Assembly: GCA_020850695.1 (NCBI GenBank)
Contig: JADZEF010000157.1
Location: 1 to 64,000, forward strand
Length of the DNA stretch: 64,000 nt
Direction: 5' to 3'
Source of the DNA: Planctomycetaceae bacterium
Lineage (GTDB): Bacteria; Planctomycetota; Planctomycetia; Planctomycetales; Planctomycetaceae
Shown here: piece after piece, positions 1 through 64,000 of the stretch
Position numbering within the stretch: position 1 is the stretch's first letter
How the letters are laid out: the number at the start of each line of letters is the position of its first letter
Position numbers and translations under genes: made by a program
The notes under the pieces: model-generated
Told to the model about the DNA's origin: nothing
The model's database searches: none
The model's input: the letters and a program-made list of their open reading frames with translations, nothing else

Positions 1-24
1 AGTCAGAACCGGCTTCCTGAGAGC

Positions 25-62
25 GCAAAAAGAACGAGGAGCTTCGCGAAAAGCTCCTCGTT
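25..62 (-). terminator. Rho-independent terminator of clpC
   Basis: A perfect 12-bp inverted repeat (33-44 pairing with 51-62) encloses a 6-nt loop. On the minus strand it is followed by a run of five T (27-31 read in reverse), the layout of an intrinsic terminator. It sits 36 bp past the clpC stop codon. The plus strand also has a short T-run after the stem, so it may work in both directions. Confidence 0.8.
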
Positions 63-97
63 CGAGTTTTCAACAGCGATAGTCCGTCACCGTTCGA

Positions 98-2662
98 TCA
101 CGTCGCCGCTTCCGACGACTCGCCGACCGCCACCAGTTCGCCGGCGTCTTCGACCGTGCTTCCCTGGAAGTCGAGCTGATCCTGCTCGCCCACCTGCTTC
201 ACGTCGACGGTGATCGTGTTCTTCCCGTCGAATGTTCCGCGGAGCAGCTCTTCCGAGAGCGGGTCTTCGATGTACCGCGCCACCGACCGACGCAGCGGGC
301 GGGCCCCGTAGTCGAGCCCTTCATCGTTTTCGCCCTGGCCCTGCTTGATCAGGAAGTTCTTGGTCGCGTCGGTCAGCACGAGCTTCAGGCCGCGCTCGCC
401 GAGGCGTTCGCGAACCTTCGACAGTTCGACGTCAACGATCCGCTTGAGATCGTTCTCGGTCAGCTTGCGGAAGACCACGACTTCATCGAGACGGCCGAGG
501 AATTCAGGCCGGAATTCCCGCTGCAGCTCGTGCATCAGGTTCTTCTTCATCTCGTCGTAGCTGACTTCCGACTCCTTCTTCGTTCCCGAGTGGAACCCGA
601 CGTCGCCGCCGTGAGCCATTCGGCTGGCTCCGGTGTTCGTCGTCATGATCAGCACAACGTGCTTGAAGTCGACGCGGCGGCCGAAGCTGTCGGTCAGGTG
701 CCCTTCTTCCATGATCTGCAGCAGCATGCTGTAGACCTCGGGATGGGCCTTCTCGATTTCGTCAAGCAGCACGACGGCGTACGGACGGCGGCGGATCTTC
801 TCGGTGAGCTGACCCCCCTCCTCGTAACCGACGTAGCCCGGCGGAGCGCCGATGAGGCGGCTGACGTTGTGCTTCTCGGAGTATTCGCTCATGTCGATCT
901 GGATGAGCGCGCTCTCGTCGCCGAACATGAACTCGGCGAGCGTCTTCGCCAGCAGTGTCTTGCCGACGCCGGTCGGACCGGCGAACAGGAACGTCCCGGC
1001 GGGACGCTTCGGATCCTTCAGCCCGCTGCGGCTGCGGCGGACCGCCTTGGCGACCTGCTTGATCGGCTCGTCCTGGCTGATGACGCGGCGATGCAGTTCG
1101 TCTTCCATCTGCAGAAGGCGCTTGGCGTCTTCGGTGCTCAGGCGGACGAGCGGCACGCCCGTCATGCGGGAGACGACTTCGGCGATGACTTCGCCATCGA
1201 CGACCCCGTCGGTCTCGCGGGCCTTCTCGCGCCAGTCGCGGTTCAGGTTTTCCTTTTTCTTTTTCAGCTTGTCGGCCTGGTCACGCAGGCTGGCCGCCTT
1301 CTCGAAGTCCTGGTTGGCAACCGCCTCTTCCTTGGCCTGGTTGAGCTTCTCGATCTCTTCTTCGAGGTCCTTCATGTCGGGCGGGCGGACCATCGACTTG
1401 AGGCGGATGCGGGCCCCCGCTTCGTCAATGACGTCGATTGCCTTGTCCGGCAGGCAGCGGGCGGTGATGTAGCGGGACGAGTATTCGACCGCCTTCTCCA
1501 GCGCCTCGTCGGTGATCTGCACACGGTGGTGCTGCTCGTATTTGTCGCGCAGCCCCTTGAGGATCTGCACCGCCTTGTCCGGCGAGGGCGGGTCGACCAC
1601 GACGTTCTGGAAGCGGCGCTCGAGGGCGCTGTCCTTCTCGATGTACTTGCGGTACTCGTCGAGCGTCGTCGCGCCGATGCACTGGAGCTCGCCGCGGGAG
1701 AGAGCCGGCTTCAGCACGTTGGAGGCGTCGATCGCCCCTTCCGCACCCCCCGCACCCACCAGCGTGTGCAACTCGTCGATGAACAGGATTGTGTTCTTCG
1801 CGCGGCGGACCTCATTCATGACCGCCTTGATGCGCTCTTCAAACTGGCCGCGATACTTCGTGCCGGCGACCATCATGGCGAGGTCGAGCACGACGATCCG
1901 CTTGTCGCGGAGCAGCTCCGGCACGGTGCCGTCGACCACCATCTGGGCGAAGCCCTCGACGATGGCCGTCTTGCCGACGCCCGCTTCACCCAGCAGCACC
2001 GGGTTGTTCTTCTGGCGACGCAGCAGGATCTGCGTGACGCGTTCGATCTCGCGCTCGCGGCCGATGACCGGATCGAGCTTCCCCTGGCGGGCGAGTTCAG
2101 TCAGGTCGCGGCCGAAGCTGTCGAGGGCCGGGGTCTTGCTCTTGCTGCTCTTTCCGCTCGCACCCGCGGCCCCACCACCGCCGCCGGTCGAACGATCGCC
2201 GGCGCTCGATTCGCCCTGTTCCATCCCGTGCCCCAGCAGGTTGAGGACTTCTTCGCGAACGTCTTCGAGCTTCAGGCCGAGGTTCATCAGGACCTGGGCC
2301 GCCACCCCTTCCTGCTCGCGGAGCAGGCCGAGCAGCAGGTGCTCGGTGCCGACGTAGTTGTGGTTGAGGTTGCGGGCCTCCTCCATCGCGTATTCGATGA
2401 CCTTCTTGGCCCGCGGCGTCTGCGGGAGCTTGCCCAGCGTCACCATGTCGGGGCCGGACTGCACGATCTTCTCGACCTCCAGACGGATCTTCCGGAGATC
2501 GACGTCGAGGTTCTTCAGTACGTTCGCCGCAACGCCCGAGCCTTCCTTGACCAGGCCGAGGAGGATGTGCTCGGTGCCGATGTATTCGTGATTGAAGCGC
2601 TGGGCTTCCTGGTTGGCCAGTTGCATGACCTTCCGAGCCCGGTCAGTGAAACGCTCGTACAT
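98..2662 (-). CDS. clpC: ATP-dependent Clp protease ATP-binding subunit ClpC
   Basis: This is a Hsp100 unfoldase that feeds substrates to the ClpP peptidase in the cytoplasm. The 854-aa product has the full ClpC order: a double Clp-N repeat (about 1-145), a Gly/Ser-rich linker (about 150-180), AAA domain 1 with Walker A GEAGVGKT at 225-232 and Walker B LFIDE at 293-297, a coiled middle domain with a UVR-like segment ([14 protein letters not shown], about 453-466), and AAA domain 2 with Walker A GPTGVGKT at 562-569. The middle domain and its length separate ClpC from ClpA and ClpB. The start [10 protein letters not shown] is the standard ClpC N-terminus. It has a terminator directly downstream and is transcribed away from the nuo operon. 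No clear CIRCE or CtsR operator was found upstream. Confidence 0.97.
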
Positions 2663-3800
2663 CCCGTCTCTCCCTTCAGGCCCCGTGATGTCCGACCGGC
2701 CGAGAGGGTCTCGAGTCGGCGGAGGCGGGGGATGTCAAAAACTCAGTCGTCCGGGTTTCAACTTGCGAGGGCCGAAGCCGATCCGGCCGCCCACCGTCAG
2801 TCTCATTTCAGAAGCGGCTAATGCCGCACGCCATTCCTGGTCGCTGACCGATCTGTCAAAACGTCGATTTGCGAATCACAGCTATCCTATTCACCGCGCG
2901 CCTGTCGCCCGTCGGCGACGAATCTTCCTTTCGATTACGAGGCTCGCCGTAAATCCATTCATCTGACCTGAGGCTTCGCCCGCAATGAGTGAAGCGTGGT
3001 CCGTTGGGCGCAAACGCGACCGTCGGGACCGGGTGAATGTCGGAATTGGTGGAAAGATACGTCATCCCCGAGAGACTGAGGGGGGATTCCGAAAGCGGGA
3101 TTCGCCGGACAGGAATGTCGGGCCGTCTGCACCAGCAGAGCGCGTGATGACAGGGAACGGCAATCTGTCGTCCTTGATACAATCGGCAAACTCCGCCCGA
3201 CTTCTCCCTTCAATCAAGCGGACCGGCCGAATTCTAGTAGGGGGGGTGTGGGGGAGCAAGATAACGGGGGCGACTGGTTTACGGTGCCTTGGCGAACTGC
3301 CGTGGCTGACTCTTGCTTCAGATTTGAACGCAAAGCCGCGAAGGCCGCAAAGTGTCGCAAAGGAAAAGGAGGTCAGCGCGAGGGACAGGCGAATCCAGAG
3401 TGATCTCGAGTTCCGCCGGGCTTCCCCTTTGCGTGCCTTGCTTGGCGACCCTTGCGTCTTTGCGTTAAATGCTCTCCATCGGCTCGCTTGACGCATCCGA
3501 AAGTCCACGGAGCCTTGAAGGGCTCCCGGCACACCGCTAGAATCCCGGCGCACCTTCGGTTCTGCGCCCGCGGACCGATCGTAACTCGACTCCCTGTAAG
3601 AGGCTGCGATAGCAGGCGACTCTCAGAAATGAGAGCCCAACGCCTTCCTTTGCGAGTCGTTTGTCCCGGAGTCGGGAATTGTCGTATCGCCTGAAGCCCC
3701 TCGCGACGCGAGGCCGATGGAGAGGGGATCGCCCGGAACGTCGTTGCGGCGGGCGGGATCGTTCGGCCGGTGTTACGGGCCTGCAGAAGGGGTGAAGTGG
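2663..3800. other. Long divergent intergenic region between clpC and nuoA
   Basis: This region separates the divergent clpC and nuoA and must hold both promoters. Short open frames exist on both strands, but none has a recognisable domain or a clear ribosome binding site. The only definite structure is the inverted repeat at 3323-3469. A TTGACA-like hexamer occurs on the minus strand at 2854-2859 without a convincing -10 partner. Confidence 0.6.
3323..3469. repeat. Intergenic inverted repeat of AACGCAAAG type
   Basis: The left arm (3323-3370) begins TTTGAACGCAAAGCCGCGAA. The right arm (3421-3469) ends CTTGCGTCTTTGCGTTAAA and is an imperfect reverse complement of the left. Both arms carry repeated GCAAAG words. 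The spacer of about 50 bp has no coding signal. This looks like a non-autonomous palindromic repeat. Confidence 0.65.
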
Positions 3801-4205
3801 ATGTCGGATGTTCTCCACGGCTTTCAGCCGATTCTGCTGTATATCGGTGTGCTGGTTGGGTTTGTGATCACAAATCTGATCCTCGCCCACATCATCGGCC
3901 CCTGGAAGCGGACGGCCGTCAAGCAGATGCCGTATGAGTCGGGAATGGACCCGGTGGGGGATGCCCGCCAGCCCCTCGACGTGAAGTTCTATATCGTCGC
4001 CATCCTGTTCCTTGTGTTCGACGTAGAACTCCTGTTCCTCTATCCGTGGTCGGTCTCCGCCTACGTCGGTGACGCGGACACGTCGGCTCCCGGCCTCCCC
4101 CTCGAACTTCGCGGGGCGGTTTTCGGGATCATGGTCGTCTTCATGGCGACGCTTGCCATCGCGTACGTGTACGCCTGGCGCAAGGGGGTGTTCAAGTGGC
4201 GGTAG
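3801..4205 (+). CDS. nuoA: NADH-quinone oxidoreductase subunit A
   Basis: This is a membrane subunit of complex I at the junction of the peripheral and membrane arms. The 134-aa product has three predicted membrane helices and the family motifs YESGMDP in the first loop and [11 protein letters not shown] at the second helix. The open frame extends upstream, but ATG 3801 is preceded by AGAAGG (3785-3790) at good spacing and gives the normal family length. It is the first gene of the nuo operon and overlaps nuoB by 10 bp. Confidence 0.96.
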
Positions 4206-4780
4206 GCATGCCGGAGAATATCTTCGTCGCGAAGCTCGACGATGTGGCAAACTGGGTTCGCAAGAACAGCCTGTGGCCGATGCCCTTTGCCACGGCCTGT
4301 TGCGGCATCGAGCTGATGGCGACCGCCTCGTCCCGCTACGACCTGGCCCGCTTTGGTGCGGAGGTTATGCGGTTCAGCCCACGACAGTGCGACCTGATGA
4401 TCGTGGCTGGCCGCGTCGTTATGAAGATGCTCCCCGTACTCCAGCGCATCTGGCTGCAGATGCCCGAGCCGAAATGGTGCATCTCGATGGGGGCCTGTGC
4501 CTGCAGTGGCGGGGTGTTCGACACCTATGCCGTGGTGCAGGGAGTCGACCGCTTCATCCCGGTCGATATGTATGTCCCGGGCTGCCCCCCCCGCCCCGAG
4601 CAGCTCATCCAGGCGGTCATGGACCTGCAGAACAAGGTCATCTCGCAGACCGGAACGCTGACGGGCCGCGAGTTCATTCGCCGCACCGCCAACACGGGCC
4701 CCGCTCCATTCGATCGCGACGAAATGATCCGCAACCGCGAAGGTCGCGAACTCCTCGAAGCGCAGGGAGACGCGAAATGA
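4196..4780 (+). CDS. nuoB: NADH-quinone oxidoreductase subunit B
   Basis: This is the peripheral-arm subunit that binds the terminal 4Fe-4S cluster N2 next to the quinone site. The 194-aa product has all ligands: adjacent C35 and C36 (ATACCGIE), C101 (GACACSGG) and C130 (PGCPPRPE). The spacings 36-101 and 101-130 match the family. The start is GTG 4196, with AAGGGGG at 4182-4188 seven bases upstream inside the nuoA end. An in-frame ATG at 4208 is the alternative. The C-terminal tail past about 160 is hydrophilic and somewhat long. It overlaps nuoC by ATGA. Confidence 0.96.
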
Positions 4781-5271
4781 CGACCGTCGAGCGACTCCAG
4801 GAGCGGTTTCCGGCCGGCATCACGCGGGTCGAGCAATTCCGCGACAACCAGCGGCTGATCGTCCGGGCGGGAGACGTCTTTGCCATCCTGCGTCACCTCA
4901 AGGATGACGCGGGGTTCGACATGCTCATCGACATCACCTGCGTCGACTATCTCGAATACCCGGACGCCACGGACCGCTTTGGCGTCGTCTATTGCGTGCT
5001 CAATCTCGGCACCGGCGAACGCCTCGTGCTGAAGACGATGCTCAACGAACCCGAGCTCACGCTTCCTTCGGCTGTTCCCCTCTGGAAAGGGGCCGACTGG
5101 ATGGAGCGCGAGGTCTACGACATGTATGGCATTGAATTCGAAGGCCACCCGGACCTTCGCCGCATTCTGATGCCCGAGGAATTCAGCGCGTTCCCGCTCC
5201 GCAAGGACTACCCGCTTCGCGGTCGCGGCGAACGGCATAACTTTGATGTCATTGCCCGGTCGGACAGCTGA
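4777..5271 (+). CDS. nuoC: NADH-quinone oxidoreductase subunit C (30 kDa subunit)
   Basis: This is a peripheral-arm subunit that packs against NuoD and helps shape the quinone cavity. The 164-aa product has the family core: [15 protein letters not shown], the signature [20 protein letters not shown], then the C-terminal LPLRKDYPL-like stretch ([15 protein letters not shown]). ATG 4777 overlaps the nuoB stop as ATGA and has AGGGAG just upstream at about 4764-4769, so the longer open frame upstream is not used. It is separate from nuoD, unlike the fused nuoCD of enterobacteria. Confidence 0.95.
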
Positions 5272-5336
5272 CGACGCAGTCGCCGATGAAAGTCAGGACG
5301 TTGAATTAGCCCCGCCCGCCGACACGACTCTCTATC

Positions 5337-6563
5337 ATGCCCCTCACCCTTGCCGACGCCATCCCGACGAATATTCCGGGAACCGAGTCGGAATATCTCT
5401 GGACCCTCAACTTCGGGCCCCAGCACCCCGCCACGCACACCACGTTGCGGCTGATCCTCACGCTCGACGGTGAGAAGGTGCTGCACGCGGTCCCCGACAT
5501 CGGCTACCTGCATAGCGGGTTCGAGAAGCTGGCGGAAGATCTCGACTTCAACCAGTACGTCACCATCGTCGACCGGATGAACTACATTTCGCCGATGGCG
5601 AACGAGATCGCCTGGCATCATACGGTCGAGAAGCTATTGGGCGTCACGCTCACTCCGCGGTGCACCTATCTGCGGACGATGCTCGCCGAGCTGATGCGGA
5701 TCCAGGACCACCTGCTCAACGTCGGCACAACAGGACTCGACCTCGGGGCCTTCACCTGCTTTCTCTACTGCTTCACGCAGCGGGAGAAGATCTACGACAT
5801 CGTCGAGCACGCGTCCGGACAGCGGTTCCACACCAGCTACACTCGCGTCGGCGGCCTGATGTATGACGTCGACGACGCCTGGATCCGCAAGGTCCGCGAC
5901 TTCGTCAAACAGTTCCCGAAGACGCACGCCGAAGTTCACCGCCTTCTCACCCGCAATCGCATTTTTGTCGACCGCACCAAGGGAATCGGCCCTCTCAGCC
6001 GCGAAGACGCCATCGCCCTGAGCGTCACAGGACCCGTGGCCCGCGCGAGTGGCGTCGTCCGCGATCTCCGCAAGGACGAACCTTACCTCGCTTACGCCGA
6101 CCTCGACTTCAAGGTCGTCTGTGCGGACGGCGGCGACTGCTACGCCCGTTATCTCGTCCGCATGGAAGAGATGATGGAGAGCCTGAAGATCATCGAGCAG
6201 TGCCTCGAGAATCTGCCGAGCGGTCCGGTCAATGTCGATCCGGAAGGGCGTGCGGTGATGCCGGCCAAGCCGGCCGTCTATCGCAGCATCGAAGGGCTGA
6301 TCCAGCACTTCGAGATCATCATGCCCAACCGCGGGTTTGTCGCCCCGCTTAACGAAGTCTATGGAGCGGTCGAGTCCCCCAACGGCGAGCTCGGCTACTA
6401 CATCGTCGGCAACGGCACCATCAAGCCCTACCGGGCCCGCACCCGTCCGCCGTCCTACATTCACTTTGCCGTCTTCCCGCACATCATTAAAGACCACACG
6501 CTCAGCGACGTGGTGGCCGTCCTGGGAAGCCTGAACATCATTGCTGCGGAACTGGACCGATGA
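5337..6563 (+). CDS. nuoD: NADH-quinone oxidoreductase subunit D (49 kDa subunit)
   Basis: This is the peripheral-arm subunit that forms the quinone-binding cavity with NuoB and descends from NiFe-hydrogenase large subunits. The 408-aa product is of normal length. It has LNFGPQHPATHTTLRL near the N-terminus, the GYLHSGFEKLAE motif, DRMNYISPM, and the C-terminal RARTRPPSYIHFAVFP followed by LGSLNIIAAELDR, all strongly conserved in the family. ATG 5337 fits the family N-terminus, although no strong Shine-Dalgarno sequence is visible. The stop overlaps the nuoE start (ATGA). Confidence 0.97.
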   Translation: MPLTLADAIPTNIPGTESEYLWTLNFGPQHPATHTTLRLILTLDGEKVLHAVPDIGYLHSGFEKLAEDLDFNQYVTIVDRMNYISPMANEIAWHHTVEKLLGVTLTPRCTYLRTMLAELMRIQDHLLNVGTTGLDLGAFTCFLYCFTQREKIYDIVEHASGQRFHTSYTRVGGLMYDVDDAWIRKVRDFVKQFPKTHAEVHRLLTRNRIFVDRTKGIGPLSREDAIALSVTGPVARASGVVRDLRKDEPYLAYADLDFKVVCADGGDCYARYLVRMEEMMESLKIIEQCLENLPSGPVNVDPEGRAVMPAKPAVYRSIEGLIQHFEIIMPNRGFVAPLNEVYGAVESPNGELGYYIVGNGTIKPYRARTRPPSYIHFAVFPHIIKDHTLSDVVAVLGSLNIIAAELDR

Positions 6564-7033
6564 GCGTGCTGACCGAGGAGATGCGCCAGAAGATCCGCGA
6601 CTTGTGCTCGCGGTATCCGAGCAAGCAGGCGGTGACGCTCCCCGCCCTGCACATGGTGCCCGACGCCATGCGCCAGGTCTCGCGCGAGGCGATCGTCGAG
6701 ATCGCCGAGCTGCTCGACCTGCACCCGGCCGAAGTGCACGACACGATGAGCTTCTACGGCTTTTTCCGCGACGAAAGAGCCCCGCTCGGCAAGCACCGCC
6801 TCTGGGTCTGCCGCAGCCTCTCGTGCATGCTCCGCGGCGGCGAACAGCTTCTGTCCGACCTCTGCGACCGCATGCACGTTGCCCCCGGCGGAACCACAGC
6901 CGACGGCAAGGTGACGCTCGAATTCGCCGAATGCCTCGGCGCCTGTGAAGGCGCCCCGTGCATTCTGGTTGATGAAGATTGTTATATGAATCAGTCCCCG
7001 CAATCGGTGGAGCAGTTGGTGAATAAGTTGTAG
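6560..7033 (+). CDS. nuoE: NADH-quinone oxidoreductase subunit E (24 kDa subunit)
   Basis: This is a peripheral-arm subunit that binds the 2Fe-2S cluster N1a beside the flavin subunit NuoF. The 157-aa product has the thioredoxin-like fold signature and the four ligands C84 and C89 (WVCRSLSCM) plus C125 and C129 (ECLGACEGAP). The helical N-terminal part (about 1-60) matches the family. The start overlaps nuoD by four bases. Directly downstream the operon is interrupted by a zeta-toxin-like gene, although NuoE and NuoF work as a pair. Confidence 0.96.
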   Translation: MSVLTEEMRQKIRDLCSRYPSKQAVTLPALHMVPDAMRQVSREAIVEIAELLDLHPAEVHDTMSFYGFFRDERAPLGKHRLWVCRSLSCMLRGGEQLLSDLCDRMHVAPGGTTADGKVTLEFAECLGACEGAPCILVDEDCYMNQSPQSVEQLVNKL

Positions 7034-7073
7034 TCCGTTGGGAAAGGTTTCGGTCCGCAAGGGAAATCCTTTG

Positions 7074-7682
7074 ATGACTGATCACGATCCCATGGTCGTC
7101 GTCATCGCCGGTCCGAACGGTGCGGGCAAGACGACCATATCTAAGCAAGTCCTGCGAAATGCACTTCATGTCGAGGAGTTCGTCAACGCGGATGCGATAG
7201 CGGCGGGTCTGTCAGAGTATCATCCGGAACGGGTGGCGATTACTGCGGGCCGAATGATGCTCGATCGACTCGATGAGCTCGCGGAATCCAAGGCGAGTTT
7301 TGCTTTCGAAACGACGTTATCGACTCGATCCTTTGCCCCGAAAATAGAGAGTTGGAAGGCGGCAGGTTATTCGTTCCAGTTGGTCTTCGTCTGGGTTCCG
7401 TCTCCGGACGTTTCAGTCAAGCGAATCGAGTATCGAGTGAGCCTTGGCGGTCACAACGTTCCAGAAGAGACGGTTCGACGGAGATATGATCGAAGCCTGA
7501 GAAACCTTTTTGAGCTTTATCTTCCGCTCGCAGATCAATGGGAGATCCTGGACAACTCCCGACCCGGAGAGAAACCGCGAGCGATCGCTGAGGGTGGCCG
7601 AGGAATTCCTGTCAACGTGAGCGAGTCGAACCTCTGGAATATCCTGGAGACGACCTATGGCAACGACAACAACCAAAACTGA
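7074..7682 (+). CDS. Zeta-toxin-like P-loop kinase
   Basis: This 202-aa P-loop protein resembles the zeta toxin / COG4185 family, whose characterised members phosphorylate UDP-N-acetylglucosamine or related substrates. It shows Walker A AGPNGAGKTT at 12-21, FVNADAIAAGL (aspartate at 40) and the FETT motif at 78-81, followed by a basic region (about 135-165) typical of the lid. ATG 7074 has AAGGGA (7059-7064) nine bases upstream; the TTG at 7038 is less likely. It lies between nuoE and nuoF in the same direction and overlaps the next small gene by 26 bp. A hand-counted 60-base sample (7141-7200) is about 52% GC against about 60% in nuoF, which suggests transfer. Family assignment is firm; toxicity and substrate are inference. 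Confidence 0.85.
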   Translation: MTDHDPMVVVIAGPNGAGKTTISKQVLRNALHVEEFVNADAIAAGLSEYHPERVAITAGRMMLDRLDELAESKASFAFETTLSTRSFAPKIESWKAAGYSFQLVFVWVPSPDVSVKRIEYRVSLGGHNVPEETVRRRYDRSLRNLFELYLPLADQWEILDNSRPGEKPRAIAEGGRGIPVNVSESNLWNILETTYGNDNNQN

Positions 7683-7869
7683 TCTTCACGATGCGGCTGA
7701 GCGGGCTCGGCGAATTGAGCAGGAGGCTGGTGCTGCGGTCGAAGTGGCGAGAAAGAAGCATCAGCAAGCTGGGGTTCCGATGGCGGGTTGGCGTGATGGT
7801 CGTGTCGTGGTTGTTGATCCTGTGACCTTGGAAGAGTTGCCGCAGACTGACTCAAAAGAATCTTCTTGA
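7657..7869 (+). CDS. Small partner protein of the zeta-like kinase (putative antitoxin)
   Basis: This 70-aa protein has a charged helical N-terminal half rich in Ala, Glu and Arg (about 8-38) and a short beta-like segment GWRDGRVVVVDPVTLEELP (44-62). I recognise no catalytic motif. It starts inside the end of the kinase gene (26-bp overlap, with GGAG at about 7644-7647), so the two are translationally coupled. Small proteins of this size are often found beside COG4185 kinases and are treated as their antitoxin or regulator. That role here rests on size and position only. It precedes nuoF by 118 bp. Confidence 0.6.
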   Translation: MATTTTKTDLHDAAERARRIEQEAGAAVEVARKKHQQAGVPMAGWRDGRVVVVDPVTLEELPQTDSKESS

Positions 7870-7987
7870 TGCTACCGGAAATCGCCGCCACACAGGATTG
7901 GAACGCTTTGAAATCTTATCTGTTATTGTCTGCTTGAATTCTGCTTTGGTCGTTAGTCAACAGGCCTTTCGTCATACGGACAAGCCC

Positions 7988-9313
7988 GTGCCCAAGTTCG
8001 AACCCGTTCTCCTGGCTCGTGTCGGCAAGCCCGACAGCCAGAAACTCGAAACGTATCGTCGCGACGGCGGCTACGAAGCGCTGAAGAAAGCGCTCGCCAT
8101 GTCGCCCGAGGAAGTCACGAACGTCGTCAAGGACTCGGGGCTCCGCGGCCGCGGCGGGGCCGGCTTCCCCACCGGCCTCAAGTGGACGTTCCTGCCGAAG
8201 AACCACACCGGGCCAATCTATCTCGCCATCAACGCGGACGAGAGCGAACCGGGAACGTTCAACAACCGCATTCTGATGGAGGACGACCCGCACCAGATCC
8301 TCGAAGGGATCGCCATCAGCTGCCACGCGATCAAGTCGGAGCGGGCTTACCTCTATCTGCGGTTCGAATACGGCAAGAGCTACCGCAATCTGCAGGCGGC
8401 CATCGACGAGTGCTATGCGGCCGGGATCCTCGGCAACAACTCGATGGGCTCGGGAAAGAAGCTCGATATCTTTCTGCACCGCGGGGCCGGAGCCTACATC
8501 TGCGGGGAAGAGACGGGGCTCATCGAGAGCCTTGAAGGGAAGCGGGCCTGGCCGCGGATCAAGCCGCCGTTCCCCGCCATCGAAGGGCTCTTCCGCAAGC
8601 CGACCATCGTCAACAACATCGAGACGATGGCCTGCGTCACGCACATCCTCAATCGCGGCGTCGAGTGGTTCAAGTCGATCGGCGTCCCGCCGGATCCGAA
8701 GAACCCCCGCGATGCGGGGAGCTATGGACCGAAGCTGTATTGCCTGAGCGGGCACGTCAACAAGCCGGGCTGCTATGAACTGCCGCTGGGCGTCACCGCC
8801 CGCGAACTGATCTTCGAGCACGGCGGCGGCATCCCGCACGGCCGCAAGGTGAAGGCGGTCGTCCCGGGCGGCATCAGCATGGGCTTCCTGAGCGCCGACG
8901 AACTCGACATTCCGCTCGACTTCAACGGTCCCGGCAAGGTCGGCTGCCTCGGCCTCGGCACGGCGGCGGTCGTCGTCGTGGACGACTCGATCAGCATCGT
9001 TGACGTCCTCTACAACTGCTGCCGTTTCTTCTCGCATGAGTCATGCGGTCAATGCACGCCGTGCCGCGAAGGAACCGCCTGGATGACGAAGATTCTCGAG
9101 CGGATGCGGTCCGGCCACGGCACCACCCGCGACCTCGACCTGCTGGCGGAAGTTTCCGGCAGCATCGGCATCATCCCAGGCACGACAATCTGCGGGTTGT
9201 CGGACGGTGCCGCCTGGCCGGTCAAGAACGCGATCAAGAAGTTCCGTCCCGAGTTTGAAGAATATATCGCCAGTGGAAAGAAGACCGCCCGCGTTCCGGT
9301 CGGAGCGCATTGA
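7988..9313 (+). CDS. nuoF: NADH-quinone oxidoreductase subunit F (51 kDa, NADH/FMN-binding)
   Basis: This subunit oxidises NADH, holds FMN and binds 4Fe-4S cluster N3. The 441-aa product has the glycine-rich GRGGAGFPTGLKW at 54-66 (NADH and FMN site), NADESEPGTFNNR, YICGEETGLIESLEG, and the cluster motif ESCGQCTPCREG at about 351-362, with the fourth cysteine in TTICGLSD. The open frame runs back to a TTG at 7898, but the family N-terminus (PKFEPVLLARV) fits the GTG at 7988; its ribosome site is weak, so the start is uncertain. It is flanked on both sides by toxin-antitoxin-like cassettes. Confidence 0.95.
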   Translation: MPKFEPVLLARVGKPDSQKLETYRRDGGYEALKKALAMSPEEVTNVVKDSGLRGRGGAGFPTGLKWTFLPKNHTGPIYLAINADESEPGTFNNRILMEDDPHQILEGIAISCHAIKSERAYLYLRFEYGKSYRNLQAAIDECYAAGILGNNSMGSGKKLDIFLHRGAGAYICGEETGLIESLEGKRAWPRIKPPFPAIEGLFRKPTIVNNIETMACVTHILNRGVEWFKSIGVPPDPKNPRDAGSYGPKLYCLSGHVNKPGCYELPLGVTARELIFEHGGGIPHGRKVKAVVPGGISMGFLSADELDIPLDFNGPGKVGCLGLGTAAVVVVDDSISIVDVLYNCCRFFSHESCGQCTPCREGTAWMTKILERMRSGHGTTRDLDLLAEVSGSIGIIPGTTICGLSDGAAWPVKNAIKKFRPEFEEYIASGKKTARVPVGAH

Positions 9314-9352
9314 ACATTTAGGAATCTTCAGAGAAATCGTCTGGTTCAGGCA

Positions 9353-9598
9353 ATGACAGCGATCACGATTGACATCCCGGAAGAGGAACTCCAGGCCATC
9401 GAGGAGTTCGCGAAGAAGACGTCTCGTGCGACAGCGGACGTCGTGCGTGAAGCGATTGCCGATTTTCGAAAGAAGCAAATCCCGACGAAGCGTCCGATCA
9501 GCGTCCTGGAGATTCCTTCACATTCCGTCGGCAAGATCCTTCGTCCGCTGTCGCCGGACGATGACATCCTTGGGGAAATGCTTTCGGATGATCCATGA
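9353..9598 (+). CDS. Antitoxin-like ribbon-helix-helix protein
   Basis: This 81-aa protein has the layout of a CopG/RHH-type antitoxin: an N-terminal strand with alternating hydrophobic residues (TAITIDIPEEEL, 2-13), two helices (about 10-44) including a basic ADFRKKQ end, then a poorly ordered acidic tail (SPDDDILGEMLSDDP) that could wrap the partner toxin. Its stop overlaps the ATG of the PIN-domain gene as ATGA, the classic antitoxin-toxin arrangement. It lies 39 bp after nuoF in the same direction. The fold is inferred from pattern, not from a search. Confidence 0.7.
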   Translation: MTAITIDIPEEELQAIEEFAKKTSRATADVVREAIADFRKKQIPTKRPISVLEIPSHSVGKILRPLSPDDDILGEMLSDDP

Positions 9599-10026
9599 CG
9601 TTACCCATCGGATTGGATACAAACTGGCTTGTCCAGTGGGCCATCGTCGAGTCCCCAGCGCATTCGGTCGTGCGGACTCAACTCCAATCGCTCATTGCCC
9701 AGGGAGAAAAACTCGCGTTGACACCGCAGGTTGCTTCAGAGTTCGTGCATATCGTTACTGACACATCCCGCTTTGCTCGACCGCTGTCGATGGAAGAGGC
9801 ATGGACTGATATCGAACATTGGTGGAATGCTCCGGAAGTCGTTCAATGTTTTCCAACGGCAATCAGCGTGCAACTCGGATGGGATTGGATGCGTCAGCAT
9901 CGCCTGGGAAGAAAACGAGTTCTCGATACTCAGCTGGCAGCGACATTCTACAGTCATGGAATCGATCGAATCCTGACGACGAATGCCCGTGATTTCACAG
10001 TCTTCGGATGCTTCACAATTCTATAG
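9595..10026 (+). CDS. PIN-domain protein (VapC-like toxin)
   Basis: This 143-aa protein resembles PIN-domain ribonucleases of the VapC kind, which cleave tRNA or other RNA using Mg2+. The four expected acidic residues are visible: D8 in GLDTNWLVQW, E49 in TPQVASEFVH, D111 in RVLDTQLAATF and D133 in TTNARDFTVFG. Spacing and length are normal for VapC. It is coupled to the upstream antitoxin-like gene by a 4-bp overlap. A hand-counted sample (9841-9900) is about 50% GC, below the surrounding nuo genes. Enzyme class is well supported; action as a toxin is inferred from the pairing. Confidence 0.85.
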   Translation: MTLPIGLDTNWLVQWAIVESPAHSVVRTQLQSLIAQGEKLALTPQVASEFVHIVTDTSRFARPLSMEEAWTDIEHWWNAPEVVQCFPTAISVQLGWDWMRQHRLGRKRVLDTQLAATFYSHGIDRILTTNARDFTVFGCFTIL

Positions 10027-10123
10027 ACCACTATTCTGGCCTGATTTACCGTTCCACGATGCTTGATTGGGAATTCGATCTCGCTCACCTCGAAACGAGC
10101 GACGAAGTCCACTGGAAAAGAAA

Positions 10124-11815
10124 ATGCCCACCGTCATCGTCAATGACAAGCCGGTCGAGATCGGCGCGGATGAAAAACTTAACTGCGTGCAGGCGGCGCA
10201 GCGGGCCGGCGTCGAGATTCCGACGTACTGCTGGCACCCCGCCCTCAGCGTCGTCGCCAGCTGCCGCATGTGCCTCATCGAAATGGGGGACAAGAAGCCG
10301 GACGGCACCATCGCGATGCAGCCCAAGCTCTTCCCCGCGTGCCAGACGCCGGTGAAGGACGGGACGGTCATTGTCTCGAACAGCGAGAAGGTGAAGCAGG
10401 CCCAGAAGGGAACGCTCGAGTACCTGCTCCTCAACCACCCGCTCGACTGCCCGGTGTGCGACCAGGCGGGCGAATGCTTCCTGCAGGATTACAGCTATCG
10501 CTATGGCCGCGGCTACACCCGCCTGCAGGAACCGAAGACGCTCAAGCCCGATAAGGACTACATCGGCGACCAGATCACACTCTTCACCGACCGCTGCGTG
10601 ATGTGCACGCGGTGCGTGCGGTTCACGCGGGAGATCAGCGGGACGGCCGAACTGCAGGTCATCAACCGCGGGAGCCACGAAGAGATCGACATCTTCCCGG
10701 GCGAGCCGTGCAACAACAAGCTGGCGGGGAATGTCGTCGACCTCTGTCCGGTCGGCGCCCTCTGTAGCAAGGACTTCCTCTATAAGCAGCGCGTCTGGTG
10801 GCTGCAGACGAAGTCGTCGACCTGCCCCGATTGCAGCACCGGCTGCAGCATCCGCGTCGACCAGACCGGAGACGTCGTGAAGCGGCTGCGGCCGCGGCAC
10901 AATCCGAAGGCCCAGGGGCACTTCATGTGCGACGACGGCCGCTTCGGATGGAAGTACATCCACGGTCCCGATCGCCTCACGCAGCCCGAGATGCGTTCCC
11001 CACAAGGGGCCAAATCGCACGACTGGGACGCCATCCAGCCAGCGCTGCGGGCGGCCCTCGAAGGGGCGGTCACGCGGAAGGCGAGTGCGGTGGCGGCGGT
11101 CCTCTCGCCGTGGATGACGGTCGAAGAGGCTTATCTCCTCGCAAAGTGGCTCAAGCGTCTCTCCCCGCAAACGCGGCTGGCCCTCGGCCCCGTCCGCAAG
11201 GAAGGGGGGGACGACTGCTACCCGAAGGACGTCCGCGGCAAGGCGCTGCCGAACCCGAAGTTCACGATCCGCCATGAGAAGTGCCCCAACCGCAAGGGGG
11301 TCGAACTGATCCTCCAGCACTTCCAGGGAAGCGTGATTCCGTTCGACACGCTCCTGTCGGAAGTCGAGTCGAATCAGGTCGACACGCTGTTTCTCACCGG
11401 CGGCGATCCGAAGGGTTGGATCACCGAAAGCCAGGCGGCCGTGCTGGGCAAGCTGAAGATGCTGGCCGTGCTCGACCTGCTGAAGTCGCCCGCCACACCG
11501 AAGGCTCACTACGTTCTTGCCGGCGGCTCGTTCGCCGAGAAGGACGGAACGTTCATCAATCACGCGGGACTGGCGCAAGCGATCGTGAAGGCGATTCGCT
11601 CCCCGGAGAACGCCCGGCCGGACGGACGCATCCTTTGGGAGCTCTCGGGGCGTCGCGGGCTGTTCCACGCGACGAACCTGCGGCGCGAGATTGGTCAGGA
11701 AGTTCCGTCGCTCGCGGCGCTGTCCGTTGGAGATCTGGGAGAGCATGGCGTGCTGCTGACGGAGCGTCCGACCGTGGCGGCACCCGTTCGCGGTGAGAAG
11801 GTAACGGCTTCATAA
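10124..11815 (+). CDS. nuoG: NADH-quinone oxidoreductase subunit G
   Basis: This iron-sulfur subunit carries electrons from NuoF toward NuoI. From ATG 10124 (563 aa) it has a 2Fe-2S domain with C36, C47, C50 and C73, a His-Cys 4Fe-4S site (H105, C109, C112, C118), a 4Fe-4S site (C158, C161, C164, C208), and an N7-type set C234, C237, C241 and C269. The remainder (about 270-563) is a shortened molybdopterin-oxidoreductase-like region; the E. coli protein is around 900 aa. The open frame extends upstream to 10067, but MPTVIVNDKPVEIG is the natural family start. It follows the PIN gene by 97 bp. Confidence 0.95.
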   Translation: MPTVIVNDKPVEIGADEKLNCVQAAQRAGVEIPTYCWHPALSVVASCRMCLIEMGDKKPDGTIAMQPKLFPACQTPVKDGTVIVSNSEKVKQAQKGTLEYLLLNHPLDCPVCDQAGECFLQDYSYRYGRGYTRLQEPKTLKPDKDYIGDQITLFTDRCVMCTRCVRFTREISGTAELQVINRGSHEEIDIFPGEPCNNKLAGNVVDLCPVGALCSKDFLYKQRVWWLQTKSSTCPDCSTGCSIRVDQTGDVVKRLRPRHNPKAQGHFMCDDGRFGWKYIHGPDRLTQPEMRSPQGAKSHDWDAIQPALRAALEGAVTRKASAVAAVLSPWMTVEEAYLLAKWLKRLSPQTRLALGPVRKEGGDDCYPKDVRGKALPNPKFTIRHEKCPNRKGVELILQHFQGSVIPFDTLLSEVESNQVDTLFLTGGDPKGWITESQAAVLGKLKMLAVLDLLKSPATPKAHYVLAGGSFAEKDGTFINHAGLAQAIVKAIRSPENARPDGRILWELSGRRGLFHATNLRREIGQEVPSLAALSVGDLGEHGVLLTERPTVAAPVRGEKVTAS

Positions 11816-11825
11816 CAACGTAAAC

Positions 11826-11904
11826 GTAGCACGGGCACTCATGCCCGTGCGTAAGAAATAAGTAAGATGAATCTTGGACTCACGGGCAGGAGTGCCCGTG
11901 CTAC
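11826..11904. repeat. Palindromic repeat GTAGCACGGGCACTCnTGCCCGTG (nuoG-nuoH gap)
   Basis: The left arm (11826-11849) and right arm (11881-11904) are nearly exact reverse complements. Each arm is itself a small palindrome (CACGGGCA...TGCCCGTG). A second copy lies at 53816-53888, so this is an interspersed family. Here it fills most of the 121-bp gap between nuoG and nuoH. Confidence 0.85.
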
Positions 11905-11936
11905 AACAAGAGATCAATAGATAGATTCGGGATCCA

Positions 11937-13103
11937 ATGCATCCACTGCTGATTACATTGCTGACGATCGGCGGCGTGCTGGGCGGGACGCTCGGGGCGT
12001 GTTCGTATCTGATCTATATCGAACGCAAGCTCGCTGCCTTTATTCAGGACCGCGTCGGGCCAAACCGCGTCGGGCCGTTCGGGCTGCTGCAGCCGATTGC
12101 GGACGGTCTGAAGTTCCTGCTGAAGGAAGACGTCATCCCGGCCCACGTCGACAAGTTCCTGTTCATCCTGTCGCCGGCGATTTCGGTCTTCACCACGCTG
12201 CTGGCGTTCTCGGTCGTCCCGTTCGGGGCCGCTTCGAAGGACGGAATCTTTCCGTGGATCATCGCTCCCCAAGTCGATCTCGGCATCGTGTTCATATTCG
12301 CCGTGTCGAGCCTCGCGGTGTACGGCGTGATCCTCGGCGGGTGGGCCTCGAACAACAAGTACAGCGCCCTCGGCTCGCTCCGGGCGAGCGCCCAGGTCAT
12401 CAGCTATGAAATCCCGCTCGGCATGTCGGTCCTCGGGATCGCGCTCCTCGGCGGTACGCTGAACCTCGAAGAAGTGATAAAAGTGCAGGCGACGGGGCTC
12501 GCGGGGTGGAACTTCTGGTATCAGCCGCTGGCCTGCCTCATCTTCTTCATCGCGGCCCTCGCCGAATCGAACCGCCTGCCGTTCGACCTGTCGGAATGCG
12601 AGCAGGAGCTGATCGGCGGCTATCACACCGAATACGGTGCGCTCAAGTTCGCGCTGTTCTTCCTGGCCGAATACACGCACGTCATCACGATCAGCTTCCT
12701 GACGGTCATCCTGTATTTCGGCGGGTGGCACTTCCCGTGGTTTGCGACGGCCGCGTCGAACTACGCCGGGGCCGAGTTCGTGAAGTTCGGCGTGCTGCTG
12801 TTCAAGGTCCTGTCGGTCATCATCCTGATCATGTTCATCCGCTGGACTATCCCGCGTTTCCGCTTCGATCAGCTGATGGGTCTCGCCTGGAAGGTGCTCA
12901 TTCCGCTGGCGACGGCGAATGTCGTGCTCACGATGGTGGTTCGCGAGTTCGATCTCAACCGGTGGTGGCTCACCGTCGGTTCCTTCGTTCTGTTCCTCAC
13001 CGCGGGCTTCCTCGCGATCGACCCGCTGGGACGTTCGCGGGCGACGAAACGACGTCGGCCGGCCGCTGCGGTTCCCGTTGCAGGGGGGCATCATGCCCAT
13101 TGA
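11937..13103 (+). CDS. nuoH: NADH-quinone oxidoreductase subunit H
   Basis: This membrane subunit closes the quinone channel and links it to the proton path. The 388-aa product has about eight membrane helices. Near the N-terminus it has ERKLAAFIQDRVGPNRVGP, and in the middle the conserved acidic loop SECEQELIGGYHTEYGALKF, both hallmarks of NuoH. The C-terminus ends in a short basic, Ala-rich tail (TKRRRPAAAVPVAGG) that is longer than usual. ATG 11937 fits the family start; the ribosome site is weak. It overlaps nuoI by 11 bp. Confidence 0.96.
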   Translation: MHPLLITLLTIGGVLGGTLGACSYLIYIERKLAAFIQDRVGPNRVGPFGLLQPIADGLKFLLKEDVIPAHVDKFLFILSPAISVFTTLLAFSVVPFGAASKDGIFPWIIAPQVDLGIVFIFAVSSLAVYGVILGGWASNNKYSALGSLRASAQVISYEIPLGMSVLGIALLGGTLNLEEVIKVQATGLAGWNFWYQPLACLIFFIAALAESNRLPFDLSECEQELIGGYHTEYGALKFALFFLAEYTHVITISFLTVILYFGGWHFPWFATAASNYAGAEFVKFGVLLFKVLSVIILIMFIRWTIPRFRFDQLMGLAWKVLIPLATANVVLTMVVREFDLNRWWLTVGSFVLFLTAGFLAIDPLGRSRATKRRRPAAAVPVAGGHHAH

Positions 13104-13737
13104 TTCCAAAGATGTGACGTGGGTCGAAGAGCCCGAAATGGGCTTCTGGGAGTCGAGCTTTCTCCCGGCCATCGTCGATGGCCTGAAGACGACGCTCAAG
13201 CACGTCATCAAGTACGAGCCGACGACGCAGCAATATCCCGAAGAGAAGCCCGAGCTTCCGCAGAACTATCGCGGGGTGCATCGGCTCAACCGGGACGAGA
13301 AGGGGCGCGTCAAGTGCGTGGCCTGCTTCCTGTGCGCCACGGCCTGCCCGGCCCGGTGTATCTACATCACCGCGGCACCCGCTCCGAAGACCGAGGAATG
13401 GGTCGATCGGGACAAGTATCCGGCGAAGTTCGACATCGACGAATTGCGGTGCATCGGCTGCGGGATGTGCGAGGAAGCGTGCCCGGTCGACGCCATCGAG
13501 ATGACCAGTCTGTATGACTTGACGGGGATGAGCCGCGCCGAGATGCTGTTCGACCGTGAGAAGCTCCTGAGTGTCTATGACAAGACGATTAACTCGGGAA
13601 AAGACCCGGCACGAACGACTCGCGGTCGCCTGGGGCCGGCGTCGACGATGGTGACGCCCGAAGTGATTGCGGGCTCGTCGGACGAGAAGCGGGTGCCCGT
13701 TCAGGCGGTGCCCGAGCCGGGCAGCGGCGGACATTAG
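13093..13737 (+). CDS. nuoI: NADH-quinone oxidoreductase subunit I
   Basis: This ferredoxin-like subunit binds clusters N6a and N6b and passes electrons to NuoB. The 214-aa product has two 4Fe-4S motifs, CVACFLCATACPARC (cysteines 75, 78, 81, 85) and CIGCGMCEEACPVDAIE (cysteines 120, 123, 126, 130). ATG 13093 is inside the nuoH end with AGGGGGG (13082-13088) just upstream; the longer open frame in this phase overlaps nuoH and is not used. The tail past about 175 is polar and of low complexity. Confidence 0.96.
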   Translation: MPIDSKDVTWVEEPEMGFWESSFLPAIVDGLKTTLKHVIKYEPTTQQYPEEKPELPQNYRGVHRLNRDEKGRVKCVACFLCATACPARCIYITAAPAPKTEEWVDRDKYPAKFDIDELRCIGCGMCEEACPVDAIEMTSLYDLTGMSRAEMLFDREKLLSVYDKTINSGKDPARTTRGRLGPASTMVTPEVIAGSSDEKRVPVQAVPEPGSGGH

Positions 13738-13872
13738 CAGTTGAGGGAACCGGAGCGGCGTCACCCTTCACCGCACGCTGCTCCGCGGACGGATTCGGAA
13801 TCGAACAACACTCGCGGCGGAAGGGGCGTGAGGCGTCTTTCCGTCGCGGTTTGCTTTTAGTCGCTCTTAGAT

Positions 13873-13944
13873 ATGTCGGGTGGGCACTGCCCACCAGCAT
13901 TCAATATCGATCGACGTTCATGGTGGGCGGTGCCCACCCTACAT
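13873..13944. repeat. Palindromic repeat GGTGGGCACTGCCCACC (nuoI-nuoJ gap)
   Basis: The left arm (13873-13896) reads ATGTCGGGTGGGCACTGCCC and onward. The right arm (13921-13944) is its near reverse complement, ending GCCCACCCTACAT. Each arm is also internally palindromic. The design matches the element at 11826-11904 but the sequence differs. The remaining 135 bp of this gap (13738-13872) shows nothing clear. Confidence 0.8.
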
Positions 13945-13954
13945 GGACTGACCA

Positions 13955-14734
13955 ATGTCTGTGGAATGGATCAAGAGTCACTGGACGCTGCTCGTCCCGC
14001 TGTTGATGGGGGCGCTGGCCCTCGCGTGGATGATGCCGCGACAGGGGAAGCCGCGTCCCATTGCGGCCGGATTGATGGGGCTCGCCGCCGTCGGGTGTGC
14101 GGGGTTCTTCCTGCTGAAGCCCGGACCCGAGATGGTCGAGTCAGCTCTTTTCTTTCTGTTCGCGGGGACGGCCATCGTCGCTGCGGGGCTGATGATCACC
14201 AGCCATAACCCGGTGTATGCGGCGTTGTGGTTTGCCCTCGTCACGCTCTCGGTGTGCGGGCTGTTCCTGCTGCAGTCGGCTCCGTTCCTCTCCGCTGCCA
14301 CGATCATCGTGTATGCGGGGGCCATCATCGTGACGTTCGTGTTCGTCATCATGCTGGCCCGGCAGAGCGGGGCGGCATTCTACGATCAATCGTCCGAACA
14401 GCCGACCTGGGCCACGTTCGCGTCGTTTCTGCTGCTGGGCGGGATGCTTGTCTGCCTGGGCGACTGGCGCGGGCAGTCGGGGTCGGATGGAGGAATGGGC
14501 GGCGGGATGCTGAAGGTTCCCGCGGTGTGGCAGGATCGTGAGCTCAATCCGAATCCGCTCAGCACTCTGCCCGATACCGAAGCCGGAGTGAAGGCGGCGG
14601 GGACGATGCGGGGATTGGGACGGTCGCTGTTCGGCGACTATCTGTTCGCGGTGGAAATTGCAGGAACGCTGCTGATGGTCGCGACGATCGGGTCGGTCGC
14701 CATCGCACCGCGACGTGCGCAGGGGGGGCTATGA
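13955..14734 (+). CDS. nuoJ: NADH-quinone oxidoreductase subunit J
   Basis: This is a membrane-arm subunit next to NuoK and NuoH. The core (about 60-160) has the family pattern FLFAGTAIVAAGLMITSHNP, a Tyr-Gly pi-bulge region IIVYAGAIIVTFVFVIML, and a late helix near the C-terminus. At 259 aa it is longer than many NuoJ proteins: there are two extra hydrophobic stretches at the N-terminus (about 8-55) and a Gly-rich periplasmic or cytoplasmic loop around 175-210. ATG 13955 has no strong Shine-Dalgarno sequence and follows the palindromic repeat by 10 bp. The stop overlaps nuoK. Confidence 0.92.
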   Translation: MSVEWIKSHWTLLVPLLMGALALAWMMPRQGKPRPIAAGLMGLAAVGCAGFFLLKPGPEMVESALFFLFAGTAIVAAGLMITSHNPVYAALWFALVTLSVCGLFLLQSAPFLSAATIIVYAGAIIVTFVFVIMLARQSGAAFYDQSSEQPTWATFASFLLLGGMLVCLGDWRGQSGSDGGMGGGMLKVPAVWQDRELNPNPLSTLPDTEAGVKAAGTMRGLGRSLFGDYLFAVEIAGTLLMVATIGSVAIAPRRAQGGL

Positions 14735-15159
14735 CGGGGGTCTTGCACAACTACCTCATCGTGGGGTCGGTGCTGTTCGTGATGGGAATGCTGGGGTTCC
14801 TGACGCGCCGCAACCTGATCCTGATGATGCTTTCGGCCGAGATGATGCTGCACGGCGTGTCGCTGAATCTCGTCGCCTTCTCGCGGGCGCACGGCAACTA
14901 CCAGGGGCAGGCCTTCACCGCCTTCATCCTGACGGTGGCCGCCTGCGAAGCGGGGCTGTCGCTGGCGCTGATCCTCGCGCTTTATCGCCGCCGTGGCACG
15001 CTCGACGTGACCGCGTGGACCGACCTGGGCGAGGCTCCCGCCGAACTGCCGACGATTCCCGAGCACGACGCCCCGCACATCGAACAGGAATTCCCGCGGC
15101 TCAAGCCGACCGGGCATCTCCCCGAGGTTCCCGAAGAGGAGACCGCCGCCCGTGTCTGA
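14731..15159 (+). CDS. nuoK: NADH-quinone oxidoreductase subunit K
   Basis: This is a small antiporter-like membrane subunit of the complex I pump. The first 100 residues hold three helices with the conserved glutamates in LMMLSAEMMLHGVSLNLVAF and TVAACEAGLSLALILALYRR. At 142 aa it is about 40 residues longer than the usual NuoK, with an acidic, Pro-rich C-terminal tail after residue 100. The start overlaps nuoJ (ATGA) and the tail overlaps nuoL by 8 bp. The tail could be an adaptation of this lineage or simply unconstrained. Confidence 0.94.
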   Translation: MTGVLHNYLIVGSVLFVMGMLGFLTRRNLILMMLSAEMMLHGVSLNLVAFSRAHGNYQGQAFTAFILTVAACEAGLSLALILALYRRRGTLDVTAWTDLGEAPAELPTIPEHDAPHIEQEFPRLKPTGHLPEVPEEETAARV

Positions 15160-17089
15160 GCCGATTGACCAGTTGACCGCCTGGCTGATCCCGTTGGCGC
15201 CCCTCGCGTCGGCCGTGATCATCGCCCTGTTCGGCAAGCTCTTTGGCGAAGGCAGCCACCGGCTCACGGTGACCGGCCTGCTGATCGCCTTCTTCTGCGC
15301 CGCCCGCGTGCTGGTGATGAAGGAGACGTCGGACGGAACCGGCGTCGTTCTTCGGGGCCCGGAATGGATGAGCGTCGGCGCACTGCAAATCTTCGCCGAC
15401 ATCCGCATCGACACCATGACGGCCATCATGCTCTGCATGGTGACGTTCGTCAGTACGCTCGTGGCTATTTATGCCTCGGGCTATATGCACGGGCAGCCGG
15501 GGTATCCGCGGTTCTTCGCGGCCCTGTCGCTGTTCGTCTTCTCGATGTGCATGCTGGTGCTGTCGAACAACTTCCTGATGCTGTTCGTCTTCTGGGAAGC
15601 GGTCGGCCTCTGCAGTTACCTGCTCATCGGGTTCTGGTTCTCGAAACCGAGTGCGGCCGCGGCCGCGAAGAAGGCGTTCGTCGTCAACCGCATTGGCGAC
15701 TTCGGTTTCATGATGGGGATCTTCCTCCTCCTGATGACCTTCGGGACGCTCGATTACGACAGCGTCTTCAAGATGGCGGGGGATGTCGCCGAGCAGCACC
15801 CGCAGACGATCACGATCATCTGCCTGCTGCTGTTCGTCGGTGCGATGGGCAAGTCGGCCCAGGCCCCGCTGCACGTCTGGCTGCCGGACGCGATGGAAGG
15901 TCCGACTCCCGTCAGCGCCCTTATCCATGCGGCGACGATGGTCACGGCCGGCGTCTACATGGTCGCCCGCTGCACGCCGCTGTTCGTTCATGCTCCGACC
16001 GCCCAACTGGTCGTTGCGGGTGTCGGTGCGGTGACGGCGCTGCTGGCCGCCTTCATGGGCATGACGCAGTACGACCTGAAGCGTGTGCTGGCCTATTCGA
16101 CGGTCAGCCAGCTCGGCCTGATGTTCCTCGGTCTCGGCAGTGCGGTGGTGAGCCACGATCTGGCGACCGCGGCCGTGACCGCGTCGATGTTCCATCTCTT
16201 CACGCATGCGTTCTTCAAAGCGCTCCTGTTCCTCGGAGCGGGGAGTGTCATGCATGCGATGGGTGATGTGATCGACATGCGAAGGTTCAGCGGGCTGCGG
16301 CGACTGATGCCGAAGACGCACATCACGTTCCTGTGCGGGTCGCTGGCGCTGGCCGGTTTTCCGCTGCTCTCGGGCTTCTGGAGCAAGGATGAAGTGCTGG
16401 CGGCCGTGATGGCCGGCACGCACGAAGGCACTCATCAAGGGTACTTCAAGCTGCTGGCGGCCGCGGGGCTCATCACGTCGCTGTTGACCGCGTTCTACAC
16501 CTTCCGGGCGTACTTCATGACGTTCTGGGGTGAGGAACGCATTCCGGAAGAAGCGGGACACCACGCCCACGAATCGCCCGCTTCCATGACCACGCCGCTG
16601 ATGATTCTCGCCATTCCGGCCCTGCTGATTGGCGGCTTACTGGGTCCGACCGGATTCTTCGGAAACTTCCTCGGCCACACGGTCGGTCTGGGCCACGAAG
16701 GCGAACATCACCTGCACTGGGACGTGATGGCGATCAGTGCGGGGGTGGCGCTCGCCGGCATCTTCGGGGCGTGGCTGTTCTATGTGCAGTCGCCCGGACT
16801 GGCGAAGGCCGGCCGGACGGCTCTGGCTCCGCTCTATCATCTGTCGCTCAACCAGCTCTATCTCGATCAGCTTTTCACCTGGATCATCGTGAAGCCGCTG
16901 TGGGTTCTCGGATGGATCGGGTTGATGATCGAACGGTTTGTGATCGATGCCCTGCTCGACTTCATCGCCTGGGTGCCGAACCTCGTCGGCAAGGCGCTGC
17001 GGCCGCTGCAGAACGGGCTGGTGCAGTCGTATGCGTTGGTCATGGCGCTGGGACTGGCGGCCATCCTGGCGGCGATGATGCTCCGCTGA
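15152..17089 (+). CDS. nuoL: NADH-quinone oxidoreductase subunit L
   Basis: This is the distal antiporter-like pump subunit of complex I. The 645-aa product is all membrane helices with the Mrp/NuoL signatures: FVFWEAVGLCSYLLIGFW near 145-165, the lysine-containing MGKSAQAPLHVWLPDAMEGP near 230-250 followed by PTPVSALIHAATMVTAGVYM, and HLFTHAFFKALLFLGAGSV near 350. The C-terminal part contains the long lateral helix and last anchor. The start is GTG 15152 inside nuoK, with GAGGAG at about 15135-15140. It is followed by a repeat-filled gap. Confidence 0.96.
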   Translation: MSEPIDQLTAWLIPLAPLASAVIIALFGKLFGEGSHRLTVTGLLIAFFCAARVLVMKETSDGTGVVLRGPEWMSVGALQIFADIRIDTMTAIMLCMVTFVSTLVAIYASGYMHGQPGYPRFFAALSLFVFSMCMLVLSNNFLMLFVFWEAVGLCSYLLIGFWFSKPSAAAAAKKAFVVNRIGDFGFMMGIFLLLMTFGTLDYDSVFKMAGDVAEQHPQTITIICLLLFVGAMGKSAQAPLHVWLPDAMEGPTPVSALIHAATMVTAGVYMVARCTPLFVHAPTAQLVVAGVGAVTALLAAFMGMTQYDLKRVLAYSTVSQLGLMFLGLGSAVVSHDLATAAVTASMFHLFTHAFFKALLFLGAGSVMHAMGDVIDMRRFSGLRRLMPKTHITFLCGSLALAGFPLLSGFWSKDEVLAAVMAGTHEGTHQGYFKLLAAAGLITSLLTAFYTFRAYFMTFWGEERIPEEAGHHAHESPASMTTPLMILAIPALLIGGLLGPTGFFGNFLGHTVGLGHEGEHHLHWDVMAISAGVALAGIFGAWLFYVQSPGLAKAGRTALAPLYHLSLNQLYLDQLFTWIIVKPLWVLGWIGLMIERFVIDALLDFIAWVPNLVGKALRPLQNGLVQSYALVMALGLAAILAAMMLR

Positions 17090-17091
17090 GA

Positions 17092-17268
17092 CACAAGGTG
17101 CGAAGGGGTGCGAAAAGGTATGAAGAGGTGCGAAGGGGCAGGAGGCAGAAATCGTCCGACGATTCTGACCTGATTGGACCGCTCGACCTCTTCAGTTCAC
17201 ATTCACACCTTTTCCAGCCATTTCGAACCTCTTCGCACCTTTTCACACCTTTTCGCACCCTGCTTCCC
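17092..17268. repeat. Inverted repeat with GGTGCGAA words (nuoL-nuoM gap)
   Basis: The left part (about 17098-17140) has several copies of GGTGCGAA-like words. The right part (about 17195-17262) has their reverse complements (CTTCGCACC, TTTTCACACC, TTTTCGCACC). It fills the whole gap and ends two bases before the nuoM start, so nuoM has no visible Shine-Dalgarno sequence. A related single arm (GAAGGGTGAGAAGG...) is seen near 23735-23775. Confidence 0.7.
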
Positions 17269-17269
17269 C

Positions 17270-18901
17270 ATGACCTTCCTTCTGCCGATTCTGATTTTCC
17301 TTCCGGCGGCCGCTGCGGTGCTGTTGATGCTGCTGCGCTCGCCGGATGGGAGCGTGGCTCGCTGGGGGGCGCTGCTGGGGTCGCTGGCGACGCTGGGAGT
17401 CTCGCTGATCATCGCGTCGCAGTTCGCGGAGTTACCCAAGCCGGAGTCGACGTCGGACACCGTCGTGCAGCCGAAGTTCGAAGTCCGCCATGATTGGCTG
17501 ACGTTCAAGCGGACGCTTCCGAACGGAACGCTCGCCTCGGATGTGAAGCTCGAGTTCTACTTCGGCATGGACGGGACGAGCCTGTTGATGGCCATTCTCA
17601 CCGCCCTGCTGACGGTGTCGGCGGTGCTGATTTCGTGGCAGACGATCAAGGACCGGGCGACCGAGTATTACGCGTGCCTGCTCATTCTGGAGACCGGGCT
17701 GCTGGGGGCATTCACGTCGTTCGACCTGCTGCTGTTCTATGTGTTCTTCGAATTCACGCTGATCCCGCTATTCCTGCTCGTCGGGATCTGGGGCGGTCCC
17801 GACCGCCGTTATGCGGCCGGCAAGTTCTTCCTCTACACGCTGTGCGGAAGCCTGGTGACGCTGATCGGGCTCGTCTCGCTCGGCACGTGGGTCATCAACA
17901 ACCTGCCGGGGCTTGAGACGCCGTTCTCGATTCCCGATCTCTCCGCCGCGCTCGTTCAGAAGCCGATTCCGACCAACATCCAGGTGATGTTGTTCCTGCT
18001 ACTGTCAGCCGGGTTCGTGATCAAGGTGCCGCTGTTCCCGTTCCACAGCTGGCTGCCTCTGGCCCACACCGAGGCCCCCACGGCGGGGTCGGTGCTGCTC
18101 GCCGGCGTGCTGCTGAAGCTCGGAACGTACGGGTTCCTGCGGATCTGCCTGCCGCTGCTGCCGTCGGCCTGCATTTCGCCGGGGGTGCCGATCATCGCGA
18201 CGCTCTCGGTCGTGGGCATCATCTTCGGGGCGCTGGCCGCCCTCGTGCAGAACGACATCAAGAAGCTGGTCGCGTATAGCTCGGTCAGTCACCTCGGGTT
18301 CTGCATGCTGGGGTTGTTCGCGTTGAACCAGGAAGGGATCAGCGGCAGCATACTCCAGATGATCAATCACGGGCTGTCGACCGGAGCGCTGTTCCTCGTC
18401 ATCGGCATGGTTTATGACCGCTACCACACCCGCAAGATGGACGAGATCGGCGGGCTGGCTTCGCACCTCAAGCTGATTTCGATCTGCATGGTTTTCACCT
18501 GCTTTTCCAGCATGGGGCTGCCGGGGCTGAACGGGTTCGTGGGCGAAGTGCTGTGCCTGATCGGCATGTTCAAGGCCCAGACCTCGCAGCACGTCTTTCC
18601 GTGGTATGCGGTGCTGGGGGCGACCGGGGTGATCCTCGGGGCGTGGTACCTGATGACGATGATGCAGAAGGCGTTCTTCGGACCGCTTCGCCTGCCGGAC
18701 ACTCATGGCGAAGAAATCCATGACCTGCAGCCGCGCGAGGCGCTGCTGCTGATTCCGATTCTCGCCCTCTGCCTGTGGATCGGCGTCGCTCCTCAGACGC
18801 TGCTCGATACGATCGACCCGGATGTGAAGAAGATTGTGCGGTTGTACGACCGGGTGCGGGGCGAGAATCAGCCGGCGGTGACGAGCGTGGATGTGGAGTG
18901 A
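17270..18901 (+). CDS. nuoM: NADH-quinone oxidoreductase subunit M
   Basis: This is an antiporter-like pump subunit in the middle of the complex I membrane arm. The 543-aa product carries the expected motifs: the glutamate helix FYVFFEFTLIPLFLLVGIWG near 155-175, FVIKVPLFPFHSWLPLAHTE near 245-265 with the pumping lysine, and VAYSSVSHLGFCMLGLFAL near 333-352. The open frame continues upstream through the repeat, but ATG 17270 (MTFLLPILIFLPAAAAV) is the natural start. No ribosome site is seen because the repeat abuts the start. Confidence 0.95.
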   Translation: MTFLLPILIFLPAAAAVLLMLLRSPDGSVARWGALLGSLATLGVSLIIASQFAELPKPESTSDTVVQPKFEVRHDWLTFKRTLPNGTLASDVKLEFYFGMDGTSLLMAILTALLTVSAVLISWQTIKDRATEYYACLLILETGLLGAFTSFDLLLFYVFFEFTLIPLFLLVGIWGGPDRRYAAGKFFLYTLCGSLVTLIGLVSLGTWVINNLPGLETPFSIPDLSAALVQKPIPTNIQVMLFLLLSAGFVIKVPLFPFHSWLPLAHTEAPTAGSVLLAGVLLKLGTYGFLRICLPLLPSACISPGVPIIATLSVVGIIFGALAALVQNDIKKLVAYSSVSHLGFCMLGLFALNQEGISGSILQMINHGLSTGALFLVIGMVYDRYHTRKMDEIGGLASHLKLISICMVFTCFSSMGLPGLNGFVGEVLCLIGMFKAQTSQHVFPWYAVLGATGVILGAWYLMTMMQKAFFGPLRLPDTHGEEIHDLQPREALLLIPILALCLWIGVAPQTLLDTIDPDVKKIVRLYDRVRGENQPAVTSVDVE

Positions 18902-18937
18902 CATGGCAGGTGAAGTGGGCGCTGCGTGAGATGATCG

Positions 18938-18967
18938 CAGGGGCCACGGAGATGACGGATGCGACGG
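18938..18967 (+). repeat. Half copy of the CAGGGGCCACGGA repeat (nuoM-nuoN gap)
   Basis: CAGGGGCCACGGAGATGACG and the ten bases after it match the left arm of the inverted repeats at 62061-62173 and 36091-36167. No right arm is visible here. Confidence 0.6.
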
Positions 18968-19068
18968 AATTGGTTGGATGGACGTGTGCTGAATCGGACG
19001 GCCGATTGTTTGCGGTGCGGTTGAGAAGTCGGAGCGGACGCCATCTCAATTGAATGAGGTCTGCTTCG

Positions 19069-19102
19069 GCACCCAGGGTGCTCAAAGCCGCACCCTGGGT
19101 GC
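19069..19102. repeat. GCACCCAGGGTGC palindromic hairpin (nuoM-nuoN gap)
   Basis: GCACCCAGGGTGC (19069-19081) and GCACCCTGGGTGC (19090-19102) form a perfect 13-bp inverted repeat with an 8-nt loop. The same design, also with an 8-nt loop, occurs at 61008-61041. Confidence 0.85.
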
Positions 19103-19199
19103 TTCCCGCGCGGATGCGACGGAGTCAGACGGAAAGCACGCGGGACGGGTTGACGTTGAACGGGATTCGTCCGGCGGAATGTGGAATCGGGAGCGGATT

Positions 19200-20702
19200 G
19201 TGTCTGAAGCTGTTGCACAGATTCTCGGAACCGTCAAATACATCGTCCCCGAGACGATTCTGATTCTGGCGGTGTGCGTGAGCTTCCTCGCGGGGCCGTT
19301 CCTGGTCTCGGAGAGGGGGGAAGCGCCGGCGGGGCTGCGTCACAAATGGGGCTGGCTGGCTCTCATCGCCATCACCCTGTCGGGGCTCGCCTGGTGGAAC
19401 CAGTCGGCCGAGCCGATGAACTATCCGAATGGCCCGTTCCAGCTCGATTCGCTGGCGCTGTTCGTCCGCGGCTTGTCGCTGGCGTCGGCCGCGATTCTCG
19501 TGCTGATCGGCTGGAACCAGATCGACGACGCCCACGCGGCCGAGTTTCATGCCTGCCTGCTGCTGATCTCCGCAGGTGTCACGCTGACTGCTGCGGCGAA
19601 CGACATCATCGCGTTGTTCCTCGCTCTCGAGCTGGTGAGCATTCCGACCTATGTGCTGCTCTACCTGCCGCGGCGCGATGCGGCGGCCCAGGAAGCGACG
19701 ACGAAGTACTTCCTGCTGAGCGTCTTCTCGTCGGCGATTCTGCTCTATGGAATGAGCTTCCTGTTCGGCGTCACCGGGACGACCAACCTCACGGCCATCC
19801 AGGCGGCAATTACCACGGGAGCCGGCGGCGCGATGCCGGCGGTGTTGCTGCTCGCGATTGTGGCGGTGGTGGCGGGGCTCTGCTTCCGACTCACGGCGGT
19901 GCCGTTCCACTTCTATGCTCCGGACGTGTTCCAAGGCGCTCCGACAACGGGCGCGGCGATGCTGGCGTTCGTGCCGAAGATTGCGGGTTTCGTCGCGCTG
20001 CTGCGGTTGATCGCGTTTCCGGTCGATGTCTCGCGGAACTCCAACTGGTCGCTGGTCGGCATGGCCCTTCCGCTGCTCACCGTCGTGGCGATCGCCAGCA
20101 TGCTGGTCGGGAACCTGGTGGCGCTGCTTCAGACGAATGTCAAGCGGCTGCTCGCGTGGTCGAGCATTTCGCACGCGGGCTACATGCTCGTCGGTATCGT
20201 GGCGGGGCCGACGACCACCGGGTCGGTCAACGGGACGGATGCCCTGCTGTTCTATCTCGTCGCCTACGGTGCGATGACGATTGGCGTGTTTGCGGCGCTG
20301 GCGGCGCTGGGCCGCGGCGGGCGGAGCTACGAGACGCTTGATGACCTCGCAGGGCTGAGCCAGTCGCATCCGGCCATCGCTCTGCTGATGACCGTGTTCC
20401 TTTTCAGCCTCACCGGCCTTCCGCCGACTGCGGGGTTCCTCGGCAAGCTGAACCTGTTCCTGGCCGCCTGGTCGGGCAGCTCGGTGTCGAAGACGCTGGC
20501 CATCGTGCTGGCGGTCAATGCCGGCATTGCGGCGTGGTACTACCTCAAGGTCGTCGCGACGATGTACCTGCATCCGCTGCGTCGGCCGTCCGAGGGGAAG
20601 GTCGAGATGCCGGCGCTGGTCGGCCTCGCGCTGTGTGCGGCGGCGACGCTTGGCTTCTTCGCCCTGCCGAATCTGCTGTGGACGATCATTCGCGGGTCGT
20701 GA
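19200..20702 (+). CDS. nuoN: NADH-quinone oxidoreductase subunit N
   Basis: This is an antiporter-like pump subunit and the last gene of the operon. From GTG 19200 the product is 500 aa with about 14 helices. Family motifs include IALFLALELVSIPTYVLLYL, the lysine helix FRLTAVPFHFYAPDVFQGAP followed by TTGAAMLAFVPKIAGF, and LLAWSSISHAGYMLVG. The start is uncertain: GTG 19200 has GGGAG (about 19188-19192) at good spacing, while ATG 19179 would add seven residues. The upstream open frame to 19050 runs through the hairpin repeat and is not coding. Confidence 0.93.
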   Translation: MSEAVAQILGTVKYIVPETILILAVCVSFLAGPFLVSERGEAPAGLRHKWGWLALIAITLSGLAWWNQSAEPMNYPNGPFQLDSLALFVRGLSLASAAILVLIGWNQIDDAHAAEFHACLLLISAGVTLTAAANDIIALFLALELVSIPTYVLLYLPRRDAAAQEATTKYFLLSVFSSAILLYGMSFLFGVTGTTNLTAIQAAITTGAGGAMPAVLLLAIVAVVAGLCFRLTAVPFHFYAPDVFQGAPTTGAAMLAFVPKIAGFVALLRLIAFPVDVSRNSNWSLVGMALPLLTVVAIASMLVGNLVALLQTNVKRLLAWSSISHAGYMLVGIVAGPTTTGSVNGTDALLFYLVAYGAMTIGVFAALAALGRGGRSYETLDDLAGLSQSHPAIALLMTVFLFSLTGLPPTAGFLGKLNLFLAAWSGSSVSKTLAIVLAVNAGIAAWYYLKVVATMYLHPLRRPSEGKVEMPALVGLALCAAATLGFFALPNLLWTIIRGS

Positions 20703-20860
20703 CGGCGGTCCGGAGACTGGGGCCGAAACTGCGGGAGCGGGCAAACGCCGGTTCGTGGTCGTCATTCAGGACGGGCGGTCTACAATTCCGCACCGCAACG
20801 TGAATCGATGGTCGTGTCGAGGCGCGGATCCGCGGACAGGCCTCCGCTCTCGGACCGACC

Positions 20861-21358
20861 ATGATCGAGCCGCATCCGACCGAACCGGGCGCCTTCCTGC
20901 TTTCGTGTGAGCAGTGGCTGGACGTGCCGCGCGAGCGGGCGTTCGAGTTATTCGGCGACGCCTTCCAGCTTGAGGCGATCACGCCGCCGTGGCTGCGGTT
21001 CCATGTGCTGACTCCGCGGCCGATCGAGATGCGTGCGGGGACGTTGATTGACTACCGCCTGCGGCTGCACGGCATTCCGGTGAAGTGGCGGACGGAGATC
21101 AGCGTCTGGGAGCCCCCGTTCCGGTTTGTCGATCGCCAGATTTCCGGTCCGTACGCGGTCTGGATTCATGAGCACACCTTTGAAGAGCAGGACGGAGGGA
21201 CGCTCGTGCGGGACCGTGTGACATACCGCATTCCGTACGGCCGGATGATCGGCGGACTGGCGAACCGGATTCTTGTGAAGCGTGATCTGGAGAATATTTT
21301 CCGATTCCGTCAGGACGCTCTCGCTCGATTGCTCTCGAACGCGCCAGCGACTCGATGA
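20861..21358 (+). CDS. SRPBCC / START-like ligand-binding protein
   Basis: This 165-aa protein has the helix-grip pattern of the SRPBCC superfamily (COG4276-like): an early helix VPRERAFELFGDAFQLEAI, the ITPPWLRFHVLTP motif, IDYRLRLHGIPVKWRTEI, the signature FRFVDRQISGPYAVWIHEH (about 87-105) and a long C-terminal helix. Members bind hydrophobic ligands or act as cyclase- or aromatase-like proteins; no specific ligand can be read here. ATG 20861 starts 158 bp after nuoN. No signal peptide is seen. Confidence 0.85.
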   Translation: MIEPHPTEPGAFLLSCEQWLDVPRERAFELFGDAFQLEAITPPWLRFHVLTPRPIEMRAGTLIDYRLRLHGIPVKWRTEISVWEPPFRFVDRQISGPYAVWIHEHTFEEQDGGTLVRDRVTYRIPYGRMIGGLANRILVKRDLENIFRFRQDALARLLSNAPATR

Positions 21359-21432
21359 TCGTCGCGATTCGCGACGCCGAACACCGATGCGTGAAGCGTT
21401 CGGCCCGCAAGATCCAACCCACGGCGAGTTTG

Positions 21433-21600
21433 GCCACGGCAACACGGAATCAAGGAGGAGACAAAAGCATTTTAACAGGAGCACTCAGAGGAAGCAGAGA
21501 GAAGACAAGCAGAGGCAGAGAGGAATCGCCGTCGCATGCATCATCGGCGGCGTCGTTCGACACCTGTATTTGCTCTGCTCCCTCTGCTAGCTCCTGTTGA
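21433..21600. repeat. Degenerate copy of the MITE-like element
   Basis: This segment matches the reverse complement of the 46142-46367 element over most of its length. Shared stretches include ACACGGA(G/A)TCA, GAGACAAAAG(G)CATT, AACAGGAGCA, CAGAGGAAGCAGAGA and CATTCGACACCTG-like TCGTTCGACACCTGTATTTG. The left terminal repeat is mutated and the right one is missing. A nested inverted pair (AACAGGAGC near 21473 and GCTCCTGTT near 21591) remains. Confidence 0.7.
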
Positions 21601-21820
21601 AAGCCTTCGCATTTCTGCCCTGGAATCGTCCATGACGCCACGGCGAAAAACGCTTTGCGGGATGACAAGTGCCAAGAGACATCGATCCGACGCACCGCCA
21701 GGAGCTGAAGAGAGCCCCCTTGAACTCGTCCGTTCAGCGCGCCGGTAGACACCGTCGTTGCCATCCCTTAGGGTGAACGGCAGATTGTCGTGCGATGAAT
21801 TCCTACTTTCTCTGCTCGCC
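21601..21820. other. Intergenic, no clear feature
   Basis: Between the degenerate repeat and the sigma factor start I see no domain-bearing frame, hairpin or convincing promoter. It presumably holds the sigma factor promoter. Confidence 0.4.
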
Positions 21821-22462
21821 ATGCGTTCCGACAACGCCGACATGATGCTGCTGGAACGCATCCGTGCGGGGAACGCCGAGGCGTGGGGCGAGTTCATCGC
21901 GCGGTATGAAGGGCGGCTGACCGCGTTTGTGCGGAGCCGGCTGGCGAATGCCGCAACCACCGAGGACGTGGTGCAGGAGACGTTCGCGGGGTTTCTTGTC
22001 GGGCTGCCGAACTACGATGCGGCAACGCCGATGGACACGTTCCTGTATTCCATCGCCGCACACAAGCTGACCGACGTCCTGCGTCGCCAGGGGCGGCGGC
22101 CGACTCTTCCGTTGCTGACCGGCGAGGGAGATGAGGGAGTTGTTCGCGAGCCGGAATCACCCTCGCGGAAGGCGTCGAGCCTGGCCCGCAGCCGCGAGCA
22201 GACGGAAGTGGAGCAGCGGGTGCTGGGGGATTGCCTGCGGTCGTTGATTAGCCAGTGGAAGGAACGGGCGGAGTTCGAGCGGCTGCAGTGTGTCGAGCTG
22301 CTGTTCGTACTGGGATGGGCGAACAAGGATGTGGCGCAGCGGCTGGCAATCAGCGAGCAGACGGTGGCGAACCACAAGCAATACGTGGTCGGCAAGCTGA
22401 AGGAGGCGGCTCGCAATGCCCGGCTGCGGGACTTTGATCCGGCCCGCGTCGGAATCGAGTGA
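21821..22462 (+). CDS. ECF-type RNA polymerase sigma factor
   Basis: This sigma-70 family protein would direct RNA polymerase to a specific regulon. The 213-aa product has region 2 (about 12-90: WGEFIARYEGRLTAFVR, then TTEDVVQETFAGFL and DTFLYSIAAHKLTDVLRR) and region 4 near the C-terminus with a helix-turn-helix (GWANKDVAQRLAISEQTVANHKQY split over about 165-190). Linker residues 95-135 are polar. ATG 21821 is preferred; ATG 21842 is possible and the upstream frame to 21758 is not convincing. No anti-sigma gene is adjacent. It is convergent with the next gene, 14 bp apart. Confidence 0.88.
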   Translation: MRSDNADMMLLERIRAGNAEAWGEFIARYEGRLTAFVRSRLANAATTEDVVQETFAGFLVGLPNYDAATPMDTFLYSIAAHKLTDVLRRQGRRPTLPLLTGEGDEGVVREPESPSRKASSLARSREQTEVEQRVLGDCLRSLISQWKERAEFERLQCVELLFVLGWANKDVAQRLAISEQTVANHKQYVVGKLKEAARNARLRDFDPARVGIE

Positions 22463-22476
22463 ATTGCCGTTCGGGA

Positions 22477-23580
22477 TCAGAACGACAGCCCGGTGCCGAC
22501 CGTCAGGCCGAACAGGCCGAGGTTGCCGTTGTTCTGGGTGCCAGTGACGGCCGTTGGCGCGGGGAGTCCGCCGCCCAGCCAGAGTTGGGCCTCGCCGGCG
22601 ATCCGCACGAAGAAGTGCGTGTGGTAGCTGATGGGGGCCGACCAGTCGACGCCGAACTGGAGGTCGGTCACGCCGACGAAGTCCTGCCCTTCGTGGTAGA
22701 AGCCCGCCTGGACACCGTTGAAGGCTCCGGGGAAGTCCGAAATGGCGGACGACGTATTACCGTAGAGGCCTGACAGCCGTCCGCTGGCGAACATGGCCCA
22801 GTTCGTCTGATTGACCCGGCGGCGGCCCGAGACCGAGAGGGTCGGACCAAAGCCGTTGAAGTTCCGGTCGAAGATGATGGCGCCACCGGCTGTTCCCGTG
22901 ACGAGCTTTTCGTCCAACTGGGCATACCGCAGGCCGGCTCCCACCGACAGGGCGACGCCGCTGTTGCTGAAGTGCCAGACCTTCTCCGCATCGATCACCT
23001 GCATCTGGAGTTCCTGGCTTCCCCCGTTGCTGTTTTCCTCATCGTCGAGATTCCAGTAACGGACCTGGGCGCCGGTGCCGTTCGGTTCGATCAATCCGAC
23101 CCAGACGCGCGGGGAGTAGGTGAAGCCCCAGTCGACATTCTGAGAACTGAACCCGGGGCCGCCGGCCGCCGGGCCGACCGATCCCGTGTTGTAGTTGAAG
23201 TACGGCTTCAGGATCACGTTGTCGTAACCGGCGTAGAAACCCCAGCGGTTCTCCTGCATGGCCCCGCCCGGGACGTAGCTCGGGTCGTAGACGTAGGGGC
23301 TGGAGGTCGTCGGCACGCCGAAGGGGCCGACCGGCGCCGCATAGGGCGTCGAACCGGGCATTACCGGGGCGGCCGGCTGATACATCGTCGTCGTCTCGGG
23401 AGACGATGGGATGGTCATCATGGGGGTCGTCAGGACCGGGCCCGCATTCTGGGCGCGGATGACGGTGTCGAACTGCGTGGCGATCGATTCAGGATAGATC
23501 GAGTCGGCATCGGGGCGGGACGGCTCGGCTGACGGCAAGGCCGCCAGCACCGCCGCGCAGAGCGCGAAGGTAGCGTTCAC
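22477..23580 (-). CDS. Outer-membrane beta-barrel protein, Lpg1974-like
   Basis: This secreted 367-aa protein has a short cleavable signal peptide (about 1-17, MNATFALCAAVLAALPS), a Pro/Thr/Tyr-rich linker (about 45-105), then a region of alternating strands beginning WGFYAGYDNVILKPYFNYN (about 115-133) and ending in GLFGLTVGTGLSF with a C-terminal aromatic residue, as barrel proteins do. The WGFYAGYDN-LKPYF opening resembles the Lpg1974-type pore proteins that are abundant in planctomycetes. The specific substrate, if any, is unknown. It faces the sigma factor gene tail to tail. Confidence 0.75.
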   Translation of the reverse strand: MNATFALCAAVLAALPSAEPSRPDADSIYPESIATQFDTVIRAQNAGPVLTTPMMTIPSSPETTTMYQPAAPVMPGSTPYAAPVGPFGVPTTSSPYVYDPSYVPGGAMQENRWGFYAGYDNVILKPYFNYNTGSVGPAAGGPGFSSQNVDWGFTYSPRVWVGLIEPNGTGAQVRYWNLDDEENSNGGSQELQMQVIDAEKVWHFSNSGVALSVGAGLRYAQLDEKLVTGTAGGAIIFDRNFNGFGPTLSVSGRRRVNQTNWAMFASGRLSGLYGNTSSAISDFPGAFNGVQAGFYHEGQDFVGVTDLQFGVDWSAPISYHTHFFVRIAGEAQLWLGGGLPAPTAVTGTQNNGNLGLFGLTVGTGLSF

Positions 23581-23789
23581 GCGGGAACCTGTTGTGATGG
23601 GGGGGAGAGAGAGCGGCCGGAGAGAGACCGGCGGGAGATTGGAGGGCGGGGATGTATCAGAAGCGGCCGGACGGGGTCAACGCGAACTTGAGCCGATTTT
23701 CGTTGGAAACGTGGATTCTTCGAAATTGTGGCGAGGTAGAGTACGAAGGGTGAGAAGGGTTTGAAGAGTGCGAAGAGGCTGGAGGTTGA

Positions 23790-23870
23790 AGACCGCGCGA
23801 ACCCGCAAGCGTAAAGCGGCCCGCCGCGAGGGATCCGCCGCGGCCTGTTTGCGTCGCGCGAGCTGGCTTG
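23790..23870. repeat. GC-rich repeat-like segment upstream of the barrel gene
   Basis: CGCGCGAACCCGCAAGCGTA is followed by a GC-rich hairpin-like stretch (CGGCCCGCCGCG near 23816-23828 against CGCCGCGGCC near 23838-23847) and GTTTGCGTCGCGCGAG. It looks like an interspersed repeat between the permease 3' end and the barrel gene. No second full copy was found, so the call is tentative. Confidence 0.35.
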
Positions 23871-23880
23871 CGCCGACACT

Positions 23881-25614
23881 TCAGTGAGCAGCGGTTTCGG
23901 CGCTCGGGTTTCGGCGGTGATGCCAGCCGAAGAGGGCGATGACGACAGCGAACGCCAGGTAGCCGATCGCCAGTCCGGTTGCCGGGTAGGTCGTTGCGGC
24001 GGAGGCGGCGGGAAGGCTGGCCGCGGCTCCCGCGACGGCTTCGGGGGCGCTCGCCGCGTCGGCACCGGGCCCGAAGAGATCGGTCGGCAGCCCGATGAGG
24101 AAGTCGAAGTTGTTTCCCTGGATCGAGTAGGCGTGCGTCAGCCCGAAAAACGCGCATCCCGTGGCGATCAGCGACCATGCGGCGGCGGCGAAGAATTTCC
24201 TCTCGATGAGGAAAGCGGTGACGGCCGCGAGAATCATGCAGGTGAAGATGTAGCCGCGCTCCATGACGATCAGGCCGTGGAGCAGGAAACCGTTGACATC
24301 GGTCGCGATGTTTCTGCTGAGCAGCTCCTGCATCGTTTTTCCCTGGGCCGAGATGAAGGCTCCCTGCACCACGGTCGCACCCCAGGCCGCAATGGCGGGG
24401 AAAAGTCCCACGGCCACGGCCGGCGCGTGCTCTTTCGGCGAGGCCTGAAACGCCTGGGCCGTGATGACGATGCCGATCCACAGGACGATCGCCACGCCCG
24501 CTTCCATGGGGACGATGCGGTGGATGACCGAGACCGTTCCCGTGAGGCAGATGGCGGTGATCGCGAGGCCGTTGAGCGTCGAATAGCCGGCTCGCGCGCC
24601 GAGTCCCTTCCAGCCGGGATGGCCGATGTAGATGGTCGTCGGGAAGCAGCTTCCGAAGACCGCCGCCGCAATGGTGCTGAGCCCGTTGACGGCCAGCGAT
24701 GCCATCGTGCTGTAGCGATCGCCCCCCGCCTCGGCCGACTCGATGTTCTGAAGGCTGCCAATGACGTTGAAGAGTCCCATCGGGACGATCACTGAGAGGA
24801 ATCCGGCCCATCGGGCGGGCTGTGACGCGGCTTCCCACAGGGCCATGCCGGCGAACTGCGGCAGGTGCAGCCCGCGGGCGGCCCATGCGTTGCCGATCTC
24901 GTCGACGCTCATCGGCGGGCCGACCAGCGATGGCGGCAGTTTGAGCAGAGTGAGAATCCAGGCCGCGGCCGTGCCGAGGGCGACCGCCATCAGGCCGCCG
25001 GGAAGTCCCAGGGGGAAGCCGATCCGCGAGAAGTAGGTGATGAGGATGAGGGCAAGCGGCACCATGGCGACGAGCGGCCGTTGAAAGATCTGCAGCGTGA
25101 AGGTCATCGAGATGAAGCCGATGGCGATGCCGGCGAGCGTCGAAAGAAGTGCGGCCCGCGGCGTCCGCTTCCGGACGGCTTCGGCCACAAAGGCTCCGAC
25201 GAACTCGATCAACCCGCTGCCGAGGCAGGCCACGAGCCCCATCTGCCATGCATGGCGGGCCGCGGCATCCGCCGCCATGCCCTCCTGAACGGCCTGCTGA
25301 TGTGCGGGCTGCATCACGAAGAAGATGTAGACCAGCAGCGATGGCGTGTTGATGCCGTACGGGAGGGCGGTGACGTCGCTGCGGTTCTCGCGGGCCGCCA
25401 GACGGTGAGCCTGCCAGGCATAGAAGAGGTTGCCGAGCAGGATGCTGACCGCCGCGCCGGGCAGGATGGCGTCGAGGAGAAGTGGAGAATCGGCGCCGAT
25501 GCCGGCCAGCCCGCAAAGGTTCACGATCAGCAGGAGCTGGACGAGGTTATCTATGAACAGTCCGAAGAAGCCGTCGAGGTCGCGTTTGACGAACAGCGGA
25601 TATCCGGCCGACAT
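23881..25614 (-). CDS. NCS2-like permease (nucleobase/xanthine permease superfamily)
   Basis: This 577-aa protein has about 12-14 membrane helices. An early segment is [20 protein letters not shown] and [20 protein letters not shown]; a mid-protein stretch is [21 protein letters not shown] followed by helices with small residues ([16 protein letters not shown]). This pattern recalls the purine/AzgA branch of NCS2, where a polar half-helix motif binds the base. The substrate cannot be read from sequence. The C-terminal loop (about 515-545) is Ala-rich, with a last helix and a basic tail. It is monocistronic, with a tRNA gene 179 bp upstream. Confidence 0.75.
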
Positions 25615-25756
25615 GGCATCCCCTCGCCGCGGAAAGTGATCGCGCCGAGCGAGTTTAGCGATCGCGACGAACCACAGGAACGCAAGCCGTGCTGGCGACG
25701 CGAGGATCGTCGTCGGATGAATCTGGCCGAGGTTGTCGCAGTGGTATTAAACGAAC

Positions 25757-25786
25757 AAGGCCGCGACCTGTGAAAGTCGCGACCTT
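25757..25786 (-). terminator. Possible terminator after tRNA-Asp
   Basis: AAGG-C-CGCGAC (25757-25767) pairs with GTCGCG-A-CCTT (25776-25786) with one mismatch and an 8-nt loop, just 3' of the tRNA gene. The T-tract on the minus strand is weak (GTTCGTTT), so termination is only likely. Confidence 0.45.
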
Positions 25787-25793
25787 TTGCGAG

Positions 25794-25867
<74 letters not shown>

Positions 25868-26447
25868 TCGGTTCGTTGAGAGGATTTTACCGCGCCGGAC
25901 GGGGGCGTCAATCAACGGGGATTTTGTCGTCCAGAAATTTCCCGAATGCTCCATCCCTGCCCGGAAAGAGGGGTTGTGACGCGAAATCGCTTCGCCTCGA
26001 TTGCGGAGCCTCACGCACGTTTTGTCCCCGCCGGGATTTCTTCCGCTCAGCACAGCCCTGCATTATTCATCACATGCAGGTCACCAATTGACCGCCAGCG
26101 TCGGGTGCTGGCGCGAGCCGGGTGTGACGTCGCCGGGGGATGAGGGCTTCATGCCGGCGATCGGTGTTGCGGTTGGAACCAAAGAACAACCCCGGCCGGC
26201 AGACGACGTGTGTCGTCTGCCGGCCGGGGCTTTGTTTCAACGCGGACCGTTGGCCGAGCGTTTGGAGTGGGCGTGGCGCCCCATCGTTCGCTGCGTCTTC
26301 TTCCCGATTCCCTGGATGCCGCTCGCGGTGGCACGTCGCGCACGGCGAGGAGGAAGACTGTGGCTTCCGTGTCATGTCCGGACGAGGACGGCCCCCGCCA
26401 TCAACGTCCGGTGCGTTTTATCCGGTTTTTGGCCGGTTGTGTCCGGT
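25868..26447. other. Intergenic region upstream of tRNA-Asp
   Basis: This 580-bp stretch lies between the tRNA and the regulator gene. The only clear structure is the 18-bp hairpin at 26190-26229. The several short open frames have no recognisable domain and biased, shadow-like composition. The tRNA promoter should lie just right of 25868, but I could not fix its elements. Confidence 0.45.
26190..26229. terminator. Strong GC-rich hairpin, probable bidirectional terminator
   Basis: A perfect 18-bp stem (26190-26207 with 26212-26229) closes on a 4-nt loop GTGT. The plus strand continues CTTTGTTTC and the minus strand TTGTTCTTTGG, both T-rich. It is 219 bp past the stop of the minus-strand regulator gene. 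The stem is unusually long for a bacterial terminator. Confidence 0.6.
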
Positions 26448-27020
26448 TCAGGACAGCTGCTTCTTCCGGGCGACGAGCGTCCGGATACGCTCGGCGAGGA
26501 GGGCCGCGTCGAACGGCTTGCGGAACGTCTCGTTGAAGAGAGTCCGGTCGAAGCCGCTGGCGTGGTCATCATCGCTGAGCAGAGCGATCAGAACCGTGTC
26601 CGTGTATTCGGTGTTCTTCCGGAGGTTCTGGGCGATGAGAATCGCTTCCTGCCGGTTCATGCCGAAGTCAACCACCACGCAGTCCGGATGCAGAGACTCG
26701 GCCTGGATGCCGGCCTCGAATCCGCTGGTGGCACATTCGATTTTGAAATCGTCATCCCCCATCAGCTCGTTGAGCTGCGAGCGAACGTTGGAATCCGCGC
26801 CGACGAGGAGAATTTTCCCCATCGCTTCGTCTTCCAGCTCGCCCAGGGGCATGCCGTGTTCTTTCAGGAAACGGATCAGGTGTTCGCGGGGGATCCGACG
26901 GTCCTGCGAACCCGGAATCCGGTAGCCGCGAAGGCGTCCGGAATCGAACCATTTGCTGACGGTGCGGGGCGCGACCTTACAGATCTTGGCTACCTGTCCA
27001 GTAGTGAAGATCGTCCTCAT
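26448..27020 (-). CDS. DNA-binding response regulator with N-terminal HTH and C-terminal receiver domain
   Basis: This 190-aa protein begins with a MerR/excisionase-like helix-turn-helix (about 1-58: FTTGQVAKICKVAPRTVSKW, then DSGRLRGYRIPGSQDRRIPR) and continues with a receiver domain from about 68 (KILLVGADSNVRSQL). The phospho-acceptor aspartate is in CVVVDFGMN and the conserved lysine in FRKPFDAAL. One of the usual acidic pair near the start is replaced (GAD rather than DDD). ATG 27020 has GGAGAG about 6 bases upstream; the longer frame to 27104 is unlikely. No histidine kinase is adjacent, so the partner is unknown. The domain order is the reverse of most response regulators. Confidence 0.85.
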   Translation of the reverse strand: MRTIFTTGQVAKICKVAPRTVSKWFDSGRLRGYRIPGSQDRRIPREHLIRFLKEHGMPLGELEDEAMGKILLVGADSNVRSQLNELMGDDDFKIECATSGFEAGIQAESLHPDCVVVDFGMNRQEAILIAQNLRKNTEYTDTVLIALLSDDDHASGFDRTLFNETFRKPFDAALLAERIRTLVARKKQLS

Positions 27021-28395
27021 GCGGGCTCTCCAATCGTTCTCGTTGCCACTCGGAAGGTGAGTCAAACCTTCCGGATCTCCACCCCTCAACAGCCACCAGT
27101 TCACGTCAGATTCTGGGTCGCGACGTGTTGCGGCCGTTCCGGGAATCGGGGTGTCGTCTCAGGGTCTTGAAAATGATGGACCGAGGGGTGCGGTTCGCCC
27201 CGGGGGCGGTGGTCCGTACCCGCGTGTTGAGACGGGTCTGTGTGGGCAGTCCCTTCTCGTCACGCGACGGGTCATCCGGGTTGCGTGCGCAACGTCGGAT
27301 TAACGTCCATCGTTGGAAGGGAGGCCGGGCCGGAAGCTCATCGCCACGAGCTTCGGCTCTTTACGCGCAAGGCGGAACGAGTTGCCCTACCCCCCTAACG
27401 GACGGCTTTCGCATCCTGGCTGGTCACATCCCTGCAACCGGCTTCGGACGTGCGGTGCATCCATCGCGTGCAGCCGCTGAAAACCGTCTTGCGTGTTTGA
27501 TCGGCAGAAGCGGTTCGACAACTTTCCAAAAAACGGCAGCGTCTCTTGACAAAGGCGAATCGACTCGCTCGACCGGCATTCAAGTCTCCGAGGCCCGCTG
27601 TCGGAAGAACCCGAATTCCATCAACCACTTTGACCGCACACTCTCGAATCGCGGTGAATCACGAATGCTTCGCGTCCCAACGAATGCACTCTGTCTCGCC
27701 TGGCATTGAAGATTCCCGCGAGATTCCTCTCTGACCCGACCTCATGGGGTATGGTTCGGTCAGACGGGATGTCTCCGGCGAATCGATCATCCGACAGGCA
27801 CTGATTCGACGCATGTCACAAACTGTGCGGCCTGTGATGACTGTGATGATGCCGCACGATTCGAGGGTCGAACAGACGATTCTTCCGGGAACTCGGAAAA
27901 TCCGGATGACGCACGGCAAACTGCGCGGCGTGTGACGATTGTGCGGGATCTACCAACACGCGAAAGGTTGCGCGCGGAGCGATGGCATCGATGGATGTCC
28001 ATGAGCAGTCCTCAGCATGTCGCGCCGATGCCGCCTGCCTGTAGGAGCAGCAATCGTTCGAGATCTGTACGCCAAAGGCGTTGTACTCCGAAGCCCAGGG
28101 TCGCGAACGAAGTGAGCGCACCCTGGGTCAGTGAGCAAGGCAATCACGAACCCCAACGGGGTTCAACAATGCAGGTCCGGCTCCCCCGCATTTCGTCATC
28201 GCTCACGGATTGTGGAACCCCCTTTGGGGTTCGCGTCTTTCGTGAACCGGTACCCAGGGTGCGCTCGCCAAGCCTCGCGACTCTGGGCTTTGGAGTACAA
28301 CGCCTTCGGCGTATCGGAAGCCTATCGATGGGAGTGCGGCATCTCACAAAATCCCATCGGCCGAAGACATGGCACGTTGCCCACGCGAAAAACGT
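27021..28395. other. Long intergenic region, mostly without recognised features
   Basis: Between the regulator and the first DUF1501 gene, about 1.4 kb contains no frame with a recognisable domain. The left half should hold the regulator promoter. The right end contains the composite inverted repeat at 28068-28313. The short frames here look like chance openings. Confidence 0.5.
28068..28313. repeat. 246-bp composite inverted repeat
   Basis: The left arm (28068-28128) and right arm (28251-28313) are imperfect reverse complements of about 61 bp, with outer ends TACGCC(A/G)AAGGCGTTGTACTC and inner ends CACCCTGGGT / ACCCAGGGTG. Inside is a second pair, AACCCCAACGGGGTT and GGAACCCCCTTTGGGGTT. 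The inner CCCAGGGTGC word is shared with the short hairpins at 19069-19102 and 61008-61041. No coding capacity. Confidence 0.8.
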
Positions 28396-29817
28396 TCACG
28401 CAAGAATGTCGTGAACGACGGAGCCGTGGACGTCGGTCAGGCGGAAGTCGCGTCCACTGTATCGATAGGTGAGCCGCGTGTGGTCGAAGCCGAGCAGGTG
28501 GAGCATCGTCGCGTGCAGGTCGTGCAGGTGGACCTTGTTCTCGACCGCGTAGTAACCGTAGTCGTCGGTTGCCCCGTACGAGAGGCCCGCCTTCACACCG
28601 CCGCCGGCCATCCACATGGTGTAGCCTTGCGGGTTGTGATCGCGGCCGTTGCCCCCCTGAGCCACCGGCGTGCGACCGAACTCGCCCCCCCACAGGACGA
28701 GCGTGTCGTCGAGCAGGCCGCGGGCCTTCAGATCCTGCAGCAGCCCCGCGATTGGCTTGTCGACTTCCTTCGCGTTGCGGGAGTGATCGGCCTGCAGATT
28801 GTCGTGCTGATCCCACTTGTAGCTGTGCGTGCACTGCACGAACCGCACACCGCGCTCGGCGAAGCGACGGGCCATCAGGCATTGCCGCCCGAAGTTCCGC
28901 GTCATCGGGTCATCGAGGCCGTACAGCTTCTGCGTCGCTTCGCTCTCGTCCGACACATCCTGAAGCTCCGGGGCCGCCGACTGGAGGCGGAACGCCAGTT
29001 CGAACGAATTGATGCGGGCCTCGAGGACCGGGTCGGGGCCGGTCGCTTCGAGTTGAGCGAGATTCATCTCGCGGGCGAAGTCGAGTTCCTGCCGCTGAAG
29101 ATTCCGCGGCAGGTTGTCGGCGTTGGCGATGAACGGAACCTGCGCCTTGTCCGACGGAATCCCCGCATTGCCGATGGCCGTTCCCTGATACTCGGCCGGA
29201 AGGAAAGCCGAGCCCCACGATGTCGCCCCGCCGTGCGTGAGCGTCGGGCAGATGGTGATGAACCCCGGCAGGTTCTGATTCTCGGTGCCAAGCCCGTAAG
29301 TGATCCACGCGCCCATGCTCGGACGCACGAAGGTATCGCTGCCGGTATGCAGCTCGAGCAGTGCCGCCCCGTGCCGCGAGTTCGATCCGTACATGCTCTT
29401 GATGAGGCACAGGTCGTCAACGCGCTGGGCCAGGTGCGGGAAGAGTTCGCTCACCCACGCCCCGCTCTCGCCGTATTGCTTGAACGACCAGGGAGACTTC
29501 AGCAGGTTGCCGGTCGCCGACGAGAAGACGCGCGGCTTCGAAAAGGGGAGCGGCTTGCCGTGGTCGCGTTCGAGCAGAGGCTTGTAGTCGAATGTGTCGA
29601 CCTGCGACGGCCCGCCGTGCATGAACAGAAAGATGACGCGCTTCGCCTTCGCCGGGAGCGGCGGCGCTTTCGGAGCGAGCGGATTCGCGTTGGCGGCAAG
29701 TGCGCCGTTCGACTCTCCCATCAGGGACGCGAGCGCGAGCGAGCCAAACCCGCACGCCGACATCCGGAGCATGTCACGGCGCGAAACCGGCGCACAAGGG
29801 GGGCAACGATTCGTCAT
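28396..29817 (-). CDS. DUF1501 domain protein with Tat signal
   Basis: This 473-aa protein belongs to the DUF1501 family, which is alkaline-phosphatase-superfamily related and very common in planctomycetes. ATG 29817 opens a twin-arginine leader (VSRRDMLRMSACGFGSLALA, about 11-30), so it is exported folded. Family motifs include IFLFMHGGPSQVDTFDYKP (about 61-79), the SMYGSNSRHGAALLELHTG block, LWGGEFGRTP and NGRDHNPQGYTMWMAGGGVK near 390-420, and a C-terminal DLHATMLHLLGFDH. DUF1501 genes often sit next to a DUF1549/DUF1553 gene; none is present here. Function is not established; putative sulfatase-like activity is inference. Confidence 0.88.
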   Translation of the reverse strand: MTNRCPPCAPVSRRDMLRMSACGFGSLALASLMGESNGALAANANPLAPKAPPLPAKAKRVIFLFMHGGPSQVDTFDYKPLLERDHGKPLPFSKPRVFSSATGNLLKSPWSFKQYGESGAWVSELFPHLAQRVDDLCLIKSMYGSNSRHGAALLELHTGSDTFVRPSMGAWITYGLGTENQNLPGFITICPTLTHGGATSWGSAFLPAEYQGTAIGNAGIPSDKAQVPFIANADNLPRNLQRQELDFAREMNLAQLEATGPDPVLEARINSFELAFRLQSAAPELQDVSDESEATQKLYGLDDPMTRNFGRQCLMARRFAERGVRFVQCTHSYKWDQHDNLQADHSRNAKEVDKPIAGLLQDLKARGLLDDTLVLWGGEFGRTPVAQGGNGRDHNPQGYTMWMAGGGVKAGLSYGATDDYGYYAVENKVHLHDLHATMLHLLGFDHTRLTYRYSGRDFRLTDVHGSVVHDILA

Positions 29818-29931
29818 TCGAAGGCCGTCTCCGGTACTTGCTGTCAGCACATTCCCGCGAGCCCCGGGAGATGGTGCACCGCATTCCACAATACCGTGAA
29901 ACCTGCCGCGATGTCGCCAGCGGGATTGAAT

Positions 29932-30921
29932 TCAATAGCCCAGTTCATCCCGTTCGGCCTCTCTCGGCCGAATGAACTTCCGCACGTTCTTCGGAGATCG
30001 TTCGTTCGGCTGCTCGCGCAGGACGAACATCCCGGTCGCCTCGACCAGTCCCTGGAATTGGGCGTAACCGTAGTTCTTCGGGCGGAATTCCGGGAGGTGG
30101 GTCCGCACGAAGGCGGCGACGCTGCCGAGTTCAGCCCAGCCATCGACGTCGGACTGCGAGAGGATGGCCGCCTGCAGCAGGCCCGTCAGTTCGCCATCGG
30201 CCTGGAGTTCTTCGGAAGACTTCCGCTGAAGAGGTGCGGGGGCAGGGCGCGGCGTGGTGACACGGCCGGTGGCCCGCTTCGGAGATCTCATGCGAGTCGG
30301 CTGGGGAAGAGGTTGGGAAGGTGCCCCCGCCGCAGCAAGCTTCGGGGCGGGTTTGACCGGATGACGTGGGGTAAACAGATCTTCGTGAGTCGCCGTCCGC
30401 ACGATGGCCGCATACGGTTCGATTCCATTCACCGCCCTGGAAAGGTTGCGAGCGTGTCCGTTCTGCGAGCTGGCGCCGCGCGTTCCCTTCAACGGGACGA
30501 ACTCGTCGCACGCGGCGGTGAAAGCTTTCGGCGCCCACTCGTCCCCGCACCCCAGCACCATCATCCCCGACTCGCGCAGACGCGTGGCGAGGCGGGTGAA
30601 GTCGCTGTCGCTGGAGACGATGCAGAAGCCGTCAGCCTGCTTCGCATGCAGCAGGTCCATGGCGTCGATCACCAGCGCCATGTCGGTCGCGTTCTTGCCG
30701 GCCGTGTACGCAAACTGCTGAACCGGAAGGATCGCGTTCGCGTTGAGCACCGACTTCCAGCCGGAAAGCCGGTTCGAGGTCCAGTCGCCGTAGGCCCGCC
30801 GGATGACGGCCGTCCCGTGACGCCCGACATGCTCAAGCACCTCTTCGATCGAAGGGGCGCGGGCATTGTCCGCATCAATCAATACGGCAAACCGCCGCGG
30901 CACTCCGTGACCGCCTGACAT
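29932..30921 (-). CDS. NYN-domain putative ribonuclease with C-terminal LOTUS/OST-HTH-like region
   Basis: This 329-aa protein starts with a NYN (PIN-like) domain (about 9-155). FAVLIDADNARAPSIEEVL carries the first acidic residues and FCIVSSDSDFTRLATRLRE the later pair, with GKNATDMALVIDAMDLLH between them. A Pro/Ala/Lys-rich linker (about 185-235) leads to a C-terminal segment (about 240-310) with a winged-helix-like pattern (GWAELGSVAAFVRTHLPEFR, then NYGYAQFQGLVEATGMF), as in OST-HTH/LOTUS domains. NYN-LOTUS proteins act on RNA. ATG 30921 is chosen because the longer frame precedes the NYN domain with no motif. The tail is strongly basic. Confidence 0.85.
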   Translation of the reverse strand: MSGGHGVPRRFAVLIDADNARAPSIEEVLEHVGRHGTAVIRRAYGDWTSNRLSGWKSVLNANAILPVQQFAYTAGKNATDMALVIDAMDLLHAKQADGFCIVSSDSDFTRLATRLRESGMMVLGCGDEWAPKAFTAACDEFVPLKGTRGASSQNGHARNLSRAVNGIEPYAAIVRTATHEDLFTPRHPVKPAPKLAAAGAPSQPLPQPTRMRSPKRATGRVTTPRPAPAPLQRKSSEELQADGELTGLLQAAILSQSDVDGWAELGSVAAFVRTHLPEFRPKNYGYAQFQGLVEATGMFVLREQPNERSPKNVRKFIRPREAERDELGY

Positions 30922-31184
30922 CCGACATCCGTCCGGTGAAGGCTGTGGCTGTTCCTGCCGCAGATCAGAACGAGTTACCGATGGATTTTCCAGTCGAACC
31001 GCGACAGTTTCCTTCTTTCGTTGCGCATTCCCGCCCGCTCCGTGGTTCGATGCTTGTTGCACGTCACGGCCCCCGCGACAATGAGAGCGAACATCGCAGA
31101 TCGCGACGCCTCATCCTCTCGGCATTCAAACTGGACCCGGATCCTTACCATCCATTTCACGGACGTACGAGCAAGGCCGCCGGA

Positions 31185-31838
31185 ATGTCATCTCTCGTGC
31201 AATCCGTTTCGCAGGAATGGTCGATCGCCGATCTGAACGAGCGGTTCGGGCCCATCCTCTATCGGCGGATCTGCCACGATCCGCTTCCGGGGACCGCCAC
31301 CGAAGAAGATGTCGTTCGACTGATGGAGAAGGAAGGTCGACTGTACGAGTTGGTCGACGGCGTCCTGGTGGAGAAAGTGATGGGCTCCCCCGAATCTTTG
31401 CTCGCGATGTTGCTGGGACATTACCTCAATTCGTTCGTGCTGCCTCGAAAGTCGGGATTCGTGCTCGGGCCGGACGGGATGTGGCGATTGCGAGGGGGAT
31501 TGATTCGATTGCCCGACGTTGCGTTTATCGCACGCGACGATGCCCCGAATGGGAAGTTTCCCAAAGGGGCCATGATTGATATCGTGCCGCGTCTTGCGGT
31601 GGAAATCCTGAGTCCGAGCAACACCCGCCGCGAAATGGAAGAAAAACTCGATGACTACTTCAACGCCGGGGTGCGGCTCGTCTGGTTCATCGACCCGTCA
31701 TCTCTGACGGCGCAGGTCTTTACGGCACGCGATGCCATGACGATTCTCGATCAATCGCAGTCGCTGACCGGCGGCGACGTGCTCCCCGGATTCGAATTGT
31801 CCCTTCGGACTCTCTTCGAAGACTTGAACGACGCCTGA
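31185..31838 (+). CDS. Uma2 family (DUF820) putative endonuclease
   Basis: This 217-aa protein has the Uma2 restriction-endonuclease-like core. ATEEDVVRLMEKEGRLYELV leads in; RLPDVAFIARDDAP carries the aspartate, followed by LAVEILSPSNTRREMEEKLDDYFNAGVRLVWFIDP where the glutamate and downstream lysine complete a PD-(D/E)XK pattern. These proteins are highly expanded in planctomycetes and cyanobacteria and their role is unknown; DNA cleavage is inferred from the fold. ATG 31185 follows GCCGGA; the longer frame to 30936 is unlikely. It is unrelated in direction to the NYN gene upstream. Confidence 0.85.
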   Translation: MSSLVQSVSQEWSIADLNERFGPILYRRICHDPLPGTATEEDVVRLMEKEGRLYELVDGVLVEKVMGSPESLLAMLLGHYLNSFVLPRKSGFVLGPDGMWRLRGGLIRLPDVAFIARDDAPNGKFPKGAMIDIVPRLAVEILSPSNTRREMEEKLDDYFNAGVRLVWFIDPSSLTAQVFTARDAMTILDQSQSLTGGDVLPGFELSLRTLFEDLNDA

Positions 31839-31993
31839 AACTCGACATGCTCTCGTGCCGGCGACGAGCGAACCTGTTCGCTCCCAATACTTGAACCCAC
31901 CGGAACGGCCTCTTCCCACGCTGCGATTTGTTCTCGGGCCAGCAGCGTGGCGGAGGAGGCTGATTCCGATTCTCGAAGGACCGATCGACCGAA

Positions 31994-34900
31994 ATGACAC
32001 CCTGGGAATTCTGGATCGATGTCGGCGGCACGTTCACCGATTGCATTGCCCGCTCTCCCGAGGGGCGGCTCGTCACGGCCAAGGTGCTGAGCTCCGGCCG
32101 CACGAAGTGTCGGATTGAAAGCCTGAAGGGGTCGACAACCTTCGTCGACCCGTCACACCGCAATGACCCCGCCGACTTCTGGACTGGATACGAGATCCGG
32201 GTCCTCGACGATTCCGGGAACGTCGCGTTCCAGTCCCGCATCGCGGCCTTCGATGCGAGCACGGCCACGTTCACGCTCGAGCCATCGTTCCCCGACGGTC
32301 TGAAAGCCGGACAGGCGTTCGAGCTCTCGTCGAACGAAGAAGCCCCGATCGTCGCTATCCGCACGATCCTCGGCCTGCCTCTGGCAAAAGAGATCCCGCC
32401 TGTCGTGGTGAAGTTGGGAACAACCCGCGGCACCAACGCCCTGCTGACGCGCCGCGGCGCGCGAACCGCCTTCGTCACGACGAAAGGCTTCGCCGACGTG
32501 CTGCGGATCGCCAACCAGGACCGCCCCCGCCTCTTCGACCTCGCCATCCAGAAACCGACGCCTCTGTTCGAGCAAGTCGTTGAGATTGAAGAGCGGGTCG
32601 ATGCGCAGGGAACCGTTCTCGTTGCGCCAAACGCCGCGCGCGTGCAGCAGCAGTTTGTCGAACTGAAGCAGACAGGCGTCGAATCGGTTGCGATCTGCCT
32701 GCTGCATTCGTTCGCCAACCCGGCCCATGAAGAGCTGGTGGAGGAAGCGGCCCGTAAGGCGGGTTTCACCGAGATCAGCACATCGAGCCGTTTGTCGCCG
32801 TTGATCAAGATCGTCTCGCGCGGCGATACGACGGTGATGGATGCCTATCTCAACCCCATCCTGCGGGACTATGTGCGGAAGCTTCGCGCGAGCCTTCCGG
32901 GTTCGACACTCAAGCTGATGACGTCGTCGGGGGGCCTGGTCGATGCCGACCGTTTCGTCGGCAAGGACAGCGTCCTGTCGGGCCCTGCGGGCGGAGTCAT
33001 CGGCTTCTCGCGAACGGCCCGGCAGGCGGGGTTCCCGAAGTCGATCGGCTTCGACATGGGCGGGACAAGTACCGACGTCTCGCGGTTCGACGGGCGTTAC
33101 GAAATGGAGTTCGAGACACAGAAAGCGGGAGTGCGGGTCGTCGCGCCCATGCTCAGTATCGAAACGGTCGCGGCCGGCGGCGGCAGCATCTGCGATTTTG
33201 ACGGCGTGCAGTTGCGGGTCGGACCGCAAAGCGCCGGCTCGGATCCTGGTCCGGCCTGCTATGGTCGCGGCGGGCCGTTGACGGTCACCGATCTCAATCT
33301 TTACCTCGGAAAAATCCTTCCGACCCGCTTCCCTTTTGCCCTCGATCGGTCCGCCGTCGAGCGGCGGCTGGTCGACCTCTGCGAGCGGATCGCGGTCTCG
33401 CCGATGGGTCGCCGTTACACGCCGCTCGACTTGGCTGAGGGTTTCCTGCAGATCGCCAACGCCAACATGGTGCGGGCCATCCGGAAGGTCTCGGTTGCGA
33501 AGGGATATGACCCCGCCGATTATGTCCTCGTGACGTTCGGAGGAGCGGGAGGACAGCACGCGTGTGCGATGGCCAAGGCGCTCGGCATCGGCCGCGTGCT
33601 CAGCCACCCGTATGCGGGGCTGTTGAGCGCTTACGGCATCGGCCAGGCGGATGTGCGGCGATTCGGCGCACGCTCAGTGCTGAAGCCGCTGTCGGACGAG
33701 ACATTGAAGGAGCTCCAGTCCGCGTTTGACGAACTCTCCGCGGAAGCACGGATACAGGTCGCGAACGACGGTGTCCCCGATCAGCGAATTCAGCCGCCGC
33801 TCCGCTCGCTCGAGATGCGCTCTAAGGGAGTCGAGGAGGCAATCCTCGTCGATGCCGGCGAGCCCGGCACGAAGGCCGCCGACCTCGCCGCTCGCTATCA
33901 CTCCCAGCACCAGCAACTCTACGGCTATACGCACACCTCCCGGCCCATCGAGATCGTCGCCGCCCGCGTCGAAGTGGTCGGCGTGATGCCCGAACCGGAA
34001 GAGTCCCCCGTGCAGCCCAGGTCGCGGCGTCCCGAGCCGACCGAAACGACCCGCGCCCGGTTCGAGGGAGTCGATCACCGGACCGGCGTGTTTCTGCGGT
34101 CGCAGCTGCAGGCAGGAGACATCATCGACGGACCGGCTATCGTCTGCGAGCCGACCTCCACGCTGCTGGTCGATCCCGGATGCACGGCGACTGTCGGAAC
34201 GCGCGGCGAGCTGGTTGTGGATATCAATGCCGCTTCAGCCCAAGGCATCGCGAACCCGCAAGCGTCGACCACACCCGCATCGAGCGCCCCCCAGGCCGAC
34301 GCCCTGCGCTGGCCAGTTCGCAATGGCCTGGCACCGCAAGCTCCCACCGCCGCCGACCCCGTCCTGCTGGAAATCTTCAACAACCTCTTCGCCTCGATCG
34401 CCGAGCAGATGGGGCTGACGCTCCAGCGGACCAGCGTCTCAACCAACGTCAAAGAGCGGCTCGATTTCAGCTGTGCGATCTTCTCGCCGACGGGCGCCCT
34501 CGTCGTCAACGCCCCGCACATCCCCGTGCATCTCGGAGCGATGAGCGAGACCGTCAAGAGGATCATCGCCGACAACCCGCAGATGCGGCCGGGTGACGTG
34601 TTCGTCACGAACGACCCGTATCGCGGCGGCTCGCACCTTCCCGACGTCACCGTCATCACGCCGGTATTTCTCGATGCGGGGGTTGAGGGTTCAGGGTCGA
34701 GGGTTGAGGGGAAAGTCAAAGAGAAGAGTGCCATCGAAAGGACTGCGGATTCTGACCCTCAACCCTCAACCATCGACCATCAACCTCGCCTCGCTTTCTT
34801 CACCGCCAGCCGGGCCCACCATGCCGAGATCGGCGGCATCGTCCCCGGCAGCATGCCCCCGTTCTCGAAGAACCTCGGCGAGGAAGGGGTGCTCATCCGC

Positions 34901-36064
34901 AACTTCAAGCTGGTCGATGCGGGAACGTCGCGCGAGGATGACCTCAAGACGCTGCTCCTCTCGGGACGTCATCCGACCCGCAACGTCAACGACAACCTCG
35001 CCGACGTGTCGGCACAGGTCGCGGCCAACGCCAGCGGCGTCCGTCAGCTTCAGGAGCTTGTCGATCGCTACACGCTGCCGGTCGTCCAGGCCTACATGCG
35101 GTTCATCCAGCAGGCGGCGGCCGAGAAGATGCGGCGGGCTCTCGCCCGGCTTCCCGACCGGGCGTATCGCTTCACCGACCATCTCGACAACGGCTCTCCC
35201 ATTACGGTGACGATCACCAAAACGGGCGAGTCGGCCACCGTCGACTTCACGGGCACGGGTGAGGTGCTGGCGTCGAATCTCAACGCCAACCGGGCGATCG
35301 TTACGGCGGCCTGCCTGTACGTCTTCCGCTGTCTGATCAACGAGGATATTCCGCTCAACAGCGGCGTGCTGGAACCGGTGACGATCATCCTGCCGGAGTG
35401 CCTTTTGAACCCGCCGGAGCATCCGAACCCGGCGGAGTGTGCGGCGATGGTGGGGGGGAACGTCGAGACGTCGCAGCGGGTGGTCGACACGCTGCTGGGG
35501 GCGCTCGGCCTCGCCGCGGCCAGCCAAGGGACAATGAACAACCTCACGTTCGGCGATGCGACCTTCGGTTACTACGAGACGATCTGCGGGGGAAGCGGCG
35601 CGACGCCCGAGTCCGACGGGGCCGACGCCGTCCACACGCACATGACGAATACGCGGCTGACGGACGTCGAAGTGATCGAGCGCCGCTATCCCGTCCGCAT
35701 CCACGAATTCTCGATCCGCCGGGGATCGGGTGGCGGGGGCCGCCATCGCGGGGGCGACGGAATCGTGCGGCGGATCGAGTTCCTCAAACCGCTCCGCGTC
35801 TCGATGCTCTCCGAGCGGCGCGGCGACTATCTCCCCTTCGGCCTTCAAGGAGGGTCAGCCGGTCATTCCGGACGCAACACGCTCCACCACGCCCCGCCGC
35901 CGCACGATTCGTTCGGAGCCTGCGAAGGTCTTTGCCCGCCCTGCATCGAGGGTGTGGACCTCGGCGGCAAGTTTTCAACTGACGTGCAGGTGAACGACAT
36001 CCTGACGATCGAGACCCCCGGCGGTGGCGGCGTGGGACGCTCGGAGGGCACTTCGCGCGTCTGA
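31994..36064 (+). CDS. Fused hydantoinase A/B (5-oxoprolinase-type) enzyme with in-frame repeat insertion
   Basis: This 1356-aa protein joins HyuA and HyuB, as ATP-dependent 5-oxoprolinases do; it would hydrolyse 5-oxoproline, a hydantoin or a related lactam. The HyuA half (about 1-750) has FWIDVGGTFTDCIARSPEGR, GTTRGTNALLTRRGA, GFDMGGTSTDVSRFDGRYE and FGGAGGQHACAMAKALGIGR. A linker with Ala/Pro (about 755-790) leads to HyuB, from DPVLLEIFNNLFASIAEQMG to SIRRGSGGGGRHRGGDGIVR. Residues about 896-930 come from a palindromic DNA repeat of exactly 105 bp (34681-34785), between DVTVITPVFLDAG and RLAFFTASRAHHAEIGG, which are contiguous in the family. Substrate is not decided by sequence. GAAGGA lies 13 bases before ATG 31994. 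Confidence 0.9.
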   Translation: MTPWEFWIDVGGTFTDCIARSPEGRLVTAKVLSSGRTKCRIESLKGSTTFVDPSHRNDPADFWTGYEIRVLDDSGNVAFQSRIAAFDASTATFTLEPSFPDGLKAGQAFELSSNEEAPIVAIRTILGLPLAKEIPPVVVKLGTTRGTNALLTRRGARTAFVTTKGFADVLRIANQDRPRLFDLAIQKPTPLFEQVVEIEERVDAQGTVLVAPNAARVQQQFVELKQTGVESVAICLLHSFANPAHEELVEEAARKAGFTEISTSSRLSPLIKIVSRGDTTVMDAYLNPILRDYVRKLRASLPGSTLKLMTSSGGLVDADRFVGKDSVLSGPAGGVIGFSRTARQAGFPKSIGFDMGGTSTDVSRFDGRYEMEFETQKAGVRVVAPMLSIETVAAGGGSICDFDGVQLRVGPQSAGSDPGPACYGRGGPLTVTDLNLYLGKILPTRFPFALDRSAVERRLVDLCERIAVSPMGRRYTPLDLAEGFLQIANANMVRAIRKVSVAKGYDPADYVLVTFGGAGGQHACAMAKALGIGRVLSHPYAGLLSAYGIGQADVRRFGARSVLKPLSDETLKELQSAFDELSAEARIQVANDGVPDQRIQPPLRSLEMRSKGVEEAILVDAGEPGTKAADLAARYHSQHQQLYGYTHTSRPIEIVAARVEVVGVMPEPEESPVQPRSRRPEPTETTRARFEGVDHRTGVFLRSQLQAGDIIDGPAIVCEPTSTLLVDPGCTATVGTRGELVVDINAASAQGIANPQASTTPASSAPQADALRWPVRNGLAPQAPTAADPVLLEIFNNLFASIAEQMGLTLQRTSVSTNVKERLDFSCAIFSPTGALVVNAPHIPVHLGAMSETVKRIIADNPQMRPGDVFVTNDPYRGGSHLPDVTVITPVFLDAGVEGSGSRVEGKVKEKSAIERTADSDPQPSTIDHQPRLAFFTASRAHHAEIGGIVPGSMPPFSKNLGEEGVLIRNFKLVDAGTSREDDLKTLLLSGRHPTRNVNDNLADVSAQVAANASGVRQLQELVDRYTLPVVQAYMRFIQQAAAEKMRRALARLPDRAYRFTDHLDNGSPITVTITKTGESATVDFTGTGEVLASNLNANRAIVTAACLYVFRCLINEDIPLNSGVLEPVTIILPECLLNPPEHPNPAECAAMVGGNVETSQRVVDTLLGALGLAAASQGTMNNLTFGDATFGYYETICGGSGATPESDGADAVHTHMTNTRLTDVEVIERRYPVRIHEFSIRRGSGGGGRHRGGDGIVRRIEFLKPLRVSMLSERRGDYLPFGLQGGSAGHSGRNTLHHAPPPHDSFGACEGLCPPCIEGVDLGGKFSTDVQVNDILTIETPGGGGVGRSEGTSRV
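34681..34785. repeat. Palindromic GGTTGAGGGT repeat inserted in frame in hyuAB
   Basis: The left arm (34681-34711) is made of GGTTGAGGGTTCAGGGT-type words. The right arm (34756-34785) is their imperfect reverse complement (CCCTCAACCCTCAACCATCG and on). The element is 105 bp, i.e. 35 codons with no stop in the used frame, so the enzyme frame stays open through it. Confidence 0.85.
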
Positions 36065-36090
36065 TGATTGCGGGCACTCGAGAGCTGTCG

Positions 36091-36167
36091 CCAGGGGCCA
36101 CGGAAATGACGGAAGGCGCGAATTCCTCCGTGCGTCTCAGTAACCTCGGACGTTTCCGCGGCCCCGG
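36091..36167. repeat. CAGGGGCCACGGA inverted repeat
   Basis: The left arm CCAGGGGCCACGGAAATGAC (from 36091) faces a right arm ending GGACGTTTCCGCGGCCCCGG (to 36167). The same family occurs at 62061-62173 and as half copies at 18938 and 56736. It lies between hyuAB and the convergent FIST gene. Confidence 0.75.
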
Positions 36168-36193
36168 TTCGCGATGTGCGAAATAGACTCGAC

Positions 36194-37384
36194 TCAGTTC
36201 TTCGGTCCCGCCTCGCCGTCGCCCCACAGCACGATGCTCGCCGTGTATCCGTGGACGTGATTGCGGCGGCCGATCGGGCCGAATTCTCCCTGAGCGAAGA
36301 AGCCGGCGAGCGGAATCGCGCCGGCCAGCTCGCGGATCGTCCGGGCATCGTGGTCGGGCGCGGGAAACAGGTTCGTGCCGCGGCCGTTGCAGCTGAAGAG
36401 AAGCGCCGCCTCCGGCACGGAGGCGTGCTTCGCAATGTCGGCGCTCAGCAGCGTCGTCAGGTCTTCGTGAGCGGTGTCTGCGTCCCGCACATGAAACTGC
36501 ACGGTCTGACCCGGCCGCACCGCATGTCCAATCGCGATCGCCCCCTTGTCCGAGTCGGCTCCGATCACGTTCGAGATCAGGAAGTCTCCCCGACCAAAGC
36601 TCTCGCGGTATTCATCCAGCGCCAGTCCGACCTGCAACCCGTTCTGAGCCAACCGCTGATCGGCGGGGGAAAGCTCGCGGTAAATCTCGCCGAACTGGTG
36701 GAGCGGCGACTTGCCTCCGAGAGCCAGGATCACGTTCTCGTCGGATTTGGTCACGACGAAAGGCTGGCCTATCGGCCGGCATCCTTGCGAGACGACCGAC
36801 CGCAGTTGCGGACCGCCGGTGATCACGACGCCGACACCGCCGCGCCGCACGCACGACGTCCCGAGAAAGAGCCGATTAGTCCCTGGATGCCGCGTACTGC
36901 TGGCCATTCCTCCAATGAGAGGAACGCCGGGAAAATCTTCCTCGACCCGATCGATGACCGAGTCGGGAGGCGTGGAATATGGCTCGCCCAGAAACAGAAT
37001 GCCGCGGACCTTGGACGCTTCCTCCGGCGGTTCGGGAAACCCCTGCGAGGCGAAGCCGTCGGGAGTCTGCTGGAATGTCACGTGAAACGGATCGAGCCTC
37101 GCCCCCGGAAGGACTGCCGACCACAGTACGAGGGCCGGTCCCTCTTCGAGTTCCCGGCTGTTGTGGGCCACCGTCTCCCCGCTGCAACCGAGGAGCACTC
37201 GCGTCCCCAGCCTCTGACTGATCGTTTCCGCGAGAGTCTCACACGATTCGACGTGATGGGGCGAGACGAACACCAGCGTCAGGTCGGGGATCGCACCGTT
37301 CAGCTGAGACTGTATATCGGCGCAGGCCGCGTCAGAGGCGTTCTCGAGCGATCGGGCTGTCGACAGAGCGGCAGCAAACGGCAT
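36194..37384 (-). CDS. FIST-domain signal transduction protein
   Basis: This 396-aa protein has the FIST_N domain (about 5-220: FAAALSTARSLENASDAACA, LTLVFVSPHHVESCETLAE, RVLLGCSGETVAHNSRELEE, and FPGVPLIGGMASSTRHPGTN) followed by FIST_C (about 225-385: LQVGLALDEYRESFGRGDFL, SVPEAALLFSCNGRGTNLF, PLAGFFAQGEFGPIGRRNHV). FIST domains are thought to sense small ligands, possibly amino acids. No kinase or effector domain is attached, so it is a stand-alone sensor module. It is convergent with hyuAB and divergent from ychF. Confidence 0.9.
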   Translation of the reverse strand: MPFAAALSTARSLENASDAACADIQSQLNGAIPDLTLVFVSPHHVESCETLAETISQRLGTRVLLGCSGETVAHNSRELEEGPALVLWSAVLPGARLDPFHVTFQQTPDGFASQGFPEPPEEASKVRGILFLGEPYSTPPDSVIDRVEEDFPGVPLIGGMASSTRHPGTNRLFLGTSCVRRGGVGVVITGGPQLRSVVSQGCRPIGQPFVVTKSDENVILALGGKSPLHQFGEIYRELSPADQRLAQNGLQVGLALDEYRESFGRGDFLISNVIGADSDKGAIAIGHAVRPGQTVQFHVRDADTAHEDLTTLLSADIAKHASVPEAALLFSCNGRGTNLFPAPDHDARTIRELAGAIPLAGFFAQGEFGPIGRRNHVHGYTASIVLWGDGEAGPKN

Positions 37385-37772
37385 ATCAGAACTCCGGCCA
37401 TGATGCAGTCGGCCCGGCGGCCTTCTCCTCTCGTATGGTGACAGATTGAGTGCACCGAGGAAAGGAGAGTCGCGGATTCACATTGCCATCGCCGCCGTCT
37501 CAAGTCCGGTCTGCGTCGCCAGACAGGGCGCGACGTCGGAAACGTGTCCGCCATCACAGTCGATGTGGCCAATGCATCTTACTGCGGTCCGCGCTGGCTG
37601 ACGGGGCGGGGGCCCGCAGGAATGATCTACGACCGCATCCGTGCCGTTCCCGCCGGGCCGGACCTTCAAAAGGCGTTCCGATCGGGCGATGTCTGTTTGC
37701 CAGTCCACTGACGGATTGGCCCTGCATTCTGTATCCTGCCGTTTTACTGGTCTCGAGGCGAATCGGAACACA
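37385..37772. other. Divergent intergenic region between the FIST gene and ychF
   Basis: This 388-bp region must hold the promoters of both flanking genes. No hairpin, repeat or recognisable small gene was seen in it, and I could not place -35/-10 elements with confidence. Confidence 0.4.
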
Positions 37773-38861
37773 ATGGAAGCTGGAATCGTCGGTCTGCCCA
37801 ACGTCGGCAAGAGCACCCTCTTCAACGCCCTCACGCAATCAAAGCAGGCTCAGAGCGCCAATTATCCGTTCTGCACCATCGAGCCGAACGAAGGGATTGT
37901 CCCCGTCCCGGATGACCGTCTTGAGCGGATCAGCCGCTACATTGTTCCGCAGAAGCTCGTCCCCGCCGCTCTCAAGCTGGTCGACATCGCCGGGATTGTC
38001 AAAGGGGCCAGCGAGGGAGCCGGGCTTGGCAACAAGTTTCTTACCCACATTCGGGAAGTCGATGCGATCCTGCAGGTCTGCCGCTGCTTCGACGATCCCG
38101 ACGTCGTCCATGTGAGCGGCAAGGTCGACCCGGTCTCGGACATCGAGATTGTCGAAATCGAGCTGCTGCTTGCGGACGGACAATCGATTGAAGCGATGTT
38201 GCCCAAGGCGGAGCGCGGAGCCAAGAGCGGCGACAAGGACATGGTGGCCCGGGTGGCGGTGCTCAAGAAGTGCCAGGCGCAACTCGACAAGGATGAGCCG
38301 CTCCGCAAGGTCGAGTGGGACAAGGACGAGAAGCGGATCATCGACTCGTATGGTTTCCTGAGCGCCAAACCGATTCTCTACGTGGCCAATGTGGATGAAT
38401 CGGACCTCCAGGGCGAAGGCCCCCTTGTGACGGCGGTGCGGGAGTTCGCCGCCAGGGTCGGGGCGGGCGTTGTCCCGGTTTGCGCCAAGCTGGAAGCTGA
38501 GATCGCCGAGCTCGACGAGGCGGACCGCAAGGCGATGCTGGCCGATTGCGGACTGACGGAGCCGGCCCTTGCGGTCCTTGCCCGCGCGGCATACCGCACG
38601 TTGGGGCTTCAAAGCTACTTCACGGCGGGAGAGAAGGAGATCCGCGCCTGGACCATTCCGGTGGGAGCGACGGCCCCGCAGGCCGCGGGCGTCATCCACT
38701 CGGATTTTGAGAAAGGCTTCATCCGCGCCGAGGTCTACACGTTGGAGGACCTGGAGCAGCACAAGTCCGAGAAAGAACTGCGAGCCGTCGGCAAGCTGCG
38801 CACGGAAGGGAAGACCTATGTCATGAAGGACGGCGATATCTGCCACTTCCTCTTCAACTGA
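37773..38861 (+). CDS. ychF: Redox-regulated ATPase YchF (OBG-family)
   Basis: This is a ribosome-associated P-loop NTPase of the OBG family that prefers ATP. The 362-aa product has G1 GLPNVGKS at 7-14, switch region [18 protein letters not shown]3 [19 protein letters not shown] near 68-86, and the altered G4 (VANVDESD in place of NKxD) that explains ATP use. A helical hairpin (about 130-200) and the C-terminal TGS domain ending [14 protein letters not shown] complete the protein. ATG 37773 is the family start; the upstream frame to 37641 has no homology. Single gene, convergent with the RND adaptor gene. Confidence 0.97.
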
Positions 38862-39076
38862 GGCAGTTCCCCGTTCACATCTGCGGCGACAACCTGCCGG
38901 CGATGACATCCCCCGGGCGACTCTGGTGCATTTCGAGAGTCGAGCCGCGCCGCAGGAGGCGCGGAAGCGGGTCAGCGGTTCGTCGAATGGGGAAGGCAGA
39001 ACGGACAAGTCCTCTGCGCGCGGCATCCGGCATTCCGTCCCGAGGGACGACTTCACATTCAACGCGTTTCACTCGC

Positions 39077-40414
39077 TCATTTCGCCGCGGGGTCCGCAAT
39101 TGCCACCGACTGCCCGTCCTGAAGCGAGCCCGCTCCCGTCAAAACGATGACGTCGTCGGGAGACAACCCTTCCATCACTTCGATCCGGTCTCCCTGTTTC
39201 ATGCCGAGCCGGACGGGCTTGCGCTTCACCTTGCCCTCGTGAACAAGGCAGACCGACGTCGAGTCGCCGTCGCGCACGATGGCGGTGGCGGGAACGGTCA
39301 GCACCTCGGCGTGCTCGTCGAGGATGATCTGCGCGGTCGCGTACATGCCGGGCCGCAGCCTGCTCTGGTCGTTGTCGAAGTCGATCTCGACCCGGAGCGA
39401 ACGATTCGACGTATCCAGCGACCAGCTCGTGCGGGCGACGCTCCCCTGGATTGAGGCGCCCCGCAGAGCCTGCACGGTGACGGTCGCGGCGTCGTTCTTG
39501 TCGACGTGTTGAGCATCCGACTCCGGGACGTCCACGAAGACCCGGACGCGGTCGGTCCTGGCAACGACAAGAAGCGACTTCGCAGTTCCGCCTCCGGCCG
39601 GTTGAACGTAATGGCCGGTGTCCACATGGCGGAGGGTGACGCAGCCGTCGAAAGGAGCTTTGATCTCCGTGAACGAGACGAGGGTTTCCGTCCTCGCGAG
39701 ATTGGCTTCCGCCACCCGGAGCCGTGCCTGGGCCGCCACGACGTCGGACTTCGCCTTGTCGATATTGGCTTCCGCTTCCTGCACGGCGGCCTTGGCCGAG
39801 TCGATGCGGGCGGCTGCCTCCTTCTGGCCGGCTTCCGCCGCACGGAACGAGTTGAGCGCTTCATCGACAAGCTTTCGAGTGACCGAGCCGCCGCCGGCCA
39901 GCTCGCTGATGCGCGTGTGCTCGCTTTTCCACCGGGCGTAATCCGCGTCGGCCCGGGCGACGGTGGCTTCAGCTTCGCGGACCTTGGCCTGAGCCGTGGC
40001 GAGCGACGCGGCGACGGCCTTGGCCGTCGCTTCCGACTGCTTGACTTCCGCGTCCGCCTGGTCGCGCAGGGCCTTCTTCTGCTCCCGCTCGTCGAGCAGT
40101 TCGGGGACCGAAATCCGAACGAGGACTTGCCCCTTCTCGACCCGGTCGCCGATGTCGACCGTGATCTCATCGACGTATCCCGAAACCTTCGCGTAGAGGG
40201 GAGTCTCCTCGAACGCTTCAATCTTGCCGGGCTGCGTCGTGGAGAGGCGCAGCGTCTCGCGCTTCGGAGAACCGGCCGCGACGCGCGGAACTGCGGCGTT
40301 CGATTTCGGATCGGCCCGCACAACTCCCTCGGACGACGATTGGCCACAGCCGGACAACAGCGCCAGCAACGAGCAAACGGCGGCGCCGACGGGGAGAATG
40401 GCGAGGCGTGTCAT
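39077..40414 (-). CDS. RND efflux periplasmic adaptor lipoprotein (membrane fusion protein)
   Basis: This 445-aa adaptor links an inner-membrane RND pump to an outer-membrane channel. ATG 40414 opens a lipoprotein signal with lipobox LLALLSGC. The first barrel/lipoyl half (LYAKVSGYVDEITVDIGDRV) is followed by a long Ala-rich coiled coil (about 110-255), the second lipoyl half (IKAPFDGCVTLRHVDTGHYV) and beta-barrel and proximal domains (RLRPGMYATAQIILDEHAEV). It lies 59 bp after the RND permease gene and is transcribed in the same direction, so the two form one unit; no outer-membrane channel gene is adjacent. The frame extends to 40891 inside the permease gene but is not used. Confidence 0.92.
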   Translation of the reverse strand: MTRLAILPVGAAVCSLLALLSGCGQSSSEGVVRADPKSNAAVPRVAAGSPKRETLRLSTTQPGKIEAFEETPLYAKVSGYVDEITVDIGDRVEKGQVLVRISVPELLDEREQKKALRDQADAEVKQSEATAKAVAASLATAQAKVREAEATVARADADYARWKSEHTRISELAGGGSVTRKLVDEALNSFRAAEAGQKEAAARIDSAKAAVQEAEANIDKAKSDVVAAQARLRVAEANLARTETLVSFTEIKAPFDGCVTLRHVDTGHYVQPAGGGTAKSLLVVARTDRVRVFVDVPESDAQHVDKNDAATVTVQALRGASIQGSVARTSWSLDTSNRSLRVEIDFDNDQSRLRPGMYATAQIILDEHAEVLTVPATAIVRDGDSTSVCLVHEGKVKRKPVRLGMKQGDRIEVMEGLSPDDVIVLTGAGSLQDGQSVAIADPAAK

Positions 40415-40473
40415 CAAACGGCATTCGAATAAAGGTTGGAATCGGAACCGGCGTCGCAAACCGAAGGATATTG

Positions 40474-43400
40474 CTAGACCCCTTCGGGAATGAAATACGG
40501 GCTTTCCGCGTCGCTGGGATCGAGCGACGCGGACGTCTTCGTTGCACGGCCCTGGACGAGGGCGAAAAGGCTGGGGAGCACTAGGAGCGTCGTCAGCGTG
40601 GCCGCGACAAGACCGCCAATTACGGCGCGGCCGAGCGGCGCGTTCTGCTGGCCGGCCTCTCCGAAGGCGAGGGCCATCGGCAGCATGCCGGCCACCATCG
40701 CGCAGCTCGTCATGAGGATGGCTCGCAGACGGCTCCCGGCCCCCTCGACCGCGGCGGCCGCCGCTTCCTGCCCCTCGCGCCGCCGTGTCTCCGCGAAGGT
40801 CACGAGCAGAATGGCGTTCGCCATCGCCACTCCAACCGCCATGATCGAGCCGATGAACGACTGAATGTTGAGCGTCGTCCCTGTGATCCACAGCATCACG
40901 GCCACGCCGGTGATGACGGCGGGGGCCGTCGAAACGGCCGCGAAGGCGAGCCGCATCGACTGGAAATTGGCCATCAGCAACAGGAACACGGCGACGATCG
41001 CGAGGCTGAGTCCGATCGCCAGCCCGGACTGCATTTCGCGCATCGGCGGGACCTGGCCGCGGACTTCGACCTTCGCCCCGCGCGGCGGCTCTCCCGCTCG
41101 TTTCAGGGCCGCGCCGACCGCGGATGAGACGGTTCCGAGATCCACTCCCGCGACGTTGGCGGCGAGCGTGATCTGCCGCCGCATGTTGTAGCGGTCGAAC
41201 TGTCCCGGCATGGTGCCGGGCACGATCTCGGCGACGTCCCGCACGAGGATCTGCCCCTCATCGGTCCGCTTCAGTGGAATCTGCGAGAGGTCCTCGGCCG
41301 AGCCAACGGTCCGCATGCCTTCGGGCGAACGGACGACGGGGCGCGGAATCTCGACCTGCACCTGATAGGCAATCCCCGATTTCGGATCGGCCCAGTAGTT
41401 GGGCACGACGAACCGGCTCGACGACGTCGCCGTCATCAGCGCCCGCGAGACGTCGACCGGCGTCAAGCCCGCAAGCCCCGCCTTCTCGCGGTCGACGTTG
41501 ACCTGGATCGTCGGATAGTCGAGCGACTGCCCGTACTGCAGGTCGCGCAGGAAGTCGATCTTCGCCAGCTCCTGCCGCACCTTCTCGGCAAACTGCCGCG
41601 TCTCGCCGAAGTTCGGGCCGCTGACGGCGATCTCGACCGGCGTCGGCGAGCCGAAGCTCATCACTTCATTCACGATGTCGGAGGGCTCAAACGACGCACG
41701 GACCTCGGGCATCACGCCGGCCAGCCGTTCCCGCAGGGTCTCCTTCAACTTGTCGACCGAGATTCCGCTATGTTCCTTGAGGTCGACATAAAGGATCGCC
41801 TCTTCCGGACCGCGCGACCACTGGTAGACCGCGTTGATCGGAAAGTTCGAGTGGATCATGCCGACGTAGCCGAGCGTCAGGTCGACATTCTCCGGTCCCA
41901 CTTCCTTCGCGATGACGTCGAGAGCGTCCAGGGCATACCGCTCCGTCCGTGCGATATGTGTCCCGTCGGGCGCTCGCAGGCGCAACCGAAACTGTCCAGC
42001 GTCGACTTCGGGGAAGATCTCGCGTCCCAGTTGCGGGGTGACCAGCGCCAGCACGACGGCACACGCCACTGCATAGGCCACGGCCACGAGTCCGCGTCGG
42101 CGGACCAGTCCCGCAAGCACTCGTTCGTAACGATTCCGCAATCGGTCGAATAAGCCCGGCGTCGAGGTACCGTGCCCACCGCCTGCGGCATGATGTCGTC
42201 GAAGCAGCCAGACCGAGACGACCGGCACGAACGTGCTCGAAAGAACGTACGACGCGAGCATCGCGAAGCCGACCGCCAGGGAGAGCGGGACGAACAGACT
42301 CTTCGCCGCCCCCTGCATGAAGAACGACGAGACAAAGACCGCCAGGATGCAGAGCATGGCCAGCAATCGCGGAATGGCCGTCTGGGCGTTGCCGCGCCGC
42401 ACGGCCAGCGCGACGGAATCGGTCCGCTCCATCTGCGAATGGATGTTCTCGATCTCGACGGTGGCCTCGTCCACGAGAATGCCGATCGCCAGGGCCAGCC
42501 CGCCGAGAGTCATGAGGTTAATCGTCTGCCCGGTGATCCACAGGGCCAGCACCGAGCACATCAGCGCCAGAGGAATGTTGAGCACGACGACCAGCGCGCT
42601 CCGCCAGTCGCGCAGAAAGACCAGGATCATGAGGCCGACGAGGAAGGCCCCGAGAAGTCCTTCCGTCACCACGCCGCCGACCGCCCGGGTCACGTAGGGC
42701 GACTGGTCGAACGCAAAACTGACGTGAATGTCGTCCGGCAGCACCGCCTGCATGTCCGGCAGCGATCGCTTGATGTTCTGGATGACGCTCAGCGTCGAGG
42801 CGTCCGAGCGTTTCGTGGCGAGGATGTAGACCGCGCGACGCCCGTTCGCGAGCGCGTAACCGGCCGGCGCGTCGGCCGAGTCCTGCACGTAGCCGATGTC
42901 GCGCACATAGACGGGATGCTCGCCGGTCCGGATGGGGATGGTCAGCAACTGCCCTGGATCGCGCACGACCGAGTTGACCGGGACGATCGGATACTTGTCG
43001 CCGATCGGCACATTCCCGGAGGGGCTGATCGTGTTCCCTTTGACAATCGCCGCAATCACTTCATCGGGCGACATTCCGTACGATTGCAGCCGTTGCGGGT
43101 CGGCCGAGACGACGATCGTGCGGGCGCTGCCGCCGAAAGGAGGCGGAGCCGAGACGCCTGGCAACGACGAGAACATCGGCCGCACGCGGAACAGCGCGAG
43201 GTCCTGGATCTCGGCAATCGTCCGCGTCTCGCTCGACAGAACGAGATAGCCGACCGGCACGCTCCCCGTATCGAACCGCATCACGAACGGGGACACCGTC
43301 CCCGGCGGCATGAAGGCCCGCGACCGATTCACATAGTTGATCGTCTCGGCCATCGCCTGGGACATGTCGGTCCCGGGATGGAAATAGAGCTTCATCAGCG

Positions 43401-43716
43401 CCGTCCCCTGCACGTTGCGGGATTCGACGTGATGGATGCCGCTGATGTAGAGGAAGTGATACTCGTAGTAGTTGCTGAGGAACCCCTCCATCTGGGCGGG
43501 GTCCATGCCGCCGTAAGGCTGGCAGACGTAGATCACCGGCAGGTTGAGCCGCGGGAAGATGTCGACTTCCATGCCGCGCGGCAGCCCCTCGGGATACTTC
43601 CAGCCAACCTGGTCGAAGACGGCACGGCCGACCGCGAGAAAGCATCCGAGCGCGATCGCCAGAATGCCCACCATCACGGTGAGAGGGCGTCGCAAGGCGG
43701 TCTGGATCAGCCACAT
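40474..43716 (-). CDS. RND-family efflux transporter permease
   Basis: This 1080-aa inner-membrane pump has two repeats of six helices and large periplasmic loops, as in AcrB/CzcA proteins. An early helix is TALRRPLTVMVGILAIALG; the helix-4 motif is LALAIGILVDEATVEIENIH (about 415-434), where HAE1 pumps read GLLVDDAIVVVEN-like; the second repeat has MAVGVAMANAILLVTFAETR near the C-terminus. The acidic residues for proton relay are D and E in this motif. The substrate is not readable; it could be a drug or an organic compound. It is followed by the adaptor gene, an order (permease before adaptor) opposite to the common one. Confidence 0.93.
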   Translation of the reverse strand: MWLIQTALRRPLTVMVGILAIALGCFLAVGRAVFDQVGWKYPEGLPRGMEVDIFPRLNLPVIYVCQPYGGMDPAQMEGFLSNYYEYHFLYISGIHHVESRNVQGTALMKLYFHPGTDMSQAMAETINYVNRSRAFMPPGTVSPFVMRFDTGSVPVGYLVLSSETRTIAEIQDLALFRVRPMFSSLPGVSAPPPFGGSARTIVVSADPQRLQSYGMSPDEVIAAIVKGNTISPSGNVPIGDKYPIVPVNSVVRDPGQLLTIPIRTGEHPVYVRDIGYVQDSADAPAGYALANGRRAVYILATKRSDASTLSVIQNIKRSLPDMQAVLPDDIHVSFAFDQSPYVTRAVGGVVTEGLLGAFLVGLMILVFLRDWRSALVVVLNIPLALMCSVLALWITGQTINLMTLGGLALAIGILVDEATVEIENIHSQMERTDSVALAVRRGNAQTAIPRLLAMLCILAVFVSSFFMQGAAKSLFVPLSLAVGFAMLASYVLSSTFVPVVSVWLLRRHHAAGGGHGTSTPGLFDRLRNRYERVLAGLVRRRGLVAVAYAVACAVVLALVTPQLGREIFPEVDAGQFRLRLRAPDGTHIARTERYALDALDVIAKEVGPENVDLTLGYVGMIHSNFPINAVYQWSRGPEEAILYVDLKEHSGISVDKLKETLRERLAGVMPEVRASFEPSDIVNEVMSFGSPTPVEIAVSGPNFGETRQFAEKVRQELAKIDFLRDLQYGQSLDYPTIQVNVDREKAGLAGLTPVDVSRALMTATSSSRFVVPNYWADPKSGIAYQVQVEIPRPVVRSPEGMRTVGSAEDLSQIPLKRTDEGQILVRDVAEIVPGTMPGQFDRYNMRRQITLAANVAGVDLGTVSSAVGAALKRAGEPPRGAKVEVRGQVPPMREMQSGLAIGLSLAIVAVFLLLMANFQSMRLAFAAVSTAPAVITGVAVMLWITGTTLNIQSFIGSIMAVGVAMANAILLVTFAETRRREGQEAAAAAVEGAGSRLRAILMTSCAMVAGMLPMALAFGEAGQQNAPLGRAVIGGLVAATLTTLLVLPSLFALVQGRATKTSASLDPSDAESPYFIPEGV

Positions 43717-44069
43717 CGGGCATCTCGCGTAGGAATCGCTGGATTCTCTGGACCCGTCAATTCTGCTTCATGCTTCGACCCTTGTCACGCACGAGCGTCC
43801 TTGCATTCGCCGGAATCCGACCAGAAATCTGCGCGGCATCCATTCCCGCGAGTGGTCTCGAGAATTCGCCGTGGATATTTCGCACCGCGAACCTGCAGAC
43901 CATCACGCGGCCGTGGAACTGATCGGCCTGCATGCGCGAGAGGAGGTCGTGCCAATCGCGGTGGTCGATCAGCTCGAATCAGACGTTGAGTTGCGGGTTG
44001 TACGTTTCCCAGGCCGTCCTGAGGAATGCGGCCTCGGCGAGATCGACCGGTTCCCGATGTCGAGGCCCT
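43717..44069. other. Intergenic gap between prfC and the RND permease
   Basis: This 353-bp gap separates two minus-strand genes. It should contain the RND promoter. No repeat, hairpin or coding frame with recognisable features was seen. Confidence 0.4.
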
Positions 44070-45719
44070 CTACGCCCGGAGCGCATTCACGGACTCGCGG
44101 TCTGCCGCGGGCTTTGGAGGCTCGCTGTCGGTCAGAAACGCAATGTTGGGATTGTGCCGCGCCGTGTAATCCGCATCCCATTGCGAAGGAAACAGAACCA
44201 CCAACCGGCCCTGGCTGTCGGTGACTTTCCGCGGGCCGGTGCCGAGCCGCATTGCCGCGACCTCGGCGGCATCGCCGTGCACCCAGCGCGCCGCCTGGTA
44301 AGGAAGCCAGTCGACCGTCGACTGGGCGTTGTACTCGGACTCCAGGCGGAAGCGGATCACGTCGAACTGGAGCTCTCCGACGGCTCCGAGAATCGGCTCC
44401 CGGCCCGGCATGTCGACCGGCTGGAACGACTGGATCGCTCCCTCTTCGATGAGCTGCTCCAGCCCCCGGTTGAACTGCTTGCGACGGACCGTGTCCTTGC
44501 ACCGCAGCATGGCGAAATGCTCGGGGCTGAACTGCGGGAGGGGCTCGAAATTCAGCGTCGTCCCGGCGCAGAGAGTGTCGCCGAGCTTGAATTCCCCCGG
44601 ATTGACCAGTCCGACGATGTCTCCGGGAAACGCTTCGTCCATCGTCTCGCGTTCCTGCGCGAAGAGCCGCAGCGCGCGGGGAAGGCGCAGCTTGCGTCCG
44701 GTGCGGGACTGGACGACTTCCATGTCGCGTTCGAACCGTCCGGAGCAGACGCGGACGAACGCGACCCGGTCGCGGTGCCGGGGATCGAGGTTGGCCTGGA
44801 TCTTGAACACGAAGGCGGAGAAGGCCGCCTGCGTGGCGGGGACCGGACCGGCATCGCTCAGGCGTGCGCCGGGGGGCGGGCAGAGCTCAAGAAAGCCTCG
44901 CAGAAAATGCTCGATCCCGTAGTTCGTCAGAGCGCTTCCCCAGAAGACGGGGGAGACCTCGCCGGACAGGAACCGCTTCGGGTCGAACGCCGCGCCGGCT
45001 CCTTCGATCAGTTCGAGCTCTTCGGCCGTCCGACGGAAGATGCGATCGGGAACGCCGGCCGCTTCCACGGTTTCGAGCGGCATCGATCGGAAGGGAATGC
45101 GAACGTCGCCCGAGGAATCATTGAAGAGATGCGCGAAGCGCGTGCCGCGTTCGACGATTCCGCAGAAGTCGCGTCCGCTGCCGAGCGGCCAGTTGAAGGG
45201 AGCGGGTTCGATTCCAAGCCGCGTCTCGATGTCGGTGAGGATTGCGAGTGGATCCTGGCCGGGCCGGTCCACTTTGTTGACGAAGGTGAGGACCGGAATC
45301 TTCCGCAGCCGGCAGACTCGGAAAAGCTTCTCCGTCTGCGACTCGACCCCTTTCGCGAGGTCGATCACCATGACGGCACAGTCCGCAGCCATCAGAGTGC
45401 GGTACGTGTCCTCGCTGAAGTCGTGGTGGCCCGGAGTGTCGAGGAGATTGATCCGGAAGCCTTCGAAGTCGAAACTCAGGGCCGTCGAGCTGACCGAGAT
45501 GCCGCGCTGCCGCTCGAGCTCCATCCAGTCGCTCCTGGCGGCCCGCTGCGATTTGCGACCCCGGACAGCCCCCGCGACGTCGACACAGCCGCCGTAAAGG
45601 AGGAGCTTCTCCGTCAGCGTCGTCTTTCCCGCGTCGGGGTGGGAGATAATGGCGAACGTCCGCCGGCGAGAGGTCTCGCGGAGGACCAGCGGATCGATTT
45701 CTGTCTCGTGGAGTCGCAT
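44070..45719 (-). CDS. prfC: Peptide chain release factor 3
   Basis: This is the translational GTPase that recycles RF1 and RF2 from the ribosome. The 549-aa product has G1 SHPDAGKTT at 26-34, the G2 region ERQRGISVSSTALSFDF, G3 DTPGHHDFSEDTYRTL (94-109), G4 VNKVDRPGQDP and the RF3-specific C-terminal part (FSPEHFAMLRCKDTVRRKQF, LEQLIEEGAIQSF, VGELQFDVIRFRLESEYN). Length is typical of RF3 and not EF-G. ATG 45719 has no strong Shine-Dalgarno sequence. No related genes are adjacent. Confidence 0.95.
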   Translation of the reverse strand: MRLHETEIDPLVLRETSRRRTFAIISHPDAGKTTLTEKLLLYGGCVDVAGAVRGRKSQRAARSDWMELERQRGISVSSTALSFDFEGFRINLLDTPGHHDFSEDTYRTLMAADCAVMVIDLAKGVESQTEKLFRVCRLRKIPVLTFVNKVDRPGQDPLAILTDIETRLGIEPAPFNWPLGSGRDFCGIVERGTRFAHLFNDSSGDVRIPFRSMPLETVEAAGVPDRIFRRTAEELELIEGAGAAFDPKRFLSGEVSPVFWGSALTNYGIEHFLRGFLELCPPPGARLSDAGPVPATQAAFSAFVFKIQANLDPRHRDRVAFVRVCSGRFERDMEVVQSRTGRKLRLPRALRLFAQERETMDEAFPGDIVGLVNPGEFKLGDTLCAGTTLNFEPLPQFSPEHFAMLRCKDTVRRKQFNRGLEQLIEEGAIQSFQPVDMPGREPILGAVGELQFDVIRFRLESEYNAQSTVDWLPYQAARWVHGDAAEVAAMRLGTGPRKVTDSQGRLVVLFPSQWDADYTARHNPNIAFLTDSEPPKPAADRESVNALRA

Positions 45720-46141
45720 GGATTGTCGGTGTGGGAAGCAGCTGCCGCGGATCGGCGTCGATCACGGCGAGGACGCCGCGGCGCGGACGGCAGAGGAAGG
45801 AACGGCGGTCCGGAGGGCTCTGTGGACCGCACGAGCCGCGTCGAAGCGGCGCGGCCAGCCGGAGTTCAAGCTTCGACACGACAGTCGAAGCGATCAACAG
45901 CACGCTTTACTGTCAGGGGGGAGTGTGAGCGGGGAGGCTCCCCGAAGATTGCGACGGCGCGGGCATGACGATTCGGCGGGAAAACTGGCGGTGACTGCGG
46001 GCGGGATGGTGAACAATCTTAGTTGCGCCGGAGTGGACTGACAATCCGAGTCCGTCCGACGGACTGCACGGGGTGCATCCTTCAATTAGTGGCGTTGCGT
46101 CTGATCACGAATCTTCGACTCTGTCGAACTCAGAAGCATTT
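45720..46141. other. Intergenic, upstream of prfC and left of the MITE-like element
   Basis: I looked here on the minus strand for the missing C-terminal half of the ThuA-like protein and saw no matching segment. No other gene, hairpin or repeat is visible. It should contain the prfC promoter. Confidence 0.4.
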
Positions 46142-46367
46142 TTTCACCACGGAGACACGGAGTCACGGAGAAAGCCCATGGCAGCAACACGAGAGACACT
46201 GACTCGAGCGAGGAGAGGGGCAGGGCAAATGCAGGTGTCGAATGACTCCTGCAATCATCCGTGCGACCGGATGTTCGTCATCTCTGCCTGCCTTTTCTCT
46301 GCTTCCTCTGCTTGCTCCTGTTGAATGCCTTTTGTCTTCTCCGTGACTCCGTGTCTCCGTGGTGAAA
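46142..46367. mobile_element. 226-bp MITE-like element with perfect 31-bp terminal inverted repeats
   Basis: The two ends (46142-46172 and 46337-46367) are perfect 31-bp inverted repeats built on CACCACGGAGACACGGAGTC. The interior carries a second inverted pair near each end (GAGCGAGGAG / CTTCCTCTGCTTGCTCCTG). It has no coding capacity and no obvious target-site duplication. A degenerate copy in the opposite orientation is at 21433-21600. No transposase with matching ends is in the window. Confidence 0.85.
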
Positions 46368-46711
46368 CTCGCTGTGAATCCGATGACCATGATCGAGTAG
46401 GCGTCGTCGAGCGTGTACCAGTCGCTCGGGCCGCCGTCGAGGTGGTACTCGACTTGGACGCGATCCTTCACGTTCGAGTGGTCGAGCATCACCTTCAGCA
46501 GCTTGACCGACCACGGATAGTCATGGATGCCGTTTCCGACCGGTCCGTGACTTTTCGGCCCCGCGATCAGCACGATTTTCCGAGGGTGATCCTGCGGCTT
46601 CTTTGACGGAGCGTCCGCCATCGTCGGAAAGGGGAACGACAGATAGGCCAGCACGAACAAGACGAGGGTTCGACAACCGGCCATGAGAAATGATCGGCAA
46701 TCGACTCGCAT
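46163..46711 (-). pseudogene. ThuA-like protein, truncated by the MITE-like element
   Basis: From ATG 46711 the frame encodes a signal-like N-terminus (about 1-31) and then the start of a ThuA-like domain: RKIVLIAGPKSHGPVGNGIH (44-63), then SVKLLKVMLDHSNVKDRVQVEYHLDGGPSDW and YTLDDAYSIMVI (to about 110). At about 46381 homology stops and the frame runs into the 46142-46367 element, ending at 46163 with unrelated repeat-encoded residues (TTETRSHGEDKR). ThuA domains are usually over 200 aa, so more than half is missing and no remnant was seen beyond the element. It lies next to the NHL-type gene on the same strand. Confidence 0.8.
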
Positions 46712-46839
46712 GGTGTTCTCGCGAGGGCATCGAGGGCTGAAGTCCGCGGCCAACCTTCCGTTTCCCGGTCGACGCAGCCGCATCCCAGATCGAACAGGAT
46801 GAGTCCGCGTGACGCATTTGACGTCGGATTACCGCATGG

Positions 46840-47952
46840 TCACGCCAGCTTCTTGAGCTTCGTAACGCGGCCCGTCGGCACCCACTCGACGACGAAGATG
46901 TTTCCGTCCTTGTCGAAGCAGGCGTCGTGCGGGTGGACGAAGCGGCCGCTCTGCCAGCGCTTCGGCTCGCTGCGCAATTTGAAGTTGTCGGCCAGGGCTT
47001 CCTTCGTCCAGTCGGGATCGTAGCCGAGGTGCGTGAGGACCTTGTTTTCCTTGTCCATCAACGTGACGCGGGCATGCAGGTCGGGGACCAGCAGCACGTC
47101 CCCGCGGATGTCGAAGTGGGCGGGGAAGCTGACGTCGGTGTTGAAGCTGAGATGCTTGCCGTCGAGCGTGAAGTATTGAAGCCGGGCGTTGGCGCGGTCG
47201 GCAACGACCAGGCTGACGTCGCGTCCGGGTCGGTTATCGAGCCAGATGCCGTGCGGCGTGCTCATCTTGCCCGGCTCCTTGCCGGCGCCGCCCCAGGTGC
47301 GGACCCACTTTGCATCCTTGTCGTACTGGTGGATGTAGTGCGATCCGTACCCGTCGGCGATGTAGAACCCGCCGTCCGGTCCAAAGGCGACGTTGGTGGG
47401 GCTGTATTTCGCTTCGGGTTTGTCGTAGACGCCCGGTTCCTTCGGCCGTCCCTTGACCCACAACTGCTCCCCTTTCAGCGTCGTCTTGGCCACGATGCCG
47501 TTCTTGACGTCGCACAGGTAGAGGAACTCTTCGTTCCCCTCTTTGCGGACGTCAATCCCGTGCCCGCCGCCGTGGTATTCCTTGCCGAAGGACCGCACGA
47601 ACTTGCCTTCGGGGTCGAAGACTGCGATCGCGTCCATGGGATCGCCCACCTTGACGCGGTGCTTGATGTAGACCAGTCCGTCCGCATCGATGGCGACACC
47701 GTGCGTCTCGCCCCAGGTGATGTGTGCGGGGAGCTGGCCCCAGCCGTGCTGGCATTCGTACTGCCATTCTCCGGAACCCACGACGGGGGGCCGCGTCCCG
47801 GATTTGTCTTCCGCATGCAGGATCGTCGGTCCGGTTCCCACGGTGGCGGCCATGGCGGCTCCGACGGTGGCGGCGGTTGCGGTCTGAAGAAAATCGCGGC
47901 GCGAGGAGCGGGACGGATCGACGGGATGCGACTCAGCGGGGGATGTGGACAT
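46840..47952 (-). CDS. NHL-type beta-propeller protein with Tat signal
   Basis: This exported 370-aa protein starts with a twin-arginine leader (SSRRDFLQTATAATVGAAMA, about 16-35). The rest is made of repeated blade units such as ETHGVAIDADGLVYIKHR, AIAVFDPEGKFVRSFGKEYH, GHGIDVRKEGNEEFLYLCDV, SPTNVAFGPDGGFYIADGYG, and HPHDACFDKDGNIFVVEWVP near the end, the pattern of six-bladed NHL propellers. Planctomycetes have many of these, often near sulfatase or ThuA-like genes. No catalytic residues can be named. It is 129 bp upstream of the broken ThuA gene, in the same direction. Confidence 0.85.
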   Translation of the reverse strand: MSTSPAESHPVDPSRSSRRDFLQTATAATVGAAMAATVGTGPTILHAEDKSGTRPPVVGSGEWQYECQHGWGQLPAHITWGETHGVAIDADGLVYIKHRVKVGDPMDAIAVFDPEGKFVRSFGKEYHGGGHGIDVRKEGNEEFLYLCDVKNGIVAKTTLKGEQLWVKGRPKEPGVYDKPEAKYSPTNVAFGPDGGFYIADGYGSHYIHQYDKDAKWVRTWGGAGKEPGKMSTPHGIWLDNRPGRDVSLVVADRANARLQYFTLDGKHLSFNTDVSFPAHFDIRGDVLLVPDLHARVTLMDKENKVLTHLGYDPDWTKEALADNFKLRSEPKRWQSGRFVHPHDACFDKDGNIFVVEWVPTGRVTKLKKLA

Positions 47953-48060
47953 GACGAGCGGCTCCGGCAGCGGTTCGCGGGGTGGGCGTGACGCTCTGCA
48001 TGATATCGCTGGTGCTTCAGCGACGGGAGCGGGCAGAGTTGTCAGCCGCCACTGGCGGGC

Positions 48061-48090
48061 CGTGGATTGGATTCCAGTCTGTCAGGCAGG
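48061..48090 (+). repeat. Half copy of the CGTGGGATAGG repeat
   Basis: CGTGGATTGGATTCCAGTCT and the next ten bases resemble the left arm at 56400-56425 (CGTGGGATAGGCTTCCAGCC). No right arm is visible. Confidence 0.45.
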
Positions 48091-48137
48091 GGCGACGGCG
48101 TGCGGACGGGCCGGGCCCAATCTACAAGCGCACGATG

Positions 48138-49352
48138 TCAATCCTTCGCGGCCGACGGAGCCAGCGTCGAACCGTCGACAGCCGTTGACGGCTTGCTGCT
48201 CGCTTCCGTCGTCCCCGTCGCTACGGCGGGCGATGTTCCCGGCCTGCCGCCGGGAGTCGAGATACTGCTGGTCGTCGCCACCGGGACTCGCGGTGCATTC
48301 GTTGAAGCGGTCCGCTTCAGCCAGATGTGCAGCCCGTCGACCGCATGGTAGAGCGGGGCGACCGACAACGTCTGCGACTTCGTTTCTTCGAGGTCGCGCG
48401 TCACCGAGTAAACGGCGTTTCGCGCCCATTGCTCGTCAAGCTGCTCCCGTGGCAGGGCGATCATCAGGAACTCGAACATGTGCCCTGAGGGGCCGAGCCG
48501 CTCGTCGACCGTCTTGCCCCACTTCTTCCCTTTGAAGAAGTCGACCGAGAACGAACCGTCGGCGTTCTGCAGTGCCTTCGCTTCGGCGATATACCGTCGC
48601 ACCTTCTGGTCGGCTTCGAGCCACACGCCGCGGAGCGGGCGGCCGGTCTCGAGATATTTGTCGCGGGCATAGGCCAGGGCGAAAAGTCCGTGTGTTCCGC
48701 CACACGCGGCGGTATGGACGGTTTCATAGGTCTGCGAGCGGACCAGCCGCTCGATGCTCCACGGCTCGCCGTCCTTGTTTTCCCACGTCGCATCGACGCC
48801 CAGATAGTGCGTCAGCGCCCAGAGTGTCCATCCCGGCTCCTCGCCGGTCTTCACTTCCTTCTGCGATCCGGTCACGAGGTCCTGGATGGTCAACGTCTTG
48901 TCGCCCGACTTGACCTGAAAGTCGAGTGGCAGGTTCGTCATCGTCAGGTAGGCCAGGAACTGCGTCGGGTGCCCTTCGAACAGCATCGGCTTTGTGAAGG
49001 GATGACCGCGGCCGCCGAACTCCGTCACTTCGAAGTAAGGTTCGTTGGCGTATGTGGCGCTCTGGTTGTGGAACCAGTCGATGGCCGACATCCGCTGGCC
49101 GTCGACGCGGACGTAGAACTGATCGCGCATTCCCAGAACGCCATGGATGATCTGCCAGGGCGTGTGAGCGCGTCCGTCCAACTCGCGGCGGGCCGTGATG
49201 GCGATGGCGGCTTCGGCGTGCTTGCGGAGCGGGTCGACGAGGGCCGGATCGGCGGCCGGCTTTGGTTCATCCGCCTGGCTGGCGACGCAGAGGGTCGAAA
49301 CAGCAACGCCAAGGCCAATCGCGAGTCGGACCCGCAACAGGGCGCGCAGCAT
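48138..49352 (-). CDS. Secreted protein of unknown function
   Basis: From ATG 49352 the 404-aa product has a signal peptide (about 1-28, ending CVASQA). I do not recognise the family with certainty. The body is alpha-helical with repeated segments such as WTLWALTHYLGVDATWENKD and LFALAYARDKYLETGRPLRG, and LQNADGSFSVDFFKGKKWG near 265-283, which recalls the QW-type repeats of alpha/alpha toroids; this is only a resemblance. The last 50 residues are Ser/Thr/Pro/Ala rich. The longer frame to 49436 adds a basic, non-signal segment and is unlikely. It lies 185 bp upstream of the NHL-type gene. Confidence 0.75.
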   Translation of the reverse strand: MLRALLRVRLAIGLGVAVSTLCVASQADEPKPAADPALVDPLRKHAEAAIAITARRELDGRAHTPWQIIHGVLGMRDQFYVRVDGQRMSAIDWFHNQSATYANEPYFEVTEFGGRGHPFTKPMLFEGHPTQFLAYLTMTNLPLDFQVKSGDKTLTIQDLVTGSQKEVKTGEEPGWTLWALTHYLGVDATWENKDGEPWSIERLVRSQTYETVHTAACGGTHGLFALAYARDKYLETGRPLRGVWLEADQKVRRYIAEAKALQNADGSFSVDFFKGKKWGKTVDERLGPSGHMFEFLMIALPREQLDEQWARNAVYSVTRDLEETKSQTLSVAPLYHAVDGLHIWLKRTASTNAPRVPVATTSSISTPGGRPGTSPAVATGTTEASSKPSTAVDGSTLAPSAAKD

Positions 49353-49591
49353 AAGCGCAGTCTCCGGGGAGGGCGGGACGGAATGTCCACGCAGCAGTCT
49401 GGGGGGGCGGGCTGAGCGGAGCGAATCGCTGCCCAAATGGCATCGCCGGGGCCGAGCCGGCGTGAGGAAGGCGGAATCAAAAACGGCGTACCGCAGTTTT
49501 CTACACTATGCCCTGAGTGAAATCCACCCAGACTTCGCAATTTCTCAAAATTGACATTCCGGGTGGTTGCGGGAAGCGTTCATGACACGTT

Positions 49592-50869
49592 TCACACCCC
49601 TCCAGGTCGCTTTTGCCAGAGCCCTTTGGCGACATCCATGGCGTCCTTCCAGACGGTCTCCACCTCTTGGGTTGTTGGCGTATTGCCGCGCCGCAATTCA
49701 CCGAAGTACCAGCAGCTGGCGCGGCCCAATCCGTAGGTGTAGGCGAACGCCATGGCGGCGCTGGCGGCCATCCCGACAAACGGCAGCATTTTGAGCGGTT
49801 CGCGTACCAGGAACCGCAACACCATGCGCCCGCCGGCCGCGCCGAGCGTATCAAGTAGCGTGCGGCTCGACATCTCCTGCCCGTAGATGGCGGCGATGCG
49901 GCGGATCATGTTGGCCTGGATGGCGACCACCGCCGGCATGTCGACCCAGGGGACGGGCACCGCGGCGGCGGTCGCCGCCATGATGCTGTGGCTGTAGATC
50001 TCGGGAAGCGCGCGGCGTTCGTTCATTGACCGCAAGGTCTTGCGAGCTTCTTCAAAACCCGCGAACGACTGCCGGTAGGCGTCGGGGAGCAGGGCGAGGA
50101 TGGCGTCCTTGAGTCGCTGTCCGCCGAATTCCGGTTCGTGGAAGCCTTCTTCGTCGCGTGTGAGGTCGATGGGGGCGATGGCATCGACGAGGTTGTGGAA
50201 ACGCTCGCGCTGGGCCTGCATCGAGCGCGCGAGTTCTGGACTGAAGACGGCCTGGCTGGCGACGTCACCCGTTGCGGGCGGAGCATGGCCATCCGTCGCC
50301 GACTCGGGGTTTCCATCCACCTGGCCATTCGAGTGGAAGCCTTCGTTGTGGCGCGGTTTGAGGAACTCGATCGAGAAGGGATCGCGTTCCGGGTGCTGCT
50401 CGCCCGGGTACGCCTCGTGAAGGCAGGTCAACGCGAGGAGCACGGGGCGGTGCGGGCTCGACCGGCGGATGGCCCGCAACGGCTCAATCACCTCGCCGAG
50501 CGCGTGGTCCATCACGCGGACGACCACGATGACGAGCTGCGTTTCGGCGTCGAACCGCGCCAGGTCCTCCGCGGGGTCGTAACGGGCCTCGCCGAGACCG
50601 CGCGTATCGAGAAACCGCAGGACCGGACTCGAGTCGGAAGGAAACGCATACTCGCGCGAGAACTTTGTCTCGGGCCGGAATCCGTTCCCGATCTCCGCGT
50701 CCTCCGCCCCGGTGAGGCATTTGACGATGGATGTCTTCCCGCTCCCCGTCTTGCCAAACAGCCACAGACGGGGAACCGGCGCGGCCCGCGCCAGCCGCTC
50801 CTTTTCCCGCGCGAACTCCTCATCGGACATCGGCTTCCGACGGAACAGTTTCGAGAAGAGGTTGGCCAT
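49592..50869 (-). CDS. Era-like GTPase with C-terminal DUF697-like membrane region
   Basis: This 425-aa protein has a GTPase domain with G1 GKTGSGKTS at 39-47 and G3 LDTRGLGE around 87-94. The usual G4 NKxD is not present; the strand reads LLALTCLHEAY. After an unusual Gly/Asn/Ser-rich insert (about 175-212), the C-terminal part (about 290-425) has the DUF697 pattern AAVPVPWVDMPAVVAIQANM, RRIAAIYGQEMSS and a hydrophobic stretch FVGMAASAAMAFAYTYGLG. YcjF-type proteins of this kind are membrane associated and of uncertain role. It is divergent from the zinc-ribbon protein gene. Confidence 0.85.
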   Translation of the reverse strand: MANLFSKLFRRKPMSDEEFAREKERLARAAPVPRLWLFGKTGSGKTSIVKCLTGAEDAEIGNGFRPETKFSREYAFPSDSSPVLRFLDTRGLGEARYDPAEDLARFDAETQLVIVVVRVMDHALGEVIEPLRAIRRSSPHRPVLLALTCLHEAYPGEQHPERDPFSIEFLKPRHNEGFHSNGQVDGNPESATDGHAPPATGDVASQAVFSPELARSMQAQRERFHNLVDAIAPIDLTRDEEGFHEPEFGGQRLKDAILALLPDAYRQSFAGFEEARKTLRSMNERRALPEIYSHSIMAATAAAVPVPWVDMPAVVAIQANMIRRIAAIYGQEMSSRTLLDTLGAAGGRMVLRFLVREPLKMLPFVGMAASAAMAFAYTYGLGRASCWYFGELRRGNTPTTQEVETVWKDAMDVAKGLWQKRPGGV

Positions 50870-51306
50870 GGGGATGGCTGCCAGGACATCTACAGGAGCG
50901 AGTCACGACTTCCAGCGGTTGTCGACATCATCATACGCACCACGCGAAGACGGAAGCGTTTGCCGGATCCGAATTGCAATAATCGAGAATCGCGGCGACG
51001 GCTTGCTCCATCGACGGTGTGGACCGCGATCGCCAGGAACCGTTTGATCGATCGGAGGGACATGACCTTCCGCGATAGAATGAACGGTCAGGCGGGAAAG
51101 CGACGGTCCGGCATCCTCAAACCGCATTCCAGCGGCGCTAGGCATCCTTCGCGGCGACATGGTATTCTCGAAAAGTCCCGCGGCAGGCGAATCAACGGCG
51201 GTCGCGTGGCGTCTCGTGCCGATTCCGGCACTATCCGCATTCTCCGGCTTCCACCTCTCCCGCGTCGCGCATATTCAATTCGCGGCCTGGTTCTCACGAG
51301 CGAACT
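50870..51306. other. Divergent intergenic region
   Basis: This 437-bp region lies between the GTPase gene (minus) and the zinc-ribbon gene (plus) and should hold both promoters. No repeat or hairpin of note was seen, and no convincing promoter hexamers could be assigned. Confidence 0.4.
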
Positions 51307-53808
51307 ATGAGTCTTCCGACCTGTAAGGCTTGCGGTCAGTCGGTCCTGGACGACGACGTCGAGGACTGCCCGTTCTGCGGGGCCTCCATGAAGACTGGCC
51401 AGCCTTCGAAGAAGGCGGGCGCCGGGGCCAAGCCGGCTCCTCAGGCGGCACGCCCCGGCGCGGCGAAGCCTGCTGCCAAGCCGGCGGCGAGGCCCGCTCC
51501 GTCGAGCAGTCGGGCCGCTCCGCCGATGGGGCTCGACGACGATGACGACGATTTCGTGCCGCCTCCGCCCGATGACGATCCGTTCGAGCTGGAGAAGAAG
51601 GCCGCCGCCACAGTGATTCAACTGCGGGCCGCGCCGGCGAAGGGGCTGTCGCTCAAGCTCGTCTGTCCGATGTGCGAGACGGTCGGGTACACGACGTCCA
51701 AGGCGCATGGCCAAAGCGTCAAGTGCGCCAATCCGAAGTGCCTGGTTCCCGTCTTCACCGCACCCGAAGCGAAGAAGGAAGCTCCTCCCCCACCGCCCCC
51801 CGCGCCGCCGCGAAGCAAGGTGCCTCTCATCATGGGCGCCTTTTTCACCCTGATTGCTCTGGGAATTGCCGGGGCATGGTATTCGGGGTTCTTCGAAGGC
51901 AATGCGGCGATCAGGCCGGCAAATCCCGATGACATTCGCGACCTCATTGTCGAAGACAACCCGACGCCCGACGTGTCCCCCGACAAGCCAGCGCCGGACA
52001 CAAAGCCCAGCGATCCCGATTCGAAAGCGCCCCCAAAAGACGATCCTGCCGCACGTCTGAAGGCCGCCTACGACCTCCTCATCGACACGTCGCGCGACCT
52101 GCCGGAAGAGCGGAACAAGGCGATTTCGCGGGCCGCGGCCGCCGAGATCAGTGCCCTGCGCGGAAACATCCCCGAGGCTCGCGAACAGCTCACGCAGATG
52201 CTGAAGCGGGCCAGGAATGTCGACTATTACGCCATCGCTCCGCTCACCGACATTGGCTGGCACGAACTGGCTGCGGGACGGGCCGACGCCGCAGCCGCCG
52301 TGGGCAAGGAGCTGGAAGGCCCCGCGAAACAGTTGCCTCCTTTCGGTCGTGAAACCGCGGAGATCTCGCCGCAGCTCGCAGCGTTTTACGCGGCAATCGG
52401 CCGCATGGCGGATGCGGAAGCGACCGTCGGCCCGACAGATGACCAGGCCGCTTTCGGTCCCGTGACGGTCCCTCTTGTCACGTCGGTTGCCAATCGCACC
52501 TATGACTTCGAAACCGCCGCAGCAAACGAGTCCTTGCTCCCCTGGACCGCCCCACGCCGCGTTGCGGTGACACGGATTCTCCTGCTCCACGGACAATGGG
52601 ATCCGGCCCTCGAATGGGCGAAGAAAGCGAGCGACGTGGAAGTCCGTACCGACTGCCTCGTCGAGTGGGGCAAGGCGGCCGTCAACGTCCCTGCCGGAGC
52701 GTCGAGCCCCATCGCGAAACTGCAGCCCGTGGTGGCCGATCTACCGCCGGCCGCGAAGGCCCGCGTCTACGCCGCCATGGCCCTTGCCCATGCCGAAGAG
52801 TTGCGCTCGGAACCGGCCCAGACGATGCTGGCGACCGCTCGCGAAGCGCTCGGCGCCGTAAAGACTCCCGATCCGATGGCCATTCCGGCGACGAAGCAGA
52901 TTCTCGATTACAACCCCGTCGATCCCTCGGCGCTGCGTCAAGCCGCCCATGCGGCCGCGGTTATCGCTCAGGCGGAAGCGGCGCTGAAGGAGGAAGCGAA
53001 GGCGAGCGAAACGCTCAAGACGGCTCTCGCTTACGCCCGCGGCATCGGCCCGTCCCTGCCCGCGACGATGGCCAAGCTCGAAGCGGCCGAAAAGAATGGG
53101 GAAGCGACGCAGAATGCCCTCAAGTCCGAGCTGAAGCTCAGAACCGCCGATGAAGCCCGGATCACCTTCAACAATTATCGTCGGCAGCTCGGACGGCTCG
53201 TGGACGCGGCCCGCCAGCGGTTTGTGATCCAGAGTCGCCTGCTGGCCTCGCTGGCAAACACTCCACTCCGCAACGCTGTCTGGGAGATTGCCCAGGAGGG
53301 GGACGCCGAGGCGGGTGAAGACCGCGAACCCTACCTCGAATCGAGCGTCCCGTGGGAGTTGATTAACTCCTGGTGGAAGGGGGGAGATTCGGCGAAGGCG
53401 AATGCGGTCCGCGAGGCGACTGATGCCAAGGGGATCTCCGTCCCAGCCGAAGTCGCTCTCGCTTCGGACCTGGACGCCCTGGTGGCGGAAGGAAAGGCGG
53501 CCGCGGCGGGGCAGTCTCTCGAAGCCGGCATGGCCGACAAGGTCTGGAAAGAGCGCTGGCTGCTCACCACGACCGCCCGTCTCACGAAAGCCGGGAAGTT
53601 CGAGACGGCTCACGCGCTCCTGCGCGGCGTGAAGGATCCCATCCTTCGCGACAGCACGCTCTCGGCCACGTCGGCTCTGGCGTCACGCACCGGCCATGCC
53701 GATGCGGTCTGGAACGCCAGCCAGTTCAAAGGGATCCCGCTTTCCGACCGGGCTGTCCTCTATCGTGGATTCCTGGTGGGGCAGATCCCGAAGGCTCAGC
53801 CGAAATGA
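51307..53808 (+). CDS. Zinc-ribbon membrane protein of unknown function
   Basis: This 833-aa protein has two Cys4 zinc ribbons: C6-C9/C21-C24 at the N-terminus and C120-C123/C140-C145. An Ala/Pro/Lys-rich linker lies between them (about 28-70), with an acidic Asp run (about 77-92). One membrane helix (about 173-194) follows a proline run. The remaining 640 residues are Ala-rich helices, suggestive of tetratricopeptide-like repeats but without a clear consensus. The likely topology is ribbons inside and the repeat region outside. No family with known function is recognised. ATG 51307 gives CxxC at residue 6, as is usual for such ribbons. Confidence 0.75.
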   Translation: MSLPTCKACGQSVLDDDVEDCPFCGASMKTGQPSKKAGAGAKPAPQAARPGAAKPAAKPAARPAPSSSRAAPPMGLDDDDDDFVPPPPDDDPFELEKKAAATVIQLRAAPAKGLSLKLVCPMCETVGYTTSKAHGQSVKCANPKCLVPVFTAPEAKKEAPPPPPPAPPRSKVPLIMGAFFTLIALGIAGAWYSGFFEGNAAIRPANPDDIRDLIVEDNPTPDVSPDKPAPDTKPSDPDSKAPPKDDPAARLKAAYDLLIDTSRDLPEERNKAISRAAAAEISALRGNIPEAREQLTQMLKRARNVDYYAIAPLTDIGWHELAAGRADAAAAVGKELEGPAKQLPPFGRETAEISPQLAAFYAAIGRMADAEATVGPTDDQAAFGPVTVPLVTSVANRTYDFETAAANESLLPWTAPRRVAVTRILLLHGQWDPALEWAKKASDVEVRTDCLVEWGKAAVNVPAGASSPIAKLQPVVADLPPAAKARVYAAMALAHAEELRSEPAQTMLATAREALGAVKTPDPMAIPATKQILDYNPVDPSALRQAAHAAAVIAQAEAALKEEAKASETLKTALAYARGIGPSLPATMAKLEAAEKNGEATQNALKSELKLRTADEARITFNNYRRQLGRLVDAARQRFVIQSRLLASLANTPLRNAVWEIAQEGDAEAGEDREPYLESSVPWELINSWWKGGDSAKANAVREATDAKGISVPAEVALASDLDALVAEGKAAAAGQSLEAGMADKVWKERWLLTTTARLTKAGKFETAHALLRGVKDPILRDSTLSATSALASRTGHADAVWNASQFKGIPLSDRAVLYRGFLVGQIPKAQPK

Positions 53809-53815
53809 GCGGGCC

Positions 53816-53888
53816 GTAACACGGGCACTCATGCCCGAGAATGAGTCAAGTGGACGGGGTCTCCCACGGGCATGAGTGCCCGTGCTAC
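53816..53888. repeat. Second copy of the CACGGGCACTCATGCCCGTG palindromic repeat
   Basis: The left arm (from 53816, GTAACACGGGCACTCATGCC) and right arm (53865-53888, ending GTGCCCGTGCTAC) match the element at 11826-11904. It lies between the zinc-ribbon gene and its terminator. Confidence 0.85.
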
Positions 53889-53897
53889 GAAAACAAC

Positions 53898-53933
53898 AAG
53901 CCGCCGGCGGGATCGTCGTCCCGCCGGCGGCTT
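53898..53933. terminator. Bidirectional terminator between convergent genes
   Basis: A perfect 15-bp stem (53898-53912 with 53919-53933) closes on a 6-nt loop TCGTCG. It lies between the convergent zinc-ribbon gene and the cyclophilin gene, 90 bp and 28 bp from their stops. T-runs are short, so the efficiency is uncertain. Confidence 0.65.
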
Positions 53934-53961
53934 CATCGTTTCTTGAACGTCTCGGCCGCAA

Positions 53962-54648
53962 CTACTTGTCTTCCGCCTTCACGACGCGGGCCGTCTTGAT
54001 GTAGTCGAGCTTGGGGAATGCCTCCTGCAGGTAAGCGTTCCCTTCGGCCTGAATGGCTCCCTGCTGCCGCGACGGCGCTTCGCCGTACTCGGAATAGAGC
54101 GAATCGACGACCTTCATGCCGTCGACCACCTTCGCAAAGGGGGCGAAGCCGAGGCCGTCGAGCCGATCGTTATCGGCCAGGTTGATGAACAGCTGCGTCG
54201 TCCGGGAATCGGGCCCGCTGGTCGCGAACGTCAGCGTGCCGCGGACGTTCGAAGCCTTTACCTTGTCGTCTTCGATGCGGTCGTCACGCCACTTCTTCGC
54301 CACCTTCGGATCGCCGTTGATGCCGAACTGCACGACGAACCCCTTCACCACGCGGAAGAAGCGGCAGTCGTCGTAGAACTTCTGATCGACCAGCTCGCGG
54401 AACCGCGCGGCCCCCTTGGGAGCGAGGGCCGGGTCGACCTCGATCGTGAAATCCCCCTGGCTTGTCTCGAACTTCACGCGGAACTTCTCGGCCTTGTCCC
54501 CCTTCGGATCCTCCGCGTCGGCCGTGCGGGGCATGACGGCGAGAGCGATGATCCATGCCGACATGGCGATTCCGCACAATCCTCGGATCAGCAGCATCCA
54601 GCGTCGGTGCCCGTCCGCGCCCGCGTGAGTCGATTCCATCGGGGACAA
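53962..54648 (-). CDS. Cyclophilin-type peptidyl-prolyl cis-trans isomerase
   Basis: This 228-aa PPIase would speed proline isomerisation during folding of exported proteins. Residues about 18-45 form a signal or anchor (RGLCGIAMSAWIIALAVMP). The cyclophilin domain (about 55-225) shows FRVKFETSQGDFTIEVDPAL, FYDDCRFFRVVKGFVVQFGI, the active-site block FATSGPDSRTTQLFINLADN and RLDGLGFAPFAKVVDGMKVV. The bacterial short form has FxRVIxGFVxQ and SQFFINL-like motifs; here TTQLFINL is a mild variant. Start ATG 54648 is the family-plausible one; M4 is possible. It is 126 bp downstream of the ABC transporter gene, same strand. Confidence 0.92.
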   Translation of the reverse strand: MSPMESTHAGADGHRRWMLLIRGLCGIAMSAWIIALAVMPRTADAEDPKGDKAEKFRVKFETSQGDFTIEVDPALAPKGAARFRELVDQKFYDDCRFFRVVKGFVVQFGINGDPKVAKKWRDDRIEDDKVKASNVRGTLTFATSGPDSRTTQLFINLADNDRLDGLGFAPFAKVVDGMKVVDSLYSEYGEAPSRQQGAIQAEGNAYLQEAFPKLDYIKTARVVKAEDK

Positions 54649-54774
54649 TCCTGTCGAGGAGATTCGGTTGCGACGTCGCGATTCGCGGTTCCGTGGCTTG
54701 GTGTGAGCCCCTGCCGCGAAGACGTCCCAAACAGCGAACCCGATCGACGCGGCGTTGTCAACTGCGAGTCTCTC

Positions 54775-56280
54775 TCACCCGCGCGCCCATTTCGTTTCCA
54801 GGTATCGCGACAGATACCCGAGCGGCACCGACATGATGAGGTAGAGGGCCGCGGTTGCCAAACCGATCTCGGCGTATTTCAAGCTTGATTTCGCGAGAAT
54901 CTGATACTGCTTCGTCAGTTCGACGACCGCGATGACGCTGACGACGCTCGTGTCCTTGAACAGCGCCACGAAGTCATTCGTCATTGGCGGAATGATCGTC
55001 CGCAGCGATTGCGGAAGGATAATGCGGCGGAACGTCAGCGGTCCGCTCATGCCCAAAGACGCCGCGGCCTCCCATTGTCCCAGCGGGATGGCCGAGATGC
55101 CGGAGCGATAGATCTCCGCTTCATAGGCGCCGTAGTTGAGACCGAACCCGAGAATCCCCGCCTGCATCGGCGACAGGTCCATCGAGAAGGGCCACCATTC
55201 GTAGGCTCTCGCGATTCCCGGCAGCCCGTAGTAGAGGAAATAGAGCAGCAGCAGGACGGGAATGCCGCGGAAGAACTCGACATAGGCGACCGCCAGCCAC
55301 CGGAGGGGAAGCGGTCCATACATCCGGGCGATGGCAACGACGAGCCCGATCGCCACCGCCAGCGCCATGCTCTGAATGCTGAGCAGCACCGTGACCCAGG
55401 CACTGCGGCAGAGCAGTGGGAAATACTTGCCGAAGGTCATCAGCCGGTTCGACCGTCCGACGACATCTTCGATATCGAGCGTCTCGAGGTCCTTCTGACG
55501 GTCGTTCCAGAGGTTCCACTTTTCGTAGATCCGCTTCAGTTCGCCGCGCTCGATGAGCCGGCCCAGCGCCTCGTCGAACTGCTGGGCCAGTGCTTCGTTC
55601 TCCTTCGGAAAGGCGATGGCGTAGTATCCATCGCCGGCCGCCGCGCCGAGAAACTTCAACTTCGGATTCCGCTTCGCGTAGTACGCGGCAATCGGAAGAT
55701 CGAGCAGCACCGCATCAATCCGCCCCAGTTCCAGATCCTGATAGGGTTCCAACTGGCTGTCGTAGATCCGCTTTTCGATGCCCAGATCGTCGAGCATCCG
55801 CTCGGCCGCCGTTTCTTCGAGCGTCCCGACCACCAGCGTCTTCAGTTGCTCGATGTCCTTGAGGTTCGCGAACCGCGACTCATCGACGCGCGAGACAAGC
55901 TGCTGCTGGAACAGATAGTACGGCCGCGAAAACCGCACCGCCTCGCGACGATCGGGCGTGATTTCCAGGCCGTTCATCGCGAAGTCGATATCGCCGCGCT
56001 GAAGCCCGGAGATCAGCGATTCGTATCGGTACTGCTCGAAGACGATCTTCCGCTGAAGCTCTTTCGAGAGGGCCTCGACCAAATCGACTTCGAACCCGAT
56101 GTTCTGATCGGGATTCTCGGGGTCCTTGAAGATGTAGGGAGCGCCCCCTTCGGCGTCGGCTCCCCACTTCAGCGGCTTCTCGTCCGCGCGGGCCGTCCCG
56201 AGGAGCGCGAACCCGATCAGCCCGTACGCCACGAGAGGAATGCAAAGCACCAACAACTGACGTGGGACCGACTGCGACAT
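54775..56280 (-). CDS. Amino-acid ABC transporter, fused binding protein and permease
   Basis: From ATG 56280 the 501-aa product joins a periplasmic solute-binding domain to a HisM/GlnP-type permease. The signal peptide (about 1-32) is followed by a type-3 binding fold: APYIFKDPENPDQNIGFEVD, SLISGLQRGDIDFAMNGLEI, AVRFSRPYYLFQQQLVSRVD, and VVGTLEETAAERMLDDLGI (about 40-265). The permease domain (about 290-495) has VEFFRGIPVLLLLYFLYYGL, LNYGAYEAEIYRSGISAIPL and the EAA loop AASLGMSGPLTFRRIILPQS. The substrate class is a polar amino acid. The matching ATPase is probably the gene at 61156, about 5 kb away on the opposite strand. Confidence 0.93.
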   Translation of the reverse strand: MSQSVPRQLLVLCIPLVAYGLIGFALLGTARADEKPLKWGADAEGGAPYIFKDPENPDQNIGFEVDLVEALSKELQRKIVFEQYRYESLISGLQRGDIDFAMNGLEITPDRREAVRFSRPYYLFQQQLVSRVDESRFANLKDIEQLKTLVVGTLEETAAERMLDDLGIEKRIYDSQLEPYQDLELGRIDAVLLDLPIAAYYAKRNPKLKFLGAAAGDGYYAIAFPKENEALAQQFDEALGRLIERGELKRIYEKWNLWNDRQKDLETLDIEDVVGRSNRLMTFGKYFPLLCRSAWVTVLLSIQSMALAVAIGLVVAIARMYGPLPLRWLAVAYVEFFRGIPVLLLLYFLYYGLPGIARAYEWWPFSMDLSPMQAGILGFGLNYGAYEAEIYRSGISAIPLGQWEAAASLGMSGPLTFRRIILPQSLRTIIPPMTNDFVALFKDTSVVSVIAVVELTKQYQILAKSSLKYAEIGLATAALYLIMSVPLGYLSRYLETKWARG

Positions 56281-57008
56281 CAACGGGAGCCTTCGATCAA
56301 ATAGGGACGCGGCGACGAGACCCGGCACGGCAGGACTGCTTCCACAGAATACCGAAAAGCGGCCGGACCCGCGCCGCGTATCGGCGGCGCCTCGCCGCCC
56401 GTGGGATAGGCTTCCAGCCTGTCAGTCAGGTCAATACGCCGGCATCGCACTAAAAGCGTCGGAGGAGCAAGTTTTCCGTGGAACGCCCACAGGTGTTCCG
56501 TCTTTTCCTGACAGGCGGTAAGCCTATCCCACGGACAACGCCGCCGCACCCGGAAACTCCGACAGTCGTGTGTTCTAAGGCTCCCGACGTTCCCACTTCG
56601 TCGGACGGAGAATCCGATCGAGCGCATGAACGGGAGCGAACAGAAGCCGCACCCCCACTTGTTGCTCCCCGTACTGAGAGTAGTACGGACAACAGTGTAA
56701 TGTCATCCGTGCCTGTCGGTTCTCTGCGTGGTTTCCGTGGCCCCTGGGGATAACGCGGGATGATCACCATGTCCTTCCAATCCTCATCCGATTGGAAGGA
56801 GCGAAGGAAATGTGCTCTGGTCGCTGCCCAGGCGTTCGCCGTGAGCGAGTCATGCTGCTTACAAGAGAACACGAACTCTCGCCACCAGCCATCCCGGCAT
56901 GATATAAACAAAGTTCGATTCACTTCGGGGCAACCTCCTATTGGTCTCGAAACCCGACATCCTGCCGCTCGACACCCCGCCGTCATTTTCCCGCCAGGGC
57001 ATCTTTCC
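56281..57008. other. Divergent intergenic region with repeat elements
   Basis: This 728-bp region separates the ABC gene and the second DUF1501 gene. It holds the inverted repeat 56400-56533 and a half copy of the CAGGGGCCACGG repeat at about 56736-56748. The frame of the DUF1501 gene is open upstream to 56760 but shows no homology there. Confidence 0.5.
56400..56533. repeat. CGTGGGATAGGC inverted repeat
   Basis: The left arm (56400-56425, CGTGGGATAGGCTTCCAGCC and on) and right arm (56508-56533, ending AAGCCTATCCCACG) are reverse complements over about 26 bp with two or three mismatches. A related half copy is at 48061-48090. Confidence 0.8.
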
Positions 57009-58451
57009 ATGCGACCGATGCTGAATCCTGCCGCTCCCTCTCCGCTCCTGACTCGGCGCGCGCTGCTCAAGACGGGAATGGCGAGCGTCGCGGGACTTTC
57101 AATGCCGCAACTTCTCGCGCTGCAGGCACAAGCAAGTTCGTCGAGCGGGAAAGCCGCCGCCAGACGCGTGCTCGTCGTCTACGAGCAAGGCGGATTGTCT
57201 CACATGGATACGTGGGACCCGAAGCCCGAGGCGGTGGCCGAGCACCGCAGCCCGCACCGTCCGATTTCGACGAGCGTCGCCGGCATCCAGTTCACATCGC
57301 TCCTCCCTCACACCGCGCAGATCGCACACAAACTTGCGGTCGTGCGGTCGATGCATCACGCCAAAGCCGGAGCCGACGCCCATCCGAACGGGACGCAATA
57401 CGCCCTGTCGGGCGCTCACCCCAGCAGCCCCGTCGAGATGCCCGACATCGGCTGCGTCGTCACAAAGCTGATGGGGACCGACGCGCCGTCCCTGCCCCCG
57501 TACGTCATGGTTCCTGGCAACCACGAGCAGGCGGCCGAGACCCGCACCGGATTTCTCCCCGCCGCGCTGAAAGTCTTCAAGACCGGGGGCCGCAACCTCG
57601 ACGATCCCGGGTGGAAAGTGGCCGACCTGCTTGCCCGCCCCGAGAACGGCGACCAGCGGCTGAGTGGGCGGCAACACCTGCTGCAATCGCTTGATCACCG
57701 GTTCCTGACGAAGCCAGAGGGAGGCCCGGGCGCGGTCCGTTCGCTGGACGGCATGGAGCGATTCTACGAGCAGGCCTTCGACACGCTCACCAGCCCCAAG
57801 GTGACGCAGGCGTTCGATCTGCGAACAGAATCGGACGAGACGCGAGACCGCTACGGCCGCGGGCATCGCGGGGCGTGCTATCTGCTCGGGCGGAAGCTGA
57901 TCGAAGCGGGCGTGCGGTTCGTGACGGTCGACGTCCGCTGGCCCCTGACCCCCGACACTCCGGGCGGCTTCAATCTCAACTGGGACCATCACGACCTGAT
58001 CTACACCCCCGCGTCGTGCGGAACCGTGCGAGACAAGGCCGGTGGCGAAGGGCGCTACGGCATCGGCCACTGGGTGATGATGGGAAGCACCGACCAGGCG
58101 TTTGCGGCGCTCGTCAACGACCTCGACGAGCGCGGGCTGCTGGCCGAGACGCTCGTCTGCTTCGTCTCCGAGTTCGGCCGCACGCCGCGGCTCAACAAGT
58201 TTGCGGGACGCGATCACTGGACCAACGCGTATTCGATCGTCTTCGCCGGGGCGGGGGTTCCCGGCGGGCAGGTGATCGGTCTGACCGATCGCGACGGCGG
58301 CTACGTCGTCTCGCAGGCCTTCACGCCGGAAGATTATGCGACGACAATTTACGAGAAGCTGGGTCTCGACCGCGACAAGCCGATCTACACGCCAGCCAAC
58401 CGCCCCGTGTTTTACGGCCACCTCGGCCGGCCGATTGCCGAGTTGTTCTGA
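57009..58451 (+). CDS. DUF1501 domain protein with Tat signal (second copy)
   Basis: From ATG 57009 the 480-aa product has a twin-arginine leader (LTRRALLKTGMASVAGLSMP, about 14-33) and the DUF1501 core: RRVLVVYEQGGLSHMDTWDP (about 53-72), AVVRSMHHAKAGADAHPNGT, NWDHHDLIYTP, VCFVSEFGRTPRLNKFAGRD followed by HWTNAYSIVFAGAGVPGG, and the C-terminal TPEDYATTIYEKLGLDRDKP. It is clearly related to, but divergent from, the protein at 28396-29817. As there, no DUF1549/DUF1553 partner is adjacent. The downstream neighbour is a Uma2 gene 22 bp away on the same strand. An alternative start is ATG 57018. Confidence 0.88.
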   Translation: MRPMLNPAAPSPLLTRRALLKTGMASVAGLSMPQLLALQAQASSSSGKAAARRVLVVYEQGGLSHMDTWDPKPEAVAEHRSPHRPISTSVAGIQFTSLLPHTAQIAHKLAVVRSMHHAKAGADAHPNGTQYALSGAHPSSPVEMPDIGCVVTKLMGTDAPSLPPYVMVPGNHEQAAETRTGFLPAALKVFKTGGRNLDDPGWKVADLLARPENGDQRLSGRQHLLQSLDHRFLTKPEGGPGAVRSLDGMERFYEQAFDTLTSPKVTQAFDLRTESDETRDRYGRGHRGACYLLGRKLIEAGVRFVTVDVRWPLTPDTPGGFNLNWDHHDLIYTPASCGTVRDKAGGEGRYGIGHWVMMGSTDQAFAALVNDLDERGLLAETLVCFVSEFGRTPRLNKFAGRDHWTNAYSIVFAGAGVPGGQVIGLTDRDGGYVVSQAFTPEDYATTIYEKLGLDRDKPIYTPANRPVFYGHLGRPIAELF

Positions 58452-58473
58452 GTTCCCGAACTTTGACAGAACC

Positions 58474-59208
58474 ATGCCGCAGACGATCGAACTTCCCTCC
58501 ACGCAACCGATCGCGACGGAGGATCGCGAAGAGCGTTCGCGTTACTGCATTCGGATTCCGGCGACGGCCTGCACGTTGGACGGTTTCCGAGATTGGGCGG
58601 ATTCCGATGACTACCCGCAAACCGGCGCGATCTCCTTTCTCGCCGGCGAGGTTCACATCGACATGAGCCCCGAAGATCTGACCACGCACAACCAGGTGAA
58701 GCGCGGGCTCTACCTCGGCTGGGGAGAGTTCTTGAAAGCCTATGACGTCGGCGATTTCCTCGTCGACGGCATGCTGCTGATCAGCAAGGAAGCGAATCTC
58801 GGAACAGAACCGGACGGTCTCCTTTGCCTGTGGAGTTCGCTCGGATCCGGCAAAGTTCGATTTCAAGAGAAGGTCGAAGGAAGCGGTCGACTGGTGGAAG
58901 TCGTCGGATCTCCGGACCTGGCCGCCGAAGTCGTCAGCCGCTCGTCCGTCCACAAGGACACGGTCGATCTGCGAGAGCTCTACTATCGCGCCGGAGTGGA
59001 CGAGTACTGGTTGATCGACGCGCGACGCGCTGAAATCAGTTTCCAGATCCTCGCCCGCGGTGAGTCGGAGTTCGTCTCCGTTCCGGCTGATCCCGATGGT
59101 TTCGTGTTCTCGCGAGTGCTCCAGGCATCGTTCCGGATGGTGCGCGTTCCGAACCGGGCCAGCGGCTGGCGATACACGCTCGAATTCCGCCCGCAAGTTG
59201 GTGGATGA
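58474..59208 (+). CDS. Uma2 family (DUF820) protein (second copy)
   Basis: This 244-aa protein has the Uma2 core. The lead-in is IPATACTLDGFRDWADSDDY with AISFLAGEVHIDMSPED; SPDLAAEVVSRSSVHKDTVD carries the glutamate of the PD-(D/E)XK pattern, followed by LRELYYRAGVDEYWLIDARR. It is longer than the copy at 31185-31838 and poorly similar outside the motif. The lysine after the glutamate is in HKD. ATG 58474 lies 22 bp after the DUF1501 stop with no strong ribosome site. The role of this family is unknown. Confidence 0.8.
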   Translation: MPQTIELPSTQPIATEDREERSRYCIRIPATACTLDGFRDWADSDDYPQTGAISFLAGEVHIDMSPEDLTTHNQVKRGLYLGWGEFLKAYDVGDFLVDGMLLISKEANLGTEPDGLLCLWSSLGSGKVRFQEKVEGSGRLVEVVGSPDLAAEVVSRSSVHKDTVDLRELYYRAGVDEYWLIDARRAEISFQILARGESEFVSVPADPDGFVFSRVLQASFRMVRVPNRASGWRYTLEFRPQVGG

Positions 59209-59357
59209 ATGCCGTGAAGGCGCGTCCGAAGACCACGCGCCAATCGCCGTATGACTTGATTCTTTGCCGCTGACCGGTTGCGATAGCCACACCGGTCTGC
59301 GCCGGCCCCTCCCCCTGTTCGATCCGCCTCGGCGGATTGCCTGCCTCGGAGTCCTTC

Positions 59358-60854
59358 ATGTCGACCCCCTCCGCCGGAGAATCGCGCGGCCTGACCGGCG
59401 TTCAATGGCTGATCTGCATCATCGCGGCGATCGGGTTCGCCTTCGACATCTACGAACTGCTGATGCTGCCGCTGATCCTCAAGCCGGCCGTCGCTTCGCT
59501 CAGCGGATCGGCATTGATGTCGCCCGATCAGGCGGCGTTGTGGGCTCCGGGCGGCGCCAAATTCGTCGAGTGGGCCCGGGCCCTCTTCTTCGTTCCGGCA
59601 ATCGCCGGCGGCGTGTTCGGACTGCTGGGGGGATACCTGACGGACCGGCTTGGCCGCCGCCGCGTGCTGACGTGGAGCATCCTGCTTTACGCGTTTTCGG
59701 CCACCGCCGCCGGTTTCGCGACGTCGCTTCCGCAGTTGCTCTTCTTCCGGTGCCTGGTCTTCATCGGCGTCTGCGTCGAGTTCGTCGCGGCCGTCGCCTG
59801 GCTTGCCGAACTGTTCCCCGACCACCATCGTCGCGAAAAGGTGCTGGGCTATACGCAGGCCTTCTCGTCGCTCGGCGGAATTCTCGTCGCCGTGATGGCG
59901 AAGCTGGCCGCGACGTATGCCCTTCAGCTCCCCGCCATCCATGGCGGGCACGAAGCCTGGCGTTACACGCTGATCTCCGGGTGCATCCCGGCCCTGCCGC
60001 TGATCCTCATCCGGCCGTTCCTGCCCGAATCACCCGAATGGGCGAGGAAGCGCGACGCCGGACTGCTCCGCCGTCCCAGCCTGCGCGAGCTGTTCCAGCC
60101 GCAACTCCGCGCCACGACGATTCTCACGACGATCGCCTTCGCGACGACGTTCGGCCTCGCCTTCGGAGCCATCCAGCAGAATCCGCAGATTCTCACGGGA
60201 CATGTCGAAGTGAAGAATGCGGTCGAGAAGGCCCAGGCCGCCCGCAAAGCGGCGGCGGAATCCGAAGGGAAGACGCTGACGCCGAAGGAAATGAATCAGA
60301 TCCGCGGCAACACGACCGACAGCATCGTGGCGGGGGTGCAGTTCTACCAGGAAATCGGCGGGATGCTGGGCCGGCTGCTGCTCGCCGTGCTGGCCGTGCA
60401 GATCGTCAGCCGTCGCGTTCTGTTCGGAGTCTTCCAGATTCCGAGTCTGATCTTCGTTCCGCTGCTGTACTGGTGGCTTGCACAGAATCTCAATACCGAA
60501 GGAACGCTGACCGCTTTCAAGTGGGGCGTGTTTGCAGCGGGGGTGCTGGTGGTCGGCCAGATGAGCTTCTGGGGGAACTACATTCCGCTGGTGTTTCCCG
60601 TCCATCTGCGGGGAACCGGCGAGAGCTTTGCGGCGAACATCGGAGGCCGTGTGATCGGCACCGCCGCCGCGTTCCTGACGATCACGTTCTCGGAGTCGAA
60701 GCCGCCGAATCCGGCGAAGATCGCCCTTGTGGGAGCGGCGGTCGCGGGCGCCTATGCCCTCGTGGGACCGCTTCTGACGTATTGGCTTCCCGAGCCGCCC
60801 CGCGAAACGAGCGGTGCGGAAGATGCGCCCGTGACAACTCCCCCCACGGCGTGA
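59358..60854 (+). CDS. Major facilitator superfamily transporter
   Basis: This 498-aa protein has about 12 helices in two bundles. The first bundle includes IAAIGFAFDIYELLMLPLIL and the MFS signature GGYLTDRLGRRRVLTWSILL (about 95-115); the loop after helix 6 has LPESPEWARKRDAGLLRRPS, as in sugar- or organic-acid porters. A long charged loop (about 275-325, KAQAARKAAAESEGKTLTPK) separates the halves and is larger than normal. Substrate unknown. ATG 59358 with CGGAG at 59347-59351 is preferred to TTG 59337. No operon partner is evident. Confidence 0.88.
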   Translation: MSTPSAGESRGLTGVQWLICIIAAIGFAFDIYELLMLPLILKPAVASLSGSALMSPDQAALWAPGGAKFVEWARALFFVPAIAGGVFGLLGGYLTDRLGRRRVLTWSILLYAFSATAAGFATSLPQLLFFRCLVFIGVCVEFVAAVAWLAELFPDHHRREKVLGYTQAFSSLGGILVAVMAKLAATYALQLPAIHGGHEAWRYTLISGCIPALPLILIRPFLPESPEWARKRDAGLLRRPSLRELFQPQLRATTILTTIAFATTFGLAFGAIQQNPQILTGHVEVKNAVEKAQAARKAAAESEGKTLTPKEMNQIRGNTTDSIVAGVQFYQEIGGMLGRLLLAVLAVQIVSRRVLFGVFQIPSLIFVPLLYWWLAQNLNTEGTLTAFKWGVFAAGVLVVGQMSFWGNYIPLVFPVHLRGTGESFAANIGGRVIGTAAAFLTITFSESKPPNPAKIALVGAAVAGAYALVGPLLTYWLPEPPRETSGAEDAPVTTPPTA

Positions 60855-61155
60855 CGGCCGCAGACGACTGCACCCCGGCTGCGGCTTGGAGCAGGCGGGG
60901 GCCGAAACAATCGATAGTCTGCGTTTATCTTGAGTGTCGAGAGCAAGAAGGGTGTTGCCGGGTCGACACACGATTGTTTTGGCAGGACTCGAGCGGTGAT
61001 TGATCCGGCACTCAGGGTGCTCAGTGCCGCACCCTGGGTGCTGCGCGTTATCGCCGTTCAGCGGGATTTTGCCTGAACGGGGACACGACCTTTTGCGTAT
61101 GATGCCGGGATTGTTGCGGACGCCTTTTGACCTTCTGCCTGTGAGAGTTCGTGGA
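60855..61155. other. Intergenic gap before the ABC ATPase
   Basis: This 301-bp gap holds the hairpin repeat 61008-61041. The ATPase frame is open upstream to 61000 through this repeat, but without homology. No promoter could be assigned. Confidence 0.4.
61008..61041. repeat. GCACCCAGGGTGC palindromic hairpin (second copy)
   Basis: GCACTCAGGGTGC (61008-61020) and GCACCCTGGGTGC (61029-61041) pair over 13 bp with one mismatch and an 8-nt loop, the same geometry as at 19069-19102. Confidence 0.8.
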
Positions 61156-61998
61156 ATGTCAGCACCCGCTCCCGTGCGGCCTCCGGCGGCGAATGCCGCG
61201 ACCATCTCGGCGAATGGCAAAGCCCCCGCGGCGGCGGGGAAGTCGGCCGGAATGCCGATCTCGGTGCGTGGGCTGTCGAAGCGGTTTGGCGAGCGGACCA
61301 TCCTCAATGATGTTTCGCTCGACGTGACGCCGGGCGAGACGGTTGCCCTGATCGGGCCGAGCGGCGGCGGGAAGTCGACGCTGCTGCGGTGCCTCAACGG
61401 GCTCAACACGTTCGAGGCAGGCGAGATCCAGGTCGGCCAGCACAACCTGACTCCGGGGGACACGCACAACGGCAAGAGCGCGGCGCTCCAGCAGGTGCGG
61501 CGGTCGCTGGGGATGGTGTTCCAGGATTTTCAACTTTTCCCGCACATGACGGCCCTCGAGAACGTCATGGAAGCACCGGTGCGGGTGGCGAACGTCGACT
61601 CGACCGCCGCGGCCGAGCGCGGCAGGAAACTACTCGACCGGGTGGGACTTGGCGAGCGGGCCGACTTCTACCCGCGGCAGCTTTCGGGCGGGCAGAAGCA
61701 GCGCGTCGCCATTGCCCGAGCGCTCGCCATGGACCCGCAGGGGCTCCTCTGCGATGAGATCACCAGCGCCCTCGACCCCGAACTCAAGTGCGAAGTGCTT
61801 GAGGTGCTCGAAGACCTGCGCCGCGAGGGGATGACCATTCTGATGGTCACGCACGAGATCGGCTTCGCCCGCCGCGCAGCCGACCGCGTCGTCGTGCTGG
61901 CAGACGGCAAGATCATCGAGAATGGTCCGCCGAGCCAGGTGATCGACGCCCCGACCACCGACCGCACGCGGCAGTTCCTGAGCCGCGTTCTCGGCTGA
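61156..61998 (+). CDS. Amino-acid ABC transporter ATP-binding protein (GlnQ-like)
   Basis: This 280-aa ATPase would power a polar amino-acid transporter. After a low-complexity Ala/Pro N-terminal tail (about 1-33) the domain shows Walker A GPSGGGKST near 66-74, Q-loop VFQDFQLFPHMTALENVMEA, signature LSGGQKQRVAIARALAMDPQ, Walker B LLCDEITSALDPELKCEVLE and the switch MVTHEIGFARRAADR. This closely matches GlnQ/HisP proteins. ATG 61156 is preferred; ATG 61099 or 61102 would add a Leu/Pro stretch. It is the likely partner of the fused binding protein/permease at 54775-56280; no other permease is nearer. Confidence 0.93.
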   Translation: MSAPAPVRPPAANAATISANGKAPAAAGKSAGMPISVRGLSKRFGERTILNDVSLDVTPGETVALIGPSGGGKSTLLRCLNGLNTFEAGEIQVGQHNLTPGDTHNGKSAALQQVRRSLGMVFQDFQLFPHMTALENVMEAPVRVANVDSTAAAERGRKLLDRVGLGERADFYPRQLSGGQKQRVAIARALAMDPQGLLCDEITSALDPELKCEVLEVLEDLRREGMTILMVTHEIGFARRAADRVVVLADGKIIENGPPSQVIDAPTTDRTRQFLSRVLG

Positions 61999-62317
61999 GC
62001 GATTGGTTTGCTGAGTCGAAGGTGCATTCGATTTTGGCCATTAGCTTCGTGCGTCGCATACAGGGGCCACGGAAACGACGGATGGAACGGAGTCCATGGA
62101 ACGTCAAAGCAATATGATCGTCGGACGAATCCTTCCGTACGTTTCCGTTCGATCCGTCGTTTCTGTGGCCTCTCGGAAGCTGGTTCGTCTCAAGACGAGG
62201 CCCGATGAGTTGCGACGGAAGTTGCTCTTTTTGATCCTTTCTTCGTCCAGACACGTTGAGCATCGTGGCGGCTGTTCCAGGAAGGATCCGTCGATCTGTC
62301 CTGTGGAGGCGCGAAGC
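61999..62317. other. Intergenic gap with a CAGGGGCCACGG repeat
   Basis: This 319-bp gap separates the ATPase from two small membrane-protein genes. Its centre is the inverted repeat 62061-62173. The small-gene frame is open back through the repeat but starts at 62318. Confidence 0.45.
62061..62173. repeat. CAGGGGCCACGGA inverted repeat (best copy)
   Basis: The left arm (62061-62090) CAGGGGCCACGGAAACGACG and on, and right arm (62145-62173), are reverse complements over about 29 bp with three or four mismatches. Related copies are at 36091-36167, 18938-18967 and about 56736. Confidence 0.85.
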
Positions 62318-62548
62318 ATGCCAGATGATCTGGACGAATTCGAGGTCCTGGATGAACCGGTCTCCGGCCTTTTCGACCCCACATTCTGGAATGCGGTCGC
62401 GGTCATGTTTCGGCGGCCGGGGATCTGGCTGCTGTGGCTTTGCGGGTCGACCGAGGACAATTCCGAGGGGTTCCTTGCCCCGCTGGTCGGAATGGGTTTC
62501 TGGGGCGTCCTGCTGATCAGCTACTGCGCGTGGATCTTCTACGGCTGA
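62318..62548 (+). CDS. Small membrane protein, first of a tandem pair
   Basis: This 76-aa protein has an acidic N-terminus (MPDDLDEFEVLDEPVSG) and two hydrophobic segments: RPGIWLLWLCGSTEDN (with about six hydrophobic residues in a row) and VGMGFWGVLLISYCAWIFYG at the end. ATG 62318 has GGAGG at about 62304-62308, a good Shine-Dalgarno sequence. The pattern PGIW-L...G(S/T)(S/T)E(D/E)...GFWGVL is shared with the next gene, so the two are paralogues. No family is recognised. It is the shortest well-supported gene here; the function is unknown. Confidence 0.65.
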   Translation: MPDDLDEFEVLDEPVSGLFDPTFWNAVAVMFRRPGIWLLWLCGSTEDNSEGFLAPLVGMGFWGVLLISYCAWIFYG

Positions 62549-62592
62549 CTGACGACGGCGAGCGACAGGCGTTTCCGCGGAGTCGAAAGCGG

Positions 62593-62790
62593 ATGGGCTG
62601 GCTGTTCGAATTCTTCGGCGAGATCCTCGTTCAACTCCTCTTTGAGGGGCTGATCAAGTGGCCGGGAATCTGGATTCTTCGAACGCTGTTCGGTACCAGC
62701 GAGGAGGCTGCTGATGGCTGCCTCGCCGTGCTGATCGGACTCGTCTTCTGGGGCGTGCTGATCCTGGTTTTCTGGCTGCTCGCCCGGTGA
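62593..62790 (+). CDS. Small membrane protein, second of a tandem pair
   Basis: This 65-aa protein has an amphipathic N-terminus (MGWLFEFFGEILVQLLFEGL) and then KWPGIWILRTLFGTSEEAAD and a membrane helix GLVFWGVLILVFWLLAR. The central part matches the neighbour at 62318-62548 position by position (PGIW, G-T-S-E, FWGVL), which supports both as real genes. The gap between them is 44 bp. ATG 62593 lacks a strong ribosome site and coupling is not evident. No known family. Confidence 0.6.
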   Translation: MGWLFEFFGEILVQLLFEGLIKWPGIWILRTLFGTSEEAADGCLAVLIGLVFWGVLILVFWLLAR

Positions 62791-62795
62791 TCACG

Positions 62796-62833
62796 AAAAA
62801 GCACCCGGCCCGCGAGGTCGCGAACCGGGTGCT
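62796..62833 (-). terminator. Terminator of the WD40 protein gene
   Basis: AGCACCCGG (62800-62808) pairs with CCGGGTGCT (62825-62833), with an inner GCG/CGC pair. On the minus strand it is followed by TTTTT (62796-62800 reversed). It lies 33 bp past the stop of the minus-strand WD40 gene and 10 bp past the plus-strand small gene, so it may serve both. Confidence 0.75.
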
Positions 62834-62865
62834 GTGTGGTCGTCATTCTTCGCTCGTTCGAGCGA

Positions 62866-64000
62866 TCACTTCTTCACGTCGGCCGCGGCCTGGGCCGGGG
62901 CTTCGGGGCCCTTCGGCGGGTCGAACTGCTTGATGAGCTGGCCGTTCACCGCGTTCCACAGGCGGATGACTCCGTCTTCGCCGCCGGCCAGAGCGAACTT
63001 GCCGTCCCGCGACGGAGCCGCCGAGTAGACGAAGTCGGCCGCACCGGCGAGGTTCCGGAAGTTCTGCCCGTTCGTCGACTTGTGCATCTTCACCGTCGCG
63101 TCGCCGCCGCAGCTCACCATGTCCTCGGTGATCCCGATGAACTGGATCGACGTGACCTGCTTGGAGTAGTTGGCGATGGTGCGGGCCTGCTCGCCGGTCT
63201 CGATGTTCCAGACCTTGATGGCGTTGTCGGCCCCGGCGCTGGCGATGGTCGTGAAGTCCGACTTGATCGAGACGTCGAGCACGTGGTTGGTGTGCCCTTC
63301 GAACGACCGGACGTGCTTCCCTTCAGGGACGGTGAAGAGCTTCACGAACTTGTCGGCCGCCCCTGAGACCAGGTATTTGCCGTCGTAGCTGAACTCCATG
63401 CCGAAGACGGTGTCGGAGTGGGACTCCTTCATGTCCTTGATGAGCGTGAAGTTCTCGACGTTCCAGAGCATCAGTTCGCCGCTGCGGGACGGATCGCCGC
63501 CGCCGGTGGCGAGGGTCTTGCCGTCCGGGCTGAAGGCGAGCGAGAGGACGCGGCTGATGAACGGCGACTTGGCGACGTCGAGCGGAGCGTCCTTCGGCGG
63601 GCCGAGGGTCGCGATGAGCTGCCAGGCGGGATTGGTGTCCCAGATGACGGCCTTCTTATCCGCTCCGCCCGTGAGGAGGGCGTTGGGACCGGCGAAGACC
63701 GCGACGCTGACCACGCCCTGGTGACCGGCGAGCGTTTCGAGCGGCTGGCCGGCGTCCGCGTCCCAGAGATGGACGAGGCCGTCGTCGCCGACTGAAGCGA
63801 GCTTCTTGCCATCGGGAGAGATGGCCAGACCGCGAACCGGCTTCTCGAAGTTGGCCTTGGCAGCGGTGGCCGCCGTCATCGCCGCATCGAGCTCGGTCTG
63901 CTTCGCCGTGGCGGCCATCTTCGCGGCCGTGGTCGTCGTCACCCGTTCCTTGGCAACCGCGGCGGCCTTCTCGGCCAGGGCGCGGCTGCGTTCGGCTCCG
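62866..64000 (-). CDS. WD40-repeat protein, C-terminal part (gene continues past the window)
   Basis: The frame stays open to the right edge, so the N-terminus is missing; the first visible residues are a charged, Ala-rich helix (ALAEKAAAVAKER). From about residue 50 of the visible part there are seven or so WD40 blades, for example VRGLAISPDGKKLASVGDDG, LVHLWDADAGQPLETLAGHQ, VLSLAFSPDGKTLATGGGDP, IASAGADNAIKVWNIETGEQ and GKFALAGGEDGVIRLWNAVN. The tail is Pro/Ala/Lys-rich. Large planctomycete proteins with a cytochrome-c-like region followed by such a propeller are common and are the likely identity, but that part is outside the window. Confidence 0.85.
   Translation of the reverse strand, partial: GAERSRALAEKAAAVAKERVTTTTAAKMAATAKQTELDAAMTAATAAKANFEKPVRGLAISPDGKKLASVGDDGLVHLWDADAGQPLETLAGHQGVVSVAVFAGPNALLTGGADKKAVIWDTNPAWQLIATLGPPKDAPLDVAKSPFISRVLSLAFSPDGKTLATGGGDPSRSGELMLWNVENFTLIKDMKESHSDTVFGMEFSYDGKYLVSGAADKFVKLFTVPEGKHVRSFEGHTNHVLDVSIKSDFTTIASAGADNAIKVWNIETGEQARTIANYSKQVTSIQFIGITEDMVSCGGDATVKMHKSTNGQNFRNLAGAADFVYSAAPSRDGKFALAGGEDGVIRLWNAVNGQLIKQFDPPKGPEAPAQAAADVKK

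What the first reader, a model, noticed from the sequence alone, without database searches (positions are those of the whole stretch)
7074..7869. Zeta-toxin-like kinase and small partner spliced into the nuo operon between nuoE and nuoF
A COG4185/zeta-like P-loop kinase (AGPNGAGKT, FVNADAI, FETT) and a coupled 70-aa gene sit in the same direction between nuoE and nuoF, whose products work as a pair in the NADH module. A hand-counted sample of the kinase gene has lower GC than nuoF. In the usual nuo order these genes are adjacent. The order kinase first, small partner second, is less common for toxin-antitoxin pairs.
Basis: partly seen in the sequence, partly recalled or inferred. Interest (0 to 1): 0.65.

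Follow-up and report, generated by a model that had tools for sequence, protein, structure and literature searches.

The report
Toxin-antitoxin pair inside complex I operon
A two-gene cassette that looks like a toxin kinase and its small antidote sits inside the operon for respiratory complex I, and related bacteria repeatedly carry such cassettes (often of quite different types) in the same few gaps of that operon, which suggests that these gaps act as recurrent landing spots for addiction genes.

Summary
Window 7074-7682 encodes a 202-aa zeta-toxin-family kinase and 7657-7869 an overlapping 70-aa partner, in the operon direction, between nuoE and nuoF. Both have low GC3 (0.60 and 0.47, against 0.79-0.88 for nuo genes).

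The toxin-antitoxin reading is well supported but untested at the bench. The kinase has the zeta fold (AvrRxo1, PezT and zeta are the top PDB matches) and conserved active-site residues. The partner is a coherent family with no Pfam, NCBIfam, PADLOC or PHROGs entry. It lies directly downstream of 55 of 71 kinases examined, including plasmid and prophage copies, and is fused to the kinase in one or two prophage-like contigs.

The pair is not a fixed part of nuo. It occupies nuoE-nuoF in 6 of 69 comparable operons, is absent from close sister species, and in one genus decays in place with the partner outlasting the kinase. Other spacers carry HicAB, BrnT, ParE, MazF-like, PIN, Uma2 and S23-like genes. 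The ribosomal operon is nearly free of inserts; the atp operon has some.

The parts
6560..7033 (+). nuoE, upstream neighbour
   Evidence: Pfam 2Fe-2S_thioredx 136 bits; nuoE_fam
7074..7682 (+). zeta-toxin-family P-loop kinase, putative toxin (202 aa); Walker A GPNGAGKT 13-20, D40, E79, R121, H127
   Evidence: Pfam PF06414 49.7 bits; alignment of 33 relatives; AlphaFold model pLDDT 88.9 matching AvrRxo1, PezT and zeta in PDB; GC3 0.60
7657..7869 (+). 70-aa partner, putative antitoxin of an unnamed family (A...A..H...G.P...W.DG.VV pattern)
   Evidence: conserved directly downstream of most relatives of the kinase, fused to it in a prophage-like contig; no Pfam, NCBIfam, PADLOC or PHROGs match
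7870..7987 (+). spacer from the partner stop to the homology-supported nuoF start
   Evidence: no promoter-like site and no excess of terminator-like sites
7988..9313 (+). nuoF (start GTG 7988 by homology)
   Evidence: nuoF_fam 556 bits for the longer ORF; relatives align from residue 31-33 of that ORF
9353..9598 (+). second insert, gene 1: RHH/CopG-like putative antitoxin (81 aa)
   Evidence: RHH_1 17.8 bits, below its cut-off of 20.5; GC3 0.65
9595..10026 (+). second insert, gene 2: PIN-domain VapC-like putative ribonuclease toxin (143 aa); acidic residues D8, E49, D111, D133
   Evidence: PF01850 24.8 bits over a cut-off of 23.6; Mtu_PIN_fam 66.3 bits, below 73.6; residues; GC3 0.54
10124..11815 (+). 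nuoG, downstream neighbour
   Evidence: TIGR01973 NuoG; start chosen by homology

Best explanation
The feature is a mobile two-gene addiction module of the zeta-toxin superfamily. It encodes a small (about 200 aa) nucleotide- or sugar-nucleotide-type kinase that acts as toxin, followed by an overlapping gene for a 70-aa antitoxin of an undescribed family. It has integrated, in the direction of transcription, into the nuoE-nuoF spacer of the complex I operon. Shown here: fold and active-site conservation, regular pairing and order, fusion in a prophage-like contig, deviant composition, presence/absence between sister operons, and in-place decay in which the partner outlasts the kinase. Inferred: it is transcribed with nuo because it has no obvious promoter of its own; the overlap couples antitoxin to toxin translation; and if transcription stops or the module is lost, the antitoxin decays first and the freed kinase phosphorylates a small metabolite and halts growth. 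The cassette is therefore hard to lose except by first breaking the kinase. Spacers C-D, E-F and F-G of nuo, and to a lesser degree the atp operon, are recurrent landing places for such co-oriented cassettes in this family of bacteria.
For: Zeta_toxin Pfam match over cut-off. AlphaFold model pLDDT 88.9, top PDB matches AvrRxo1:Arc1 complex, PezT, epsilon/zeta (TM 0.61-0.70 by query). Invariant G13, N15, G16, G18, K19, D40, E79, R117, R121, H127 in 33 relatives, matching the residues listed for the bacteriostatic Rv0366c toxin (PMC6362051). Partner HMM hit downstream of 55 of 71 kinases and upstream of 1; 17 of 20 loci not used to build the HMM also hit (L140-L159). Pair also on Synechocystis, Nostoc and Geminocystis plasmids. 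Kinase-partner fusion ORF in prophage-like L245, with a homologous one in L244. GC3 drop in the window and in the inserts tallied in relatives, nearly all co-oriented. Site occupied in G008 but empty in sister G009; decay series in genus g44: intact pair, kinase with a 430-bp deletion plus intact partner, both broken. Pair or relic presence needs 6 changes on the Nuo tree. Variety of toxin-antitoxin genes in the same spacers.
Against: No toxicity or neutralisation data. The partner shows no sequence similarity to epsilon, PezA or Arc1 chains in the PDB. The six nuo-linked kinases could still be one old insertion with many losses (AU p 0.133). A kinase with a true metabolic role is not excluded. 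No target duplication or transposase was seen at the insert in the sister-operon comparison, so the integration mechanism is unknown.
Confidence: 0.72

Rival explanations
1. The kinase is a functional accessory of complex I or of NAD metabolism (for example a regulator that phosphorylates NAD, as AvrRxo1 does), and its place between nuoE and nuoF reflects that role.
For: It lies between the two genes of the NADH-oxidising module; the closest fold match, AvrRxo1, phosphorylates NAD (PMC5491322, title and abstract). The pair is found at E-F in 6 genera.
Against: Intact in only 6 of 69 comparable operons and absent from sister species. Close relatives of the kinase sit elsewhere in many genera and on plasmids and prophage-like contigs. 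The same gaps hold unrelated toxin-antitoxin types. The nuo-linked kinases do not group together.
Confidence: 0.07
2. One ancient insertion of the kinase pair in nuoE-nuoF, inherited vertically and lost many times, rather than repeated insertion at the same gap. (This concerns the history, not the function, and is compatible with the toxin-antitoxin reading.)
For: A single clade is not rejected (p-AU 0.133). A clear decay series within one genus shows that losses happen.
Against: Kinase tree: 6 changes, no fewer than shuffles, 0% of bootstrap trees with one nuo clade. Most empty spacers hold no recognisable remnant. Other spacers show the same turnover with unrelated cassettes.
Confidence: 0.3
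3. The two genes are non-functional passengers or relics with no toxin-antitoxin function.
For: Low GC and foreign composition; decayed copies exist in relatives.
Against: The window copy keeps every invariant residue, an intact frame and an intact overlapping partner. Both proteins are conserved across phyla.
Confidence: 0.12

Closest known systems
PezT-Mtb / Rv0366c-Rv0367c (non-canonical PezAT of Mycobacterium)
   Same: Short (197 aa) zeta-family kinase lacking the long N-terminus and the UNAG GTXR motif; same P-loop, Asp, Glu, Arg and His positions (PMC6362051)
   Different: There the antitoxin is upstream and predicted to be a DNA-binding RHH protein; here the partner is downstream and does not match RHH models
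AvrRxo1-Arc1 (ORF1-ORF2)
   Same: Toxin gene first, small antitoxin gene directly downstream; closest solved fold; intact arc1 is kept beside broken avrRxo1 (PMC4938570)
   Different: AvrRxo1 is about twice as long and is a secreted effector in plant pathogens; the partner here does not match the Arc1 chain by sequence
epsilon/zeta and PezAT
   Same: Same kinase superfamily and fold
   Different: There the antitoxin gene is upstream (own knowledge); no epsilon or PezA homologue found here; UNAG motif GTXR absent
MNT-HEPN module inserted in the Thermus thermophilus HB8 lysine operon
   Same: Precedent for a toxin-antitoxin module inserted inside a metabolic operon in one strain and absent in another (PMC2701414)
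   Different: One case of one module type; here several unrelated types recur in the same few nuo spacers of several genera
VapBC
   Same: The second insert (9353-10026) is an RHH-like gene then a PIN gene with a 4-bp overlap
   Different: RHH match is below the Pfam cut-off and the VapC subfamily model is below its cut-off

Membership tests
Zeta-toxin kinase superfamily (PF06414) | Pfam model above curated cut-off | tested here: met
   49.7 bits vs 22.3
Zeta-toxin kinase superfamily (PF06414) | P-loop, catalytic Asp, nucleotide-site Glu, Arg/His of the lid | tested here: met
   GPNGAGKT, D40, E79, R121, H127 in P0001; invariant or nearly so in 33 relatives; positions compared with PMC6362051
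Zeta-toxin kinase superfamily (PF06414) | zeta fold | tested here: met
   model pLDDT 88.9; AvrRxo1, PezT, zeta are the top PDB matches
canonical epsilon/zeta or PezAT toxin-antitoxin system | UNAG-binding GTXR motif | tested here: not met
   sequence reads E79-T-T-L-S-T-R instead
canonical epsilon/zeta or PezAT toxin-antitoxin system | antitoxin gene upstream, epsilon or PezA homologue | tested here: not met
   partner is downstream; partner profile finds no epsilon, PezA or Arc1 chain in PDB
AvrRxo1-Arc1 | toxin first, small antitoxin downstream | tested here: met
   literature order
AvrRxo1-Arc1 | Arc1-homologous antitoxin | tested here: not met
   no match of P0002 or profile A2 to the AvrRxo1-ORF2 chain
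type II toxin-antitoxin system | two small co-directional overlapping genes, patchy mobile distribution, plasmid and phage copies | tested here: met
type II toxin-antitoxin system | toxin inhibits growth and partner neutralises it by binding | not testable with these tools
   needs expression in a laboratory strain
VapBC (second insert) | PIN domain with four acidic residues | tested here: met
   PF01850 24.8 vs 23.6; D8, E49, D111, D133
VapBC (second insert) | recognised VapB-type antitoxin | tested here: inconclusive
   RHH_1 17.8 bits vs cut-off 20.5

The most novel reading that the evidence does not exclude
In this bacterial family, a few spacers of the complex I operon (and of the atp operon) are true insertion hotspots where unrelated toxin-antitoxin cassettes replace one another, so that addiction modules ride on, and may tie the cell to continued transcription of, core energy operons; the kinase pair at nuoE-nuoF was gained several times independently and uses a previously undescribed antitoxin family.
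Probability: 0.4. Interest if true: 0.72.

Novelty: new variant of a known kind. Interest (0 to 1): 0.55.

Why it matters
It points to a small antitoxin family for short zeta-type kinases that is spread over at least two phyla (probably three) and annotated only as 'hypothetical protein' in the records seen, with a natural fusion that makes the pairing testable. It also offers a natural system of sister operons, with and without cassettes and in successive stages of decay, to ask whether toxin-antitoxin modules gain by sitting in essential operons and whether they constrain expression of complex I.

Tried and rejected
Sequence search of the kinase against PDB gave mostly P-loop matches; fold search was needed. 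PDB search with the partner profile gave nothing meaningful. Modelling the kinase-partner fusion gave a confident kinase part but a low-confidence partner part (pLDDT about 28-59 over the last 70 residues), so no docking claim is made. Kinase phylogeny for one versus many insertions: suggestive of many, not decisive. K-L spacer gaps of nuo were looked at and judged not to be cassettes, by eye from the ORFs. No kinase-nuoF adjacency outside the family among the listed class-wide matches, compared by eye; both lists were cut off. The 'order' search returned the same 170 genomes as the family search. Literature: no paper in the library holds the term COG4185, and two searches for toxin-antitoxin modules in the nuo operon or in housekeeping operons gave no report of this arrangement by title and abstract; only open-licence papers are held. 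One failed call was a coordinate slip.

Full report
Observation. The window copy is as described: kinase 7074-7682 and partner 7657-7869 on the + strand, overlapping by 26 bp, between nuoE (ends 7033) and nuoF. The mechanical ORF puts nuoF at TTG 7898, but relatives align only from its residue 31-33, so the start is GTG 7988. The spacer thus holds 40 bp, the two genes, and 118 bp. Both genes differ sharply in composition from the operon: GC3 0.60 and 0.47 against 0.79-0.88 in the nuo genes measured. Promoter-like and terminator-like sites are not above chance.

What the kinase is. Pfam Zeta_toxin is over its cut-off. In an alignment of 33 relatives most of the P-loop, D40, E79, R117, R121 and H127 are invariant. 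These correspond to the residues listed for Rv0366c, a shown bacteriostatic toxin of the same short type (PMC6362051). An AlphaFold model made from window and database-locus sequences reached pLDDT 88.9, and its best matches among solved structures are AvrRxo1, PezT and zeta. The UNAG motif GTXR of classical zeta toxins is not present, so the substrate is probably not UNAG; this is inference.

What the partner is. It has no match in Pfam, NCBIfam, PADLOC or PHROGs. Yet a small downstream gene with the same pattern follows the kinase in most loci examined: 55 of 71 kinases by HMM, 1 upstream. The HMM was built from 25 of these loci, so that total is partly circular; among the 20 later-fetched loci not used to build it (L140-L159), 17 hit. 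Plasmid relatives in Synechocystis, Nostoc and Geminocystis carry it too, annotated 'hypothetical protein' (HMM E 1e-15 to 9e-11), and Parabacteroides carries a weak match. In the prophage-like contig L245 kinase and partner are one ORF by HMM; the L244 ORF has a homologous C-terminus by eye but did not reach the partner threshold.

Position and history. NuoF of this type was found in 74 of 170 genomes of the family; I fetched those operons. nuoE and nuoF are usually about 0-250 bp apart. The intact pair is at E-F in six genomes of six genera (G000, G008, G089, G090, G135, G094), with three further relics in one genus. Note that G135 has a changed P-loop (GAGKP), so that copy may be inactive. 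Sister species differ: G008 has inserts in C-D, E-F and F-G where its close sister G009 has short spacers. In genus g44, G094 has the pair, G092 has a 430-bp deletion through the kinase with an intact partner, G091 has both broken, and G093 has only the partner. That order of loss, kinase before partner, is what a toxin-antitoxin pair predicts, and it parallels AvrRxo1-Arc1 (PMC4938570). On a tree of NuoD-E-F the presence of the pair or its relic needs six changes. The nuo-linked kinases do not cluster in the kinase tree, but one origin is not rejected (p-AU 0.133).

Other cassettes and controls. The inserted ORFs include HicA/HicB, BrnT, ParE with an antitoxin-like gene, a MazF/PemK-like gene, PIN-like genes, Uma2, DUF4160/DUF2442 pairs and S23-type four-helix proteins; of chosen ORFs of 90 aa or more in the long spacers, 42 are co-oriented and 1 is not (the ORF choice favoured the operon strand, so this is biased), and the tallied examples have lower GC3 than the flanking nuo genes, the two ApbE-like genes only slightly so. 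Spacers over 400 bp: E-F 11 of 69, F-G 12 of 67, C-D 7 of 58. Controls were chosen from the same set of genomes. In the S10-spc ribosomal operon, leaving out two columns where a gene was not in the query set and the columns after secY, only three spacers exceeded 240 bp and none exceeded 406. In the atp operon, S23-type genes occur in the spacers next to atpG of four genomes, including the window's own, and one genome has a PIN-like gene with a DUF433-like gene (identified by eye, not by Pfam). So insertion is not unique to nuo; some genomes are simply rich in such inserts. Precedent for a toxin-antitoxin module in a metabolic operon exists (Thermus lysine operon, PMC2701414). Outside the family, no kinase-nuoF adjacency was seen among the listed class-wide matches.

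Mechanism, with status. Shown: fold, residues, pairing, fusion, composition, turnover, decay order. Inferred: co-transcription with nuo, translational coupling, antitoxin lability, growth arrest by phosphorylation of a metabolite. Most likely this is a mobile zeta-type toxin-antitoxin pair, one of several cassette types landing in nuo spacers. Whether nuo is a hotspot above the genome average was not measured genome-wide.

Noticed in passing
window 9353-10026: Second two-gene insert (RHH-like plus VapC-like PIN) between nuoF and nuoG, low GC3, same strand.
   Followed up: yes
L245:2938-3777 and L244:2965-3792: Prophage-like contigs with the kinase and a partner-like C-terminus in one ORF; the L244 C-terminus is below the HMM threshold.
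   Followed up: partly
L201 (G000:C242:31600-42600): The window's own atp operon carries an S23-type four-helix gene between atpG and atpD and a 792-bp spacer with small ORFs further downstream.
   Followed up: partly
L160 (G000:C137:11000-27000): rplC is missing from its usual place between rpsJ and rplD; a relative's L3 protein finds no match in this stretch. Not searched elsewhere in the genome.
   Followed up: partly
L067:8877-9721: In G008 the nuoF-nuoG spacer holds an 83-aa gene overlapping a dCTP deaminase-like gene, an unusual cassette that might be phage-defence or phage-derived.
   Followed up: no
L104 (G107), nuo C-D spacer: An IS200-like transposase lies in the 2.2-kb nuoC-nuoD spacer, the only mobile-element gene identified in a nuo spacer.
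   Followed up: no

Follow-up and report, generated by a model that had tools for sequence, protein, structure and literature searches.

We put at about even the chance that the palindrome at positions 46142-46367 of the window (the whole 64,000-nucleotide stretch of planctomycete DNA that was analysed) is part of a nested non-coding mobile element, with a MITE outside, a pair of arms of GxxExxY type inside, and the GxxExxY protein as the enzyme that processes those arms. The GxxExxY-type ends on the window copy hint at a little-studied and very widespread class of mobile DNA. The sequence-only reading of this stretch had left the mobilising enzyme unnamed, and that judgment stands for the outer ends; GxxExxY, on statistical grounds, is a strong partner for the inner ends.

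Architecture of the window copy and its outer layer

The perfect 31-bp inverted repeats described in the sequence-only reading were confirmed. The left CACGGAG quasi-tandem arm, TTTCACCACGGAGACACGGAGTCACGGAGAA (46142..46172, plus strand), and its inverted partner (46337..46367, minus strand) show 0 mismatches across 31 bp, and are 88% complementary when extended to 42 bp. The 23-mer core of TTTCACCACGGAGACACGGAGTCACGGAGAA has exactly two sites within the window at ≤3 mismatches and 0 matches in shuffled sequence, so chance can be excluded for the arms, and single-strand folding of the palindrome gave z = -11. Between the arms lies an inner array of GCAGAG type, AAAAGGCATTCAACAGGAGCAAGCAGAGGAAGCAGAGAAAAGG (46291..46333, minus strand), with a degenerate partner at about 46181-46227. 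This array alone has dozens of separate matches in the genome, and one such array adjoins a GxxExxY gene of the same genome at C7:37231 (L032). The nested inner palindrome and the absence of a gene inside are both real, as is the mutated second copy in the opposite orientation, which lies at 21434..21593 on the minus strand and is decayed and partial (77% identity over 161 bp, with most of one arm missing).

The same reading had taken the 31-bp repeats for the termini of a 226-bp element. Homology with about ten sister copies covers 46071 to about 46383 (plus strand) and identifies the window copy as a member of a MITE family, family A, that reaches its outer end at the left only, in the terminal repeat GGGTGCATCCTTCAATTAGTGG (46071..46092, plus strand). 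The MITE ends therefore lie further out than the 31-bp repeats, with the right one lost, and the repeats are not the termini. On the right, the copy breaks off near 46383 and runs into a truncated secreted-protein gene fragment on the minus strand (46384..46684), whose frame enters the element and reaches a stop at 46163; this fragment had no Pfam match and appears ThuA-like by eye only. The break shows that the window copy is truncated and damaged, so that its perfect ends, which had been read as a sign of recent movement, are no proof of it; the copy is probably immobile and fused to the gene fragment. It carries outer and inner repeats, has no ORF of its own and is shorter than about 600 bp, as expected of a MITE, with only the left outer end present.

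Family A is a MITE of about 360 bp, and the interior seen in the window copy recurs in about ten copies. Their homology extends about 75 bp beyond the 31-bp repeats on each side, to GGGTGCATCCTTYAWTTGGTGG ends, and in the sister copies a second GGGTGCATCC end lies about 75 bp to the right of the CACGGAG arm. The genome contains 25 such outer ends, compared with 0 in the reversed control. Directly outside these ends, at zero offset, five sister copies have 9-bp target duplications (9/9 matches in L003; 8/9 in each of L004, L006, L018 and L309), and a match of 8-9/9 has a chance probability of about 1e-4 per copy. Two relatives (L309 and L314) are only 199 bp long, with a single CCACGGAG unit per side flanking a 30-bp palindrome. 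Many related copies and target duplications in sister copies bear out the earlier description as a MITE-like, multi-copy element, and the duplications suggest that family A was formerly moved by a transposase of the cut-and-paste type. Within 1.5 kb beside the 25 ends we saw no long gene between two GGGTGCATCC ends, several contigs breaking inside copies.

Arm pairs dispersed through the genome

A search of the organism's own genome (8.6 Mb in 440 contigs) returned 104 BLAST matches to the window element. Ends of the form CCACGGAGNCACGGAGNCACGGAGAA, at ≤2 mismatches, occur 38 times in forward and 39 times in reverse orientation, and the reversed-pattern control found 0; with 77 ends, the possibility that the two copies in the window are the only ones falls away. 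Most ends form facing pairs spaced about 90-490 bp apart. At ≤1 mismatch, 63 ends were found in this genome compared with 0-15 in each of 58 relatives, indicating a lineage-specific expansion. Alignment of 61 arms gave the consensus AAAGGCATTTTTTCACCACGGAGACACGGAGWCACGGAGAAAGGCA, which is loose toward the outer edge, with similarity lost at about 14 bp on the outer side and 34 bp on the inner side; facing arms consist of about 45 bp of CACGGAG units. Outside family A, 17 of 27 tested copies had singleton interiors with no detectable relatives among the others, and target duplications around such pairs were not enriched. The recurring thing is thus the arm pair and not the whole unit, and copying of whole units is unsupported for those pairs. 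Pairing of the two arms of one copy was only modestly better than that of arms from different copies, with 3.8 against 4.7 mismatches per 32 (permutation p = 1.5e-4). The CACGGAG arms are an inner module that is independent of the outer MITE.

Several further observations concern these arms. At one locus (L091, G000:C425:39890-39979), one arm has about ten tandem CACGGAGA units and the opposite arm about three, and these unequal numbers suggest slippage within arms. CACGGAG palindromes of 90-180 bp also occur in viral contigs of 4.5-7.4 kb (L360, L371, L372 and L362), at most two per contig and without a GxxExxY gene, and the phage and plasmid records searched contained no match to the end or the element. 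An Rfam search of the element produced only a 19-bit chance match (E 0.92); a known structured RNA was accordingly rejected, so that no known RNA bears out the conserved functional RNA that the sequence-only reading had named as a refuting case. No paper on the arm sequence was found in the literature searched.

Some of the arrays are themselves interrupted. An 89-bp sequence, TCGAGAATG..TATTTTCGGAACAG, is present in 20 full copies in the genome (L323-L342; for example, G000:C331:3910-3998) with 90-100% identity, 11 of them identical, and in nearly all cases it lies directly after the first CACGGAG unit in one orientation. A longer form occurs at four loci, including position 75759 of the window's own contig (C159). 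The contigs end inside this form, so that its body is missing, and no transposase of the 89-bp family was seen in the assembly. The junctions may carry a 2-bp AG repeat. The 89-bp sequence looks like a deletion derivative of a site-specific insertion sequence, and its use of palindromic repeats as a target is like that of REP-targeting insertion sequences (PMC1525189, PMC11208160).

GxxExxY genes and their flanking arms

Inverted quasi-tandem arrays adjoin or enclose each of the five GxxExxY (PF13366) genes that this genome carries. None of the five has CACGGAG ends, the arms being of other types; no GxxExxY remnant was found within the CACGGAG elements of the genome, and the gene is absent from between the arms of the window copy. 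One of the five (L033, G000:C97:23451) has an in-frame TGA and GCGAAT arms on either side; the AAAGGCA boxes at the borders of these arms also bound CACGGAG and GCAGAG arrays.

To quantify the association, we took the two flanks of each locus in 118 genomes of the phylum and scored the best inverted repeat formed by them. A score ≥18 was reached by 22/27 GxxExxY loci, 21/27 IVP loci and 0/26 PIN loci, and by 5% of pairs when flanks were swapped among GxxExxY loci. Among GxxExxY loci of many phyla, including archaea, 59/71 scored ≥15, compared with 0/56 at 1.5 kb distance; 17% of swapped pairs also reached 15 because the motif itself is shared among loci. The arms, which are of the ACCACRGAGRCACRGAG kind, vary by locus yet pair far better within a locus than between loci. 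Facing CRCRNAG tandems on both sides were found at 46/71 and 12/27 GxxExxY loci, 1/27 IVP, 0/26 PIN and 0/57 distal sites, and the window copy likewise has facing quasi-tandem CRCRNAG arms. A like layout around GxxExxY is present in an annotated Bacteroides plasmid record. In a genome of the same family as that of the window (L282, G027:C180), a GxxExxY gene lies directly between ACCACGGAGGCACGGAGGCACGGAGA ends. This locus, together with the tie between the CRCRNAG arm type and GxxExxY, indicates that the window's 31-bp end is of GxxExxY type, and since the gene is present in L282 and missing from the window copy, the latter is at most a gene-less derivative. The L282 element is immediately upstream of a gene that, by eye only, resembles the EutN/CcmL type of microcompartment shell gene.

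Arms are more alike where the proteins are more alike (78 loci; Mantel rho 0.33, p = 5e-4), which would be expected from recognition of the arms by GxxExxY and from shared descent too; the association and covariation as a whole could reflect shared descent rather than recognition. An empty site was available in one case. Two genes that flank a GxxExxY gene and its CACGAAG arms in G134 lie about 173 bp apart in the congeneric G028, with neither arms nor gene between them. This suggests that the arms are absent from the element-free site, and the single comparison, across a diverged intergenic region, does not fix the exact junction or whether the element was gained or lost. The idea that GxxExxY is a phage gene was rejected, since the search patterns retrieved only 6 relatives from 2.9 million viral contigs.

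The structure model of the GxxExxY protein is confident (pLDDT 91), and the invariant residues are E22, D62, E72-x-K74, Q86 and Y90. The best structural match was SSO0001 (Z 8.2), which we take to be a Cas4 protein, followed by further PD-(D/E)XK proteins, Hjc resolvases and the I-Bth0305I domain among them, at Z 5-7; the scores are middling, and Foldseek matches had E above 0.08. Pfam and PADLOC gave weak Cas4 matches, and a sequence search for solved relatives returned none that was significant. The putative catalytic E, D and E-x-K, together with the modelled nuclease fold, fit the PD-(D/E)XK type, and we predict nuclease activity. GxxExxY may be a small nuclease of Cas4/Hjc-like fold that recognises the arms, probably folded into a hairpin or cruciform, and is a candidate partner enzyme for the inner CACGGAG ends. 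Cutting or processing of the arms would be followed by repair that copies or moves the arm-bracketed segment, and gene-less segments like the window copy would be used by GxxExxY in trans.

IVP/S23 genes (PF05635; L066-L070, L127-L155) show a parallel arrangement. The five four-helix-bundle IVP genes of the same genome are likewise beside or between inverted quasi-tandem arrays, and IVP/S23 arrays have a different unit type, for example TTAGTTG and TGCGAAGAG. Across the 118 genomes, 46 have both genes, 11 and 11 have a single one and 50 have neither (Fisher odds 19, p 6e-12, uncorrected for phylogeny). It is conceivable, at somewhat less than even chances in our estimate, that GxxExxY genes and inverted quasi-tandem arms form a separate and very widespread class of bacterial and archaeal mobile DNA that relies on a tiny PD-(D/E)XK nuclease instead of a transposase. 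Such a class would spread arm pairs whose interiors vary, would leave palindromes without a gene behind, and would have a parallel in a class driven by IVP/S23. Both proteins occur widely in environmental genomes; the literature searched contained no established role for either and mentions GxxExxY, in two papers, as a named family only, never in connection with flanking repeats or mobility. The frequent flanking by inverted arrays suggests a testable role for both in mobility or arm processing, and would account for a conspicuous class of dispersed palindromes.

Alternative explanations and known systems

The element could instead be an ordinary MITE, derived from a DDE transposon and marked by GGGTGCATCC ends and 9-bp duplications, in which the CACGGAG arms are passive interior sequence and the likeness to GxxExxY elements has no bearing on movement. 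The shared outer ends and target duplications of family A favor this explanation, as does the homology of sister copies along their full length. However, at least 22 other CACGGAG pairs have neither such ends nor duplications and mostly no common interior, indicating that the arms spread independently of the MITE, and the arm type is specifically linked with GxxExxY elsewhere; we consider this explanation rather unlikely. The arms might also be host sites under selection, perhaps transcription terminators, mRNA stabilisers or nucleoid sites. Selection or gene conversion would then keep them alike around drifting interiors, and GxxExxY genes would settle at them because they are safe. Conserved arms around unrelated interiors, a strong hairpin and the slight covariation of arms within copies would all agree with such a function. 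Patchy, lineage-specific abundance across 58 relatives and the lack of an Rfam family argue against it, as do GxxExxY arms, which are locus-specific in sequence yet pair far better with their own partner than with the arms of other loci, and we judge it quite improbable. We give still less credence to the idea that the arms are insertion hot spots, with GxxExxY as one among several cargo genes that use them as targets. The 89-bp insertion, whose position in the array is identical for nearly all 20 similar copies, is what recommends it, but the arm sequences that flank GxxExxY are many and different, and they change along with the protein.

A nested element with GxxExxY-type arms has partial counterparts among known systems. 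The outer layer resembles bacterial IS-derived MITEs in being small, gene-less and multi-copy, with terminal repeats and, in sister copies, target duplications. It differs in that no parent transposase was found for family A and in holding nested palindromic arrays that also occur without family A. The GxxExxY family itself (TIGR04256 / PF13366) is the one whose gene is bracketed by arms of the window's type. REPINs with RAYT (PMC3116915, PMC3733652) are the nearest functional analogy, since they too are dispersed, paired inverted palindromic modules tied to one gene family elsewhere. The tags and protein class differ: the arms here are CACGGAG quasi-tandems, no GTAG or CGTC tag is present at the palindrome foot in the 61-arm consensus, and the putative partner is of PD-(D/E)XK type rather than an HUH transposase. 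The 23S rRNA intervening sequences, for which mobility has been proposed, hold an S23p gene flanked by inverted repeats that contain heptamer tandem units (PMC4990558). The likeness lies in the small gene, inverted repeats and short tandem units, and IVP loci are laid out alike, whereas the GxxExxY protein belongs to another family and the elements described here lie outside rRNA. The intervening sequences resemble rRNA-borne representatives of the IVP branch of this layout, and the link of flanking arrays with GxxExxY and IVP genes would extend the old idea that such intervening sequences are mobile elements.
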